Positions 1 to 64,000 of a stretch of DNA of 64,000 bases are shown here, piece after piece. Under the pieces are notes generated by a model. The model ran no database searches. It saw only the letters and a program-made list of their open reading frames with translations, and had not been told where the DNA came from. The DNA lies in the NCBI RefSeq assembly GCF_029504735.1, contig NZ_JAQFIP010000001.1:310001-374000 (forward strand). Direction: 5' to 3'. Each line of letters opens with the position of its first letter. The stretch's first letter is position 1. The translations under genes and the position numbers were made by a program. Source of the DNA: Ereboglobus sp. PH5-10. GTDB lineage: Bacteria; Verrucomicrobiota; Verrucomicrobiia; Opitutales; Opitutaceae.

Positions 1-899
1 ATCCACGGGAGCTTTTCGGCGCCTGCGTGCCAGGGGGCGTCCACGGGAAGGTTGCCCGTGCTCGCGGTTGCATCGTCCCAGCGGAAATCCGGCGCGAGGT
101 AGCGAAGCCGAATCTCCTTTTGCTCTTGTCCGCAAACCAGCGTGCCCCTGTCGCCGTAAATCGCGCAGCACGGCGCGGGCAGCGCGACGGAATTGCTGAT
201 TTCGATTTCGACAACAACGCCATTTTCCGACTCGAGCATGATGCGCGCATGGTCGTCGGCATCGCCCGGCGTGAGCACGCGCCGCAAATAACTCCACACA
301 TTGCGCACCGGCGAGCCGGCGAGAAATTGCAACGCGTGATCGAGCAAATGCGGCCCCCAAACACTGAGCTGTCCGCCGCCGCAATCGAGCCGCATTTGCC
401 AGTCGGTGCGACGCATGAAGGTGTGGTGCTTGGCGAGTTTCACCGCGTAAACATTTCCCAAGATTCCATCGCGGACGATTTCGAGTGCGTTTTGAAACGC
501 CGGCTCAAAGCGGTGGTTGTGTCCGCAATAAAGTTTGCCGGGATACTCGCGGACGAGCCGTTGCAAAATCGCGTAGTCCCGCGCGGTGACGCCAATCGGT
601 TTTTCCAGCAAAACCATTTTGCCGGCGGCGAGCGCCTGCTCGGCATGGCGCGCGTGGTCGAGCGAAAGCGTGGCGATGATCGCCAGCTCCATGTCCGGAT
701 CGGCGATAAAATTCGCAAAATCCGTGTAAGGTTTTCCGTGATACTTCGCGGCGGTTTCGCGCGCGCGATTTTCGTCGATGTCGCAAAACGCAACGGGCTG
801 ATACCGTTCCCGGTTTTCGGAGAAAAACCGGCAGTGTTGCGCGCCGATGCGGCCAAGGCCGCAAACGCCAAACTTGATGGGTGCCGACGATGTCTTCAT
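1..899 (-). CDS. Gfo/Idh/MocA family oxidoreductase (3' end cut by window edge)
   Basis: Predicted NAD(P)-dependent sugar or cyclitol dehydrogenase. The reading frame starts MKTSSAPIKFGVCGLGRIGA, which contains the N-terminal Rossmann motif GxGxxG (GLGRIG). It continues with LLEKPIG, the family EKP motif, and later WGPHLLDHAL, matching the conserved substrate-site GPHxxD. The frame stays open to base 1, so the C-terminus lies outside the window; 299 codons are visible. The ATG overlaps the TGA of the preceding oxidoreductase gene as ATGA, so the two are almost certainly translationally coupled. Together with the upstream dehydrogenases it forms an operon of three oxidoreductases. The substrate cannot be read from the sequence. 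Confidence 0.9.
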   Translation of the reverse strand, partial: MKTSSAPIKFGVCGLGRIGAQHCRFFSENRERYQPVAFCDIDENRARETAAKYHGKPYTDFANFIADPDMELAIIATLSLDHARHAEQALAAGKMVLLEKPIGVTARDYAILQRLVREYPGKLYCGHNHRFEPAFQNALEIVRDGILGNVYAVKLAKHHTFMRRTDWQMRLDCGGGQLSVWGPHLLDHALQFLAGSPVRNVWSYLRRVLTPGDADDHARIMLESENGVVVEIEISNSVALPAPCCAIYGDRGTLVCGQEQKEIRLRYLAPDFRWDDATASTGNLPVDAPWHAGAEKLPW

Positions 900-1963
900 T
901 GCGCGACTGGCGTGGTTTGAGGTTTGCCAACGGCGTAACCGGAGGCGGCAAGCAGGACTTCCTGCACGAGGCAGTCGTGGTTGCCATTGAGGAGGATGTC
1001 GGGTGAGGCCGGGGACTTTGTTTCGCCGCGGATGGTTTGCGCGAATTCGAGCAACTGATCCTCGTAGCGGTCGCGGACGGGGCCGAAGTCGAGCGTGTGC
1101 GCGCCGGCCTCGCGCTCCTCGTTGCCATCGAGCAGGACGAGGCTCATTTGCAGCGGCTGCCCGTCGAAGCGTTCCAGCGGGCAGAGCTCGACGGAGCCCT
1201 TGGTGCCGCAGATTTTCAAGCGGCGTCGCTCAAGGCCGCCCACCTCGCGGCTGCAGGCGCGGAGCGTCACGGTGGCGTTCGGGTAATCCAAAATCGAAAC
1301 GCAGTTGTTGTGAATGCCGGGCTTGTCGCCGGGCGCGGTTTTCAAGAGGGGAAAAACACCCGACGGGCGCCCGAGCAGCGAGACAACGAAGTCCACCAAG
1401 TGGCAGCCGAGATTGAACATGAGGCCGCCCTGGAACTTCCCGATGTAATCCTCATAGGACTCGTTGCCGTAGTTGTGGCTCATGCTTGCCTGAACCTCAA
1501 AAATTTCGCCGAGCCAGCCGCGTTTTGTCGCGTCGAGAATCCAGCGCATCGCGGGGTTGCCGCGAAACATGTAGCCCATCTGGAACGCGAGGCCGCGCGC
1601 CTCGTAATCGCGCCGCAGCCGCGCGAAGGGAGCCAGTTCCTCGCCGCCGGGCTTGTCCATGTGAATCGGAAGATTGTGCGCAAGGCAGCGATTCGCCGCC
1701 GGCACCAGCTCGGAGTTGGGAACCTCGACGGCCACGGCGTCCAGGCCGGGCATCGCAAAAAGCTCCTCCTCGGTCAGGCGCGGCAGGCCCTCGTAGGCGG
1801 ATTCCTCCTTGTCCCAATGGATGTAGTTCGCCGCGCGCGTCGTGGCGCGATCGTCCACGACGCCGACAATTTCAAAGGCGTCCGGACGCAGGCGCAACGA
1901 GCGCATCTTGCCCGCGGCGTGCTCATGGCTCACGCCGAGCTGCGCGATCTTGATCGGTTTCAT
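896..1963 (-). CDS. Gfo/Idh/MocA family oxidoreductase
   Basis: 355-residue member of the Gfo/Idh/MocA superfamily of NAD(P)-dependent oxidoreductases acting on sugars and related polyols. The N-terminus (MKPIKIAQLGVSHEHAAG) has a variant nucleotide-binding loop, LGVSHEHA in place of the usual GxGxxG. HMDKPGGEELAPF replaces the canonical EKP motif, and NLGCHLVDFVV gives the conserved GCHxxD catalytic-site segment. The ATG overlaps the stop of the dehydrogenase gene at 1960-2985 by 4 bases, and its own stop overlaps the next start by 4 bases, so it is the middle gene of a tight three-gene operon. The altered N-terminal loop is shared by a subset of family members; I infer cofactor binding is retained. 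Confidence 0.9.
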   Translation of the reverse strand: MKPIKIAQLGVSHEHAAGKMRSLRLRPDAFEIVGVVDDRATTRAANYIHWDKEESAYEGLPRLTEEELFAMPGLDAVAVEVPNSELVPAANRCLAHNLPIHMDKPGGEELAPFARLRRDYEARGLAFQMGYMFRGNPAMRWILDATKRGWLGEIFEVQASMSHNYGNESYEDYIGKFQGGLMFNLGCHLVDFVVSLLGRPSGVFPLLKTAPGDKPGIHNNCVSILDYPNATVTLRACSREVGGLERRRLKICGTKGSVELCPLERFDGQPLQMSLVLLDGNEEREAGAHTLDFGPVRDRYEDQLLEFAQTIRGETKSPASPDILLNGNHDCLVQEVLLAASGYAVGKPQTTPVAQ

Positions 1964-2985
1964 TTGAGCAACCTCCAGTCGAAGACCGCGCCGATGGGGA
2001 AGTCTTGCGGGGTTTGCGCGAGCGACGTGTAAACGGCGGGCGCCTCGAGCGGCGAATGGACGGCGGAGAGGATTTTCGCCATGTCAATCCGTCCGTCGGA
2101 CATGAAGTTGTGGACGGCGCGGGCGTCGTCGCGCCAAGTCCACGCGTGCGGGCGCGACTCCTGTTCGGGACGCGCTTGCGTGTGCGCGCCGATGAGCTCC
2201 ACGCCGGGGCGGTGCACCTCCTGGTAAAAATCAATCGCCGCGTCCGAGACGCGCGTGCAGCCGAGCAACGCGACGCGACCGAATCTCGCGGCAAATCCGA
2301 GCGACTGCTTCAGCGCGACGGATTGCCCCGTCACCTCGATGATCGCGTTCACGCCGCCGCGCGCCGCCGCGCGGATTTTTTCAATATAATCCGCGTCCGC
2401 GGGGTTGAACACATGATGCGCGCCAAGCGACATCGCGAGCTTCCGGCGAGCCTCGCTCAAATCCGACGCGATGCACGGCGCGGCACCGGCGACGCGGCAC
2501 AGCGCGACCGCGAACACGCCGAGGATTCCCAGCCCGACGACCGCGGCGCTCTCGCCGATTTCGAGCCGCGTCTTGCGCAAGCCGCCGAGCGAAAACCCGC
2601 CGATCACGCCGAACACCGCGTGCTCGGAGGGCAGCGCGTCGTCGTCGATTTTCACGAGGTTGTTTTCGGAAATGTAATTAAAACTCGAATGGCAGCTCCC
2701 CCAATGCGTCAGCACGCGGTCGCCGGCCTTCACGCCGCGGACATTTTTTCCGACCTCGGCGACGCGCCCCACCCCGCTGTAGCCGAGGTGTTTTGGAAAT
2801 TGTCCGGGCGCCGCGCCGGGACCGCCGAGGTTTGGCAAATCCATCAAGTTGGCGCGCTCCGTGCCCGCGCTGATGGCGGAGATTTCGTTTTCAACGAGCG
2901 CCTCGTCATCGGCGACGCCGCGCAGCGGCTCGTCGGTCAGCTCCGCCTTTCCTGCGGAAACAAACTGGATGATTTTTCGTTTCAT
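1960..2985 (-). CDS. Zinc-type/MDR alcohol dehydrogenase-like oxidoreductase
   Basis: 341-residue medium-chain dehydrogenase/reductase. Visible hallmarks are SAGTERANL near residue 40, the GroES-fold segment HLGYSGVGRVAEVG around residues 67-79, KAGDRVLTHW, and a Rossmann GLGILG at residues 151-156. The GTE motif and the lack of the four-cysteine structural zinc loop resemble the subgroup found beside Gfo/Idh/MocA genes, or fused to them in bi-domain oxidoreductases. It is the first gene of the operon leading to the two Gfo/Idh genes, with a 4-base overlap to the next gene. A role in sugar or polyol oxidation is inferred from the neighbours. The substrate is unknown. Confidence 0.85.
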   Translation of the reverse strand: MKRKIIQFVSAGKAELTDEPLRGVADDEALVENEISAISAGTERANLMDLPNLGGPGAAPGQFPKHLGYSGVGRVAEVGKNVRGVKAGDRVLTHWGSCHSSFNYISENNLVKIDDDALPSEHAVFGVIGGFSLGGLRKTRLEIGESAAVVGLGILGVFAVALCRVAGAAPCIASDLSEARRKLAMSLGAHHVFNPADADYIEKIRAAARGGVNAIIEVTGQSVALKQSLGFAARFGRVALLGCTRVSDAAIDFYQEVHRPGVELIGAHTQARPEQESRPHAWTWRDDARAVHNFMSDGRIDMAKILSAVHSPLEAPAVYTSLAQTPQDFPIGAVFDWRLLK

Positions 2986-3132
2986 GAGATTTTGCCTTTG
3001 GGTGTAAGTTTAGGGACGAAGTGGGTAGGAGAGGTTTTGCGGGAATTGCGACGGGCGCGAATTCTTCAACGCCGGACATCTTAGCAGAAATGTTTTCACC
3101 ACCGTCATTGAAAATGATTTTTGTTTTTCGAG

Positions 3133-3154
3133 TTTTTGAAAAATATTTCAAAAA
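3133..3154. promoter_or_regulatory. Operator-like AT-rich palindrome upstream of the dehydrogenase operon
   Basis: Perfect 9-bp inverted repeat, TTTTTGAAA then spacer AATA then TTTCAAAAA. It lies about 150 bases upstream of the start at 2985 in an AT-rich stretch that contrasts with the GC-rich surroundings. Symmetric sites of this size commonly bind dimeric repressors such as LacI or GntR types; which one, if any, is not known. No regulator gene is adjacent in the window. Confidence 0.4.
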
Positions 3155-3195
3155 TCCCGTTTTATTTTCACAAAACGAGAAAACAACGTCATCCT

Positions 3196-3257
3196 GGGAG
3201 CGCGGGCGTCCCGTCCGCACAAACCTTCAAGCCGGCGGGCGGGACGCCCGCGCTCCC
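3196..3257. repeat. REP-like palindrome (GSAGVPPA type)
   Basis: Two 23-bp arms, 3196-3218 and 3235-3257, are inverted copies with one mismatch around a 16-base loop. The arm begins GGGAGCGCGGGCGTCCCG. It lies in the 406-bp gap between the dehydrogenase operon and carB. When read through, it encodes the peptide type SAGVPPA/GTPALPG. The same arm sequence, slightly diverged, delimits the insertion inside carB at 5180-5318. Confidence 0.85.
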
Positions 3258-3303
3258 GGGGCAAGCGTGGTTTTGAATATCAACGCGCACGGATTTGGGG
3301 TGC

Positions 3304-3337
3304 AAAAAAGCGGCACGGAGGATGTCCGTGCCGCTTT
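3304..3337 (-). terminator. Rho-independent terminator of carB
   Basis: A perfect 13-bp stem (AAAGCGGCACGGA and its complement) closes a 5-base loop. On the minus strand it is followed by a run of T. It lies 55 bases beyond the carB stop, in the right orientation to end carB transcription. The rest of the gap holds the palindrome at 3196-3257 and a short GC-rich hairpin at about 3362-3384. Confidence 0.8.
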
Positions 3338-3391
3338 GAATTTTTTTGGCGAGCGGTGTCGAGGGCGCGCGCGAGGCGCGCCCCCACGCGC

Positions 3392-6763
<3,372 letters not shown>

Positions 6764-6870
6764 GTGTGTGGAAGGATTTGTGTAGGTTCGGGGCGCGAGT
6801 GGTAAATATTTCGTAACGCGTAGTCGATGGAAATTTTTGTAATAAAATTTGGAGGCGCAAAATTCCCCGC

Positions 6871-7773
6871 TCAGCAGGCTATGCGCGCCTCCGCGACAAA
6901 CGCACCGCGCCCGAGTGCGGCGCGCGCGCATTCCATCATCTCGCGCACGGCGTCCGCCGTCGCGTCATCGCGCAGCAACGCAAAACACGCGCTTCCGCTT
7001 CCGCTCATTCCCGCCGCCACGCCGAAGCGTCCGCGCAGTCGTGCCAGCAGCACCGGCAGCGCCACGAATTTTTCAAACGCCACCGGCTCCATGTTGTTGA
7101 ACAATAAACCCTCCGCGCCCGCCGTCGTATTTTCGAGCCACGCCGCAAGCCGGGCTTCCGCATTTTTTTCAGCCAGATAGCTCTCCGGCGCGCGCGCGGC
7201 CATCCGGCGATAAGACCATGCGGTGTTGATGCTCACATCCGGTTTGAAAATCAGAACCCGCCGCCCGGCCAGCCTTCGCGCCGCGCCCCCGGAGAGCGGC
7301 TCCGCGCGTTCGCCCCGTCCGCGCATCACGACCGGGCCGCCGTGCAAAAACAACGCGCAATCCGATCCGAGCCCGCCCGCAAGCGCCACCAGTTGCGCGC
7401 GCCCCAGCGGACGCCCGGCCGCATCGTTCAACGCGCGCAAAACCATCGCCGCGTTGCTGCTTCCCCCGCCAAGCCCCGCGCCCGTCGGAATCCGCTTGTG
7501 CAGGGAAAACCGCGCGCCCCTCCCCCACCCGCTTGCGTTGCGAAACGCCTCCGCCGCCCGCAAAACCAAGTTCGTCGCATCCACCGGCACCGCGGCGTCC
7601 GCGCATGTCAGTTCAAACGGCGCGCCCTCGCCCATAAACTCGATCCGTATTTCGTCGCCAAACGACACCGGCGCCACGACCGACAGCAAATCGTGAAACC
7701 CGTCCGCCCTCCGCCCCGTGATGGCGAGGAACAGGTTTATTTTTGCCGGGGAAAAAATGGACACCGTGTGCAC
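6871..7773 (-). CDS. ispE: 4-diphosphocytidyl-2-C-methyl-D-erythritol kinase
   Basis: GHMP-family kinase that phosphorylates CDP-methylerythritol in the MEP isoprenoid pathway; dxs of the same pathway lies at 21264-23210. Motifs seen are FSPAKINLFLAITGRRADGF at the N-terminus, the GHMP ATP loop IPTGAGLGGGSSNAA, and near the C-terminus AAGMSGSGSACFALL. I chose the GTG at 7773, just before HTVSIFSPAKINL, because IspE proteins begin a few residues before SPAKINL. The frame is open upstream to 7881, and an ATG at 7833 is possible but has no homology support. No clear Shine-Dalgarno marks the start. Confidence 0.9.
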   Translation of the reverse strand: MHTVSIFSPAKINLFLAITGRRADGFHDLLSVVAPVSFGDEIRIEFMGEGAPFELTCADAAVPVDATNLVLRAAEAFRNASGWGRGARFSLHKRIPTGAGLGGGSSNAAMVLRALNDAAGRPLGRAQLVALAGGLGSDCALFLHGGPVVMRGRGERAEPLSGGAARRLAGRRVLIFKPDVSINTAWSYRRMAARAPESYLAEKNAEARLAAWLENTTAGAEGLLFNNMEPVAFEKFVALPVLLARLRGRFGVAAGMSGSGSACFALLRDDATADAVREMMECARAALGRGAFVAEARIAC

Positions 7774-7945
7774 GTCGCGCCCATTCAAACACAGAACTCC
7801 CCGCACCTTGCAACACTGCTGACCTTCGTGCATATTTATTTTTGCAAAACAGACAATCATCCGCTGGACACACGTCCGCATTTTGCACAGCGTAGGTGTT
7901 TTAGTTTTTCGCCCTTCCCTCCCAAGTCCTCATCAAAACAACACC

Positions 7946-8668
7946 ATGCGCACATTACGTCTCGTTGTATCCGCCGGCATCGCCGCGGCCCTCGCGCTGG
8001 GCGTCATCGGCTGCGCGAAAAAGACGCCCGCAAGCATCCCGCTCTTCAACGGCAAGGACCTCGAGGGATGGATCGTCTGCGCCAAGGATGGCAACCCCAG
8101 CGCCGCCAAAACTTGGGGCGTGAGCAACGGCGTGATTACCGACACCGGCACCCCCGCCGGATATCTCCGCACCGCGCAACGCCACTCCAACTACCGCCTC
8201 ACCGTCGAATGGCGCTGGCTCGGGGCGCCCGTCGATGCGGACGGCAAACCCAGGCGGCGCAACAGCGGCGTGCTCCTCCACATGCAAGGCGAAGACGAAG
8301 TCTGGCCGAAATCCATTGAGGCCCAACTCATGGAAGGCAACGCGGGCGACTTTTATGTGTTCGGCGGAGTCGTAACCAAAGAACTTTTAGATCTGCGTAT
8401 GAAAGCCGAGGCAACCAACGATGGTGTTCAAATAAAAAACGCGATCAACAATCGCCTCCTCGCAAAAAAATCCCCGTCATCCGAAAAACCCGCCGGCGAG
8501 TGGAACACCTACGAAATCGTCTGCGCCGGCGACACCATCACGCTCATCGTCAACGGCGTTGAGCAAAACCGCGCCACCGGCGTCACCGTAAGCGAAGGCC
8601 ACATCTGCCTCCAATCCGAAGGCGCGCCGATGGAATTCCGCAACATCACCCTCACACCCCTCAAATAA
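7946..8668 (+). CDS. DUF1080 (3-keto-disaccharide hydrolase-like) lipoprotein
   Basis: 240-residue exported lipoprotein. The N-terminus MRTLRLVVSAGIAAALALG is followed by the lipobox VIGC, so it should be lipidated and outside the cytoplasm. The hallmark LFNGKDLEGW of the DUF1080 / 3-keto-disaccharide hydrolase domain follows, then a jelly-roll fold to the end (NSGVLLHMQ, EWNTYEIVC, MEFRNITLTPLK). Known relatives cleave 3-keto-glycosides made by Gfo/Idh/MocA dehydrogenases. The next gene downstream is an exported member of that dehydrogenase family, 77 bases away, which supports a joint glycoside oxidation and cleavage role. The ATG follows ACAACACC; an upstream in-frame extension to 7883 would ruin the signal peptide. 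Confidence 0.88.
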   Translation: MRTLRLVVSAGIAAALALGVIGCAKKTPASIPLFNGKDLEGWIVCAKDGNPSAAKTWGVSNGVITDTGTPAGYLRTAQRHSNYRLTVEWRWLGAPVDADGKPRRRNSGVLLHMQGEDEVWPKSIEAQLMEGNAGDFYVFGGVVTKELLDLRMKAEATNDGVQIKNAINNRLLAKKSPSSEKPAGEWNTYEIVCAGDTITLIVNGVEQNRATGVTVSEGHICLQSEGAPMEFRNITLTPLK

Positions 8669-8745
8669 ACCCACTTTCGGCGCGCCAGCGCTCAACTGAA
8701 AACTGTTAACCGCAAACTCATCATTAACCACTAAAACCAAAACTC

Positions 8746-10038
8746 ATGACACAACTCACCCGTCGTAAATTCCTCGGAACCGCCGCCGCGATCTCCGCCG
8801 TGCCGCTCCTCACAAAACTCCCCGCAGCCGCGTTTGCAGCCGGCTCGGATCGCATCAAGGTCGGCGTCATCGGCACCGGCGGACGCGGCGTCGGCGCCAT
8901 GCGCAACTGCCTCGCCGCCGATCCCTCCGTGGTCGTCTGGGCGCTCGGCGATGTTTTCAAGGACCGCGTTGATGAAGCCCGCGAAAAACTGATCAAGGGC
9001 AGCCCGAAAAGCCGCAAGCCCTCCGCCCCGGTTCCGTCCGACCGTTTTTTTGCCACACCCGAGCGCTGCTTCTCCGGCTTCGACGCCTACAAACAAGTCA
9101 TCGCCTCCGGCGTTGACCTCGTCATCCTCGCCGCCCCTCCGGGCTTCCGCCCGCTGCACCTCGAGGCCGCCATCAACGCAGGCAAGCACGTCTTCGCCGA
9201 AAAACCCGTCGCGGTTGACGCCGCAGGCGTGCGCAAAGTCATCTCCGTCGGCGAACTCGCCAAGCAAAAGAGACTCGCCATCGTCGCGGGCACGCAACGC
9301 CGCCACGCCGCCAACTACCTCGAAACCATGCGCCGCATCCACGACGGCGCCATCGGCGAGCTCGTCGGCGGCCAGTGCTACTGGCTCCAAAAAGAACTCT
9401 GGCACCGCGGGCGCAAACCCGAGTGGACCGAGATGGAATACCAACTGCGCAACTGGCTCTATTTCACCTGGCTGAGCGGCGACCACATCGTCGAGCAACA
9501 CGTCCACAACATCGACGTCATGAACTGGGCCTTCGGCGGCCCCCCCGTGAAAGCCCTCGGCATGGGCGGACGCCAGGCGCGCACCGATCCGAAATACGGC
9601 GACGCCTACGATCACTTCTCCGTCGAATTTGAATACGCCAACGGCGTGCGCGTGCAAAGCCTCTGCCGCCAGACGCCCAACGCCGCGGGTCGCGTCAACG
9701 AGCGCATCGTCGGCACCAAGGGCTACGCCATGGCCGACGGCAAAATCTTCGGCGCAAACAAATGGAAATACGACGGCGACACACCCGACGCCTTCAAGGA
9801 CGAGCACGTTGACCTCATCAGGAGTATCCGCGACGGCAACCCGCTCAACGAAGCCAAGCGCATTGCCGAGAGCACGCTCACCGCGATCCTCGGGCGCACC
9901 TCCGCCTACACGGGCAAGGAAATCAATTACAACTGGATACTCAACGCCTCGAAACAAGACCTCTCGCCGTCGCGTTACGAACTCGGCGCCGCGCCCGAAG
10001 TCGTGGTTCCCATCCCTGGCGTGACGCCGCTCGTGTGA
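8746..10038 (+). CDS. Tat-exported Gfo/Idh/MocA family oxidoreductase
   Basis: 430-residue oxidoreductase with a twin-arginine signal (TRRKFLGTAAAISAVPLL), so it is folded with its cofactor in the cytoplasm and then exported. The Rossmann motif VGVIGTGGRG, the EKPVAVDAAGV motif and a conserved EQHVHNIDVMNW segment near the active site are visible. Pairing with the DUF1080 lipoprotein just upstream fits the extracytoplasmic 3-keto-glycoside route, in which a Gfo/Idh enzyme oxidises the C3 hydroxyl and the hydrolase or lyase cleaves the product. That function is inference from context; the enzyme class and export signal are read directly. Confidence 0.92.
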   Translation: MTQLTRRKFLGTAAAISAVPLLTKLPAAAFAAGSDRIKVGVIGTGGRGVGAMRNCLAADPSVVVWALGDVFKDRVDEAREKLIKGSPKSRKPSAPVPSDRFFATPERCFSGFDAYKQVIASGVDLVILAAPPGFRPLHLEAAINAGKHVFAEKPVAVDAAGVRKVISVGELAKQKRLAIVAGTQRRHAANYLETMRRIHDGAIGELVGGQCYWLQKELWHRGRKPEWTEMEYQLRNWLYFTWLSGDHIVEQHVHNIDVMNWAFGGPPVKALGMGGRQARTDPKYGDAYDHFSVEFEYANGVRVQSLCRQTPNAAGRVNERIVGTKGYAMADGKIFGANKWKYDGDTPDAFKDEHVDLIRSIRDGNPLNEAKRIAESTLTAILGRTSAYTGKEINYNWILNASKQDLSPSRYELGAAPEVVVPIPGVTPLV

Positions 10039-10059
10039 TTTTGACTTCGTCAATCGCAA

Positions 10060-10091
10060 CAAGGGGCGGCGCTTAGCCGCCCCTTTGTTTT
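10060..10091 (+). terminator. Rho-independent terminator
   Basis: GC-rich stem CAAGGGGCGGC with its complement GCCGCCCCTTTG around loop GCTTA, then GTTTT. It lies 21 bases after the stop of the Tat-exported oxidoreductase and should end the DUF1080-oxidoreductase transcript. Confidence 0.75.
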
Positions 10092-10122
10092 GCACGACCC
10101 GCCTTCGGCCCAACCAGCCCTC

Positions 10123-10151
10123 TTGACAGCGCGCGCTCACTTGCTTAGTTC
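10123..10151 (+). promoter_or_regulatory. Possible sigma70-type promoter for the HNH gene
   Basis: A perfect -35 TTGACA at 10123-10128, a 17-base spacer and a weak -10 TAGTTC at 10146-10151, ending 11 bases before the ATG. This implies a very short or absent leader. The poor -10 match keeps this tentative. Confidence 0.35.
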
Positions 10152-10162
10152 ACATTTCCCGT

Positions 10163-10780
10163 ATGGAGGCTGTCCTCGAACAACCAGTGCTGGTCTTAAA
10201 TCGCCTTTGGCAGGCGATTAATGTGATCGGCGCCAAACGCGCCTTCGCGTTGCTTGCGCGGGGACACGCCCAAGTCGTCCATCACCACGAAGAGGACTTT
10301 CACACCTTCTCGATGATGGACTGGATCGACTTCTCGCACCACAACCCGCCCCTGACCGACAACGAAATCGTCCACACCCCCACCCGCCGCATCCGCCTGC
10401 CTCGCGTCATCCTGCTCACCTTTTTCGACAAGCTCCCCTGCAAAGAACTCAAGCTCACGCGCAACAACGTCTTCGAGCGCGACAAAAACCAGTGCCAGTA
10501 TTGCGCAAAGATTTTCCCGCGGGAGGAACTCAACCTCGACCACGTGATTCCGCGCCACCACAACGGACGCACCACATGGGAAAACATCGTCTGCTCCTGC
10601 ATCCGCTGCAACACGAGAAAAGCCAACCGCCTCCCCCACGAGGCTGGAATGCGCCTCATCCGCAAACCGCAAAAACCCAAATGGCGCCCCGTGATCAGCC
10701 TCATGCTGAGCCGCCACGACCGCGAAATGTGGAAGGACTACCTCGACCTCGCCTACTGGAACGTGGAATTGGAGGAGTGA
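10163..10780 (+). CDS. HNH endonuclease
   Basis: 205-residue HNH-family protein. A four-cysteine zinc site (CQYC at 111-114, and C146, C149) frames the HNH core: LDHVIPRHHNGRTTWENIVC with D126-H127 as the catalytic pair and N141 in the helix. This form (an N-terminal segment VLNRLWQAINVIGAKRAFALL, then HNH) is widespread in bacteria as a free-standing housekeeping HNH gene of unclear role, and is not part of a recognisable restriction or phage cluster here. It stands alone between two terminated units. Confidence 0.9.
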   Translation: MEAVLEQPVLVLNRLWQAINVIGAKRAFALLARGHAQVVHHHEEDFHTFSMMDWIDFSHHNPPLTDNEIVHTPTRRIRLPRVILLTFFDKLPCKELKLTRNNVFERDKNQCQYCAKIFPREELNLDHVIPRHHNGRTTWENIVCSCIRCNTRKANRLPHEAGMRLIRKPQKPKWRPVISLMLSRHDREMWKDYLDLAYWNVELEE

Positions 10781-11074
10781 GCCGGCGCGTTGCCGTTTTT
10801 CACAGGGGCGTTGCTTGCGACTCCCAATTCGGCATCACAGGCCGAAAATTCCTAAAAAATTCCCGCTTGCCCTGCCCCAATCTTTCCCCATCTTTTTGAC
10901 CTCTTGCGGCACTCACTCATGTCAAGCCGGCGCGCCGCATCGCTTCCGCCGGCCTCAGTAACCGTTAACCTTCAACCAAACGGCTTCACACGAAGCCTCC
11001 CGCGAAGGGCCGGCGTCCCGAAGCGAGGCGAAGGTTCCGCGCGACGCGTCCCACGGACGCACTGAAAGACACAC
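10781..11074. other. Intergenic leader region of rpsA
   Basis: 294 bases without a credible gene. The distal third (about 10990-11060) is a GC-rich stretch that translates as REGPASRSEAKV-like peptide, a sequence type often seen as repeats in this phylum, but I find no clean palindrome in it. A TTGACC at about 10897 could be a -35 box, but no matching -10 is evident. No S1-autoregulation structure could be established by eye. Confidence 0.4.
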
Positions 11075-12760
11075 ATGAGTCAAATAATGAAAGATCTGCT
11101 CGCCGAATCCAGCTTCGACAAGCTCAAGGAAGGCCAGATCGTCCCCGGCACCATCACCGAAATTCGCCAAAACGAAGTTGTCGTCGATATCGGCGGCAAA
11201 TCCGAAGGCCTCATTCCCGCCAGCGAATTCATCGACATCGGCGAACTCCAGATCGGCTCCCAGATCGACGTTTACGTTGAGAAACTGGAGGACAAAAACG
11301 GAATGCCCACGCTCTCCTACGACAAGGCCGAGCAAAAGAAAAACTGGGACAACATCCTCACACGCTTCCCCGAGGGCTCCATCGCCTCCGGCCGCGTCCG
11401 CGCCAAGGTCAAGGGCGGCCTCATCGTCTCCATCGGCGTTGACTCCTTCCTTCCCGCCTCGCACATCGACGTGCAGCCCCCCAAGAACCTCGACCAATAC
11501 GTCGGCCAAACCTACGATTTCAAGGTTCTCAAAATCAACCTCGACCGCAAAAACATCGTTCTCTCCCGCCGCGAGCTCATCGAGGAACAGCGCACCAGCA
11601 AACGCCGCGCCCTCCTCGAATCCATCGAGCCCGGCCAGGTCCGCAAGGGCGTCGTCAAGAACATCACCGACTTCGGCGCGTTCATCGACCTCGACGGCAT
11701 GGACGGCCTCCTCCACATCACCGACATGAGCTGGGGCCGCATCACGCACCCCTCCGAAATGCTCAAGCAGGGCGAGGAAATCCAGGTCATGATCATCGAA
11801 GTGAACCGCGACAAAGAGCGCGTTTCGCTCGGCCTCAAGCAAACCACCAAGAATCCTTGGGACGACATCGAGCAAAAGTTCCCCGTCGGCGCCAAGGTGC
11901 ACGGCAAGGTTGTCAACCTCGTCCCCTACGGCGCGTTCATCGAAATCGAACCCGGCGTCGAAGGCCTCGTGCACATCACCGAAATGTCCTGGACCAAGCG
12001 CATCACGAAACCCTCCGAACTGCTCAAAGTCGGACAGGAACTCGACGCGGTTGTCCTCGGCATCCAGAAGGACGAGCAAAAGATCTCGCTCGGCCTCCGC
12101 CAGCTCGAAGCCAACCCGTGGGAAATGGTTCGCCACAACTACCCGATCGGCGCCCGCGTCCACGGCAAGGTTCGCAACATGACCACCTACGGCGCGTTCA
12201 TCGAGCTCGAGGAAGGCATCGACGGCATGGTTCACGTCTCCGACATGAGCTGGACCCGCAAGGTCAACCACCCGTCCGAAATGCTCAAGAAGGGCGACGA
12301 AGTGGACGCCATCGTTCTCGACGTCGATCCCTCGCAGCAGCGCATCAGCCTCGGCATGAAGCAACTCTCCACCGATCCCTGGGCCGACATCGACGCCCAC
12401 TTCAAGATCGGCGACGTTGTCACCGGCGTTGTCACGAAGATCACCAGCTTCGGCGCCTTCGTGGAGCTCAAGGACGGCATCGACGGCCTCGTGCACATCT
12501 CGCAAATCAGCGAGGACCGCATCGAGAAGGTCAAGGACGTGCTCAAGCCCGGGCAGGAAGTCACCGCCCGCGTCATCAAGATCGACACCGCCGAGCGCCG
12601 TCTCGGTCTCTCGATCAAGGCCGCCAACTACTCCGCGGAGCAGCTCGCGTCCGAAACCGCGACGCTCGAGGCGCTCACCCGCGACAGCAGCGGCGACATG
12701 ATGAACCTCGGCGACATCCTCGACGCCGCCTCCGGAGACAAGGAAAAATCCGCCGAATAA
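11075..12760 (+). CDS. rpsA: 30S ribosomal protein S1
   Basis: 561-residue S1 with six OB-fold S1 repeats at residues about 22-92, 110-175, 192-260, 277-347, 364-434 and 449-521. Repeats 3-6 show the canonical GxVxxITxFGAFVEL...GLVHISxMSW pattern (for example GVVKNITDFGAFIDLDGMDG). Repeats 1 and 2 are the diverged ribosome-docking type. It binds the ribosome near S2 and recruits mRNA leaders. This is probably important in this lineage, as few starts in the window have strong Shine-Dalgarno sequences. The gene is monocistronic with its own terminator. Confidence 0.97.
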   Translation: MSQIMKDLLAESSFDKLKEGQIVPGTITEIRQNEVVVDIGGKSEGLIPASEFIDIGELQIGSQIDVYVEKLEDKNGMPTLSYDKAEQKKNWDNILTRFPEGSIASGRVRAKVKGGLIVSIGVDSFLPASHIDVQPPKNLDQYVGQTYDFKVLKINLDRKNIVLSRRELIEEQRTSKRRALLESIEPGQVRKGVVKNITDFGAFIDLDGMDGLLHITDMSWGRITHPSEMLKQGEEIQVMIIEVNRDKERVSLGLKQTTKNPWDDIEQKFPVGAKVHGKVVNLVPYGAFIEIEPGVEGLVHITEMSWTKRITKPSELLKVGQELDAVVLGIQKDEQKISLGLRQLEANPWEMVRHNYPIGARVHGKVRNMTTYGAFIELEEGIDGMVHVSDMSWTRKVNHPSEMLKKGDEVDAIVLDVDPSQQRISLGMKQLSTDPWADIDAHFKIGDVVTGVVTKITSFGAFVELKDGIDGLVHISQISEDRIEKVKDVLKPGQEVTARVIKIDTAERRLGLSIKAANYSAEQLASETATLEALTRDSSGDMMNLGDILDAASGDKEKSAE

Positions 12761-12801
12761 GCGGACGCTTCATTCATCAGCAAAAAACACTCAACAACAT
12801 C

Positions 12802-12834
12802 AAGCGCCCGGCCCAAACCGCCGGGCGCTTTTTT
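12802..12834 (+). terminator. Rho-independent terminator of rpsA
   Basis: A perfect 10-bp stem (AAGCGCCCGG and CCGGGCGCTT) around a 9-base loop, followed by TTTT. It lies about 40 bases after the rpsA stop. Confidence 0.9.
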
Positions 12835-12935
12835 GCGCACAAGCACCAGCTTGCAATGCCATTTGCGAGCGAGATTTAGACCTGCGGAGGTGACGCCTGC
12901 TCGCTGGCCACGCCGAAAATCACGAAAGGAAAACA

Positions 12936-12983
12936 CGCGGCGGTTGGCAGAATGTCGCTGACGCCCGGAACGGCGAAACCGCC
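12936..12983. repeat. Dispersed 50-bp palindromic repeat, copy 1
   Basis: Imperfect hairpin running from CGCGGCGGTTGGCAG to GGCGAAACCGCCC. Near-identical copies occur at 40302-40355 (opposite strand), 50102-50154 and 58174-58226 (opposite strand). All four are intergenic. It lies in the 393-bp gap between rpsA and the M13 peptidase gene, together with the rpsA terminator and a second palindrome at 13040-13108; nothing else is seen in that gap. Confidence 0.85.
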
Positions 12984-13039
12984 CAAGCATTGACGGCACC
13001 CAAAGAATAAATCTCGCCCGTAAATGGCAACGGCACCGC

Positions 13040-13108
13040 GGCAGGGCGAAGCATCAGGCGAAGCCGAATCATGGTGCGCACGGATCAGCCGGGAGGCTTC
13101 GCCCTGCC
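13040..13108. repeat. Palindrome downstream of the M13 peptidase gene
   Basis: Perfect 13-bp inverted arms, GGCAGGGCGAAGC at 13040-13052 and its complement at 13096-13108, around a 43-base centre. It lies 46 bases past the M13 stop and, lacking a U tract, may serve as a processing or terminator-like hairpin. It is a different family from the 50-bp repeat beside it. Confidence 0.7.
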
Positions 13109-13153
13109 GAATCGTGTTTCTCACAGCCCTGTTCGGCGCCGGATCGTTGGGCC

Positions 13154-15178
13154 TTACCAGATCGTCACGATGTCGCTGCCGCCGCGCCGCATTTTGTCGC
13201 CTTCCTTCACGTCGAAAGCCTTCCAAAATTCCTCAAGGTTTGAGAGCGGTCCGCGCACGCGCCACTCGGCGGGTGAATGCGGATCGATGACGATGAGGTT
13301 GCGACGATACTCGGGGCGGCGCACTTCGCGCCAGATGCTCGCGTAGCTGAGGAAGAAGCGCTGCTCGGGCGTGTAGCCGCCGATTTTTGCGCGAGATTGC
13401 CCGGCAAGCGCGCGTTGGAGCGCGGCGTAGGCGATCTTCACGCCGCCGAGGTCGGCGATGTTTTCGCCCTGCGTGAGCGTGCCGTTCACATGGAGCGCGC
13501 CGTCAAGCACGGTGTAGTTGTTGAACTGGTCAATTATGACCGCGGCGCGCTTGTTGAAAGCCTCGGTGCTTTGGGGCGTCCACCAATCCTTCAGGTTGCC
13601 CCGTGCGTCGTATTGGCGGCCCTGATCGTCGAAACCGTGCGTCATTTCGTGCCCGATCACGGAACCGATGCCGCCGTAGTTGACAGCGTCGTCGGCGTTG
13701 GCGTCGAAAAATGGCGGCTGCAAAATGCCGGCGGGGAAAACAATGCAGTTCTCAACCGGATTGTAGTAGGCGTTGATCGTGGACGCGGTCATGAACCACT
13801 CCGTGCGATCGACGGGCTGGCCGATCTTCGCGAGGTTGCGGCGCATTTCGTAAGCGTTGGCCGCAAAAACATTTTCCACATACGATGCGTCGCGGCTGAT
13901 CGTGAGCGTGGAATAATCGCGCCACTTGTCGGGATAACCCATTTTCACGCTAAAGGAGTTGAGCTTTTCGAGTGCGCGCGCGCGGGTTGGCGCGTCCATC
14001 CACTCAAGCGTTTCGATGCGCGCGCGCAACGCGGAGCGAAGGTCCTCGACAAGCTTGAGCACGCGGGCCTTTGACGCGGGCGGGAAATATTTCGCCACAT
14101 AAAGCTGCCCGAGCGCGTCGCCAATGCCGTCGTCGATGCTTTCCGTGACACGCTTCCAGCGCACCTTGATTTCCTTTTGTCCATTGAGCGCCCGGCCGTA
14201 AAAGGCGAAGTTTTCATTGACGAAATCGTCGCCCAGGCAGGGTGCCGCGCCACGGACAAGATTCCAGCGCAGGTAGGCGCGCCAGTCGGCGAGCGGGGTT
14301 TCGTTGAGCTGCGCGGCAAACGCCCGCATGAAGTCGGGCTGGCCGAGGTTGACGCTGCGAACATTGCGCGCGCCAATCGCCTTGAAAAACACGGCCCAAT
14401 CGAAATCGCCGGTGATTTTGGCGAGGTCGGCGACGGCGGTTTTGTTGTAATTGGCCTCGGGATCGCGAAGCTGCACGCGCGTGCGCGAGGCGGCGGCGAG
14501 CTTGGTTTCGAGATTCATCACGGCCTGCGCCGCCACGCGCGCGGTCTCGGGCGGGTCTCCCGCGAACACAAGCATCTTTGCGATGTGCTCGACGTATTCG
14601 GCGCGCAATTTTTTCATCTTCTCGCTGTCGGTAAAATAATAATCGCGGTCGGGCAGGCCGAGCCCGCCCTGCGTGACTTGCGCGAGGTAGGACTCGCTGT
14701 CCTTCTCGTCAGCGTCGACGTAGAAACCAAAACTGTTGCGCACGCCGATCTGCTTGAGCGCAGCGATGACCTTGATCACATCGGCGCGTGATTTGATGCC
14801 CGCGATCAAGTCGAGTTGCGGCTGGATGGGTTTGACGCCCGCGGCATTAATCGCGCCTTCATTCATGCCGCTCGCATAAAAATCCCCGACCATGCGCGCG
14901 GGCGAGCCGGCCCTTGCGGAAGCGGCTGCGGCATTCTCACAAATCTCGTGCAGGTTTTTCTGCGTGCGGTCGATGAGCTCGTAGAAGCTTCCCCAGCCAA
15001 GCTGGTCGCCGGGAATCTCGACCGTTTTCAGCCAGGAACCATTGGCGTATTCAAAAAAATCGTCCTGCGGGCGAACCGAGGAATCGATGGCGCCGAGGTC
15101 GAGCTCGGCGCGCAGGGCGAGAGTGAAAATGAACGATGCGGCCAGAAGAGGTAATGCGCGAATGATGTGGTTTCTCAT
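13154..15178 (-). CDS. M13 family zinc metallopeptidase (PepO/neprilysin-like)
   Basis: 674-residue secreted endopeptidase of oligopeptides. The chosen start gives a signal peptide (MRNHIIRALPLLAASFIFTL) followed by the mature N-terminus DLGAIDSSVRPQDDFFEYAN, typical for M13. The zinc site HEMTH is at residues 510-514 with the downstream ENIADLGG, whose glutamate is the third zinc ligand. The C-terminal block has YRNLIVIDPHSPAEWR and ends GGSDIVTIW in place of the usual CxxW ending. The length matches the family. The in-frame extension to 15304 has no signal-peptide logic and was discarded. It is divergent from the TonB_C-type gene starting at 15296. Confidence 0.95.
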   Translation of the reverse strand: MRNHIIRALPLLAASFIFTLALRAELDLGAIDSSVRPQDDFFEYANGSWLKTVEIPGDQLGWGSFYELIDRTQKNLHEICENAAAASARAGSPARMVGDFYASGMNEGAINAAGVKPIQPQLDLIAGIKSRADVIKVIAALKQIGVRNSFGFYVDADEKDSESYLAQVTQGGLGLPDRDYYFTDSEKMKKLRAEYVEHIAKMLVFAGDPPETARVAAQAVMNLETKLAAASRTRVQLRDPEANYNKTAVADLAKITGDFDWAVFFKAIGARNVRSVNLGQPDFMRAFAAQLNETPLADWRAYLRWNLVRGAAPCLGDDFVNENFAFYGRALNGQKEIKVRWKRVTESIDDGIGDALGQLYVAKYFPPASKARVLKLVEDLRSALRARIETLEWMDAPTRARALEKLNSFSVKMGYPDKWRDYSTLTISRDASYVENVFAANAYEMRRNLAKIGQPVDRTEWFMTASTINAYYNPVENCIVFPAGILQPPFFDANADDAVNYGGIGSVIGHEMTHGFDDQGRQYDARGNLKDWWTPQSTEAFNKRAAVIIDQFNNYTVLDGALHVNGTLTQGENIADLGGVKIAYAALQRALAGQSRAKIGGYTPEQRFFLSYASIWREVRRPEYRRNLIVIDPHSPAEWRVRGPLSNLEEFWKAFDVKEGDKMRRGGSDIVTIW

Positions 15179-15295
15179 AGGGATGCGATTTTTCGTTGAT
15201 GCCGGATGGATACGCCCGGCGCGCGGATTGCGCAAGCATTCTGGAATTGCACACGCGTGACATAGTCCAGACACTGCCGGGCTCCCAATTCTTTT

Positions 15296-16396
15296 ATGAA
15301 GCACCCCAAATTATTTTCCCTCAAATCACCGCGCCTTCGCATTGCCATGATTTTGACCGTCGCAATGATGGGCGCGGTTTTTTTCGCACCCGCCGTTTTC
15401 GCCAAGGATCGCCGTCCGGAAGTCATCAAACAAACGCAACCGATTTATCCGTGGAGCATGAAAGAAAGCGGCATGACCGGCGAAGTGACCATTCGGTTTT
15501 TTGTGGATGAATCCGGCGATGTCGTTGATCCAGTAATCATACGCTCAAACCACTCCGGCTTTGAGCAGGCGGCAATCGACGCCGTTTTGAAATGGAAATT
15601 CAAACCAGGGATAAAAGACGGCAAGGCGGTCAAGACGCGCATGCAAATACCACTGGTTTTCCATTTGGATGGCGAAGAAGGAAGGAACGCCTACTCCTAC
15701 ACCACACCCGGCCCCTCCAAAAAAGACATCTCCAAAATGCCGGAAGGCTACCGCTACGATGTCGCGCCGAAGCCGCGCAGCGTAATCTATCCGGTTTATC
15801 CCTACGAGCAGTTGAAAAACAACACCAAGGGCAAGGCCAGCGTTGCGGTGTTGGTCGACGCGCGCGGGAAAGTCAGGAAAATGGAGATCACCAAGCAAAG
15901 CGCGCCGGAGTTCGGCCTCGCGGCGCTTGCGGCGTGCGAGTATTTCGAGTTCGAGCCCGCCACCCTGCAAGGCCAGCCGACCCATGCGATCATAACCGTG
16001 TCGCTTGAATTTAACAAAGGCTCCAAGTTCATAACCGGCGAAGACCGCGACATGCTTCGCATTGAGAAAAAATCGCCCGAAAAAATCATCCCCGCCGGCA
16101 AACTCGACGCCATGCCCAAGATGATTGCCTCGCGGCAGGCACCGTTTCCTCTGGCGGCGTTGCGTGAGAATCTGACCTCGGGCGAGGCCGTGGTGGAGTT
16201 TTATATCGACAGCAAGGGCATGGTTCGCCTCCCGCGCATCGTCTCCAACACGCATCCATCCTTTGGATACATCGCCGTGCAAACCATCGCGAACTGGCGT
16301 TTTGAACCGCCCCGCTCGGAAGGAAAACCAGTCATCACGCGCGCCCGCGTGCCGATCAATTTTGTCCCCAAGGTCAAAAAAACGCGCGCCAAATAA
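15296..16396 (+). CDS. Exported protein with three TonB_C-like domains
   Basis: 366-residue protein with an N-terminal signal or anchor (about residues 14-36, IAMILTVAMMGAVFFAPAVFA) and three TonB C-terminal-like modules, at about residues 44-110, 150-235 and 270-355. Each module has the pattern of a beta strand with VxVxFxVDxxGxV, then a helix, then WKFKP or WRFEP (WKFKPGIKDGKAV in the first, NWRFEPPRSEGKPV in the last). There is no proline-rich TonB linker and no ExbB/D nearby. It may act as a periplasmic TonB-like partner, not as a classic energy transducer. The function is inferred from the fold only. Confidence 0.75.
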   Translation: MKHPKLFSLKSPRLRIAMILTVAMMGAVFFAPAVFAKDRRPEVIKQTQPIYPWSMKESGMTGEVTIRFFVDESGDVVDPVIIRSNHSGFEQAAIDAVLKWKFKPGIKDGKAVKTRMQIPLVFHLDGEEGRNAYSYTTPGPSKKDISKMPEGYRYDVAPKPRSVIYPVYPYEQLKNNTKGKASVAVLVDARGKVRKMEITKQSAPEFGLAALAACEYFEFEPATLQGQPTHAIITVSLEFNKGSKFITGEDRDMLRIEKKSPEKIIPAGKLDAMPKMIASRQAPFPLAALRENLTSGEAVVEFYIDSKGMVRLPRIVSNTHPSFGYIAVQTIANWRFEPPRSEGKPVITRARVPINFVPKVKKTRAK

Positions 16397-16479
16397 GCCC
16401 GGGGCGGCAAACGTAAACCGAAACGCCCGCGCTTCTCCGCTCGACGCGGCGCGCAAACTCGCGCTTTCTCGCTGGCATC

Positions 16480-17073
16480 ATGAAAATCAAATCCGCCGAA
16501 TTCCTCACCAGCGCGACGACGCTTCGCAACTGTCCGCGCGCCGACTGGCCCGAGTTCGCCATGATCGGGCGCTCCAACGTCGGCAAGTCCTCGCTCATCA
16601 ACATGCTCACCGAGCGGCGCAACCTCGCCAAGGTTTCCGCCACGCCCGGCAAGACGCGCCTCCTGAATTTCTTCACCATCAACAACCGATGGCTGCTCGT
16701 CGACCTGCCCGGTTACGGCTACGCCAAGGTCGCGCAGGAAAAACGCGCCGATTTCAACGAGGCCGTCGCCGGCTACATCGAGGGGCGCGAAACACTGCGC
16801 TGCGTTTTCGTGCTCATTGACTCGCGCATCGAGCCCCAGCGCATCGACATCGATTTCATACAATGGCTCGGCGAGCGCGACATGCCCCACGCGCTCATTT
16901 TCACCAAGACCGACAAACAATCGCCCACCGCCACCCGCGCCAACATCGACCGTTTCAACCAGGCGCTCTCCGCATGGCGCGCCGAACTGCCGCCGACATT
17001 TCTCAGCTCCTCCCAAACCAAGGCCGGACGCGGCGAGATTCTGCGTTTTATTGAGCAAACACTGGCCGCATGA
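16480..17073 (+). CDS. engB: Ribosome biogenesis GTP-binding protein EngB/YsxC
   Basis: 197-residue TrmE-Era-EngA-YihA-Septin-family GTPase needed for large-subunit assembly. G1 is GRSNVGKS at residues 30-37, G3 is DLPGYG, and G4 is TKTD within IFTKTDKQSP. ATPGKTRLLNFF matches the switch region of EngB. The size and the near absence of N- or C-terminal extensions are typical. It is followed closely by tRNA-Tyr. Confidence 0.95.
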   Translation: MKIKSAEFLTSATTLRNCPRADWPEFAMIGRSNVGKSSLINMLTERRNLAKVSATPGKTRLLNFFTINNRWLLVDLPGYGYAKVAQEKRADFNEAVAGYIEGRETLRCVFVLIDSRIEPQRIDIDFIQWLGERDMPHALIFTKTDKQSPTATRANIDRFNQALSAWRAELPPTFLSSSQTKAGRGEILRFIEQTLAA

Positions 17074-17103
17074 GACATATTGGCCGGTTTGTGAAAAAAA
17101 ACC

Positions 17104-17132
17104 TTGAACTTCGTCCCGTGACAGAAGATTTT
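17104..17132 (+). promoter_or_regulatory. Possible promoter of tRNA-Tyr
   Basis: TTGAAC at 17104-17109, a 17-base spacer, and GATTTT at 17127-17132, placing a transcription start about 10 bases before the tRNA. The matches are 5 of 6 for the -35 box and 3 of 6 for the -10 box. Confidence 0.3.
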
Positions 17133-17148
17133 CCGCCTCCCTGTTTCT

Positions 17149-17234
<86 letters not shown>

Positions 17235-17240
17235 CTTTCC

Positions 17241-17265
17241 GCCTCCGAGAAATCGGAGGCTTTTT
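17241..17265 (+). terminator. Rho-independent terminator after tRNA-Tyr
   Basis: Stem GCCTCCGA and TCGGAGGC around a GAAA tetraloop, followed by TTTTT. It is 7 bases past the encoded CCA. Confidence 0.9.
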
Positions 17266-17306
17266 GTTTGGGCAAAATTACGCGCCGCAGTCGCGCCCCC
17301 ACTCCG

Positions 17307-18764
17307 CTACATTCCGAAAATCTTCTGCAACCGCCGCCAGACTCCGGCGCCGAATTGGCGCAGCCGGCCCTTGTCATAACGTCCCTGCCCCATCGCGTTT
17401 TTTTGCACAAGAAACATTCCCTCGCCGACAAACAGGTCGTCGTAAAGCGGGCTCAGTCCGCGGCAGTAACGCCAAAGCGATTTCACCCGAGTGGGACGGT
17501 AACGCACCGCCGCCGAAAACCCCATCGTCGCCCACGCCTCGGCGCGCTGCACAGGACGTCGCCCGTCCTCGCGCAGTTCGGGAAACTCCGCCTGCACGCC
17601 GCGCTGCCCCGCCACAATCAAGCGGCACGGCCCCGCAAATTCAAAAAAACGAAACTGACCCGTCACCCACGCGTGCACACTGAAAAAACGCCAGTGGCTG
17701 CGAATCACCAGCGGCGCATCCGCCGCGCGCACGACACCCGCAAGATAACGCGGACGCAGCACCAGCGAGCCGCCCTTCGGCACCCGCACGACGGCCAGTT
17801 CGGCGCGCCGTCCGCGCAAATCCGCGCCCGCGCCCTTCCACTTGCCCGCGCCGCGCAAAGTCACACACCGCGTTTTGTCCGCGGCTTCGTTGCGCAACTC
17901 CGCCAGACGCGTCAGGCGACACGCAATGTTCATGAGGGGGAATCGCGCTTTCAGCCAGAAACGATTGCGGCGCGCCAGTTCCTCATCGGCCGACTCCACC
18001 AGCCCGGGTCGCGCGCACAGCAACTCACCCGGCATCAACTCGACCGTCACCGCCCCGCCCTCCCCGTCAACCGCCAGCGCCACATCCGCGCGTTTCGACA
18101 AGCGCAACGGTTTCCGTCTGATCACAAACGGCGTGGCGAGATAATACAGCGCAAGCCTGCCGACGAACGGCCACGCCATCCAAACCCCGAAAAAACAAAA
18201 CGCGAACCGCCGTCCGTGTTTCCCCTCCCAAACCAACAGCGCGTAAAATTTGAGCTCGGAGGTTTCCGCCTCCGTTGCCGTGATGAGCCGCCCGACACGC
18301 GCCAGCGCAACCTCGGCGCGCTGCTGCGCCTGCGTCGCGTCCACCAGCTCCTGCCGCAATGCGGCGATGCGCTCGGACGCCCCGGTTTTGATTTTTTCCT
18401 GCTCGCCCCGCTTGCGATCGTTCAGCTCCTGCTCCTCGCGGGAGCCCGTCCAGCGCTTCCATTCGCTTTCGAGTGATTTGTGCAACTCGATCGCGCGCTC
18501 GGCCTCGGCGACCTTTTGTTGCTGCGCGCCCAGCTCGGCGCGCAACGCCTCGATGCGCGCGTCGGTTTCCTCGCACAACGTCGCGATTCTTGCGCGCTCC
18601 GCGGAAAACAAAGCCAGCTCGCGGGCGCGGCGTTGCGAAAAATCGCCGTCGTCGTGCGCATACAACCACCACGCCCACCCCGCCAGCCCGAGCGCCGCAA
18701 TCACGCAGGCCGCGATCGCGCGCCTTAACAACCAAAGAAAAAACTGTGACAGATGCGAGGTCAC
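17307..18764 (-). CDS. Uncharacterised coiled-coil membrane protein
   Basis: 485 residues; I do not recognise the family. There is a membrane segment near the N-terminus (residues about 8-35, LWLLRRAIAACVIAALGLAG). A charged heptad-like coiled coil at about residues 40-165 (ARELALFSAERARIATLCEE) follows, then a second hydrophobic region near 180-210 (FCFFGVWMAWPFVGRLALYY). The C-terminal half is beta-rich, with short blocks such as VELMPGELLCARPGLV and AGPCRLIVAGQRGVQ that faintly recall AIM24-like domains. The start is the GTG at 18764, which overlaps the TGA of tenA as GTGA, so it is coupled to tenA. A scaffold or envelope role is possible but unproven. Confidence 0.7.
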   Translation of the reverse strand: MTSHLSQFFLWLLRRAIAACVIAALGLAGWAWWLYAHDDGDFSQRRARELALFSAERARIATLCEETDARIEALRAELGAQQQKVAEAERAIELHKSLESEWKRWTGSREEQELNDRKRGEQEKIKTGASERIAALRQELVDATQAQQRAEVALARVGRLITATEAETSELKFYALLVWEGKHGRRFAFCFFGVWMAWPFVGRLALYYLATPFVIRRKPLRLSKRADVALAVDGEGGAVTVELMPGELLCARPGLVESADEELARRNRFWLKARFPLMNIACRLTRLAELRNEAADKTRCVTLRGAGKWKGAGADLRGRRAELAVVRVPKGGSLVLRPRYLAGVVRAADAPLVIRSHWRFFSVHAWVTGQFRFFEFAGPCRLIVAGQRGVQAEFPELREDGRRPVQRAEAWATMGFSAAVRYRPTRVKSLWRYCRGLSPLYDDLFVGEGMFLVQKNAMGQGRYDKGRLRQFGAGVWRRLQKIFGM

Positions 18765-19426
18765 GCCGGCCACGTTTCCATTTTCCAGGCGCCGTCCCAG
18801 AACATCCATTCGAGCCGCGTGCCGGTCACAAAATGCCGCGCCACGCCGGCGCGCTGCTCGTCCGTGAGGCGCTCGCCCACGCGGTTGACCACATCGAGCA
18901 CCTGGCGAACCGTCGCGCCGAATTCATCGCCGCCATACGTGTCGATCCATTTTTGATAAAGCGCGTTGGGCGAACCCGCGGCGGTGAGCGCCTTGCCCAC
19001 TTCCCAGTAAACCCAGTAGCACGGCAGAAACGCCCCGAGCGCCTCGTGATACGGACGCTCCTGCGCCACACGCAAAAGATACGATGTGTAGTGATGGCAC
19101 GCGGGCGCGACGGGCGCGGCGGCAACCGCGTCGCGATCAAGTTTCCACGCCGAAAAAAAGCCCTCGTGCAACGCGCGCTCCACGACGATGGCGTTCGTGC
19201 CATGTTGCGCGAACATCATGAACTCGTCGTCGCTGGCAGCCCTTGCGCCGATGAGCGCGAGGCCGCGCCCGTAATCGCGCAGATAGTGCGCGTCCTGGAG
19301 CACGTAATGCCTGAACGCCTCCGCCGGCAATGTGCCATCGGTTAGCCCGCGCAAAAATGGATGCGCCAGAATCTTCTCATAAACCGGCAAGGCCGCCTGC
19401 CAGAGGGAATCAGTGAATGTGGACAT
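18761..19426 (-). CDS. tenA: TenA family aminopyrimidine aminohydrolase/thiaminase II
   Basis: 221-residue TenA-type all-helical enzyme that hydrolyses thiamin breakdown products to hydroxymethylpyrimidine for salvage. Seen are the N-terminal HPFLRGLTDGTLPAEAFRHY block, YVLQDAHYLRDYGR, and the active-site cysteine segment FLPCYWVYWEVGKAL. A C-terminal FVTGTRLEWMFWDGAW block also fits. Start MSTFTDSLWQAALPVYEKIL is at 19426. I looked for a TPP riboswitch upstream and found none. The gene is not among other thiamin genes; a thioesterase gene ends 23 bases before it. Confidence 0.92.
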   Translation of the reverse strand: MSTFTDSLWQAALPVYEKILAHPFLRGLTDGTLPAEAFRHYVLQDAHYLRDYGRGLALIGARAASDDEFMMFAQHGTNAIVVERALHEGFFSAWKLDRDAVAAAPVAPACHHYTSYLLRVAQERPYHEALGAFLPCYWVYWEVGKALTAAGSPNALYQKWIDTYGGDEFGATVRQVLDVVNRVGERLTDEQRAGVARHFVTGTRLEWMFWDGAWKMETWPA

Positions 19427-19449
19427 CGTTGCAAAAGTAGATGCGCGCC

Positions 19450-19881
19450 TCACGCCGCCGCTCCGTGCCGGGCAATCCACGCGGCCAGCGCGAGAGGAAG
19501 CGCGACGCGCGCGCGATTATCCGAGCGGATGCAAACATGCTCCGTCCGCACAACCGCCGCGCGCTTGGCGGGCGCGCCCCCGCCGGCAAGCCGGGTGATT
19601 TCATAGTCGATGCGATAGGAGTCGTCCGAAAGCGCCGCCGGTTTGACCGCGATCGAAATTTTGTCCCCGCAAGCAAGCGGACGCAAATAATCGGCGCTGC
19701 TTTTTGAGATGGGAATGACGATGCCGTTGTCGGAAAAAAACGACTTCAACTCGATGCCCGCCGCCGCAAGCGACTCCTCGTAGGCTTCGTGGCAAAACGA
19801 GAGATAGTTTGCGAAATACACCACGCCCGCGGCATCGGTGTCCGCAAAATGAATCGTGCGTTGATAGGCGAACGGCGTCAC
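19450..19881 (-). CDS. Hotdog-fold acyl-CoA thioesterase (DHNA-CoA hydrolase-like)
   Basis: 143-residue single hotdog-domain thioesterase of the 4-hydroxybenzoyl-CoA / 1,4-dihydroxy-2-naphthoyl-CoA thioesterase group. The N-terminal TIHFADTDAAGVVYFANY has the catalytic aspartate, followed by CHEAYEESLAAAGI. Relatives with DTDAAGVVYFAN include the menaquinone/phylloquinone pathway hydrolase, but no men genes are nearby, so the substrate is open. Its ATG overlaps the stop of the lipoprotein gene at 19878-20390 by 4 bases. Confidence 0.85.
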   Translation of the reverse strand: MTPFAYQRTIHFADTDAAGVVYFANYLSFCHEAYEESLAAAGIELKSFFSDNGIVIPISKSSADYLRPLACGDKISIAVKPAALSDDSYRIDYEITRLAGGGAPAKRAAVVRTEHVCIRSDNRARVALPLALAAWIARHGAAA

Positions 19882-20390
19882 TTGACGATGAAGTCCTTGA
19901 GATGGGCGTCGTTTTTGAACAGATCCACCGCCTTGACTTGGTCGAGCGTTTTGAGGTGCGTGTTTTGAGGATAGTTTTTGACGGCCTTGGCGAGAACCTT
20001 GCGCGCATCGTCATCGCGACCGAGCATCACAAGCGCGCGCAGTTTGCGTTCGATGAAAACGGGATTCTCCGCGACTTCCTTCAACTGCGCGTCGCACGCG
20101 GCGAGCGCGCCCTTGTAGGCCTTGGTCGCGCCGGATTTGTCGCCGAGGCGGACGCGCACCTTGCCGAGCTCTATCCAGTAGTCATCGACCGTGGGATTGA
20201 GCGTGGTCGCCTGCGTGAGCGATTTTTCCGCGGCCGCGTAGTTGCGAAGAAAATTCTCCATGTTGGCATCGCTGGCGTGCTTTGCCGCCTGATCCTGGTG
20301 GAGCTTGGAAACTTCCTTTTTGCCGCCGCCGCAACCGGCAATCAGAAAAAGAACGAGCAACGCGGTGAGGGTGCTTGTGATTTTTTGCAT
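19878..20390 (-). CDS. Small tetratricopeptide-type lipoprotein
   Basis: 170-residue predicted lipoprotein: MQKITSTLTALLVLFLIAGC gives a signal peptide and lipobox LIAGC followed by GGGKKEV. The rest is helical with two to three TPR-like repeats (NYAAAEKSLTQATTLNPTVD, KSGATKAYKGALAACDAQLK, DDARKVLAKAVKNYPQNTHL). TPR lipoproteins usually scaffold envelope complexes; no partner can be named here. The frame is open further upstream, but only the start at 20390 yields a signal peptide. Confidence 0.8.
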   Translation of the reverse strand: MQKITSTLTALLVLFLIAGCGGGKKEVSKLHQDQAAKHASDANMENFLRNYAAAEKSLTQATTLNPTVDDYWIELGKVRVRLGDKSGATKAYKGALAACDAQLKEVAENPVFIERKLRALVMLGRDDDARKVLAKAVKNYPQNTHLKTLDQVKAVDLFKNDAHLKDFIVK

Positions 20391-20481
20391 AAACTGGGGG
20401 TAACGTGAAACGAAGAGCGGCGCGGCTGGCAAACGATTCTTCAAAAAAACTCGCGCCCGCGATGGCTCCGCTTGCGCATGA

Positions 20482-21267
20482 TTACGCGGCGACCGCCGAC
20501 CAGAAGCGGCATTCGTCCGAGAAATCGCGCACGGCGCGCGACTCGGCGCTCACTTTGCTGCGCAGCGCGTCAAACGTGTGCCGCCAGCCCGTCACCGCGA
20601 GGTCGGCGAGAATCTCGGCGCGAGTGGGCAGGTGCATGAAGGTGCGCCCGGTTTCGTGCTCGAAATAACGGTCGCCAAACTCGACGAGGCACGGGTCCTG
20701 CCGACCTTCCGCCCAGCGATCCGCCTCCATGCGCCAGAGGATGCGCTCGCCGGCGCCGCCGACCTCGCGATCGTGCGTGGTGAAGAGCAACGGCGCGCCG
20801 GGTTTGCAAACGGCGCGCAGCTCAAGGAGCGCGGCGATGCGGTTTTTGCGTCCGGGGATTTGCATCAGGCCGTTGAACATAAAAAGCGCGCCTTCGAAAC
20901 GCGGCGCGCCGCCGAATCCGTCCGCCTTGCGCAGTCGCGTGGCGTCGGCGTGGCGCACGCGGATGTTCGCGCCGGGCGCGCGCTCGTCGACAAGACTGCG
21001 CGCCTGGTCAACAAGCTCCTCGGCAAAATCAAACGCGGTGATGTTGCGGTAACCGAGATCGTGCAGGCCGACGGTCACGCGGCCCGCGCCGCAGCCGGCC
21101 TCAAGGAGCGCGGCGTCGCGGTTGGTGAAAAAACGCTGGATGAGAATGCTCTCGGATTTCCAGAGCCCGAGGAAATGCGCCGCGCGCGCGTAGTGGATGA
21201 CGGTGTTAGGATCGTTGAAATCGTCCCGAACCGTGGCGGAGGTGATTTTTTTCGGGGAAGTGCTCAC
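20482..21267 (-). CDS. Class I SAM-dependent methyltransferase
   Basis: 261-residue methyltransferase. The SAM-binding motif I is LLEAGCGAGRVTVGL, followed by the acidic TAFDFAEELVDQAR and RVRHADATRLR. The start is the GTG at 21267 (MSTSPKKITSATVRDDF), overlapping the TGA of dxs as GTGA, which indicates translational coupling with dxs. The substrate is unknown; the fold alone does not decide between small molecule, lipid and protein targets. Its C-terminal half has a Gly/Glu-rich region typical of small-molecule methyltransferases. Confidence 0.85.
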   Translation of the reverse strand: MSTSPKKITSATVRDDFNDPNTVIHYARAAHFLGLWKSESILIQRFFTNRDAALLEAGCGAGRVTVGLHDLGYRNITAFDFAEELVDQARSLVDERAPGANIRVRHADATRLRKADGFGGAPRFEGALFMFNGLMQIPGRKNRIAALLELRAVCKPGAPLLFTTHDREVGGAGERILWRMEADRWAEGRQDPCLVEFGDRYFEHETGRTFMHLPTRAEILADLAVTGWRHTFDALRSKVSAESRAVRDFSDECRFWSAVAA

Positions 21268-23210
21268 GGGGCGGCGGAATGTAGCGCGCGCAGCACCCGG
21301 TCGCGCATTGCTTCCGGCGAGAGGCCGTGCGCGGCGCGCAGCGTGGCGGCATCGGTGCCGTGTTCGACAAACGCATCCGGCCAGCCTATGCACTCGACGG
21401 GCGTCGTGACTCCTGCCTGTTGCAGCGTTTCAAGCACCGCGCCGCCGAATCCGCCGGTAATCACATGGTCCTCCATCGTCACGAGCAGCGGCGCTTTCGC
21501 GGCGTGCGCGAGCAGGAGTTCGCTGTCGAGCGGCTTGGCGAAGCGGGCGTTGACCACGCCGACGCTGAGATTGTTTTCCAGCGCGAGGCGGTCGGAAAGC
21601 GCGAGCGCGTCGCCCACCATCGTGCCAAGGGCCCAGATCATTGCGTGCGCGCCTTCGCGCAGCACCTCGGCTTTTCCGACGGGAAGCGCGGAGGGCTCCG
21701 CCTTGACCGGAACACCTTGCGCCGCGCCGCGCGGGTAGCGGATGAACATGGGGGCGTTTGCCGTAAGCGCCGTGTGCATCATGTCAACCAACTCGTCCTC
21801 GTCCTTCGGTTGCATGATGACGGCGTTTGGCACGAGGCGCAGATATGCGATGTCGAAGAGCCCGTGGTGCGTGGCCCCGTCGTTCGGCGAAAGCCCGGCA
21901 CGGTCCATGCAGAAAGTGACGGGCAGGTTTTGCAGGCAAACGTCGTGCAAAATCGGGTCGAGGCTGCGCTGGAGAAACGTCGAGTAAATCGCGACAACGG
22001 GGCGGATGTTTTTCGTGGCAAGCCCCGCCGCAAAAACAACGGCGTGCTCCTCGGCGATGCCGACATCAAAAAACTGGCGGGGCAGCTCGGCCGCGAGGTG
22101 ATTTAGCCCGGTGCCGGAAGGCATCGCCGCCGTGATGCCGACAATGCGCGGATCGGCCTTGGCAAACTTTGTGAGCGTGCGTCCAAACACCTCCTGCCAC
22201 GCGGGCGGCGCGTCCGTCTTTACCGTCTCGCCGGTCGCCGGATCGTAGGGGCTCGCGCCGTGGAATTTTTCGGGCGAGTTGATCGCGGCGGGCAGGCCGA
22301 GCCCTTTTTTTGTGAGGACGTGGACGAGGATTGGCGAGTCGGACTGCTTCGCGAACTCGAGCCGGGCAGCAAGCTCGTCAATGTCGTGGCCGTTGACGGG
22401 GCCGATGTAGCGGAGGCCGTATTTCTCGAAAAGGGATGACTCGACAAAAAAATCCTTCGTTTCGCGCTTCCACTTCATCCAGGTGCGGTGCATTTCCTGC
22501 CCGCGCGGCAGCGAGGTGAAGAATTTTTCGAGGTCGTTGTGGATTTTGTTGTAAGTGGGGCTGGTGCTCAGGCGGGTGAGGTAGCGCGAGATGGCGCCGA
22601 CGTTGCGCGCGATCGACCACTCGTTGTCGTTGAGGATGACGATGAGGCGCTTCGTGGATGTGATGATGTTGTTGAGCGCCTCCATGGTGACGCCGCAGGT
22701 GAAGGCCCCGTCGCCGCAAACCGCGACGACGTGCTCGCCGGTGCCGTTAAGGTCGCGCGCGGCGGCCATGCCGAGCGCGGCGCTGAGCGCGGTGCCGGCG
22801 TGCCCCGCTCCGAAGCTGTCGTGCGGCGACTCGGCGCGATTGCAGAAGCCCGACACTCCGCCGGTGTGCCGAAGTTTTTTGAAGAACTCGCCGCGCCGCC
22901 CCGTGAGCAGCTTGTGCACATAGGCTTGGTGCGAGACGTCGAAAACAATCTGGTCCTTTGGCGTGTCAAAAACGCGGTGCAGGGCGATGGTCAGCTCGAC
23001 GACACCAAGGTTGGGGCCGACGTGGCCGCCGTTGCGCGAGGTGACGGCGATGATCTCGTCGCGGATTTCCCGCGCCAGACGCGGCAGCTCGTCCGGAGGC
23101 AGTTTCTTGAGGTCCGCGGGCGAGTTGATCGCGTCGAGCACGCGCGCATCGCCGTCGGCCACGGGACGGTCCGGCTGGGAAAATGCGGAAGGGTTGGTGG
23201 GCGGACTCAT
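21264..23210 (-). CDS. dxs: 1-deoxy-D-xylulose-5-phosphate synthase
   Basis: 648-residue thiamin diphosphate enzyme that condenses pyruvate with glyceraldehyde 3-phosphate, the first step of the MEP isoprenoid pathway. Motifs are GGHVGPNLGVVELTIALH, the thiamin-diphosphate GDGAFTCG...NDNEWS region, and in the pyrimidine domain GIAEEHAVVFAAGLA. The C-terminal transketolase domain follows with EDHVITGGFGGAVLE. The length is normal. It sits between xseB (3 bases upstream) and the methyltransferase gene (4-base overlap); an xseB-dxs order recurs in many bacteria. Confidence 0.97.
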   Translation of the reverse strand: MSPPTNPSAFSQPDRPVADGDARVLDAINSPADLKKLPPDELPRLAREIRDEIIAVTSRNGGHVGPNLGVVELTIALHRVFDTPKDQIVFDVSHQAYVHKLLTGRRGEFFKKLRHTGGVSGFCNRAESPHDSFGAGHAGTALSAALGMAAARDLNGTGEHVVAVCGDGAFTCGVTMEALNNIITSTKRLIVILNDNEWSIARNVGAISRYLTRLSTSPTYNKIHNDLEKFFTSLPRGQEMHRTWMKWKRETKDFFVESSLFEKYGLRYIGPVNGHDIDELAARLEFAKQSDSPILVHVLTKKGLGLPAAINSPEKFHGASPYDPATGETVKTDAPPAWQEVFGRTLTKFAKADPRIVGITAAMPSGTGLNHLAAELPRQFFDVGIAEEHAVVFAAGLATKNIRPVVAIYSTFLQRSLDPILHDVCLQNLPVTFCMDRAGLSPNDGATHHGLFDIAYLRLVPNAVIMQPKDEDELVDMMHTALTANAPMFIRYPRGAAQGVPVKAEPSALPVGKAEVLREGAHAMIWALGTMVGDALALSDRLALENNLSVGVVNARFAKPLDSELLLAHAAKAPLLVTMEDHVITGGFGGAVLETLQQAGVTTPVECIGWPDAFVEHGTDAATLRAAHGLSPEAMRDRVLRALHSAAP

Positions 23211-23213
23211 CCG

Positions 23214-23483
23214 TTATTCGCGGTCGGCAACGGGAAAAGCGGCGAGTTCCGCGTCGCCGTCTTTCTGTTTCTTAAGCAGCTCGATTTTCATCTCGGCGTC
23301 CTTGAGGCGCGCCTCGCAGATTTTGAGCAATTTGCCGCCTTCCTCAAATTTGACGAGCAACTCGGCCAGCGGAGTGTCCCCGGATTCCATCGACTCAATG
23401 GTTGCCTCGAGCTGTTCGAGCGCCTGTTCGAAGGATGGCGGGGTTTTCTGAGCCCTGGCTGATGTCTGTTTTTTTGCGTCCAC
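23214..23483 (-). CDS. xseB: Exodeoxyribonuclease VII small subunit
   Basis: 89-residue helical small subunit of ExoVII. The core is PSFEQALEQLEATIESMESG, then LAELLVKFEEGGKLLKICEARL, exactly the XseB pattern. It ends with a short lysine/aspartate-rich tail. xseA is not in the window. It lies 3 bases ahead of dxs in the same direction. Confidence 0.95.
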   Translation of the reverse strand: MDAKKQTSARAQKTPPSFEQALEQLEATIESMESGDTPLAELLVKFEEGGKLLKICEARLKDAEMKIELLKKQKDGDAELAAFPVADRE

Positions 23484-23655
23484 GTTGAAAGAAGGCGATT
23501 AATGAAGTGAGGCGCGCCTGTTTTCAAGGGAGTAAAATGGGCGTGCAGTTCAAAAAAAACGAGCAATCGCCCGCAACCGCGGACGCCTTCGCGAAAATCC
23601 TTCCGCCAAACCAAGTGTTTTTTCGGCGATTGCCGGAGGCCGCCCCGCAGCCGGT

Positions 23656-25161
23656 TTATTCTCCAAGCTGCACGTTGTAACGGTTCAGCGACGTGGTTTC
23701 GAGACGGGCGAGCTCCGCGAGCGCAAGCCGGAGGTTCACGCGGGCGTCAATCTCGGCAAGGCGGGCGGTGTCGTAATCCTCCTTGGCTTCCTGCACGCGG
23801 CGGAAGGTGCTCAAGCCCTGGTCGTAACGGGCCTTTTCAAGTTCGTATTGCTGCTCGCTGAGCTTTGTGGCGAGCGTGGTGATTCGCACGCCCTCGTCGC
23901 TTGTTTGCACGCTGCGGACTGCGGTGCGCACTTGCACGAGGACGTTTTGGTCGAGCTGCTCGTAGCCAACTTGCAGGGAATCGAGAGAGGCCTTGGCGTT
24001 GGCGAGGTTGGCGCGCTCGCGACGCCGGCCCCACGGATAAGTGAGCGTGGCGCCGACGCTCCAATCGTGGTCGTCCTGGCTGAGTGTTTGGTTGAAGGCG
24101 CGCCCGAAGGTGCCGCGCGTGGCGTCGTAGCCGGCCGCGCCCACGAGATCGAGTTGGGGGAGACGGTTCCTTTTGGCGACGGCGAGGTCGATTTCGGATT
24201 GCTTGATCGCAAGGCGGGTCGAAGCGAGCGACGGCGAGTTGTCGCGGGCGAGCTTGTAGGAGCGGGCGAAGGAAACCGAAACGTCGTCGATTTTGCTCAC
24301 GGCAAGCGGGCCGATGGCGGCCTCGAATTGGAAGGGGTTGATGAGCGAGAGGAGCGCGTCCTCGGCGTCATTGACGGCTTTTTGCGCAACAATGATATCG
24401 CGTTGCGCGGTGGCCACGCCGACCTCGGCCTGAAGCACGTCGAGGTTGGTGGCGGTGCCGACCTGCCGGCGCATTTTGTTTTCCTCGAGGAGCTTTTGCG
24501 CGACCTCGAGCGAGAACTTGCGAACTTCAAGGCGCGCGCGGACGAAGTCGAGATTGTAGTAGGCGTCCTCAACGGAGCGGATGGTGGAGAGGACGGTGCT
24601 TTTGAGGTCGTAGTTGGAGCGGTCAATGCTGAGCCGGGCGCGTTCGATGGCGGCCTTGTTGACTGTGGAACCGAAGTTTTTGAGAAGGGGTTGCGTGACC
24701 CTGAGCGTGAGGCCGCTGCCCCAGGCGGGATCAAAAACAGGAGTGGAGGATGAGGGGCCGGAATAATCCCTGCGGCTGGCGGCGTAACCAAGCTGGAGCG
24801 TGGCACCGGTGATTATTTTTTGCGAGACGGAGACGCTGGCGTCGGTTTCATGTGTGCCGGATGCGTTTCCCGTGCCGTAAAGATCGGAGCGGCTATAGGA
24901 GCGGTTGGCGTTTGCGGAAAAGCTGGGATCGTATTCAGCCCTGGCGATTTCGAGGGTGTTCACCGCCGATTCAGTGTCGATGCGCTGGATGCGAAGGTCG
25001 AAATTTTTGTCGAGCGCCATGGCGACGCATTGCTCGATGGTGAGCAGGGGCGGGGTGTTTTCAGCGGGCCGGGTTTCTGACGCCGGAGGTGTTGGCTGGG
25101 CGTTGGCGAATGCGGCGAGGAGGAGGGCGGCGACGGGCGCGAGGGCGAATCGTTTAAGCAT
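23656..25161 (-). CDS. TolC family outer membrane efflux protein
   Basis: 501-residue outer-membrane channel protein. The start at 25161 gives the signal MLKRFALAPVAALLLAAFANA. Then LTIEQCVAMALDKNFDLRIQ marks the first OEP repeat and LARDNSPSLASTRLAIKQSE the second. Long helices end in TAVRSVQTSDEGVRITTLAT. No inner-membrane pump or membrane-fusion protein gene is adjacent in the window, so the partner system is not identifiable. It lies downstream of the PpiD-like gene on the same strand, separated by a strong hairpin. Confidence 0.92.
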   Translation of the reverse strand: MLKRFALAPVAALLLAAFANAQPTPPASETRPAENTPPLLTIEQCVAMALDKNFDLRIQRIDTESAVNTLEIARAEYDPSFSANANRSYSRSDLYGTGNASGTHETDASVSVSQKIITGATLQLGYAASRRDYSGPSSSTPVFDPAWGSGLTLRVTQPLLKNFGSTVNKAAIERARLSIDRSNYDLKSTVLSTIRSVEDAYYNLDFVRARLEVRKFSLEVAQKLLEENKMRRQVGTATNLDVLQAEVGVATAQRDIIVAQKAVNDAEDALLSLINPFQFEAAIGPLAVSKIDDVSVSFARSYKLARDNSPSLASTRLAIKQSEIDLAVAKRNRLPQLDLVGAAGYDATRGTFGRAFNQTLSQDDHDWSVGATLTYPWGRRRERANLANAKASLDSLQVGYEQLDQNVLVQVRTAVRSVQTSDEGVRITTLATKLSEQQYELEKARYDQGLSTFRRVQEAKEDYDTARLAEIDARVNLRLALAELARLETTSLNRYNVQLGE

Positions 25162-25360
25162 GGATGTTTCTGTTTTGAAAACCGGGGGAATGCGTGGTGC
25201 GGGTGCTTTATGAACACGCGCGTTGATCAAAAAGTTACAGGTTGGTTGGGCGGGTTGCGCTTGGTGGCGAAATTTCTCTGGTGCTCTAGGACAACTCGCG
25301 CCTGACGCATCTCGCGGGCGGTGGTTGCGTTTTTTTGGGATATGCGATGCGTTTTTTTGC

Positions 25361-25401
25361 ACAAAAGCAGAAAAGCTGCGGGCTTTTCTGCTTTTGTTTT
25401 A
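25361..25401. terminator. Strong terminator-like hairpin between the PpiD-like and TolC-like genes
   Basis: A perfect 16-bp stem, ACAAAAGCAGAAAAGC at 25361-25376 and its complement at 25382-25397, with a 5-base loop. Next to it the sequence GCGTTTTTTTG occurs twice (about 25328 and 25350). It is about 20 bases past the PpiD-like stop. The T-rich tail is short on either strand, so transcript-end stabilisation is an alternative to true termination. Confidence 0.65.
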
Positions 25402-25420
25402 TCGAAACATGCCCCGCGCG

Positions 25421-27112
25421 TTAACGGTTCGTCGTCGGGTCGGTTTTTGCGCGCTCGGCATTGGCGAGGTTGCGGCGATACTGGCTGGCGTATTCCATCG
25501 CCTTGCGGCTTGCGATCTGGCTGGCAAAGAGCGCGTAGTTGGGATTGCCCTCCGTGAGATCGGGAAGCTCGCAGCTTTGCGCATAAACGAAGCGCCCGTC
25601 CCTGGAAACGATGGACATGTCGGAAACCTCGCCCTGCTTGAGGTGCTCGAGCGCGGCGATAATGTTGCCATCAATGGTCTCGTAGGTCGCGGTGCGAAGC
25701 GTGAAGGCGGGAATGGACTTGGTGCTCACGGTCACGCCCTCGGCGGTCGCGGCCTTCGTGGCGGCATCCTCAAAGGTGGAGCCCGCGGCGATCGCGTCCT
25801 GAATCCGGCCCTTGAGTTTCTGGCCAAGGGCGACGAAGAGTCTTTGATTTTCCTGCGCGGTGTAATCCTCGGAAACCTTGACGCGCACTTCCTCGAACCC
25901 GGGCTCGCGCGCGGGGACCGTGGCCTGCCAGAAAAGGATCACCGCGCCGTTGTTGGTGTTGATGGCGTGGGAAACGCGGTTCTCGGCACCCAGGCTGAAC
26001 GCCTCGCGCGCAATCGCGTAGCGGCTGTTGCCGAAGCGGGCGGGAGGTTCCTCCTCGGAAAAATCGGGCACGCTGTTGATCGTGGCGTTGTTCTGGATGA
26101 GGATGCGGGCGAAGTCGGGCGAGTCGGAGGTGATCTTGTCGGCGTAAAGTTTGTCGGCGAGGTTGCTGGCGGCCTTGTAGGCGGCGTCGATGGCGAGTTG
26201 CTGGCGGAGCGAAAGCTCGACCTGCGGTTTCACCTGCGCGTAGTCGTTGTCGGGCGTCGATTCGGCGGGAATCGCCATGCTCTCCGGGGCGGCCGCGGGC
26301 TTGGGGAAGCGGGCGGGATTCGCATCATAATGAGCGCGAACCTCGGCCTCGGTCGGCGAGATTCCGGCCATGAAGTGCGTGGCGGCGATTTCCGCGTAGC
26401 TAACGCGAACGCGCGGGGAAATGGTGTAGCGGGCGCGATTGGCCTCGAAGTAAGTGGTGAGCTCGAGATCGGAAGGCGCGATGTTTGCCTTGAAACTATC
26501 GCGCGCAATGGTCGCGGTCTGGAGCGTCCACGTGCTGTCGAACTGCTTGAGCACTTGCCGCACCTCGGAGGGGAGAACGTAACCCGGGCCGGCGATGAGC
26601 CTGGAGGCTGCGGCGATGCGGGCATCCTCGGCGAGGACGCGAGCGAAGTCGGCGGGCGTGGCGCTCACGCCAAGGCGACGGGGATCCTTGCGGATAATGT
26701 TGTAGGTGTCGGCGTCGAACCGGGGGGCGTCGCCCTCGCTCCGCTGCGCCATGAAGATGGGGATGCTTTGAATGTATGCCTTGAGCTCGGCGTCCGTCGC
26801 CTGGGGCACATTGAGCTGGTTGGCGGTGTGAAGCATCGCGTAACGCTCAAACGAATATTGAGTGACGTCGATGCCGCGCCTGGCGTAGAGAAGCGTGGCG
26901 CTCAGGGAGCCGTCGCGCATGATGCGCGAGTAATCCTGCTCGTTGCTCAGATCGAGGTCAAAAAACGGACGCTTGGGGGCCTTGTATTCGCTGCGTCCGA
27001 AACCGCCGGCCGTGTTTGTGATAAAAACAAAGGAGATTATGACACCCGCCAGCAGCACGAAGAAGATGATGCGGAAGTGTTGTTGGAAGGTTTTCTGAAT
27101 CCAAGTAATCAT
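25421..27112 (-). CDS. PpiD/SurA-like periplasmic chaperone, peptidyl-prolyl isomerase family
   Basis: 563-residue inner-membrane-anchored protein: one N-terminal membrane span (residues about 12-34, HFRIIFFVLLAGVIISFVF), then a SurA-N-like region with tandem helices (SLSATLLYARRGIDVTQYSF, VLPSEVRQVLKQF). The C-terminal parvulin region is weak: REAFSLGAENRVSHAINTNN aligns with the end of a PpiC domain, but the usual GGDLG signature is missing. It is therefore likely a PpiD-type holdase with little or no isomerase activity. This fits the E. coli PpiD layout. It is upstream of the TolC-like gene, consistent with outer-membrane protein maturation. Confidence 0.8.
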   Translation of the reverse strand: MITWIQKTFQQHFRIIFFVLLAGVIISFVFITNTAGGFGRSEYKAPKRPFFDLDLSNEQDYSRIMRDGSLSATLLYARRGIDVTQYSFERYAMLHTANQLNVPQATDAELKAYIQSIPIFMAQRSEGDAPRFDADTYNIIRKDPRRLGVSATPADFARVLAEDARIAAASRLIAGPGYVLPSEVRQVLKQFDSTWTLQTATIARDSFKANIAPSDLELTTYFEANRARYTISPRVRVSYAEIAATHFMAGISPTEAEVRAHYDANPARFPKPAAAPESMAIPAESTPDNDYAQVKPQVELSLRQQLAIDAAYKAASNLADKLYADKITSDSPDFARILIQNNATINSVPDFSEEEPPARFGNSRYAIAREAFSLGAENRVSHAINTNNGAVILFWQATVPAREPGFEEVRVKVSEDYTAQENQRLFVALGQKLKGRIQDAIAAGSTFEDAATKAATAEGVTVSTKSIPAFTLRTATYETIDGNIIAALEHLKQGEVSDMSIVSRDGRFVYAQSCELPDLTEGNPNYALFASQIASRKAMEYASQYRRNLANAERAKTDPTTNR

Positions 27113-27277
27113 GGGATGTAGGTAGAAAAAGGGAAAACGCTAGACCGGGAGACGGGTGTGTCAACGTGGGAGATTTGGAAAAAGAAAAAACCGCCACGGA
27201 GAATTAAAACGCTTTACAGTGGCTGGAAAGCCATGCACGTTTCGCCCTTTTCCAACTTTTCCACCACATAAAACACC

Positions 27278-27373
27278 ATGGGCAATCTGAAGAAGAAACG
27301 TCGTCTGAAAATGTCGAAGCACAAACGCCGCAAGCGTTTGAAATCAAATCGTCACAAAAAGCGCACGTGGTAA
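27278..27373 (+). CDS. 31-residue AURKAIP1/COX24-domain basic protein
   Basis: A very small gene with protein [20 protein letters not shown] continuing [11 protein letters not shown], about 60% Lys, Arg and His. It matches the bacterial AURKAIP1/COX24-domain family, tiny proteins of Bacteroidota and Verrucomicrobiota related to a mitochondrial small-subunit ribosomal protein. They are therefore likely ribosome-associated. It is flanked by a divergent PpiD-like gene and followed by a terminator. It is too short for default gene finders and easily missed. Confidence 0.85.
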
Positions 27374-27460
27374 GGGCGAGCGGTTGCGAGCAATTCGCAA
27401 CGCGCCTTTTGCCGCCGTCGTTGCACGCAAAAACGACATCACGCCCGCAAAACCATTTCA

Positions 27461-27487
27461 CCCGCTCTCGCAAGGAGCGGGTTTTTT
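27461..27487 (+). terminator. Rho-independent terminator after the small basic protein gene
   Basis: Stem CCCGCTC and GAGCGGG around loop TCGCAAG, then TTTTTT, about 90 bases beyond the stop of the 31-residue gene. Confidence 0.85.
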
Positions 27488-27584
27488 AGCGCAAAATGCG
27501 GAGGGTGCGCGGCGCGCATGTGTCACCGCGCACGTCATAAAATTCCGGCATCCACCCGGCAAATGCGTTTTTCAGAACTAGAGA

Positions 27585-27613
27585 TTGACAGTTTTGCGAG
27601 AGGTCGTGAGATT
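27585..27613 (+). promoter_or_regulatory. Possible promoter of tRNA-His
   Basis: A perfect TTGACA at 27585-27590, a 17-base spacer and GAGATT at 27608-27613. The predicted start is about 10 bases upstream of the tRNA. Confidence 0.4.
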
Positions 27614-27630
27614 CGCCGCCCTTTTCTTAC

Positions 27631-27708
27631 GGCGATCATAGCTCAGTTGGTTAGAGCACAAGATTGTGAATCTTGGGGTCGCGGGTTCGAGTCCCGTTGG
27701 TCGCCCCA
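27631..27708 (+). tRNA. tRNA-His (anticodon GTG) with encoded G-1 and CCA
   Basis: 78 nt including G-1 at 27631, which pairs with C73 at 27705. This gives the 8-bp acceptor stem that marks tRNA-His. Anticodon GTG is at 27666-27668 in stem AAGAT/ATCTT. T arm is GCGGGTTCGAGTCCCGT, and CCA is encoded at 27706-27708. Confidence 0.95.
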
Positions 27709-27782
27709 TTTTGCGAGTGTCGCAAGATGTTTTACCCAAGCGCATAAAAGCGCTCCTTGCGCGCCTCCGTGACACTTGAGGC

Positions 27783-28886
27783 TCACAAAACCACCATCTC
27801 GTCGCGATGCATGACCTCGAGATGTTTGCGCGCCGGATACAACGCGCGCATTTCATCGCCGTGCTTGCCCGCGATTTTTGCGATGTCCTCGCTGCCATAT
27901 GAAATTTTTCCCCGCGCGATCACGACACCCGCCGACGTGGTGACATTCACGATTTCACCCGCCGCAAAAACGCCCGTCGCACCCGTCACACCCACGGCGA
28001 GCAAACTCCGCCCGCGCTCCCGCAGCGCCGGCACCGCGTCGTCCTTCACGCTGATCGCGCACACGGGGCGCTGAAAATAAGCGAGCCAGCGTTTTTTCGA
28101 TTCCATGGGAATTCCGCTCGGCACAAAAAACGTGCCCGGTCCCGTGCCCGCGAGCAGCCTGTGCATGATTTCCGGCTCCGCGCCGCTGGCGATAAACACA
28201 CCGCAGCCGGATTTCATGGCGAGTTTCGCGGCGGCGATTTTGCTGATCATGCCGCCGGTCGCCGTGATGCTTGTCGTGCCGCCCGCCATCGCCTCGATCT
28301 CGGCTGTGATCTTGTTCACCACAGGCACGATTTTTCCCGTGCCCTTCATGTCGACCAGTCCCGGCGCGGTTGAAAGGATGAACAAATATTGCGCGCCAAC
28401 CAGGCTCGCGACCATGGCCGAAAGCGTGTCGTTGTCGCCGAACTTGATCTCGGCGGCGCTCACGGCGTCGTTTTCGTTGATCACGGGAATCGTGCCGTAG
28501 TCGATCAACGTCTCCAGGCATTTTTTCACGCCGAGGTAACGCTCGCGCCCGCGCATATCCTCGTGAGTGAGCAACACCTGCGCGGCGGTCAGCCCGTGAG
28601 GATCGAAGCCGTCCTGCCAGTATTGCATGAGCAGCGACTGCCCGATGGCGGCGCACGCCTGCTTTTTGGAAATATCCCTCGGCCTTTTTTCCAAGCCGAG
28701 CCGGCCCATGCCCAGGCCGCCCGCCGCGGACGACACGACGATCACCTCGACACCGCTTGCGCGAAACGCGGCGATCTCGGAGCAAAGCGCGGCGATGCGC
28801 GCGGCGTCCAGTTTCCCGATGCCGGTCGTGAGCACGCCGGTGCCGAGTTTGATGACAATGCGCTTGGGCTGGACGATGGGTTTCAT
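27783..28886 (-). CDS. proB: Glutamate 5-kinase
   Basis: 367-residue first enzyme of proline synthesis, phosphorylating glutamate. The start at 28886 (MKPIVQPKRIVIKLGTGVLT) leads the amino-acid kinase fold, with VSSAAGGLGMGRLGL, INENDAVSAAEIKFGDND and TGGMISKIAAAKLAM. The C-terminal 85 or so residues form a PUA domain (RSLLAVGVTGATGVFAAGE). proA is not adjacent. It is divergent from the membrane-protein gene at 29055. Confidence 0.96.
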   Translation of the reverse strand: MKPIVQPKRIVIKLGTGVLTTGIGKLDAARIAALCSEIAAFRASGVEVIVVSSAAGGLGMGRLGLEKRPRDISKKQACAAIGQSLLMQYWQDGFDPHGLTAAQVLLTHEDMRGRERYLGVKKCLETLIDYGTIPVINENDAVSAAEIKFGDNDTLSAMVASLVGAQYLFILSTAPGLVDMKGTGKIVPVVNKITAEIEAMAGGTTSITATGGMISKIAAAKLAMKSGCGVFIASGAEPEIMHRLLAGTGPGTFFVPSGIPMESKKRWLAYFQRPVCAISVKDDAVPALRERGRSLLAVGVTGATGVFAAGEIVNVTTSAGVVIARGKISYGSEDIAKIAGKHGDEMRALYPARKHLEVMHRDEMVVL

Positions 28887-29054
28887 GCGAAATGGAAACT
28901 GCGAATGATTGGGGCACGACCTTACGCGATTATTTTGCCGCCCCGCCAGTCCCAAGTGAACACCATCGCGGCAAAAATGCGGCGCGGCGCGGCGATTTTG
29001 TTCGTCAGGCCGCTTGACGACTTTGTTAATGTGCCAGTTTTACCGCGCTCCCAC

Positions 29055-29798
29055 ATGCACTCAACCGTCCTCACCACCATCGCCGCCACGGGATTCACCG
29101 TCGCGTTTTTTCACGCGGCCATCCCCACGCACTGGCTGCCGTTCGTGCTCGTGTCGCGAGTGCGCGGCTGGTCGCGGGGCAAAACACTCCTCGTCGCGCT
29201 CTTCGCCGGACTGGGGCACGTGCTGGTGACAAGCCTGCTCGGGCTCGCGATCGCGTGGCTCGGCTTCGAACTCGATGAACATCTCGGACACGCCTTCACA
29301 TGGATCATCGGCGGCGCGTTGATCCTCGTGGGGTGTTTTTATCTCTGGCGGCAATTTCGCGGCAAGGGCGTCTGCCATCATCATGTGCCCGAATCCAACC
29401 ACACGCCCAGCGAGCACTGCGGCCATGAGGGCGAGCATGACCCGAGCCACTGGGAGGAGGAGCTGACGCAAAGCGCGCTCGCCACCAAGCGCAAAAGCGA
29501 CTGGACCGTGATCTCGGGCCTGTTCGTGATGCTCACGCTGTCACCCTGCGAGGCGTTTTTGCCCGTGTATCTTTCCGGGGTGCAGTTCGGCTGGCGCGGG
29601 TTCTTCACACTGAGCGTGATTCTCGCCGCGGGCGCGCTGGCCGGCATGCTCCTGTTCACATTTCTCACGCTGGTGGGCCTGGAGCGAGTCAACCTAAAGC
29701 GCGTCGAACGCTGGGAGGCGGGCCTGCTCGGCATCCTGTTTTGCACACTCGGCGCGCTGTTCATCGTCATCGAAAGCGCCCATGCGCACGCGCACTAA
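29055..29798 (+). CDS. Polytopic membrane protein with a His-rich loop (possible metal permease)
   Basis: 247 residues, about six membrane spans. It opens with TGFTVAFFHAAIPTHWLPFVLV, then has FAGLGHVLVTSLLGLAIAWL. A histidine-rich hydrophilic loop follows in the middle (GVCHHHVPESNHTPSEHCGH and more His/Glu), then SGLFVMLTLSPCEAFLPVYL. The C-terminus is AHAHAH. The buried HAAIPTHW and LSPCEAFLP motifs plus the metal-binding loop resemble permeases of the nickel/cobalt or TauE/urease-accessory type. Transition-metal transport is an inference. It abuts mutY 3 bases downstream. Confidence 0.75.
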   Translation: MHSTVLTTIAATGFTVAFFHAAIPTHWLPFVLVSRVRGWSRGKTLLVALFAGLGHVLVTSLLGLAIAWLGFELDEHLGHAFTWIIGGALILVGCFYLWRQFRGKGVCHHHVPESNHTPSEHCGHEGEHDPSHWEEELTQSALATKRKSDWTVISGLFVMLTLSPCEAFLPVYLSGVQFGWRGFFTLSVILAAGALAGMLLFTFLTLVGLERVNLKRVERWEAGLLGILFCTLGALFIVIESAHAHAH

Positions 29799-29801
29799 AA
29801 C

Positions 29802-30860
29802 GTGAACGCGCCCATCGACCAAAGGACTTTCCGGCGCGATCTGCTCGCGTGGTATCGCGCCAGTGCGCGCGCGCTTCCCTGGCGCGCCAAACCGTCGCTC
29901 TACAAAACCGTTGTCTCCGAGTTCATGCTCCAGCAAACGCAGGTAAAAACCGCCCTGCCCTATTTTGAACGCTGGATTCGCGAGCTGCCCGGTTTCGACG
30001 CGCTCGCCGGCGCGCCCGAAACGCGCGTGCTCAAACTCTGGGAGGGCCTCGGTTATTACTCGCGCGCCCGCAACCTCCACAAACTCGCGCGCGCCATCAC
30101 CGCCATGCCCGAGCCGCCGCGCGCGCCCGCCGCGTGGATCGAACTGCCCGGCGTCGGCCCCTACACGGCCGCGGCGATCACAAGCATCTCGTTCGGCGAA
30201 CCGATCGCGTGCGTGGACGGAAACGTCGTGCGCATCCTCGCGCGGCTGACGGCGGACGGCACTGTGTTTCGCGATTCATCCAGCGCCGCAAAATATTTCA
30301 CGCCAATCGCCAACACGCTTGTAAACAAAGCCGCCCCCGGCGACCACAACCAGGCCATGATGGAGCTCGGCGCGACCATTTGCACGAGACAAAATCCATC
30401 GTGCGCGATCTGCCCCGTCCGCTCCAACTGCGCCGCGACGCGCACGCTTTCACCCGAACAATTCCCAAGGCTCGCCGCAAAAAAAACGGAGGAGCAAAGC
30501 GTCTGCCGCATTTGGTTTTTGAACACAAAACGCGACGCCGTGCTGCTTCACCGCGCCTCGCCTTCCGCGCGCAGGCTGGCCGGGATATTCGAGCTGCCCT
30601 CGCCGGCGGACATCGAATTGGGCGAAAAAGACCTAACCACGAAAAACGCAAAACTGGTTGCCGGGCAAAAACGCAGCATCACGCGCTATCGCATCACGGA
30701 AAAGTTTTTCGCGCTGACACCCGGCGCGCCATTGCGCCGCCGCATCGACGCGCGCATAAAAACCTCCGCGGGCACGCTCCAATGGATCGCCCTGGGCGAT
30801 CTCGCCAAGATAACCCTTTCCGGCCCCCACCGGCGAATCGTGCAAAAACATTTTGCCTGA
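29802..30860 (+). CDS. mutY: A/G-specific adenine glycosylase
   Basis: 352-residue DNA repair enzyme that removes A mispaired with 8-oxoG. It starts with GTG 3 bases after the membrane-protein gene. Motifs are EFMLQQTQVKT (with the catalytic Glu-Phe-Met-Leu-Gln-Gln-Thr), LPGVGPYTAAAI helix-hairpin-helix, VDGNVVRIL with the catalytic aspartate, and a [4Fe-4S] cluster C-X6-C-X2-C-X5-C in CTRQNPSCAICPVRSNC. The C-terminal NUDIX-like 8-oxoG-sensing domain is shorter and more diverged than in E. coli but present. It converges with rnc. Confidence 0.95.
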   Translation: MNAPIDQRTFRRDLLAWYRASARALPWRAKPSLYKTVVSEFMLQQTQVKTALPYFERWIRELPGFDALAGAPETRVLKLWEGLGYYSRARNLHKLARAITAMPEPPRAPAAWIELPGVGPYTAAAITSISFGEPIACVDGNVVRILARLTADGTVFRDSSSAAKYFTPIANTLVNKAAPGDHNQAMMELGATICTRQNPSCAICPVRSNCAATRTLSPEQFPRLAAKKTEEQSVCRIWFLNTKRDAVLLHRASPSARRLAGIFELPSPADIELGEKDLTTKNAKLVAGQKRSITRYRITEKFFALTPGAPLRRRIDARIKTSAGTLQWIALGDLAKITLSGPHRRIVQKHFA

Positions 30861-30893
30861 TTCCGCGCAAGGCGCGCCCACGCACACGCGGTG

Positions 30894-31616
30894 TCACGCG
30901 CCGTCCGTTTCGACATTGAAGGACTCCAGCGCCTCAAGCGCGGCACCTTCCTCGGCGGCTTTTTTCGACGTGCCTCGCCCGCGCCCCATCGGCTTGTCGT
31001 TGATGAAAACCACCGCCTCGTATTCCTTGGCGTGATCGCTGCCCGCGGCGTGCTCGACAACGTAGCGCACCGCGTTGTTGCCGTGCGCGGGTTGCACGAG
31101 TTCCTGCAAACGGCCCTTCGGATTTTCGGCGGGTTTCATCGACGCAAGGCGCTCCGGCAACGATCCCAACAATCCGAGCACAACACGCCGCGTGACGGCC
31201 AGATCGCTGTCGATGTAGATCGCGCCGACAAGCGCCTCAAACGCGTCCTCCAGCGCCGAGTCGCGGTTGCGTCCGCCGGCGGCATCCTCGCTCGCGCTCA
31301 CGAGCATGGCTTCGGACAGGCCGATCTCTCGCGCCAGGTCGCTGAGAAATTTTCCCTTGGAAAGCATTGAGCGATATTTGCTCAGAGAGCCCTCGCGGTC
31401 GCCGGGAAACATGTCGAAGAGCACCTCGGTCAGCGCGAGTTGAAGGACGGCGTCGCCGAGAAATTCGAGCCGCTGGTTGCTCTCCGCGACATCGGCGTGG
31501 TCGTGCAGATACGACGGGTGCGTCAGCGCGCGCTCAAGCAGCGCCGGCTCGCGAAACGTGTAGGCGATGCGTTGCTGGAGTTGTGCGATGGCGTCCGTGT
31601 TTTCGTCCTGTTTCAT
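30894..31616 (-). CDS. rnc: Ribonuclease III
   Basis: 240-residue dsRNA endonuclease. The catalytic signature is NQRLEFLGDAVLQLALTEVL; acidic residues of ALEDAFEALVGAIYID complete the metal site. A C-terminal dsRNA-binding domain follows (PKGRLQELVQPAHG, MGRGRGTSKKAAEEGA). The ATG at 31616 is the last unit of a CATTNTN heptamer array (31614-31648). No upstream in-frame ATG is open, so this start is firm and the repeat has shaped the translation start. Its substrates could include the many palindromes in this genome. Confidence 0.96.
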   Translation of the reverse strand: MKQDENTDAIAQLQQRIAYTFREPALLERALTHPSYLHDHADVAESNQRLEFLGDAVLQLALTEVLFDMFPGDREGSLSKYRSMLSKGKFLSDLAREIGLSEAMLVSASEDAAGGRNRDSALEDAFEALVGAIYIDSDLAVTRRVVLGLLGSLPERLASMKPAENPKGRLQELVQPAHGNNAVRYVVEHAAGSDHAKEYEAVVFINDKPMGRGRGTSKKAAEEGAALEALESFNVETDGA

Positions 31617-31648
31617 TCTACATTATCCATTTTGCATTTTACATCAGA
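31614..31648. repeat. Heptamer array at the rnc start codon
   Basis: Five tandem degenerate 7-mers, CATTCTA, CATTATC, CATTTTG, CATTTTA and CATCAGA. On the minus strand each ends in ATG, and the terminal one supplies the rnc start codon. It is the same unit type as the array at 32563-32597. Confidence 0.85.
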
Positions 31649-31663
31649 GGGCGTCAGCCCTCG

Positions 31664-32593
31664 TCAAGAGCTCGCGCTCGCGTAGCGGCGCAGGCCGCGG
31701 TTGAAGACAAACACGGCCATAGAAAACCACACCGCCGCCGCGCCGGCGAGCCAAAGAACATGCGCCGGCGATATTCCGCGCAACAGGGTGTTCGCGGGGA
31801 TGTTCGACACCACCACGACGGGAATCACATACACAAAGGCCACGTTGATGATGACGCTTTTCACGGCTTCGCGCGGCAGTCGCGAAAATTCCGTCAGCGA
31901 AAAATAACTGCCTTCGATGCCCTCGGTTTTGATAATCCAGAACGTGAGCGACACGGCGAGCAGGATGAAGCTGTAACTGATCGCAAGGCTGCACACGAGC
32001 AGCAGCACATAGGTGACAACCTGCCAGGCGGTCGGCGCGACGCCGAGCTGCCAGAGCGAATAGACCACGAGCGCGATGGCGGCGAACACGTTCATGAGAC
32101 TGTCGAGGTCGAGCTTTCGCGTGGAGACCATGAAGAGCACGTTGCCCGGCTGCGCGAGGAAGAAGTCGAAGTTGCCGCTGCGCACATTGCGCCCGAGCTC
32201 GAAGATGTTGCTCCAGAAAAATCCCATCATGAGCCGCTGGATAATCATCGACGTGCCGATGAGGAGCATCATCTGGTATTTGTTCCAGCCGGCGATGGAG
32301 TCGGTGTGCTCGTAGATCACGGCGATGAGCGCGACGTTCACGCCCATCCAAAGCAGCTCGACGATCGACCACATGATGAAGTCGAACCGAAACATCATCG
32401 CGCGCACGACGGAGTAGCGCACGCACGCGAGCCAGATGCGGCCATATCGCGGCCCCGCCGCGACACGGCCTAATGTGGAATGGAGAATGGAGAATGGAGA
32501 ATGCGACGAACCAGCGGCGGGACGAGTCGTCCGGCCTTCGGGTGTCTGCGTGTTGTCTGGGTCATTCTTCATTATACATTTTTCATTCCGCAT
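31664..32593 (-). CDS. ABC-2 type membrane permease (DUF990-like); start uncertain
   Basis: Up to 309 residues, about six membrane spans: MWSIVELLWMGVNVALIAVI, MMLLIGTSMIIQRLMMGFFW, then ISYSFILLAVSLTFWIIK. The pattern matches the ABC-2 permease half of export systems. Homology begins around RYGRIWLACVRYSVVRAMMF; the 45 or so residues before it are encoded by an inverted heptamer array at 32472-32506 and 32563-32597. The ATG at 32593 is itself an array unit, and no alternative ATG/GTG/TTG near the homology start is in frame. This is one of two adjacent permease subunits; no ATP-binding subunit is in the window. Confidence 0.8.
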   Translation of the reverse strand: MRNEKCIMKNDPDNTQTPEGRTTRPAAGSSHSPFSILHSTLGRVAAGPRYGRIWLACVRYSVVRAMMFRFDFIMWSIVELLWMGVNVALIAVIYEHTDSIAGWNKYQMMLLIGTSMIIQRLMMGFFWSNIFELGRNVRSGNFDFFLAQPGNVLFMVSTRKLDLDSLMNVFAAIALVVYSLWQLGVAPTAWQVVTYVLLLVCSLAISYSFILLAVSLTFWIIKTEGIEGSYFSLTEFSRLPREAVKSVIINVAFVYVIPVVVVSNIPANTLLRGISPAHVLWLAGAAAVWFSMAVFVFNRGLRRYASASS

Positions 32594-32597
32594 TAGC
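32472..32597. repeat. Inverted array of AATGGAG/CATTNTN heptamers
   Basis: The left arm, 32472-32506, holds five tandem 7-mers (AATGTGG, AATGGAG three times, AATGCGA). The right arm, 32563-32597, holds five inverse-type 7-mers (CATTCTT, CATTATA, CATTTTT, CATTCCG, CATTAGC). The 56-base centre is GC-rich. The arms can pair partially. The element spans the 5' end of the permease gene at 31664-32593, including its predicted start codon. Confidence 0.85.
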
Positions 32598-32609
32598 CGC
32601 GCGGCGGCG

Positions 32610-33431
32610 TCAGCCGCCGACTGCCGTGTGGCGTCTGAGGCCTCGCGTCCAGAGGAGGCGGGCGATGGTCAGCAAGATAATCATCCAGGCGAATTGCAGC
32701 ATCAGGCCTTGCGCGGCTCCGGCGGGGTCGTTCAGGCGGCCCGTGAGGATCGCCACGGGGAAATACATTTGGTAATAATAGGGCAGGTATTGCGAGAAGA
32801 TGAAGAGCGGGCGCGGGAGCAGATCGAGCGGGAAGATTTGTCCGGCGAGGAGCGACTCGATCGCATACGAGAGGACGACAAACGACTGGATTTCGAGAAA
32901 CCAAAACGTCAGCATTCCGAAGCAAAACGCGATTGTGAACTGGATCACCGCGGACATGGCCAGCGCGGGCAATCCAAAGTATAAGCGCCACGCCTCGCCT
33001 TCGCCGAAGGGCAGCTCCACGTAGTCGCGCACAAAGGGCAGCGCGACGAGCAGCGGCACGATCGCCAGTAGCCCCGACACAAATCGCGCCGCGCCGAATA
33101 TGCTCAGGCGGTAGATGAAGTAGTCGATCGGTTTCAGCAGGAACTGGTTGATGAGGCCGTTGCGGATTTCCTCGGAGATTTGATAGTCCTCGTTGAACGC
33201 GCTGATGAAAAAACGAATCACCATGAGCGCGATGAAGTAGGTCATGGTTTGCGCGACGTTGAAGCCGCCGATCTCGGTTTTGCCCTCGTAGGCCGCGCTC
33301 CAGAGCATAAAAACGACGACGAGATGAAACGCCGAAAAGCTCGCGCGGATGAGAAAATTCCACCGGTAGATCAGGTTGCTTTGCAGCCCGACGAGAAAGA
33401 CGTGGCGGTATTTGTTGAGGGAGCGAATCAT
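32610..33431 (-). CDS. ABC-2 type membrane permease (partner subunit)
   Basis: 273 residues starting MIRSLNKYRHVFLVGLQSNL. Six predicted membrane spans are visible, including AFHLVVVFMLWSAAYEG and ALAMSAVIQFTIAFCFGML. The IRNGLINQFLLKPIDYFIYR motif is typical of the cytoplasmic loop of ABC-2 permeases. It is followed 16 bases later by the second permease, so the two likely form a heterodimer. The expected ATPase gene would usually sit just upstream; here a ParA gene occupies that place, separated by a palindromic repeat at 33441-33541. Confidence 0.85.
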   Translation of the reverse strand: MIRSLNKYRHVFLVGLQSNLIYRWNFLIRASFSAFHLVVVFMLWSAAYEGKTEIGGFNVAQTMTYFIALMVIRFFISAFNEDYQISEEIRNGLINQFLLKPIDYFIYRLSIFGAARFVSGLLAIVPLLVALPFVRDYVELPFGEGEAWRLYFGLPALAMSAVIQFTIAFCFGMLTFWFLEIQSFVVLSYAIESLLAGQIFPLDLLPRPLFIFSQYLPYYYQMYFPVAILTGRLNDPAGAAQGLMLQFAWMIILLTIARLLWTRGLRRHTAVGG

Positions 33432-33440
33432 CGGTTCGTC

Positions 33441-33541
33441 GTGGGGGCGCACCTTGCGTGCGCCCTGATTATCGAGCGGGTGTTTGCGTGCGTCGCCACA
33501 GGGCGTGCGTGGACGAGGGCGCACGCAAGGTGCGCCCCTAC
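33441..33541. repeat. Palindrome at the parA-permease junction
   Basis: Arms 33441-33466 and 33516-33541 are 26-bp inverted copies with one mismatch (start GTGGGGGCGCACCTTGCGTG) around a 49-base centre. The right arm runs into parA and provides its TAG stop codon at 33538-33540. Read through, it encodes VGAPCVRP/GAPLRG-type peptide. Confidence 0.88.
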
Positions 33542-34350
33542 GGGGCAGGCATTTCCTTTGGCTCCTTCGGCTCGATCAGTTCGAAGCGGGCGATCAATTC
33601 CTTCGCGAGATTTTTGTAGGCGGTGGCGCCGGGCGAGAGGGGGTCGTAGTCGAAGATCGTTTTGCCAAAGCTCGGCGCCTCGCTCAGGCGCACGGTGCGC
33701 GGGATCACGGTGTCGAACACTTTTTCGGGAAGATGCTTGCGCACTTCCTCGACGACTTGGCGGGAGAGGTTTGTGCGCACGTCATACATGGTCATCACGA
33801 TGCCGCCGAGGTCGAGGGCGTCGTTGATGCCGGCGTCCTTGATGCGATTGACGTTGCGCAGGATTTGGCCGAGGCCTTCGAGCGCCATGTATTCGCATTG
33901 GAGCGCGATGAGGAGGTGGTCGGCGGCGCCGAGGCCGTTCATCGAGAGCATGCCGAGCGCGGGGGGGCAGTCGAGGATGATGACGCGGAAGCGTCCGGTG
34001 TCCTTGATTGACTGGAGCACGCCGCGCAGGCGCGCGAGGTAGTTTTCGGTTTGCGCGAGTTCGATTTCGGCGGCGGCCATGTCCTCCTCGCTCGGGATGA
34101 GCCAGAGGTTTTTCACCGGCGTTTCCACGATCATGTCGGTGGCGGAGCCTTCGCCGAGGAGCGGATCGTAGAGGCTTTTGCCCTGCTGTTTCTCGACGCC
34201 GATGGCGCTGGTAGCGTTGGCCTGCGGGTCGAGATCGACGAGGAGCGTCGGGATTTTTCTCGCGGCAAGCGCGGCGGCGAGGTTGACGGCCGTCGTGGTT
34301 TTGCCGACGCCGCCTTTTTGGTTCGCGATGGTGAAAACGGTGGTGCGCAT
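33538..34350 (-). CDS. ParA/Soj family partition ATPase
   Basis: 270-residue Walker-type ATPase. The deviant Walker A is KGGVGKT at residues 12-18, Walker A' is LLVDLDPQANATSAIG, and Walker B is VIILDCPPALGML. It has the lengths and motifs of chromosomal Soj/ParA proteins. parB is not adjacent within the window. The last residues (KEMPAP) and stop come from the neighbouring palindrome, so the C-terminus has been remodelled by that repeat. It is downstream of rho on the same strand. Confidence 0.92.
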   Translation of the reverse strand: MRTTVFTIANQKGGVGKTTTAVNLAAALAARKIPTLLVDLDPQANATSAIGVEKQQGKSLYDPLLGEGSATDMIVETPVKNLWLIPSEEDMAAAEIELAQTENYLARLRGVLQSIKDTGRFRVIILDCPPALGMLSMNGLGAADHLLIALQCEYMALEGLGQILRNVNRIKDAGINDALDLGGIVMTMYDVRTNLSRQVVEEVRKHLPEKVFDTVIPRTVRLSEAPSFGKTIFDYDPLSPGATAYKNLAKELIARFELIEPKEPKEMPAP

Positions 34351-34390
34351 GTGGTGTGGGGTTTTTGAAGAAGAATGTGTTTTGAATTAA

Positions 34391-34495
34391 TTTTCGATTT
34401 TCGATTCTCGATTTTCGATTGGGAGCTGCCGCTCCGTTTTCGATTTCGAGACCGCGCGGTAGCGCGCAATCGAAAATCGAGAATCGAGAATCGAA
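34391..34495. repeat. Inverted array of AATCGAR heptamers between rho and parA
   Basis: The left arm, 34391-34418, is four 7-mers (TTTTCGA twice, TTCTCGA, TTTTCGA). The right arm, 34468-34495, is four inverse units (AATCGAA, AATCGAG twice, AATCGAA). They can form a long AT-rich stem with a 49-base loop. The right arm ends 7 bases from the rho stop. It fills most of the 151-bp gap between rho and parA. Confidence 0.88.
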
Positions 34496-34501
34496 AATTC
34501 C

Positions 34502-36559
34502 TCAGTGGTTCAGCGCCATGAGGAATTCGGCGTTGGTCTTGGTTTTCTTGAGGCGCTGGAGGAACATTTCCATGGCGTCGATGGGCGGGATGCCCTGCAT
34601 GGCGCGGCGCAGGCCGTAGATGCGCAGCATTTCGTCGGGATGGTAGATGAGCTCCTCCTTGCGCGTGCCGGAGCGGTCCATGTTGATCGCGGGGAAGATG
34701 CGCTTGTCAACGAGGCCGCGGTCGAGGTGGAGCTCCATGTTGCCGGTGCCCTTGAACTCCTCGAAGATGACTTCGTCCATGCGGCTGCCGGTGTCGACGA
34801 GCGCGGTGCCCATGATGGTGAGCGAGCCGCCGCCCTCGATGTTGCGCGCGGCGCCGAAGAAGCGTTTCGGTTTTTGGAGCGCGGTGGCCTCCATGCCGCC
34901 GGACATGATTTTGCCGGAGTTGGACGCGAGGGCGTTGTAGGCGCGGGCGAGGCGCGTGATCGAGTCGAGGAGGATCACGACGTGCCGGCCTTGCTCGACG
35001 AGGCGGCGCGCTTTTTCGCCAACCATCTCGGCGGCGTGCACGTGGCTTTCGGGCGCCTCGTCAAAGGTGGACGCGACGACTTCGCCTTTTGTGTGGCGCT
35101 TGAAATCGGTGACTTCCTCGGGGCGTTCGTCGACGAGCAGGAGGATCAACTTCACGTCGGGAAAATTTTCCGAGATGGAGTTGGCCATGTTTTGCAGGAG
35201 GATCGTCTTGCCGGTGCGCGGCGGGGCGACGATGAGGCCGCGCTGGCCGAAACCGATTGGCGTGAGGATATCGACGGCGCGCATGGAGACGTCCTTGTGC
35301 ACGCCGGGGGCCTCGAGGAGGATGCGCTTGAGCGGATAGTAGGGGATGAGCTCCTCGAAGGGCACGGTTTTCGAGATTTCCTCGGGCGACATGTCCATGA
35401 CGCTGTTGACCTTGACGACCGACGGGCAGCGTTCGCCCTCGCGGGGAACTTGCACGAGCACTTGCACGCGGTGGCCGCGCTTGAGGCCGTAGCGTTTGAC
35501 GAGGCTTTCGGGCAGGTAGGCGTTTTCCGGATACAGGCGGTAGTTCACCGATTCGTGCACGATGAATCCGTAGCCGCGGTCGGTGAGGTCGATGTAGCCG
35601 TTGTCGAGGAGGGGGATTTTTTGCTCCTCGGCGACCTTGAAGATGGCGGCGATGAGTTGCTTGCGGTTGGGCGCGCCCTCGAAGGCGGCGTTGCGGTTGC
35701 GCGCCTCGGCGGTGAGTTCGGCGAGCGTGAGCGCGTAGAGTTTTTCGAGGTAAATCGGTTCGTGCCCGGCGGTGCCGTCAGCGATTTCGGCGGCGAGCGT
35801 GTCGAGCGCGGCGATGTCGGCGAAGCGGTCGGGCGCGGGCAGGTCGCCGAAGACGGGGTTGAGGCTCGGCGGGGGCGGTTGCTGCGGATGCTTGCTGGCG
35901 TGCTGTCCGTGCTTGGATTGCTGCTCGGCCCACTTGCGCGCCTTCTTTTCCTTTTTCTCGCGCTTGATGCGTTTCCAATAGGATTCGTATGGCTGCTGCT
36001 GGCCGCCGCCGTTGTCGCCGCCTTGCTGCTGGTTTTGCTGGGCTGCCTGACCGCCCTCGGCGGGAGCGGGGGCGTCGGAGGTTTGTTGCGAATCAGCAGG
36101 CGCGACGCTTGTGTCGCCGGCTGGCGCGTCGGCAACGGAATCGGTGCGCGAAACGGATTCGTCGGCGTCGTGCGCGACCGCGCGGTTCGCATCGGATGCG
36201 TCGGAGATGTCGGCGTCGGTCATGGACGCCGATTCGGTCTCCGCGGCGGGTTTGGGCTTGAAGGTTTCGCGCTCCTGTTTTTCCGGCTTGGGAGCGGCAT
36301 CGTTCGCGGGTTCGTCTTCGGTTTGGCCGAGGGGAAGCTCGTCCACGTTTTCAGTGGCGGCGGCTTTTTTCGTGCGCTTGCGGGGGGCGCGCGTCTTTTT
36401 CGGGGCGGGTTCGGTTTCGGGCGCGGGCGCGGTTTCGATTTCAGTGATTGCGGGCTCGGCGACGGCGGGTTCGGCGGCTTTTTTGGCGCGCGGCGGACGG
36501 CCCGGTTTGCGTTTGGGCGCGGGCGCCTCGCCGTCGGTGACTTTCTTGGATCTTGCCAT
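34502..36559 (-). CDS. rho: Transcription termination factor Rho with a long low-complexity N-terminus
   Basis: 685-residue hexameric RNA-dependent ATPase. The Rho_N domain begins at about residue 268 ([18 protein letters not shown]), then the cold-shock-like RNA-binding domain ([16 protein letters not shown]) and the ATPase with P-loop PPRTGKT and [10 protein letters not shown]. The first 260 or so residues are disordered and rich in Pro, Ala, Glu and Gln, with an AT-hook-like [12 protein letters not shown] at residues 16-27 and a [15 protein letters not shown] tract. The family core is about 420 residues, so the extension is large. It precedes parA. Confidence 0.96.
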
Positions 36560-36667
36560 GTTGGAAATAGGTTAAGGTTAAAATTTTAGTTTAATGTTAC
36601 GGATTAAGGTGAGAATCGGGGGAATCGGGGCACGGGCGCGGAAAGCAGGCGCGCCTCCGTTTGCAGT

Positions 36668-37255
36668 TCAAACAAGGCGGGCGGCCAAGTATTTGATCTG
36701 GTCTCGGAGAAAATCCGTGCTGCCATCGTTGGACAACACGAAGTCGGCTTTTTCAATTTTTTGGGCCAAGGGCAATTGCTTGGAAATTCGTTGCGCGGCG
36801 AGCGTGTGGGAAACACCGCGCCCTGCCAACCGCGCAAACTGAGTTGCGCCAGAAGAGGCCACGCAAACGACGAAATCAAACCAATTTTCCAAACCTTTTT
36901 CGTAAAGCAGCGGCGCCTCCACCACCCAATTGGCCGCCCGATCACCCTCAAGTTGCTCCCGCCACAACACATACAACCGCGGCAAGACAAAATCCTCCCA
37001 CGCGCGCAGCTTCGCCTCGTCCGCAAAAAGCACCCGCGCCAGCGCCGCGCGGTCGATTTGCCCGCAGCCCGCCGCATCGGTGACGATCACCCCCGCGCCA
37101 AAACGCCGTTCCGCTTCCGCCACACATTCGGGAGCGGTGAGAATCCGGTCGCGCACGAGCGCATCCGAATCAATGCGCCGGAAGCCCATCTCCTCGAAAA
37201 TGCGTGTTGCAGTCGATTTGCCGCAACCCATGCCGCCTGTGATTCCTAAAATCAT
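36668..37255 (-). CDS. coaE: Dephospho-CoA kinase
   Basis: 195-residue P-loop kinase, last step of coenzyme A synthesis. The start MILGITGGMGCGKST has the P-loop GGMGCGKS at residues 7-14. RIDSDALVRDRI matches the CoaE substrate site, and VVEAPLLYEKGLENWFDFVV the conserved Walker-B-like block. The upstream TTG in frame is not needed. It is upstream of rho by about 100 bases. Confidence 0.94.
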   Translation of the reverse strand: MILGITGGMGCGKSTATRIFEEMGFRRIDSDALVRDRILTAPECVAEAERRFGAGVIVTDAAGCGQIDRAALARVLFADEAKLRAWEDFVLPRLYVLWREQLEGDRAANWVVEAPLLYEKGLENWFDFVVCVASSGATQFARLAGRGVSHTLAAQRISKQLPLAQKIEKADFVLSNDGSTDFLRDQIKYLAARLV

Positions 37256-37375
37256 CGGTATTAACAATACGTTATCTACACAAAAAAATCAGCTAAATGA
37301 ACACAACTGCAATTACTTAATTGCATTCATGATCAAAATTAATAACACCGTTATTGCAAACATTGTTAAAAAAAC
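37256..37375. promoter_or_regulatory. AT-rich divergent promoter region with nested palindromes
   Basis: 120 bases, about 70% A+T against a GC-rich background, between coaE and the phosphodiesterase-like gene. It holds three dyads: GCAATT-ACTT-AATTGC at 37309-37324, AATAAC-ACC-GTTATT at 37341-37355, and TAAC-AATAC-GTTA at about 37262-37274. These are the kinds of symmetric sites bound by dimeric regulators. No regulator can be named. Confidence 0.5.
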
Positions 37376-38221
37376 ATGAACAACGGCTCGCATCTCATAA
37401 CCGTTGACCAACTGGAGGCCATTCTGACCACCAGCTTCCGGCGGATGTTTCCGGACACAACGATCCACCTTGTGCCCGAAGTTTTCGACCACGTGCAGGC
37501 AATGTTTGAAGGCCGCCATCCCGATTACCAAGCCAGCGACACCCCCTACCACAATTTGCAACACACCATGCAAGTCCTTCTGTGCTACAACGGCATCATG
37601 GAGGGCTGGCACATGTCCGGCACCGAACCGCGCCTCACCCCGCGCCAATATGAACTCGGCGCTTGCGCCGTGCTCTTTCACGACACCGGATACCTGAAAC
37701 TGCGCGCCGACACGCAGGGCACGGGCGCCAAATACACATTCACGCATGTCCTCCGAAGCTGCTCGTTTGCCGCGTCCTATCTTCCGCGGCACGGCATCAC
37801 GCTCGCCGAGATCGATAGCATCCTCGCGATGATTGGTTGCACGGCCTTCACGCAAGGCTCCCGCCATTTTCGCTTCCAGGAACCAATCGACGGCATCGTG
37901 GGCTGCGCGGTCGCCACCGCCGACTACCTCGGGCAAATAGCCGCGCCCGATTACCCCGAATCGCTCCCCCTGCTTTTTTCCGAACTCAAGGAATCCGACG
38001 ACTACGCCAACACACCCCCCGCCGAACGCCGCTTCAAAACACTGGACGAACTTGTAACCGACACCCCCGTCTTCTGGTGCAAATATGTCCAGCCGCGCCT
38101 CGAAAAAGAACTTCTCGGCGTCTATCGCTTCCTCGCCCGCCCCTACCCCGACGGCCCCAACGCCTACATCGACGCCGCCAACGCCAACATCGAGCGGATA
38201 GAGAAAAGACTGAAGGACTGA
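37376..38221 (+). CDS. HD/PDEase-like metal-dependent phosphohydrolase
   Basis: 281-residue predicted metal-dependent phosphohydrolase. [18 protein letters not shown] and the later [15 protein letters not shown] place conserved His and Asp residues as in class I cyclic-nucleotide phosphodiesterases (H-N-x3-H ... H-D). The rest is helical. Substrates could be a cyclic nucleotide or another phosphoester; no cyclase gene is nearby. The C-terminus (RLKD) and the TGA stop are supplied by an inverted octamer array at 38208-38236, so its end has been altered by that repeat. Confidence 0.75.
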
Positions 38222-38362
38222 AAGGCTGAAAGACTGTTTCGAGCGCAAGCGACAGTCCGCCAAGGCTGAATCGCTGAAACAACCTTGCGCACCAGCCCGT
38301 TCGGTCATTCAGTCCGTCAACTCTTTCAGTCTTTCAGTCTTTCAGTTTTTCAGTCCTTCAGC
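38208..38362. repeat. Inverted array of CTGAAAGA-type octamers
   Basis: The left arm, 38208-38236, repeats GACTGAAR octamers. The right arm, 38323-38362, is five octamers, CTTTCAGT three times, TTTTCAGT and CCTTCAGC. Pairing covers about 25 of 29 positions. It fills the 157-bp gap between the phosphodiesterase-like gene and the ComM-like gene and overlaps the stop of the former. Related arrays occur twice in the atp operon. Confidence 0.9.
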
Positions 38363-38378
38363 CCTTTCCTCCCCGCCC

Positions 38379-39929
38379 ATGCTCGCCACCCTCAACTCCG
38401 CCACGCTCCAAGGCATCGACGCCGAGCTCGTCCACGTTGAGGTCAACACCGGCGAAGCGGGCGAACTCAAGCTCATCGTCGTCGGCCTGCCCGACACCGC
38501 GGTGAAGGAATCCACCGACCGTGTGTTCTCCGCGCTCGGCAACAGCGGCTTCAAAAAACCCTTCTCGCGCACCACGATCAACCTCGCCCCCGGTGACCTG
38601 CGCAAGGAAGGCCCGCTCTACGACCTGCCCATCGCCCTCGGCATCCTCGCCGCAACACGCGCCGACGGCAGCGCCAAAACCCTCCGCCCCGACGCGCCTC
38701 TCGACGACTACCTCATCGCCGGCGAACTCTCGCTCTCCGGCGCCACGCGCCCCATTCGCGGCGCGCTCGCCATCGCCCGCCTCGCCAAACGCCTCGGCAA
38801 ACGCGGCGTGCTCCTGCCCCTCCAAAACGCCCCCGAGGCCGCGCTTGTTGACGGCATCAATGTCCACGCCGTCGATTCGCTCGACCGCGCATTCCGCTTC
38901 CTTAACGGCGACATTTCCCTGCCGCCCGCGCCCCCGCCCGACAGAAACCCGCAACACGACGACGCCATCGGCGACTTCTCCGAAATCAAGGGCCAGCACG
39001 CCCTGCGCCGCGCCGTCGAAGTCGCCATCGCCGGCGGCCACAATCTCCTGATGATCGGCCCGCCCGGCTCCGGCAAATCCATGATCGCAAAACGCATCCC
39101 CACGATCATGCCCGCGCCCACGCTCGACGAATCGCTCGAAATCCTCGGCATCCACTCCGCCGCCGGGCAAACCATCTCCGGCCCCGTGCAACTCGGCCGC
39201 CGCCCCGTGCGCTCCCCACACCACACCATCTCCGACGTCGGCCTGCTCGGCGGCGGCGCAATCCCAGGCCCCGGCGAAATCTCGCTCGCGCACCACGGCA
39301 TCCTCTTTCTCGACGAACTGCCCGAGTTCAAACGCTCCGCGCTCGAAGTCATGCGCCAGCCCCTCGAGGACGGCTCGGTCACCATCTCGCGCAGCGCCGG
39401 CAAAGTCACGCTCCCGTGCGCCTTTGTCCTCGTCGCCGCGATGAACCCATGCCCCTGCGGTTACCTCGGCGATCCGAAACACGAATGCCGTTGCGCGCCC
39501 GCGCAAATCCAGCGCTACCGCTCGCGCATCAGCGGCCCGCTCCTCGACCGCATCGACATCCACATCGAGGCCCCCGCGCTCTCCATTTCGGAACTCCGCA
39601 ACGAAGCCCCCGGCGAATCCTCCTCCGCCATCCGCGACCGCGTGCAAGCCGCGCGCAACCGCCAGCTCGCCCGATTCCAAGGCACCGCCGCCACCGCGAA
39701 CGCGCGCATGACCCACGCGCAAATCCGCAAACACTGCGCCATCGACAGCACGCTCGGCGACCTCCTCCAGCACGCCATGGAGCAACTCTCGCTCTCCGCA
39801 CGCGCCTACGACCGCATCCTGAAAGTCTCGCGCACCATCGCCGACCTCGCCGGCTCCGAAAAAATCGAGTCGCCACACCTCCTCGAAGCCATCCAATACC
39901 GCAGTCTCGACCGGAATGTGTTTTATTGA
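38379..39929 (+). CDS. comM: YifB/ComM-family Mg chelatase-like AAA+ ATPase
   Basis: 516 residues, with an N-terminal Lon-protease-like fold, then AAA+ domain. The Walker A is GPPGSGKS at residues 227-234, followed by ADD of the Walker B and sensor motifs. [19 protein letters not shown]-like text is seen as [20 protein letters not shown], the zinc-binding loop of this family. ComM relatives assist branch migration during natural transformation. The gene name is given by family resemblance. It lies right after an inverted octamer array. Confidence 0.93.
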
Positions 39930-39944
39930 AACAACCTCCAAATC

Positions 39945-40232
39945 ATGACCGCGCCCGCCAACACCACCTATCACGAAACCGTTTATTTCGCCGGCCATGT
40001 GCAAGGCGTGGGGTTTCGCTACACCACGATGCAAGTCGCCCGCGAATACGAAGTCGCCGGTTACGTGACCAATCTTCTCGACGGACGCGTGCATATCGAG
40101 GCCGAGGGCCGCGAGGCCGAGGTCAAGGGCTTCATCACCGCGCTCGAGGAGCGCATGCACGGCCACATCCGCAAAACCGAGCGCACCCCGTCCCGTCGCC
40201 CGCCGGAGTTCAGCGGATTCGCGATTCGCTGA
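39945..40232 (+). CDS. acyP: Acylphosphatase
   Basis: 95-residue small acylphosphate hydrolase. The signature GHVQGVGFRYTT carries the catalytic arginine, and YEVAGYVTNLLDGRVHIEAEG the downstream asparagine segment. A short C-terminal extension (RTPSRRPPEFSGFAIR) completes it. It starts 15 bases after comM. Confidence 0.94.
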   Translation: MTAPANTTYHETVYFAGHVQGVGFRYTTMQVAREYEVAGYVTNLLDGRVHIEAEGREAEVKGFITALEERMHGHIRKTERTPSRRPPEFSGFAIR

Positions 40233-40301
40233 ACACCGCGACGCGCCAAAGTCGCGCCCAGTTGAAACACCCCCGTCGCAACTCCAAAAACAATCGTTTT
40301 T

Positions 40302-40355
40302 GGGCAGGGTGGTTTCTCCGTTCCGGGCGTCGGCGACATTCCGACAACCGCCGCG
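40302..40355. repeat. Dispersed 50-bp palindromic repeat, copy 2 (minus orientation)
   Basis: The reverse complement reads CGCGGCGGTTGTCGGAATG to GGAGAAACCACCCTGCCC and matches the copies at 12936-12983, 50102-50154 and 58174-58226. It sits in the 129-bp gap between the acylphosphatase gene and the convergent secreted-protein gene. Confidence 0.85.
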
Positions 40356-40361
40356 TTCGGT

Positions 40362-41636
40362 TTATTTCCTCGTTTTTCCGGTCTTGCCCTTGGCGGATTT
40401 GTTGGCGCCCTTTTGTTGCTTGTTTCCACTTCCGGTTTTTTTTGCGGCGGGGACGGGTTTGCTTGAGATTTTTCCGGTGGCGCTGGAATTCAGGACGTTG
40501 CCCTTGGAAAGGCTTTCCAGCCATGTCATGTTTTTGTTGAGATAGGCGTTGCCGATTTCATCTCCGAGGTTGTTGCGCACGTCGGCGCGCATCTGGCTGG
40601 CAAGGGTTCTGAGCGCCTGTTGTTTTTCACTCTGCGAGAGCGATTTGTCGGCGGCGATTTGTTGCGAGAGGGAAACCGCCTGGTCGCGCAGGCCGTAAAC
40701 CTTCTCAACGGTGGCCGCGGGGAGGTCGAAGCGGGCGGCGGCACCCTGGAGCGCGGCGTAGTCGCTGTCGTTGGCTCGGAGGAACTCGGTGTAGCGCTCC
40801 GGGCCGAACAGATCGCGAAGCTGCTGCGCGGCGAGTTTTTGGGCGGCGGGATCGTTTTTGGATTCGTTGAGGCTTTGCGCAATGGCGTAGGCGGTTTTGT
40901 ATTCGGCCTCGGTGGAATCGGGGAGCGCGGCGAAACGCTTGCGCAGTTCGGCGGCGGCGGGCGAATGGCGCAGGTCGTATTCAGCGAGCTCGGCGGGCGA
41001 GAGGATGGCCTCGAGGTCGCGGCGCTGCTCCTCGCGAAGAAGTTTACGGCTGGCGTTGTCGGAGGGGACACGGAAGAGCGAGGTTTCCTCGGCAACGCCT
41101 TCGGTCATGTTGGCGTAATCGCGCTGAAGCTGGTAAATCGCGGCGGCTTTGTCGGCGGGCAGGAAACCGTAACGCGTCGTGGCGCGGCTGTTGTATTCGC
41201 CCGGAAACAGGCTGGCGGCGCGAGCCTCGATTTGCTCGGAAATCGCGCGGAGCTCGGCGCGCTCGGCGGCGGTGAGTTGTTGTTTGCCGGCGCGCGTTTG
41301 CTGCCAGTAGGGTTTGCCCGCGTTTTTGGCCTCGATCATCGCGCGCTGGCGGTCTTGCAATGGTTTCCAGAGCAAGGCCCTCGTGACGTCGCGCGCGACT
41401 TCGGGAGGTATGCCGGAGGCGACGAGCTTTTCATGGAGCGCGACAAGCTCCGTTTCGTCCGGGGCGGCGGACATCACGGCGGCTGCCGCGGCGTTGGCGG
41501 CGTCGCGCCCCGCTTTTTTGTCCGCGGAGATGCGAATGGCGGGAGTTTTCGCGGGCGCGCCGCGGAAATGCGTGATGACGAGGGCGGCGTTGGCAACAAG
41601 CGAAAGCGCGAGCAGGAGGGGGAGGTATTTTTTCAT
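40362..41636 (-). CDS. Uncharacterised secreted/anchored helical protein
   Basis: 424 residues that I do not recognise. The N-terminal segment KKYLPLLLALSLVANAALVI is a signal or single anchor. The rest is Ala/Glu-rich and helical, with LEEKLVASGI-like surfaces and repeated ARAASLFPGEYN and LSPAELAEYDLRHSP blocks; the pattern recalls heavy-metal-sensor or Spy-type helical proteins only loosely. The C-terminus is very basic and Lys/Ser-rich (AKKTGSGNKQQKGANKSAKG), suggesting nucleic-acid or surface binding. It converges with acylphosphatase and diverges from trmB. Confidence 0.7.
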   Translation of the reverse strand: MKKYLPLLLALSLVANAALVITHFRGAPAKTPAIRISADKKAGRDAANAAAAAVMSAAPDETELVALHEKLVASGIPPEVARDVTRALLWKPLQDRQRAMIEAKNAGKPYWQQTRAGKQQLTAAERAELRAISEQIEARAASLFPGEYNSRATTRYGFLPADKAAAIYQLQRDYANMTEGVAEETSLFRVPSDNASRKLLREEQRRDLEAILSPAELAEYDLRHSPAAAELRKRFAALPDSTEAEYKTAYAIAQSLNESKNDPAAQKLAAQQLRDLFGPERYTEFLRANDSDYAALQGAAARFDLPAATVEKVYGLRDQAVSLSQQIAADKSLSQSEKQQALRTLASQMRADVRNNLGDEIGNAYLNKNMTWLESLSKGNVLNSSATGKISSKPVPAAKKTGSGNKQQKGANKSAKGKTGKTRK

Positions 41637-41747
41637 TTTTGCGAAATTGGATTGGCGCAAGCCTTTCGAGACGGCGGCGCGCGAAGCGCGGTTACGCAAA
41701 CACACAATCCTTGCATCGCGGCGCGCTGCCCGCATCGTGTCGCGCTC

Positions 41748-42362
41748 GTGGAAAATCCCATTCGCACCGCCAACTTCCTCGCCGAACGCGACGCGCGCAT
41801 CGCCGCGCTTCGCGAAACGCTCGGCGCGCTTTTGCGCGAGCAGTCGCGCATTACGCTGGAAATCGGTTGCGGGCACGGGCATTTCCTCACGGCCTACGCG
41901 GAGGCGCATCCGCAAGCGCCGTTTTGCGCGGGGCTCGACTTGATCGGCGACCGCGTCCGCCGAGCGAATCGCAAATGCGAGCGCGCCGCGCTTGGCGACA
42001 GGCTGGCGTTTGTCCAGGCGGAGGCGGTGGAGTTTTTGTCGGTGCTCCCGGAGCATGTCGCGCTGGCGGATATTTTCATCCTGTTTCCCGATCCGTGGCC
42101 GAAGCGCCGGCATCACAAGCACCGGATCATGCGCTCCGAAATCCTCGACCGGCTCGCTGAACGCGCGGAGCCGGGCGCGCGACTTTGCTTCCGGACGGAC
42201 GACCGCGACTATTTCGCCGCGGCGAGTGAAGTCGTCGGAGAACACCCGCGCTGGCGGCTGCCGGACAAGGACGATCCCGCCGCGACATGGCCGTTTGAGC
42301 ACGCCACCGTGTTTCAACAAAAGGCCGACGCGCACCAATCGCTTGTGACATTGCGCGCATAA
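41748..42362 (+). CDS. trmB: tRNA (guanine-N7)-methyltransferase
   Basis: 204-residue enzyme that makes m7G46 in tRNA. ITLEIGCGHGHFLTAYAEAH is the SAM motif I, and the signature ILFPDPWPKRRHHKHRI is diagnostic for TrmB. The start is the GTG at 41748 (ENPIRTANFLAERDARI); the frame is open far upstream, but homology begins here. It diverges from the unknown helical protein gene. Confidence 0.92.
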   Translation: MENPIRTANFLAERDARIAALRETLGALLREQSRITLEIGCGHGHFLTAYAEAHPQAPFCAGLDLIGDRVRRANRKCERAALGDRLAFVQAEAVEFLSVLPEHVALADIFILFPDPWPKRRHHKHRIMRSEILDRLAERAEPGARLCFRTDDRDYFAAASEVVGEHPRWRLPDKDDPAATWPFEHATVFQQKADAHQSLVTLRA

Positions 42363-42519
42363 ATATGCGACGCCCCGCAATGACATCAAGTGCATGAGGC
42401 GGAGTTGCATCCACTTGCCGCCGAAAGTAGCCCGCTCGTATGTCAAAATCGACCGTTTGCGTCTTTTTCTTAGCGCATCGCAAGCCGCGCCGGCATCTTC
42501 GGAATAAAATTTTCCGCCG

Positions 42520-42548
42520 TTGACGCAACCTGTTCGTTTCGATTATTC
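42520..42548 (+). promoter_or_regulatory. Possible promoter of the ATP synthase operon
   Basis: TTGACG at 42520-42525, a 17-base spacer and TTATTC at 42543-42548, about 60 bases before the atpB ATG. The 247-bp gap upstream of atpB holds nothing else that I can identify. Confidence 0.35.
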
Positions 42549-42609
42549 GACATTCTTTAGTGTCCAAATAACCATAACCCTGACAGCTCTTCGGTATTCC
42601 AAAACAATC

Positions 42610-43545
42610 ATGTCTCGTGGCAAAATAACAACCCTGGCCCTTTCAGTTTTCGCATTCGCGACGACCGCATTTGCATCAGGAGAAGGAGAACATTCCGCGG
42701 TCGCCACCGCCGCCGGCGAGCTTTTCAAGATCGGTTCGGTTTCGATCACAAACAGCATGGTGACGAGCTGGCTTGTCGCGCTGGTGTTGATCGTGGTGGT
42801 GAGGCTTGCGATTGGAAAACGGCCCCGGCTCGTGCCGACGCGCGCGCAGGCGATGGTAGAGAGTTTGGTGGAGGGAATCCTGAACATGATCACGCCAATC
42901 GTGGGAAAACGCGTGGCCAAGCCGGCGTTTCCGCTGCTGGTGGGTTTGTTTATTTTTATCCTGATCCAAAATTGGAGCGGCCTGTTTCCCGGCGTCGGGA
43001 CGCTGCGAGTGTGGGATGAAAGCGCGGGCTGGAAGGAGATCATCCGCCCCGGCAACGCCGACATGAACATGACCATCGCGCTGGCATTGATCGCGACCGC
43101 GGCCTGGGCGTATTTCATTTTGCGCTACGCCGGCTTGAAGGCCGTGCTCGCCGACTGGTTTGGCAACAAGGCCGACCGGCGCGAGGTGCCGCTGCCCATT
43201 TACCTGTTCCTGTATCTCGTGTTTTTCCTGGTGGGCATCATTGAGATCATCTCGATTGTGTTCCGGCCCGTTTCGCTCTCCTTCCGTTTGTTCGGAAATG
43301 TCTTCGGCGGCGAAAACCTCCTCCACAGCATGCAGGCGCTCTTCAAATGGGGACTGCCGATCCCGTTTTATTTTCTCGAAGTGCTGATCGGCCTGGTGCA
43401 GGCGCTCGTGTTCACGCTGCTCGTGAGCGTTTACATCGGGCTCATCTGCAACCACGAGGACGGACACGAGGAGGCGCATGACGACGGGACAAAAACGAAA
43501 GAAGACACCCGCGCCGCCATCGAGGCGCCCGTCGCGCAAAACTGA
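42610..43545 (+). CDS. atpB: ATP synthase F0 subunit a
   Basis: 311-residue membrane subunit that forms the proton half-channels. The key arginine lies in LSFRLFGNVFGGE, and five to six spans are visible (LLVGLFIFILIQNWSGLFPG, LYLVFFLVGIIEIISIV). The start at 42610 gives a signal-peptide-like N-terminus, MSRGKITTLALSVFAFATTA then FASGEGEHS, which would put the N-terminus outside. The C-terminus is a charged His/Glu tail. First gene of atpBEFHAGDC; atpI is not seen. Confidence 0.96.
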   Translation: MSRGKITTLALSVFAFATTAFASGEGEHSAVATAAGELFKIGSVSITNSMVTSWLVALVLIVVVRLAIGKRPRLVPTRAQAMVESLVEGILNMITPIVGKRVAKPAFPLLVGLFIFILIQNWSGLFPGVGTLRVWDESAGWKEIIRPGNADMNMTIALALIATAAWAYFILRYAGLKAVLADWFGNKADRREVPLPIYLFLYLVFFLVGIIEIISIVFRPVSLSFRLFGNVFGGENLLHSMQALFKWGLPIPFYFLEVLIGLVQALVFTLLVSVYIGLICNHEDGHEEAHDDGTKTKEDTRAAIEAPVAQN

Positions 43546-43625
43546 CCATTTCCACTTTCCCGCCGGGAGCGTGCCATGAGCGCGCACGGCGGAACAACAA
43601 CCAACAACAAAACATCACACACAAC

Positions 43626-43829
43626 ATGATTCCCATCATCGCAGAAATCACAGGCAGCATCCAAGGCGCGCTCGGCTGTTTCGCCGCCGCCATCGGCGTG
43701 GGTCTCGTCGGCATGAAAGCCGTCGAAGCCGTCGGCCGCAATCCCGGCGCCTCGGGCAAGATCCTCGTCCAATCCATTCTCGGCATGGCGCTCGCCGAGG
43801 CCGTGGCGTTCTACTCGCTCTTCCTCTGA
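43626..43829 (+). CDS. atpE: ATP synthase F0 subunit c
   Basis: 67-residue hairpin of two membrane helices. The polar loop is RNP (residues 38-40), and the ion-binding carboxylate is E58 in GMALAEAVAFYSL. The residue after it is Ala, not Ser or Thr, so the Na+-binding signature is missing and proton coupling is more likely. Very short C-terminus. Normal position between atpB and atpF. Confidence 0.96.
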   Translation: MIPIIAEITGSIQGALGCFAAAIGVGLVGMKAVEAVGRNPGASGKILVQSILGMALAEAVAFYSLFL

Positions 43830-43949
43830 GCCGGACTTTTTCGCCGCAAAAAACTTCCACCGCGCCGGCCCGGAACAAAACCGTTCCGGCGCAGTTTCAA
43901 CTCCCTCATTAAACTCAATCACAACGCGCGCCAGCCGGCATAAACCATC

Positions 43950-44516
43950 ATGCTCTCACCGCTGCTCATTCTAGCCGAGGCAACAGTCCCCCACCCGGAA
44001 TCCGCCGGGGGCATCACGCAAATCGTCCACAAATTCGGCATCGACTGGCCGAACCTCACCGCGCAGATCATCAGCTTCAGCGTGGTGGCGTATATTCTCT
44101 GGAGGTTCGCCTTCAAGCCGATCCTCGCGACCCTCGACACGCGCCAGAAAAAAATCGACGAGGGCATCAAATATGCCGAGCAAATGAAGGCCGAGCTCGC
44201 CGCCTCGCAGCAAAAGCAGGAGGCGATCCTCCGCGAGGCGCAAACCAAGGCGCAGCAAATCATCGCCGACACGCAAAAAACCGCCAAGGAATACGCCGAC
44301 AAACAACAGCAGGAAGCCGTCGTGCGCGCCACCGACATCGTCGCCAAGGCGCAGCAGGCCGTCGAGCTTGAGCACAAGAAAATGCTCGCCGACGCCCGGG
44401 GCGAAATCGCCCGACTCGTCGTCGCCACCACCGAGCGCGTGCTCGCCAAAAAACTCTCCGACGCCGACCGTGCCTCCTACAACGAAACCGCGGCGCAAGA
44501 ACTCACCAACGTCTAA
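43950..44516 (+). CDS. atpF: ATP synthase F0 subunit b
   Basis: 188 residues: one membrane span (about 34-52, TAQIISFSVVAYILWRFAFK), then a long Gln/Ala/Glu-rich helix that dimerises as the peripheral stalk (AEQMKAELAASQQKQEAILR, QAVELEHKKMLADARGEIAR). The N-terminus is extended by about 25 residues compared with E. coli, and lies before the span. Confidence 0.95.
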   Translation: MLSPLLILAEATVPHPESAGGITQIVHKFGIDWPNLTAQIISFSVVAYILWRFAFKPILATLDTRQKKIDEGIKYAEQMKAELAASQQKQEAILREAQTKAQQIIADTQKTAKEYADKQQQEAVVRATDIVAKAQQAVELEHKKMLADARGEIARLVVATTERVLAKKLSDADRASYNETAAQELTNV

Positions 44517-44540
44517 GCCCGACCACTTTTCACGCATCCC

Positions 44541-44942
44541 ATGAAGCCCGGCAAAAAAACAACCCAGTTCGCCCGCCAGCTTGTGAAGCTGAGTCTCGGC
44601 GCCGACGGACGCCCCTCGTCCGAACGCGTCGCCGCCGTGCTCGTTTGCGTTGAAAAGATGAAACCCTCCGGCGCGATCGCGCTCCTCAAAGCCTACCGGC
44701 ATTTTCTCGCAATCGAAGTCGCGCGCACGCAGGCGCTCATCGAGCACGCCGGCCCGGTCAGCGACGCGATCATCGCGCAAATCGCCGCCGCCATGACAAA
44801 ACACTACGCGCGCCCCGTCGCGCCCGCGCCGAAACCCGCGCCCGAACTCCTCGCCGGCCTCCGCGTCCGCGTCGGCGACGACGTCTATGACGCTTCAGTT
44901 GCCGGTTCGCTCGAACAACTCTCCGCCAGCGTCGCCTCCTGA
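44541..44942 (+). CDS. atpH: ATP synthase F1 subunit delta, short form
   Basis: 133 residues against about 177 for the family. The C-terminal [20 protein letters not shown] is the conserved delta motif (E. coli MAGVIIRAGDMVIDGSVRG). [17 protein letters not shown] also aligns. About 45 residues at the N-terminus are missing, so the alpha-binding helical domain is reduced. The gene order (between atpF and atpA) confirms identity. Confidence 0.92.
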
Positions 44943-44962
44943 ACCATCCGCGCCGCGCCTGC

Positions 44963-45004
44963 ATTTTCACACTTCATCTTTCACTCTTCACTCTTTTATT
45001 CACC
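44963..45004. repeat. TTCACTC-type pyrimidine repeat between atpH and atpA
   Basis: Tandem-like TTTTCAC, ACTTCATC, TTTCACTC and TTCACTC units run up to the atpA ATG. There is no inverted partner arm nearby. It is the same kind of short, single-arm array as seen before other genes. Confidence 0.5.
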
Positions 45005-46531
45005 ATGACCGTCCTCGAACAAGTCGAAGCACAAATAGCACAACTCACCACTCGCACCACCAAGCGTAACACAGGGACGATTCGCGCCCTCGCCGACGGC
45101 GTCGCGCAGATCGACGGGCTTTCCGACGTCATGTATAACGAAATGGTGCAGTTCCCCGGGAATGCCATCGGCATCGCGCTCAACCTCGGGCAGGACGAAG
45201 TCGGCTGCATCATCCTCGGCGACATCGCCGCGCTCAAGGAAGGCGACGAAGTGCGGACCACCGGCAAACTCCTCTCCGTGCCCGTCGGCAAGGCGCTGCT
45301 CGGCCGCGTCGTTGACGCGCTCGGAAATCCCGTGGACGGCAAGGGCCCCATCGACGCCAAGGAAACCTATCCCGTCGAACGCATCGCGCCCGGCATCATC
45401 GCCCGCAAATCCGTTTCGCAACCTGTCTTCACCGGCATCACCGCCATCGACTCGATGATTCCCATCGGCCGCGGCCAGCGCGAACTCATCATCGGCGACC
45501 GCGGCACCGGCAAGACCACCATCGCCATCGACACCGTTCTCAACCAGGCCAAGATCAACAAAATCGGCCTTGCCTCGGGCGACCCGAACTTCCGTCCCGT
45601 TTACTCCATCTACGTCGCCGTCGGTCAAAAAAATTCCAACATCGTGCGCACCATTGCCACGCTTGAGGCCGCCGGCGCGCTCGAATACACCGTCGTCGTC
45701 GCCGCGCCCGCCGCCGACAACGTCGCCAACCAATACATCGCGCCCTTCGCCGGAGCCGCCATTGGCGAATGGTTCATGGAAAACAACATGGACGCGCTCA
45801 TCATCTACGACGACCTCTCCAAGCACGCCGTCGCCTACCGCCAGATCTCGCTCATCCTCAAGCGCCCCTCCGGACGCGAAGCGTATCCCGGCGACGTTTT
45901 CTATCTCCACTCGCGCCTCCTCGAACGCGCCGCGCGCCTCGACGGCAAAGGCTCGCTCACCGCGCTCCCCATCGTCGAAACACTCGCGGGCGACATCTCC
46001 GCCTACATCCCGACAAACATCATCTCCATCACCGACGGACAAATCTTCCTCGAAACCGACCTCTTCAACCAAGGCACGCGACCGGCGGTATCCGTCGGCC
46101 TCTCGGTTTCCCGCGTCGGCTCCTCCGCGCAAATCAAGGCCACGAAACAAGTCGGCGGAAAACTCAAGGGCGAGCTCGCCCAGTTCCGCGAACTCGCCGC
46201 CTTCGCGCAATTCGGCTCCGACCTCGACGAACGCACCAAGAAGCAGCTCGACCGCGGCAGCCGCATCGTCGAACTCTTCAAGCAACCCGCCGGCGCGCCC
46301 ATTCCGATCGAGCAGCAAGTCGTGACCCTCTGGGCCATGCAAAACGGCTACTACGACGCGCTCGAAATCAAGGACATCATCGCCACCGCCAAGTCGCTCC
46401 GCGAATTCTTCGCCACGCGCAAAGAGGAGCTTCTCACCGAAATCCGCACCAAGGCCGCGCTCGACAAGGACCTCGAAGCCAAGATCAAGGCGGCGACCGA
46501 CGAGTGGCAGATGACGCAGGCCAAGGCCTGA
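45005..46531 (+). CDS. atpA: ATP synthase F1 subunit alpha
   Basis: 508-residue non-catalytic nucleotide-binding subunit. P-loop GDRGTGKT at residues 164-171, conserved RQMSLLLRRP-equivalent segment [20 protein letters not shown], and the arginine-finger region [17 protein letters not shown]. Length typical. Confidence 0.98.
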
Positions 46532-46534
46532 TTT

Positions 46535-46573
46535 TCATCAGCCCGCTCCGTCAGATCAGCCCAATCAGTCCGA
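46535..46573. repeat. ATCAGYCCR-type repeat between atpA and atpG
   Basis: Degenerate tandem 9-mers ATCAGCCCA (46554-46562) and ATCAGTCCG (46563-46571), preceded by TCATCAGCCCGC. Single arm only. It fills most of the 55-bp atpA-atpG gap. Confidence 0.45.
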
Positions 46574-46586
46574 TAAAAAAACACCG

Positions 46587-47477
46587 ATGCCAAGCACCAG
46601 AGACATCCGCCGCCGGATTAAATCCGTCAAAAACACCCGCCAGATCACGCGGGCGATGGAGCTTGTCGCCTCCTCGAAAATGAAGAAGGCGCAGCAAACC
46701 GCGATCGCGGGCCGGCCCTACGCCAACCTCCTCGAGTCGATGATCGCCAACCTCGCCCCGCACTTCGACGAGAGCGAGAGCATCCACCCCTTCATCGACA
46801 AACGCGAAATCAAAACCCGCGGCGTCCTCCTCATCACGACCGACAAGGGCCTCTGCGGCCCCCTCAACACCAACCTCTTCAAACTCATTTCCGACAGCCT
46901 CCCGCGCACCACGCCCGTGAAGTTTGTCTCCGTCGGACGCAAGGGCACGCAATACCTCGCCCGCATGAAACGCAACATGATCGCCGACTTCCCCGTCAGC
47001 GACGGCGTGACATTCGCGGAGACCCGCAACGTCGTTCAGTTCATGGTGAAAAAATATCTCGAAGGCGAGATCGACACCATCGAAGTCCTCTACGCCACCT
47101 TCAAGAACACGCTCGTGCAAGTGCCCCGCATCCGCCCCGTGCTCCCGCTGGAAAACCTCGCCCAGGCGGTTGAGGACCTCCGCAAGCAAAGCGGCGCCGA
47201 GCACAAATGCGACACGCGCGAATTCATTTACGAACCCAATCCGAAAGCCGTGCTCGACGCGCTGCTCCCATTCTATGTGAACCGCGTCATCCACCAATAT
47301 TTCCTCGGCGCGAAAGCCTCCGAGCACAGCGCCCGCATGGTGGCGATGAAGACCGCGAAGGACAACGCCTCCAAGCTCCTCGACAACCTCACGCTCAAAT
47401 TCAACAAAGCCCGCCAGACCGCGATCACCAACGAAATCATCGAAATCGCCGCGGCCAGCTTTGCGCAGCAAAGCTGA
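46587..47477 (+). CDS. atpG: ATP synthase F1 subunit gamma
   Basis: 296-residue central-stalk subunit. The N-terminal helix is RDIRRRIKSVKNTRQITRAM, with the KMKKAQQ motif, LLITTDKGLCGPLN in the middle, and the C-terminal helix ARMVAMKTAKDNASKLLDNL. The TGA stop lies inside the first unit of the inverted array at 47474-47579. Confidence 0.97.
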   Translation: MPSTRDIRRRIKSVKNTRQITRAMELVASSKMKKAQQTAIAGRPYANLLESMIANLAPHFDESESIHPFIDKREIKTRGVLLITTDKGLCGPLNTNLFKLISDSLPRTTPVKFVSVGRKGTQYLARMKRNMIADFPVSDGVTFAETRNVVQFMVKKYLEGEIDTIEVLYATFKNTLVQVPRIRPVLPLENLAQAVEDLRKQSGAEHKCDTREFIYEPNPKAVLDALLPFYVNRVIHQYFLGAKASEHSARMVAMKTAKDNASKLLDNLTLKFNKARQTAITNEIIEIAAASFAQQS

Positions 47478-47579
47478 AAAACCTGAAGACCTGAAAATCT
47501 GAAGGCTGAAAACAAACCATCAAACCACTCACGCCACGCACCACCAAAACTTCAGCCTTCAGGCTTTCAGTCCTTCAGC
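47474..47579. repeat. Inverted array of CTGAAGG-type units between atpG and atpD
   Basis: The left arm, 47474-47512, is five units CTGAA(A/G)N1-3. The right arm, 47551-47579, is TTCAGCC, TTCAGGCT, TTCAGTCC and TTCAGCA. Both arms are imperfect complements. The element covers the atpG stop and most of the 175-bp gap before atpD. Confidence 0.88.
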
Positions 47580-47586
47580 ACTTTAA

Positions 47587-49068
<1,482 letters not shown>

Positions 49069-49070
49069 AA

Positions 49071-49158
49071 GCCTGAAGGCTGAAAAAATACATTCGCTCA
49101 CTCAAATTTCACACCACAGAAGCTCCGACCTCCAGCCTTCAGGCTTTCAGGTCTTCAG
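49071..49158. repeat. Inverted array of CTGAAGG-type units between atpD and atpC
   Basis: The left arm, 49071-49086, is GCCTGAAGGCTGAAAA. The right arm, 49133-49158, runs CAGCCTTCAGGCTTTCAGGT and on to CTTCAG. They pair over about 16 bases. It fills the 102-bp gap between atpD and atpC and is the same family as the array at 47474-47579. Confidence 0.85.
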
Positions 49159-49170
49159 AACCTTCCTCCC

Positions 49171-49575
49171 ATGTTAACACTCGAAATCGTCACACCCGCA
49201 GCCTGCGTTTATTCAGAAACGATAGAAACGGTGGTCGTTCCCACGACGACCGGTGAGATCGGGATTCTGCCCGGCCACCTGCCGCTGCTCACGCAAGTGC
49301 GCGCCGGCGAGTTGCGCGTGACGAAAGACGGCGTGGAGGATTACATCATCATTGGCGACGGCTTTGCGGAGATCGAGTGCGACCGCGTTTCCATCCTCGC
49401 CGAAAACGCGATCAACGACGAGGAGATCGACACCAACGCCGCCGAGGCCGCGGTCAAGCGGGCCGAGGCCGCGCTGAAAAACCGCGACAGCATGACGCCC
49501 GAGGAACTCGACCGCGTCGAAGCCGCCATGCGCTTCTCGATGGCGCAACTCGCGCACAAGCTCATGAAGAAATAA
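49171..49575 (+). CDS. atpC: ATP synthase F1 subunit epsilon
   Basis: 134-residue subunit: an N-terminal beta sandwich (VPTTTGEIGILPGHLPLLTQ) and a C-terminal helical hairpin (DTNAAEAAVKRAEAALKNRD). Length typical. It ends the atp operon. Confidence 0.95.
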   Translation: MLTLEIVTPAACVYSETIETVVVPTTTGEIGILPGHLPLLTQVRAGELRVTKDGVEDYIIIGDGFAEIECDRVSILAENAINDEEIDTNAAEAAVKRAEAALKNRDSMTPEELDRVEAAMRFSMAQLAHKLMKK

Positions 49576-49604
49576 CACGGGGCTTCGTTTTCCGTAACGG
49601 CCCG

Positions 49605-50075
49605 ATGTCCCCGCCAGTCGAAATCACCGAGGTCTCGCACAAGGAAATCCCGATTGATCTGCTTTTGCAGGCGGACCCATCCGAGGAAAAACTCAAGGGC
49701 TACCTGCCCCGGTCAACATGCTTTGCCGCGTGGCTCGATGGCTTGCCGGTTGGCGCCTGCGCGGTCATTCCTACCGCCGAAAAGAATTACGAACTGATGT
49801 GCATTTCCGTTGCGCCGGCTCACCAGCAAAAAGGCGTCGGCACGCAGTTGCTCCGGCACGTCATCGCGGCAATCAGAAAGCTGGGCGCGAACCAACTGAC
49901 CGTCGGCACCGGCAGCTTTGGCTACCAACTGAGTTTTTATCAACGACAGGGTTTTCGTATTTCATCCATCGACCGGGATTTTTTCATCAAAAACTACCAA
50001 GTCCCGATTTTCGAAAATGGAATACAACTCAGGGACATGCTTCGCCTGACTTTCGATTATGGTAAATCAACGTAA
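49605..50075 (+). CDS. GNAT family N-acetyltransferase
   Basis: 156-residue acetyltransferase. The acetyl-CoA site is VAPAHQQKGVGTQLLRHVIA (motif A with Q-x-x-G-x-G). SFYQRQGFRISSIDRDFF is the C-terminal motif B. The substrate is unknown. It starts 29 bases after atpC, in the same direction, so it may share the atp transcript. Confidence 0.9.
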   Translation: MSPPVEITEVSHKEIPIDLLLQADPSEEKLKGYLPRSTCFAAWLDGLPVGACAVIPTAEKNYELMCISVAPAHQQKGVGTQLLRHVIAAIRKLGANQLTVGTGSFGYQLSFYQRQGFRISSIDRDFFIKNYQVPIFENGIQLRDMLRLTFDYGKST

Positions 50076-50101
50076 CGCGCGGGAACCCATCCAAGGATGA
50101 A

Positions 50102-50154
50102 CGCGGCGGCGGTCGGAATCTCGCGGACGCCCGGAACGGCGAAACCGCCCTGCC
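50102..50154. repeat. Dispersed 50-bp palindromic repeat, copy 3
   Basis: CGCGGCGGCGGTCGGAATC to GGCGAAACCGCCCTGCC, the same family as copies at 12936, 40302 and 58174. It lies in the gap between the GNAT and the convergent GH127 genes. Confidence 0.85.
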
Positions 50155-50174
50155 CCGGCGCCGTTGCGAGGCGA

Positions 50175-52211
50175 TCACTTCACGACGGGGAATTGCGATA
50201 TTCGCAGCGTGGTGCAGCCGTAGGGAATCAGGGTGATTTCCTCCTCGGGCTGCCCGTAATCGTCGCCCGGTTTGAGCCGTGTGAAGGGAATCGGGCCGGT
50301 CATTTCATTGTATAATTTCCAATGGGGAATCCGCTTCGCCTTCACCTTTATTTGCACAGGCGCGTTTTCCAAATTCCAAAAATACTTCGCCTTCTGCCTC
50401 GACGGATCGACCGTGACCTTGAAGTGCTCCGCTGTCTTCTTCCTGTTGAAATTGACTATGCCGTAGTTCCAGTTGTCGGGCGAGGTGACTTCGTAATAAT
50501 GCTCGCCGTAGCGCGCCACGTCCTCGGCGGGGAACTTCTTTTTCGTCCATTGCTCCTCCATCCGCAACGCATACACCAGCGGGCCGCGTTCCACCGCGAT
50601 TGAGTTTTCATACCATGTGCTCGTGGCCACCTGCATCGGCAGGCTCAGCTCGAGAACGTCCCCGCTTTTCCACGCGCGATGGATCACGGCGATTTCGCCG
50701 GCGGCGGCGCTACGCTCCGGTTTTCCGTTCACGCTGACCTCCGCTTTTCTGCACCAGCCGGGAATGCGCAGGTGCAGCGGAAAGTTGATTTCGGAAACAC
50801 CCTTGTCCTCGATTTGCACGGTAAAGCGGATGCGATCGTCCATCGGATAATACGTATCCTCGGTGATTTTTACGCGACGTCCGTCGGCCACTTTGGCGGT
50901 GACTTCCGACGGCGAGTAGACCAGCGCGGCGAGTCCGTTGTCGGGTGTCGCATGCCAGAGGCTTTGTGTGAACTTGGGCCAGCCTTGGTGCATGTTCGAG
51001 GCGCAGCAGGGATAACCCGTGAGCAGCCCGTAAACGAGATTGGTGCCGTGCTGGAGAACATCGAAGTTACGGATGTGGCGCGTCACCATCACTTGGTTCG
51101 CCTGCTGGAAATATTGCTTATGCATGAAGTCGTCCGTGATCTGCGTGGGCAGCGCGTTGAACACCACTCGCTCCAAGTGGTCGGCGAATGCCGTGTCGCC
51201 GGTGATGCCGAGTATTGTCTCGAGCGAATACATCAGCTCCACCGCCGAGCACAGCTCGGAGCCCTGCGTGGGATTGCTGCCGTGCAGCGCCTCGTCGCCG
51301 CCATACATGCCCTGCGCGTGCCCGTTGAACTTGCGCAGGTCGGCGAATCCCTTGCGCACGGCGTCGAGGTATTTTTTCTCGGGATGCTGCTGATAATACA
51401 CCGCGGGCTCCTTGATGCCTTGCGCGAGATTGACGCAGTGAATGCTCGCGAAGCGCGCAAGGTCTTCGCCCTTGAGAAACATCCCCGTGAAGTCATGCCC
51501 CTGCTTGTGGAGCAGGTCGGCAAGCTCCAGCAAAAATCCGTCGCCCGTTATATTATACAACCAATACACAACTTGAATATTGTCGCACACGCGGAACCGC
51601 GCCCAAAAAGTCCAATTGCCCAACGGTTTCTCGGGTAGTGTTTTTAATTGGTATTGAAAATACCGCGTCATGAAACCGATCACGCGCTCGTCGCCCGTCG
51701 CCGAATGATGTTGTTGCAGGATTTTCAAAACAACCATGCGCGGCCACCAATCCTCGGCGTTCGTGCGCTGCAACCCCGGCTCGCGTCCGTAATTTTTGGC
51801 GGGGCCGAAAAAACCGTCCTCGCGCTGGCTCGCAAGCGCCCACTCAACCCAGGGGCGCGCCTTTTCCTTCAAAGCCGCGTCGTCCAAAATGTGCGCGAGC
51901 GGCAGCAAACCGTCGATCCAGTAGGGGCCGCGCTCCCATTGGTCGCCGTCGCCGCCGAGCCAGCCGTTGCGCGGGCCCATCACCTGCGGATACAGCGTGT
52001 CCATTTGTCCCGTCGCGCCGGTTTTCTGGCGTTGCAGCATCTCGTGCAACCACCCCTTCGCCTTGATGCTTCCGAGAGGAAGCTCGACGTAGGGTTTCCG
52101 CGCCAGCGGAAAACGATTGTTCGGATAATTGTATTCCGCCGACGCGCGCGCGCCGCCCATGCACAGGGCGAGCGCGAGCACCAGCAACAACGGGGCTTGG
52201 GCTGTTTTCAT
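50175..52211 (-). CDS. Glycoside hydrolase family 127-like (beta-L-arabinofuranosidase/DUF1680)
   Basis: 678-residue secreted (alpha/alpha)6-barrel enzyme. The start at 52211 gives the signal peptide MKTAQAPLLLVLALALCMGG. QGSELCSAVELMYSLETILG supplies the E-x-C zinc-ligand pair, and GYPCCASNMHQGWPKF the two adjacent cysteines; together these match the zinc and nucleophile site of GH127 enzymes. RGPYWIDGLLPLAHIL and LHLRIPGWC also fit. The likely substrate is arabinofuranoside in plant polysaccharide, by family. It is convergent with the GNAT gene and downstream of gcvP. Confidence 0.92.
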   Translation of the reverse strand: MKTAQAPLLLVLALALCMGGARASAEYNYPNNRFPLARKPYVELPLGSIKAKGWLHEMLQRQKTGATGQMDTLYPQVMGPRNGWLGGDGDQWERGPYWIDGLLPLAHILDDAALKEKARPWVEWALASQREDGFFGPAKNYGREPGLQRTNAEDWWPRMVVLKILQQHHSATGDERVIGFMTRYFQYQLKTLPEKPLGNWTFWARFRVCDNIQVVYWLYNITGDGFLLELADLLHKQGHDFTGMFLKGEDLARFASIHCVNLAQGIKEPAVYYQQHPEKKYLDAVRKGFADLRKFNGHAQGMYGGDEALHGSNPTQGSELCSAVELMYSLETILGITGDTAFADHLERVVFNALPTQITDDFMHKQYFQQANQVMVTRHIRNFDVLQHGTNLVYGLLTGYPCCASNMHQGWPKFTQSLWHATPDNGLAALVYSPSEVTAKVADGRRVKITEDTYYPMDDRIRFTVQIEDKGVSEINFPLHLRIPGWCRKAEVSVNGKPERSAAAGEIAVIHRAWKSGDVLELSLPMQVATSTWYENSIAVERGPLVYALRMEEQWTKKKFPAEDVARYGEHYYEVTSPDNWNYGIVNFNRKKTAEHFKVTVDPSRQKAKYFWNLENAPVQIKVKAKRIPHWKLYNEMTGPIPFTRLKPGDDYGQPEEEITLIPYGCTTLRISQFPVVK

Positions 52212-52260
52212 GGGGGTGATTTGTGAATTGTTGGGATTCTGAAAAAATATTCCTCGCCCC

Positions 52261-55092
<2,832 letters not shown>

Positions 55093-55204
55093 GCCGTAAC
55101 GCTAGGAATCGCGCCGCGCCGCTGGCAACAGATTTAACCCCAAAAAGCGCATTTGGATTGGACGCGCCGCAAAACAAGCTCGCCCGCCCGCCGTCCGCTT
55201 CGAC

Positions 55205-56584
55205 ATGCTTCCCACATCAATCAAAAAGGTGAAAGGCACGCTCCAGAGAATCTTCAAGCTTGAGGAAAATCGCACCACGATTTCGCGCGAAATCCTGGCC
55301 GGGCTGACGACGTTTGCCGCGATGGCCTACGCGCTCACCGTCAATCCCGGCATCCTGGCCGACGCGGGCATGGACAAGGCCGCGCTCGTCACCATCACCG
55401 CGCTCAGCGGCGCGGTCGCCACCATCCTCATGGCGCTGCTCGCAAACTATCCGCTCGCGATGGCGCCGAGCATGGGCATCAACGCGATCTTCACCTACAC
55501 AATCTGTCGCGACATGGGCACGGGCTGGTCCGACGCGCTCGGCATGGTTTTCATCAACGGCATTCTGTTTTTCATCCTGTCCGTGACCAACGTGCGCGCG
55601 CGCATCGTCGATTCGCTGCCCTACTCGCTCAAGATCGCCATCACTTGCGGCATCGGGCTTTTCATCGCGTTTCTCGGGTTGCAAAAGGGCGGCATTGTCG
55701 TCGCCGACCGCGACACGCTTCTCGCGGCGAGCAACTTCGCCACCCCCGAGGTCGCGCTCTGCCTCGGCGGAATCATTTTCACGATGATTCTGGTCACGCG
55801 CCGCGTGCCCGGCGCGATCATCATCGGCATCATCGCAACGACAATCGCGGGCGCGTTCATCACCGGCGCAAACGGCCGCGCGATCACGCACCTCGACCTC
55901 GCCACCGCGCGCTGGCTGCCCGCCTCGCCGGAGCCTCATTTTTTCAAGCTCACCTTCGGTTTTCTCTCCAGTTGGGACGCGTTTATCAAGGCGGTCCCCG
56001 TCATCCTCGTGCTGTTGCTGATCTCGATGTTCGACAGCATCGGCACGCTCATCGGCGTCGCCAAGCGCGCCGGGCTGCTGCGCGACGACGGCTCGCTGCC
56101 GCGCATCGGGCGCGTCTTCGTAGCCGACTCGGTCGCCGCCGCGTGCAGCGCGCTGTTCGGCACATCGACCGTCGTCAGTTACGCCGAGTCCGCGTCGGGC
56201 GTCGAGGCGGGCGGGCGCACCGGATTGACCGGCGTCACCGTCGCGGTGCTCATGCTGCTCGCGCTGTTTTTGACCCCCGTCATCCTGTGCATCCCCAACG
56301 CCGCCATCGCGCCCGCGCTCATCATCGTCGGCGTTTTTATGATGCAGTCCGTCGTTGAAATCAAAATGGGCGACTTCACCACCGCCGCGCCCGCCGTGCT
56401 CACGATCATGGCGATCCCGCTCACCTTTAGCATCGCAAACGGCATCGGCATCGGGATTCTCGCGTCGGTGCTGCTTGCGCTCTTTACCGGCAGGGCGCGA
56501 TCCATCACAGTCATCGGCTACATAATCGCCGTCATCTTTTTCCTGAAATTTTTCCAACTCTTCCCGTTCAACCACGCGGGCTAA
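55205..56584 (+). CDS. NCS2 family purine permease (AzgA-like)
   Basis: 459-residue permease of about twelve to fourteen spans. Hallmarks are EILAGLTTFAAMAYALTVNP, MAPSMGINAIFTYTICRDMG and FGTSTVVSYAESASGVEAGG, matching the guanine/hypoxanthine (AzgA) branch, not uracil permeases. The downstream GTP cyclohydrolase-like gene starts 13 bases after the stop, so the two are probably cotranscribed. Confidence 0.93.
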   Translation: MLPTSIKKVKGTLQRIFKLEENRTTISREILAGLTTFAAMAYALTVNPGILADAGMDKAALVTITALSGAVATILMALLANYPLAMAPSMGINAIFTYTICRDMGTGWSDALGMVFINGILFFILSVTNVRARIVDSLPYSLKIAITCGIGLFIAFLGLQKGGIVVADRDTLLAASNFATPEVALCLGGIIFTMILVTRRVPGAIIIGIIATTIAGAFITGANGRAITHLDLATARWLPASPEPHFFKLTFGFLSSWDAFIKAVPVILVLLLISMFDSIGTLIGVAKRAGLLRDDGSLPRIGRVFVADSVAAACSALFGTSTVVSYAESASGVEAGGRTGLTGVTVAVLMLLALFLTPVILCIPNAAIAPALIIVGVFMMQSVVEIKMGDFTTAAPAVLTIMAIPLTFSIANGIGIGILASVLLALFTGRARSITVIGYIIAVIFFLKFFQLFPFNHAG

Positions 56585-56597
56585 ACACACCGCCGCC

Positions 56598-58133
56598 TTG
56601 ACCACGCCTAAAAACACTCCCGACTTCGAAGCGCTCATCCGCCAGTTTCACCACGCCGAGGGAAGCGCCCTCGCGCCACTCTCGCCCGAGGACCGCCCGC
56701 TGCACGGCCAGACGCTCTACCTCGCCAGTTGCGAACTCGAAATGCGCTTTGGCAGTTTCCGCGCGCACATTTTTCAGGACATCATCGACAAGCATTACCT
56801 CATCGCGCTCGCGCACGGCGACATCACCAGCGCCGAACCGCTCCACATCCGCATGCACTCCTCGTGCGTGACAAGTGAAACCCTGCGCGGCTGCGATTGC
56901 GATTGCGTCGAGCAACTCGAAAGCGCGCTCGTGCTCATCGCCAAAAAACGCCGCGGCATCCTCTTCTATCTCATGCAGGAGGGCCGCGGAGTCGGCTACG
57001 CCGCCAAGGCGCGCGACCGCATGATCGTGCAAGCCTCCGGTGACCGCCTCACCACCTTCGACGCCTACGCCTCGATGGGGCTCAAAAAAGACCACCGCCA
57101 CTACGACAACATCTCGCAAATCTGCCACCTCCTCGGCATCCGCGCGCCATTCAACGTTCTCACGAACAACCCCGACAAAGTCGCCGCCCTCCGCGCGCAA
57201 GGCATCCCCATCGCCGCCACCGAGCCGCTCGAAGTCGAACCCTCCCCCTTCAACCTCGCCTACCTCACATCGAAAGCCACCTGCGGCGGCCACAACCTCA
57301 AGCGCCCCACCGTCAGCAAGGTCCGCCGCGCCGCGCCGCCCGAGCCCGTCGACGCCTTTCGCCCGCACGCCCTCGCCAACGCACGCCGCTTCATCTACGC
57401 CGCCAGCTATTTTCTCCCCATAAAACAAGTCGACGACTGCGCGCTGCTAACCGGCGAACAATACCAAAAAATAACCGACGCCCACCGCGCGCTCATCCTC
57501 GAGCACACGCCGCTTCGCGACAACCGCCACCTCGTAAAAATCTCCCCCGCCGCCCTCGCCGCGCACCGCAAGGCCAACCCCGGCGACACCGTCACCGACC
57601 TTCTCGCCGCGCCCTACTGGTTCCGCACGCACGTTTATTACGACATCGTCACCTGCCAGGAGCACGTCGTCCTCACGCACGGCCAGCCGCGCGCCGGCGA
57701 CATCCCCGTGGTGCGCCTCCACAGCGAGGCGCTCTTCAACCGCTTCCCGCTCCGCACCGCCGCCAACCGCGACAAAATGAAGCAGTCCGTGAAGCACATC
57801 ATCACCTACGGCTGCGGCGCGCTCCTACTCATTTACAACGACGGACGAGGCGCCGGCTTCGGGGCCTACGCCACCGACCTCATGATGACACAAACCGGCC
57901 AGGCCCGCACCACCGACGAGTCCTACCGCAAGCTCGGCATCAGTTACGACAGCCGCGATTACGACGCCGCGATGCTCCTTTTGAGGCAGCACATCCCGAA
58001 CGAAAAAATTCAGATGGTGATGAACAACCCCGACAGCCTCGTGAAGAAAAACGAATACATCGCCGCATTAAAAGCGCACGCCATCGACGTGGACCGCTGG
58101 ATATTCCTGGACGAGCATCCGGTGTATGAGTGA
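56598..58133 (+). CDS. Tandem-domain GTP cyclohydrolase II-like protein
   Basis: 511 residues with two GTP cyclohydrolase II (RibA)-like domains. The first (about residues 40-235) has the zinc site C90-X10-C101-X-C103 in SSCVTSETLRGCDCDC and the catalytic-loop LMQEGRGVGYAAKARD. The second (about 340-500) keeps the fold (LIYNDGRGAGFGAYATDL, MVMNNPDSLVKK) but lacks all three zinc cysteines: HSEALFNRFPLR. It starts with TTG. Only the first half can be active. No other rib genes are nearby. A role in nucleobase breakdown, like the URC1 relatives of RibA, is possible, given the adjacent purine permease. Confidence 0.8.
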   Translation: MTTPKNTPDFEALIRQFHHAEGSALAPLSPEDRPLHGQTLYLASCELEMRFGSFRAHIFQDIIDKHYLIALAHGDITSAEPLHIRMHSSCVTSETLRGCDCDCVEQLESALVLIAKKRRGILFYLMQEGRGVGYAAKARDRMIVQASGDRLTTFDAYASMGLKKDHRHYDNISQICHLLGIRAPFNVLTNNPDKVAALRAQGIPIAATEPLEVEPSPFNLAYLTSKATCGGHNLKRPTVSKVRRAAPPEPVDAFRPHALANARRFIYAASYFLPIKQVDDCALLTGEQYQKITDAHRALILEHTPLRDNRHLVKISPAALAAHRKANPGDTVTDLLAAPYWFRTHVYYDIVTCQEHVVLTHGQPRAGDIPVVRLHSEALFNRFPLRTAANRDKMKQSVKHIITYGCGALLLIYNDGRGAGFGAYATDLMMTQTGQARTTDESYRKLGISYDSRDYDAAMLLLRQHIPNEKIQMVMNNPDSLVKKNEYIAALKAHAIDVDRWIFLDEHPVYE

Positions 58134-58173
58134 GCGGCGTTGGCGCATGCGCGCCTTGTTATGCCGGTTTTTA

Positions 58174-58226
58174 GGCAGGGCGGTTTCGATGTTCCGAGCG
58201 GCAGCGACAATATGACTACCGCCGCG
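58174..58226. repeat. Dispersed 50-bp palindromic repeat, copy 4 (minus orientation)
   Basis: The reverse complement reads CGCGGCGGTAGTCATATTG to CATCGAAACCGCCCTGCC, the most diverged of the four copies. It lies in the gap between the cyclohydrolase-like and META lipoprotein genes. Confidence 0.8.
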
Positions 58227-58294
58227 TTTGCCGCCCGTAATTCTCGGCGAGCGCGCCCCACCCGTTAAGGTCTAAAACGCGCTCGCAACCGGGA

Positions 58295-58774
58295 TCACTC
58301 CACTTTTTCGATGAATGTCGCCAGCACGGTTTCGCCGCCAAGAAGATCGAGCTTTCCGTTAACAATCCGCCAGCCCGTCACCGAGGGGAAGATTTTGTTG
58401 TATTTGTTCTCAAGCTCCATGTCGGGCTGCGGCCCCGCCATGCGGGTCGAAACCATCATGCCAAACGAAAGATTCGTGCCATCCAGTTTATACAGGCCGC
58501 TGTAATTGTTGACCGGCGACTTGCCTGCCGCGCGGGTGTTCGTCGCGTCGAACTGCAAGGTGGGCAGCCCCCTGTAGTCGGACGCGTTCAGCACAACCCC
58601 GCCGAGGCTTTCCAGCCTCCAGGATTTCGACACCAGCACCGCCGGGTCGGTTTGCGTGATCGTGGCCGCGGCGGCCACCGCCGGCTTCGCCGATTTGTCC
58701 GCGCACGCCGATACGAAAAGCGACAGCGCCGCAATGAAAGTGAGAGAAACGATTGTCCGTGTATGTTTAGTCAT
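58295..58774 (-). CDS. META-domain lipoprotein
   Basis: 159 residues. The signal MTKHTRTIVSLTFIAALSLF ends in lipobox VSAC. The META domain follows: SWRLESLGGVVLNASDYRGL, PVNNYSGLYKLDGTNLSFGM and TRMAGPQPDMELENKYNKIF, ending in the beta strand DLLGGETVLATFIE. HslJ-type META proteins are outer-membrane or stress lipoproteins; the function here is unknown. It is convergent with the cyclohydrolase-like gene. Confidence 0.85.
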   Translation of the reverse strand: MTKHTRTIVSLTFIAALSLFVSACADKSAKPAVAAAATITQTDPAVLVSKSWRLESLGGVVLNASDYRGLPTLQFDATNTRAAGKSPVNNYSGLYKLDGTNLSFGMMVSTRMAGPQPDMELENKYNKIFPSVTGWRIVNGKLDLLGGETVLATFIEKVE

Positions 58775-58864
58775 GATGTTGAATTGAACAGTTCGCCCAT
58801 AAATGGTTCCGAAAACAGCAAAAATGCAACCCCGTCAGGTTTTTTCAAAATAAACTTACACTTG

Positions 58865-59008
58865 GATCGCGGAAGCGCGGAAGGGCGAAAAACGGAGCCA
58901 TGCAAAAGCTCCGCCGCAACCGAATGGCCTTCGTGGCGCGGACCGTCATGCCGGTTTGGAACCATGGAAATCCGACTCAGTTTTTCCGCCCTTCCGCGTT
59001 TCCGCGAT
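58865..59008. repeat. Octamer-array palindrome, copy 1, upstream of the TonB receptor
   Basis: 144 bp. The left arm, 58865-58896, is octamers GATCGCGG, AAGCGCGG, AAGGGCGA, AAAACGGA. The right arm, about 58981-59008, is TTTTTCCG, CCCTTCCG, CGTTTCCG, CGAT. The centre contains CTTCGTGGCGCGGACCG. Copies 2 and 3 lie downstream of the receptor gene. It sits in the 517-bp gap between META lipoprotein and receptor genes; the rest of that gap is leader sequence with no gene. Confidence 0.9.
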
Positions 59009-59291
59009 TTTCACCATTTTCACGGAAGTATAAAAGCGCCCATCCACGCGGTGAGTTGCAATTCCTGAACGCCCGCCATTCGTGTTTTTCACGAGAGCTC
59101 AGAGTCTTACTGTAATTTTTGGGCAAGCTGGCGCGCGCAACCCGCCCCGCGCAATCTGCGGGCAAAGCTTAACCCTCGGATCCCCTCACCCTCCGCAAAA
59201 GAACGATGACCCACCCACTGTCATTTTTTCGCCTTGCTCCCCGTGCGAGACCCGAGGAACGCGCACAGAGAACCCAGAAACTGAAGAACCC

Positions 59292-62200
59292 ATGAACACC
59301 AATATACAGATATCACGTTTGCGCTTTGCGTCCATGGCCGTCGGCGGACTTGTTTTGTCCGGCACGCTGGCAATGGCGCAGGCTGTCAGGCCCGACACCA
59401 CCCCGACCTCCGACACCCCGCCGATCCCCGTCACCACACGGGCCGCCACCCCGGCTCCGATTGATGACGAGATCATCATGCTGTCACCCTTCCAAGTGGA
59501 TGCGACAAGGGACAAAGGTTATTATGCCGAGAACACCCTCGCCGGCAGCCGCATGCGAACAAATATCTCCGACTTGGGCGCGGCGATCTCGGTGGTCACA
59601 AAACAGCAGATGGAGGACACCGCATCGTTGGACATCAACGACGTGTTCAGGTATGAAATCAACGCCGAGGGCTCATCAACCTACACGCCAATCAGCGCCC
59701 CCGGACGCGCCGCGACGGGCTATGCGGACAACATCAGCGGCAACAGCACCGGCAGCGGTGAAATCAGAACCAACGCAAGCGCCAACCGGCTGCGCGGCAT
59801 GGGCGCGCCCAGCATGGCGTTGAATTACTATTCGGCGCTCGCCCAGGTTCCGTTCGATTCCTACAACGCCGCCTCCGTCGAAATCAACCGCGGCCCGAAC
59901 TCGCTGCTCTTCGGCATGGGCAATCCCGCCGGCATCGTCAACATGAGCATGGCGCAAGCGTTGATAAACAAAAACACGGCGCAAGTGATGGTGCGCATCG
60001 ATGACCGCGGCTCAAACCGCGCCTCGTTCAATTTCAACAAGACGCTCATCAAGGACAAACTGGCCGTCTATGGCGCGCTTTTGTATAATGACGAGCAATT
60101 CGAACGGAAGCCCTCCTACGACATCACTCGCAGGCAGTATGCCACCGTCACCTACCAGCCGTTCAAGAGAACCAAGATCACCGCCAGCATCGAAGGCTAC
60201 AAAAACGACGGCCGCCGCCCCAACTTTATGACGCCAAAGGATTATGTGACCAGCTGGGTCAATGCGGGCAAACCCGGCTACGATCCGCGAAGCGGCACGT
60301 TTGTCCTCGAGGACGGATCCGTGGTGCCCTATGTCACAAACGCGAACTCCCCGCTTGCTGAAAACATGGTGAACTACCTCAAGGGACTGCCCAACTTTGT
60401 AACCGCCAAATATACCGAAAAAAGAACCGACGGACGGCTCACGGGCGCCACCTACGACGGCGTGAATGTTTTCACGGCGGACATCATCACCAACATAAAA
60501 TCCCCCATGCGCATTCCCGGCATCGCAATCCACGCGTCGAGACCCTTCCAGATGCTCGACAGCGGAAACAGCGTCGGATTTTATGAGACCGCCGCCGACC
60601 GGGTGCTCGCAGCCTGGGGAACCACCACCGTCACGCCAGCCGAGGCGGACATCTGGGCAAACCCCACCTGGTATAACGCCTATAACGCATCCTATACGCG
60701 CTCCTACGGGAACGCCGCGAAATACGCCGCGACCATGCCCAGCTACAAGGACCCGGGCGTTTCCAACTCGGCGATTTATGATTGGACCGACATCAACACC
60801 AACCAGATGAATTTCGCCGAGGCCCGCAACACCAACTACAATGTTGAGTTCGAGCAGGAAATACTCCCCGGCTTGCTGCACTTCAGCGCCGGCTGGTTCA
60901 GGCAGGACTACAGGGCGGTGCAAAACTACACCGTCGCCCAACTCGACGCCGCGACCCTGTATGTGGACACCAACCTGTATCTCCCGGACGGGACGGAAAA
61001 CAAATACTTCGGGCAGGTTTATCTGGAGGACACGGACGCGGACACATGGGAAACCAGCATCAACACCGACCAATACCGCGCCATGCTGGCCTTTACCCCG
61101 GACTTCACCAAAAACAAGGGATGGACCCGCTGGCTGGGGCGCCACAACATTCTCGGCCTCGTCTCCCATCATGAAACGGAGACCAAGACCTATCGGAAAC
61201 GCCTCATGTTCGTGGGCGCGGGCAGCGAGGCGAGCGCCTTGCGATACCTGCCCGATCCGACGCGGGGCAGCACATGGTCATACACATACGGGCACGGCTC
61301 CCGGGTTGGCCGCAGCGAGGACGGACGGGCCGCCTATCGCATGTATTACCTCTCCTCTCCCGGCGACCCCGGCGGCGTGGTCACGCACGCCTCCGGCGCA
61401 TGGTCCGGCGCGACCTCCTACACCGGCGATATTCTGGGATACAATTACAACACCAACCAATGGGAACCCTACAACATGACCATGGGGCTTTCCACCCACA
61501 GCGCCGGCACCGACAGGCAGGAACGCAAGCTCCTCTCCTACAGCACGGCAATCACCAGCTACCTGTGGAAAGACAGGCTCATCACGACATTCGGCATCCG
61601 CCGCGATGAAAACAAAACCCGCACCACCGACAAGGGCGCCACAACCAACGCGCAAAAATTCGTGGACGGATATTACCAGACTGAATACGTGAATTCATTC
61701 AGAACCAAATGGAACGAGCTCAACGGCACCACAAAGACCGTTGGCTTCGTCCTGAAACCCTTCCTGAACTGGGAGGCGATTGAAAAACGGGCCGCGGACG
61801 GCAACCTGTTTTGGGAATTCGTGCGCGACTTTGGCATCAGCTACAACAAATCCGACAATTTCGACGCCCCTCCCGCATCCTACGTCGATTACTTCGGCAA
61901 CGCCCTGCCCAAGCCGGTCGGAAACGGCAAGGACTACGGCGTGCAATTCTCGCTGTTCCAAAACAAACTCTTCACACGCATCTCCTGGTTCAAGGCGACC
62001 AGCGAGAACAACTATATCAACCCCAGCTCCGCCGGCTCGCGCCTGACCACGCTCATCGACACCAACTCATTTCGCGGCTGGGCGGAACGAATCGCCCTGC
62101 TCAACCTCACCAACATGAACGTCGTGGGATCGCCCACCGACACCGCCGACTGGGTGAACCTCGCACGGGCGTCGGTCAACGAGGACGCGCTCAAGACCGA

Positions 62201-63050
62201 AATATCAAGGATATGGGGACAGGATTATGACTACTACGCGAACCTGCCCGGAACCCCCTACGGCACACAGACCCTTGAGGCCAAGGGTGTCGAAGTCATG
62301 ATGAACTACAATCCCACCCCCAACTGGACCATGCGGCTCACCGCGGGAAAACAAAGAACTGTTTATAACAACGTGCTGAAGGAATTCGACGCGTGGTATA
62401 ATCACCGAAACCAATTCATGGAAAATGCGCGCGCCGCCGACTTCCTCAACGCGGACAAGCAGCAATACGCCACCTACACACCGTTCAATTCGACCACGCC
62501 GGTCATTTTGGATGAGTTCTGGCAGAGTTCGGGTTACATAGCCGAATACGGCCCCAACAATGCCTATGGTTACAGAGTCGCCCGCGACTATTACGAAGGC
62601 GTGGTGACGCCCGAGGAACTATTGGCCAAGATTCTGCAAGGACAAGTTGCGCCGGGACAACGGAAGTATCGCGCCTCCTTTGTGACCAATTATGTCTTCA
62701 CCCATGGTCCCCTGAAAGGGTTCTCCGTTGGCGGCGCCCAGCGCTGGGAGGACAAGGCCATCATCGGTTATTACGGCAAAGCCAGCAACCCCCTCACGCC
62801 CGAGAAAATCGACCTGGCGGACACCTCGCGCCCGATGTATGACAGCGCCAAGTGGTATACCGACCTCTGGGTCGCCTACACATGCAAGGTCTTCAACAAC
62901 AAGGCGCGCATGAAAATCCAACTCAATGTGACCGATGTCTTCCAAGACGGAGAGTTGCAAGTGGTCGCGAGAAACTACGACGGCTCCCCCGTCTCGTATC
63001 GCATCATGGACCCGCGCAAGTTCATCCTGACAGCCACCTTCGATTTCTAA
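59292..63050 (+). CDS. TonB-dependent outer-membrane receptor
   Basis: 1252-residue outer-membrane transporter. The start at 59292 gives the signal (RLRFASMAVGGLVLSGTLAM). The region 58-100 (DDEIIMLSPFQVDATRD, then GYYAENTLAGSRMRT and NISDLGAAISVVTKQQM) is the TonB-box/plug leader typical of Opitutaceae receptors. The long beta barrel ends FILTATFDF with a terminal phenylalanine. The size is that of SusC-like or large siderophore and carbohydrate receptors, but no SusD-like partner is adjacent. The substrate is unknown. It is flanked by octamer-array palindromes and has its own terminator. Confidence 0.95.
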   Translation: MNTNIQISRLRFASMAVGGLVLSGTLAMAQAVRPDTTPTSDTPPIPVTTRAATPAPIDDEIIMLSPFQVDATRDKGYYAENTLAGSRMRTNISDLGAAISVVTKQQMEDTASLDINDVFRYEINAEGSSTYTPISAPGRAATGYADNISGNSTGSGEIRTNASANRLRGMGAPSMALNYYSALAQVPFDSYNAASVEINRGPNSLLFGMGNPAGIVNMSMAQALINKNTAQVMVRIDDRGSNRASFNFNKTLIKDKLAVYGALLYNDEQFERKPSYDITRRQYATVTYQPFKRTKITASIEGYKNDGRRPNFMTPKDYVTSWVNAGKPGYDPRSGTFVLEDGSVVPYVTNANSPLAENMVNYLKGLPNFVTAKYTEKRTDGRLTGATYDGVNVFTADIITNIKSPMRIPGIAIHASRPFQMLDSGNSVGFYETAADRVLAAWGTTTVTPAEADIWANPTWYNAYNASYTRSYGNAAKYAATMPSYKDPGVSNSAIYDWTDINTNQMNFAEARNTNYNVEFEQEILPGLLHFSAGWFRQDYRAVQNYTVAQLDAATLYVDTNLYLPDGTENKYFGQVYLEDTDADTWETSINTDQYRAMLAFTPDFTKNKGWTRWLGRHNILGLVSHHETETKTYRKRLMFVGAGSEASALRYLPDPTRGSTWSYTYGHGSRVGRSEDGRAAYRMYYLSSPGDPGGVVTHASGAWSGATSYTGDILGYNYNTNQWEPYNMTMGLSTHSAGTDRQERKLLSYSTAITSYLWKDRLITTFGIRRDENKTRTTDKGATTNAQKFVDGYYQTEYVNSFRTKWNELNGTTKTVGFVLKPFLNWEAIEKRAADGNLFWEFVRDFGISYNKSDNFDAPPASYVDYFGNALPKPVGNGKDYGVQFSLFQNKLFTRISWFKATSENNYINPSSAGSRLTTLIDTNSFRGWAERIALLNLTNMNVVGSPTDTADWVNLARASVNEDALKTEISRIWGQDYDYYANLPGTPYGTQTLEAKGVEVMMNYNPTPNWTMRLTAGKQRTVYNNVLKEFDAWYNHRNQFMENARAADFLNADKQQYATYTPFNSTTPVILDEFWQSSGYIAEYGPNNAYGYRVARDYYEGVVTPEELLAKILQGQVAPGQRKYRASFVTNYVFTHGPLKGFSVGGAQRWEDKAIIGYYGKASNPLTPEKIDLADTSRPMYDSAKWYTDLWVAYTCKVFNNKARMKIQLNVTDVFQDGELQVVARNYDGSPVSYRIMDPRKFILTATFDF

Positions 63051-63087
63051 GCCGGTTCATGGGTTTTGACCGGCCGGTCCGGACAAA

Positions 63088-63117
63088 GGCATCCCCCAAA
63101 AAGGGGATGCCTTTTTT
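63088..63117 (+). terminator. Rho-independent terminator of the TonB receptor
   Basis: A perfect 9-bp stem GGCATCCCC/GGGGATGCC around a 6-base loop, followed by TTTTTT, 37 bases after the stop. Confidence 0.93.
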
Positions 63118-63157
63118 ATCGAGGCATTTTAAAAAATAGAAAGACACAAAAAGATTT

Positions 63158-63325
63158 GATCGCGAAAGCGCGGAAGGACGGAAAGTCGGAATCATTTAAA
63201 AAGCTCTGTCTCAATCGAATAGAGCCGAATAGTCTTCGCAACGCGGACCGCAAAGTCCGCCGAATTGGAATCATGAAAATTTGACTCAGCTTTTCCGCAC
63301 TTTCGCCCTTCCGCGTTTTCGCGAT
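63158..63325. repeat. Octamer-array palindrome, copy 2
   Basis: 168 bp. The left arm, 63158-63189, is GATCGCGA, AAGCGCGG, AAGGACGG, AAAGTCGG. The right arm, 63290-63325, is CTTTTCCG, CACTTTCG, CCCTTCCG, CGTTTTCG, CGAT. The centre holds GCGGACCGCAAAGTCCGCC. It is a near-copy of 63375-63533, and more distantly of 58865-59008. Confidence 0.92.
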
Positions 63326-63374
63326 TAGCCAAATGGAATAGCCACAAAAAGGCACAAGAGACACAAAAAGAATT

Positions 63375-63533
63375 GATCGCGGAAGCGCGGAAGGACGGAA
63401 AGTCGGAATCATTTAAGAAGCTCCGCCGCAACCGGATGGCCTTCGTAGCGCGGACTGCCAAGTCTGCCGGTTTGGAACCATGGAAAATTTGACTCAGCTT
63501 TTCCGCGCTTCCGCCTTTTCGCGTTTCCGCGAT
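63375..63533. repeat. Octamer-array palindrome, copy 3
   Basis: 159 bp. The left arm, 63375-63406, is GATCGCGG, AAGCGCGG, AAGGACGG, AAAGTCGG. The right arm, 63498-63533, is CTTTTCCG, CGCTTCCG, CCTTTTCG, CGTTTCCG, CGAT. The centre holds GCGGACTGCCAAGTCTGCC. It lies 49 bases after copy 2, with a similar A-rich leader (GACACAAAAAG) before each. Between receptor and ORF6N genes nothing else is seen apart from the terminator. Confidence 0.92.
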
Positions 63534-63631
63534 TATGTATTTTTTGGCGAAGCAAAATTCTTGTGTTCAAAACATGGAGGCGCATTGTTCTGAGGCAATC
63601 CCAAGAACAGTAAGCCTGACAAGATGTTACC

Positions 63632-64000
63632 ATGTCCCCTCCCGACCTCATTCCCGTGGAGCATGTCCAATCGCGAATCCTCGTGCTGCGCGGCCAACGG
63701 GTCATAATCGACAGGAATTTGGCCCGGCTTTACGGCGTGACCACCAAGCGACTGAATGAACAGGTGAAGCGCAATCAACGGCGGTTTCCCGAGGATTTTG
63801 TTTTTCAACTCACCAAGGCGGAAAAGGCAGAGGTGGTCGCAAAATGCGACCACCTTGGCAACTTGCGATTTAGCAATACATTGCCTTATGCCTTCACCGA
63901 GCATGGGGCGATTCAGGCGGCCAATGTGATAAACTCTGCCACCGCCGAGGAAATGGGCGTGATGGTTGTCCGGGCGTTCATTCAACTCCGGCAAATGATG
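63632..64000 (+). CDS. ORF6N domain-containing protein (3' end cut by window edge)
   Basis: The first 123 residues are visible. RILVLRGQRVIIDRNLARLY then GVTTKRLNEQVKRNQRRFPE and FTEHGAIQAANVINS are the hallmarks of the ORF6N DNA-binding domain, shared with phage KilA-N/Ant proteins. Such genes occur in prophages and as free-standing mobile-associated genes. The C-terminus, which would define the subtype, lies outside. It follows the octamer-array palindromes, and no other phage genes are visible. The upstream ATG at 63624 is out of frame. Confidence 0.92.
   Translation, partial: MSPPDLIPVEHVQSRILVLRGQRVIIDRNLARLYGVTTKRLNEQVKRNQRRFPEDFVFQLTKAEKAEVVAKCDHLGNLRFSNTLPYAFTEHGAIQAANVINSATAEEMGVMVVRAFIQLRQMM

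Follow-up and report, generated by a model that had tools for sequence, protein, structure and literature searches.

A duplicated GTP cyclohydrolase II-like protein of Verrucomicrobiota, representing a new subfamily and possibly a new purine-catabolic pathway

Here we report a protein of Ereboglobus sp. PH5-10 in which two GTP cyclohydrolase II (GCH II) domains stand in tandem, the first with a complete zinc site and the second without zinc cysteines. The gene belongs to a GCH II subfamily that has not been described before, and conservation of the doubled protein throughout its family is far beyond chance. We consider it somewhat better than an even bet that the tandem protein acts as the imidazole-ring opener of an undescribed purine-nucleotide catabolic route, one analogous to the URC pathway in which the protein would not itself be URC1. 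The gene was found in a 64-kb window, by which we mean the whole stretch of Ereboglobus DNA that was analysed, and the features relevant to it are as follows:

52261..55092, minus strand: gcvP, glycine decarboxylase P-protein, divergent neighbour of the permease gene
55205..56584, plus strand: NCS2 permease (PF00860), AZG1/AZG2-like adenine/guanine permease, 459 aa, co-directional with the tandem gene
56598..58133, plus strand: tandem GTP cyclohydrolase II-like protein, TTG start, 511 aa, single open reading frame
56724..57302, plus strand: half 1 (aa 43-235), GCH II domain with zinc site C90/C101/C103 and D165/R167 (E. coli D126/R128)
57603..58115, plus strand: half 2 (aa 336-506), GCH II fold without zinc cysteines, with R373 (R49), GRGAGFGA at 416-423 and D451-S-R453-D (D126/R128)

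The first-pass annotation had described a gene that begins with TTG 13 bases after an AzgA-like permease gene and lies far from other rib genes, and both observations hold. The open reading frame coordinates are exact, with 13 bases between the permease stop and the tandem TTG, and the nearest solved relatives of the window permease are the plant adenine/guanine permeases AZG1 and AZG2. RibE lies ∼180 kb away on the same contig, and the RibB-X and RibD-type proteins are encoded on other contigs. Relatives G001 and G002 share both the TTG start and the Leu-Thr-Thr N-terminus; no strong Shine-Dalgarno sequence was seen before the TTG, and for this reason the predicted exact start is given as plausible. 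Downstream of the tandem gene, a large TonB-dependent receptor with a Plug domain (1322 aa) occupies positions 59082-63050 of the plus strand; from position alone we draw no kinship between it and the TonB receptors at other tandem loci.

Both halves are matched by PF00925 (genomic E-values of 3.1e-38 and 4.9e-15), and the whole protein scores 183 bits over two stretches, the cut-off being 23.3. The subfamily model NF001591 is passed (197 versus 148 bits, a whole-protein score over two stretches), and the TIGR00505 equivalog score of 152.1 bits is below the cut-off of 205.85. Profile searches of the protein found no RibB domain, and no GTP_CH_N domain at an E-value of 0.1. The complete C-X10-C-X-C zinc site that had been read in the first half was recovered as C90-X10-C101-X-C103, invariant in 53/53 aligned orthologues. 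The second half does keep the fold without a zinc cysteine, as first proposed, since it is matched by PF00925 and confidently modelled, and all three cysteine positions are substituted (by S/A, V/A/L/M and N/S), with no equivalent cysteine. In E. coli GCH II numbering, half 1 has kept C54, C65, C67, Q70, E92, G93, R94, T114, D126, R128, T149 and K154 in 14/14 sequences. Half 2 retains R49, S52, G93, R94, R128 and P152 in 14/14 and D126 in 13/14, and has lost the zinc cysteines, Q70, T149 and K154. The residues called catalytic here are those that we take to be so in the E. coli enzyme. Two positions of half 1 depart from that enzyme: Glu53 is replaced by an invariant Ser, and the counterpart of Tyr105 is Arg141 in an ungapped alignment, or the following Met142 if an alignment gap is moved, both residues being invariant in the 53 orthologues.

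AlphaFold2, run on the alignment of 53 orthologues, models both halves of the tandem protein with confidence (mean pLDDT 87.6). The best Foldseek match of the model is E. coli GCH II (2bz0; TM 0.93 on the target, rmsd 1.7), followed by UTP cyclohydrolase (7eev/7ej3) and RibBX, and half 1 shares 36% identity with the E. coli enzyme (2BZ0). In a tree, half 1 and half 2 are sisters with a support of 92, on long branches and apart from RibA and RibX. The two PF00925 copies bear out the original description of a tandem GTP cyclohydrolase II. Because the tree pairs the two halves, internal duplication of a GCH II domain is the simplest origin, and the protein probably arose in this way. Derivation of half 2 from a RibB-X domain was not supported, as the X domain groups apart from both halves. 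Half 2, a zinc-less copy with phosphate-side residues, probably serves as a partner or in substrate handling; it could complete a pseudo-dimer or be a domain for handling nucleotides. The first-pass annotation had put forward a regulatory role for this half; what the analysis shows is that the half is conserved across the family with its Arg/Asp motif kept, and that this motif has changed in two gut-type lineages.

A scan of GTDB genomes identified ∼80 orthologous loci, in Verrucomicrobiota/PVC records wherever the title was informative, and both halves are kept in all 53 full-length orthologues aligned. Some orthologues have very long open frames, which are frames open upstream and were not counted as fusions. 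A plasmid search returned no tandem; among the matches listed, no more than 72% of the query was covered at ∼31-35% identity, and most were ordinary ribA.

Neighbouring genes were counted at 80 orthologous loci and, for control, at 20 loci that each span 17.5 kb and surround RibB-X or RibE. Among the tandem loci, a gene for an SIS-fold protein was counted at 43, an AZG permease at 27, a TonB receptor at 20, RidA and Amidohydro_2 at 18 each, a purine nucleoside permease (NUP) at 16, an amidase at 15, HGXPRT at 13 and DUF3891 at 9. Adenine deaminase (8), CTP synthase (8), PNP (6), creatininase (6) and formamidase (4) were rarer, and each of the counted genes was found at 0/20 control loci; taken individually, formamidase and creatininase are not significant. 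The permease lies directly upstream of the tandem gene at 20 of the 68 loci with enough upstream sequence. Neighbour content differs from lineage to lineage, which weighs against the catabolic reading; near-complete gene sets occur at loci L141 and L147, the former bringing together creatininases, formamidase, amidase, RidA, tandem, SIS, PNP, HGXPRT, NUP, permease and adenine deaminase. Creatininase-family gene pairs and an FmdA-type formamidase adjoin the module at L092, L105, L147 and L141. In a Verrucomicrobiales-type group (L119, L122, L126, L128-L131, L134), the tandem gene has CTP synthase on its downstream side, mostly as the very next gene, and no SIS gene was found at these loci. In G001 the gcvP gene occupies the same place, and in one further lineage, G031 (L050/L104), it adjoins the module, compared with 0/20 control loci. 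Glycine is a known product of purine breakdown, and the gcvP neighbour fits, as a weak and possible indication, glycine as an end product.

The most frequent neighbour, which encodes the previously undescribed SIS-fold protein, is directly downstream of the tandem gene and on the same strand at 39 of the 66 loci with enough sequence. No Pfam match was found for its protein; the AlphaFold model (pLDDT 85.5) has a fold like that of phosphosugar isomerases and the GlmS isomerase domain. Among 213 genomes of the phylum, the SIS gene was present in 11, all of them tandem carriers and beside the tandem where inspected. Conversely, 11/12 tandem carriers in this sample have it, the sole exception being the window genome (Fisher 1.5e-17, phylogeny uncorrected). 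The same association was seen in 57 relatives, with the gene in ten, all tandem carriers (Fisher ∼2e-7, phylogeny uncorrected). It is absent from the window genome and its genus relatives (G000-G003). One relative, G007, carries two tandem copies (L042, L043), with an SIS gene beside only one of them.

From gene content, synteny, co-occurrence, residues and predicted folds we infer a substrate, a product, an order of steps and a role for half 2. At these loci, importers of purines together with nucleosidases, HGXPRT and adenine deaminase point to the conversion of purine bases to nucleotides. A purine base or nucleoside would be imported by the AZG permease and NUP/PNP, then deaminated and ribophosphorylated by adenine deaminase and HGXPRT. 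Half 1 would perform the entry step, a zinc-dependent opening of the imidazole ring of the purine nucleotide as in GCH II. The SIS-fold partner may remove or isomerise the ribose phosphate, and formamidase, creatininase-family hydrolases, amidase, RidA and Amidohydro_2 could finish the fragments. We regard as evenly poised this full sequence of events, in which the base is salvaged to the nucleotide, its imidazole ring opened by the duplicated GCH II paralogue, and deribosylation by the SIS protein and the action of amide hydrolases follow. Such a route would be for purines what the URC pathway is for uracil, and Verrucomicrobiota/PVC bacteria are the only ones in which it has so far been found.

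The proposal may be set against systems already described. E. coli GCH II (RibA, 2BZ0) and half 1 are alike in fold, zinc site, catalytic Asp/Arg and GTP-site residues; unlike the E. coli enzyme, the tandem protein is duplicated, its second copy is zinc-less, Tyr105 is replaced and Ser stands for Glu53. It also differs from RibA in its purine-catabolic neighbourhood and in falling below the TIGR00505 equivalog cut-off (152 versus 205.9 bits). RibBX of the 6MNZ type resembles it in having a degenerate, zinc-less RibA domain; however, RibB-X is a separate protein in the window genome, and the GR and T114 positions, largely retained in half 2, are missing from the RibBX X domain, which also stands apart from both halves in the tree. 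With URC1, the UTP cyclohydrolase of a pathway whose roles are described in PMC7530994, the analogy is that of a RibA-fold ring opener in a nucleobase catabolic cluster. As in that pathway, the tandem clusters apparently act on nucleotides and include a phosphoribosyltransferase as well as a partner that handles the ribose. In contrast, the tandem has no GTP_CH_N domain, and no UPRT or DUF1688 partner was found with it; purine genes and an SIS-fold partner are present instead. The purine breakdown routes in PMC12507026 (oxidative via uric acid, xanthinase, and the reductive uric acid pathway) share with our proposal the use of purine as a nitrogen source and hydrolytic amide steps, but none of the routes described there employs a ring opening of the GCH II type. 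Literature searches for the tandem/purine gene module found no description of it.

The alternative that survives best, although we think it unlikely, is that half 1 serves in Ereboglobus as the riboflavin GTP cyclohydrolase II, re-used since RibBA lost its zinc site. The window genome has RibE and RibD-type genes, and its sole other PF00925 protein, found by a search of the contigs, is the following:

G000:C2:58832-62278 (locus L001): RibB-X, with a RibA half lacking any zinc cysteine

It had been anticipated that a catabolic role would be contradicted if this were the only RibA in a genome with otherwise complete rib genes. What was found comes close, in that half 1 is the only zinc-complete RibA domain of the genome, and falls short in that a separate, zinc-less RibB-X exists. 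This near agreement does not discriminate, because 28 of 44 good-quality relatives have RibE and RibB-X and neither the tandem nor a canonical (zinc) RibA. C54 is missing in 27/27 RibB-X X domains inspected. Archaeal GCH III was considered as the missing flavin enzyme and rejected, with none above the cut-off in 57 relatives. From their gene content, most members of the window's order appear to synthesise riboflavin although no GTP cyclohydrolase II can be recognised in them. Beyond this order, a canonical RibBA gives the strongest PF00925 match in nearly all listed genomes; it is also present, at 225-258 bits, in the tandem carriers examined there (G069, G197, G258-G265). Together with the 28 relatives that lack the tandem, these carriers argue that it is not the general flavin enzyme of the genomes that hold it.

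Within the genus, re-use for flavin synthesis is favoured by the strong constraint on half 1 (dN/dS ∼0.1; dN 0.043 and dS 0.45 between the window and G002), by the absence of the SIS partner from the window genome, and by changes to the half-2 motif YDSRDY in two gut-type lineages, G002 (SESRDC) and, separately, the Opitutaceae contig L111 (HDNRDH). The AZG purine permease 13 bases upstream and the replacement of Tyr105 in half 1 argue against it, as do the 28 relatives with RibE and RibB-X that apparently make riboflavin with neither the tandem nor a zinc RibA. An Amidohydro_2 gene lies beside the permease in G002 (L068) and G003 (L136), and G000 and G001 hold an orthologue elsewhere (∼74% identity; the G000 copy at C2:220784). 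The pathway genes found in the window genome are the permease, the tandem and this unlinked Amidohydro_2, in family searches that covered some of the pathway genes. Since only these three were found, in Ereboglobus either the route is reduced or the tandem is partly re-used. The initial suggestion of a nucleobase catabolic rather than a flavin enzyme is thus supported for the family, by the purine neighbourhood and the separate RibBA outside the order, and less so for this genome.

It is also conceivable, at a clearly lower probability, that the tandem makes a pyrimidine or pterin-like precursor of some metabolite and has no part in purine degradation. GCH II paralogues serve some antibiotic pathways, and replacement of Tyr105 could change the product. 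A change of Tyr105 to Met reportedly gives a formylated product in Streptomyces coelicolor, and such a product would offer a link to the creatininase-family protein ArfB; the analogy is only partly applicable to the tandem, as the ungapped alignment puts Arg141 at this position. Against a precursor role, the neighbours are importers, nucleosidases, a phosphoribosyltransferase and amide hydrolases, and no biosynthetic gene set was seen among them.

Very improbable is the link first proposed, to uracil breakdown by a UTP cyclohydrolase of the URC1 type: the protein matches the structures 7eev/7ej3 of UTP cyclohydrolase in fold and, weakly, in sequence, but membership is rejected on the NF005536 score (18.7 bits, cut-off 403) and the domain content, with GTP_CH_N missing, and the genes nearby belong to purine rather than pyrimidine metabolism. 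The window genome has no third PF00925 protein as a candidate URC1, and DUF1688 was not found there by a search whose control was silent too; URC1 is left as the closest parallel in function and as a remote match in structure. Nor is there much to commend a relic under weak selection in the window's genus, for which the absent SIS partner and the altered half-2 motifs of G002 (SESRDC) and L111 (HDNRDH) speak, and which is opposed by a half-1 dN of 0.04 against a dS of 0.45 (window versus G002) and by the intactness of all motifs in the window copy.

Annotation pipelines are likely to label the tandem proteins as riboflavin enzymes. A gap also comes to light in the window's order, in most of which the first riboflavin enzyme is not recognisable despite the presence of RibE. 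The sequences represent a new subfamily and possibly a new pathway. If our preferred reading of a purine-nucleotide ring opener is true, a chemistry of purine-ring opening borrowed from vitamin B2 synthesis would join the routes already described (oxidative, xanthinase and reductive uric-acid), in bacteria that live in soils and lakes and, like Ereboglobus, in insect guts, habitats in which purine nitrogen matters.
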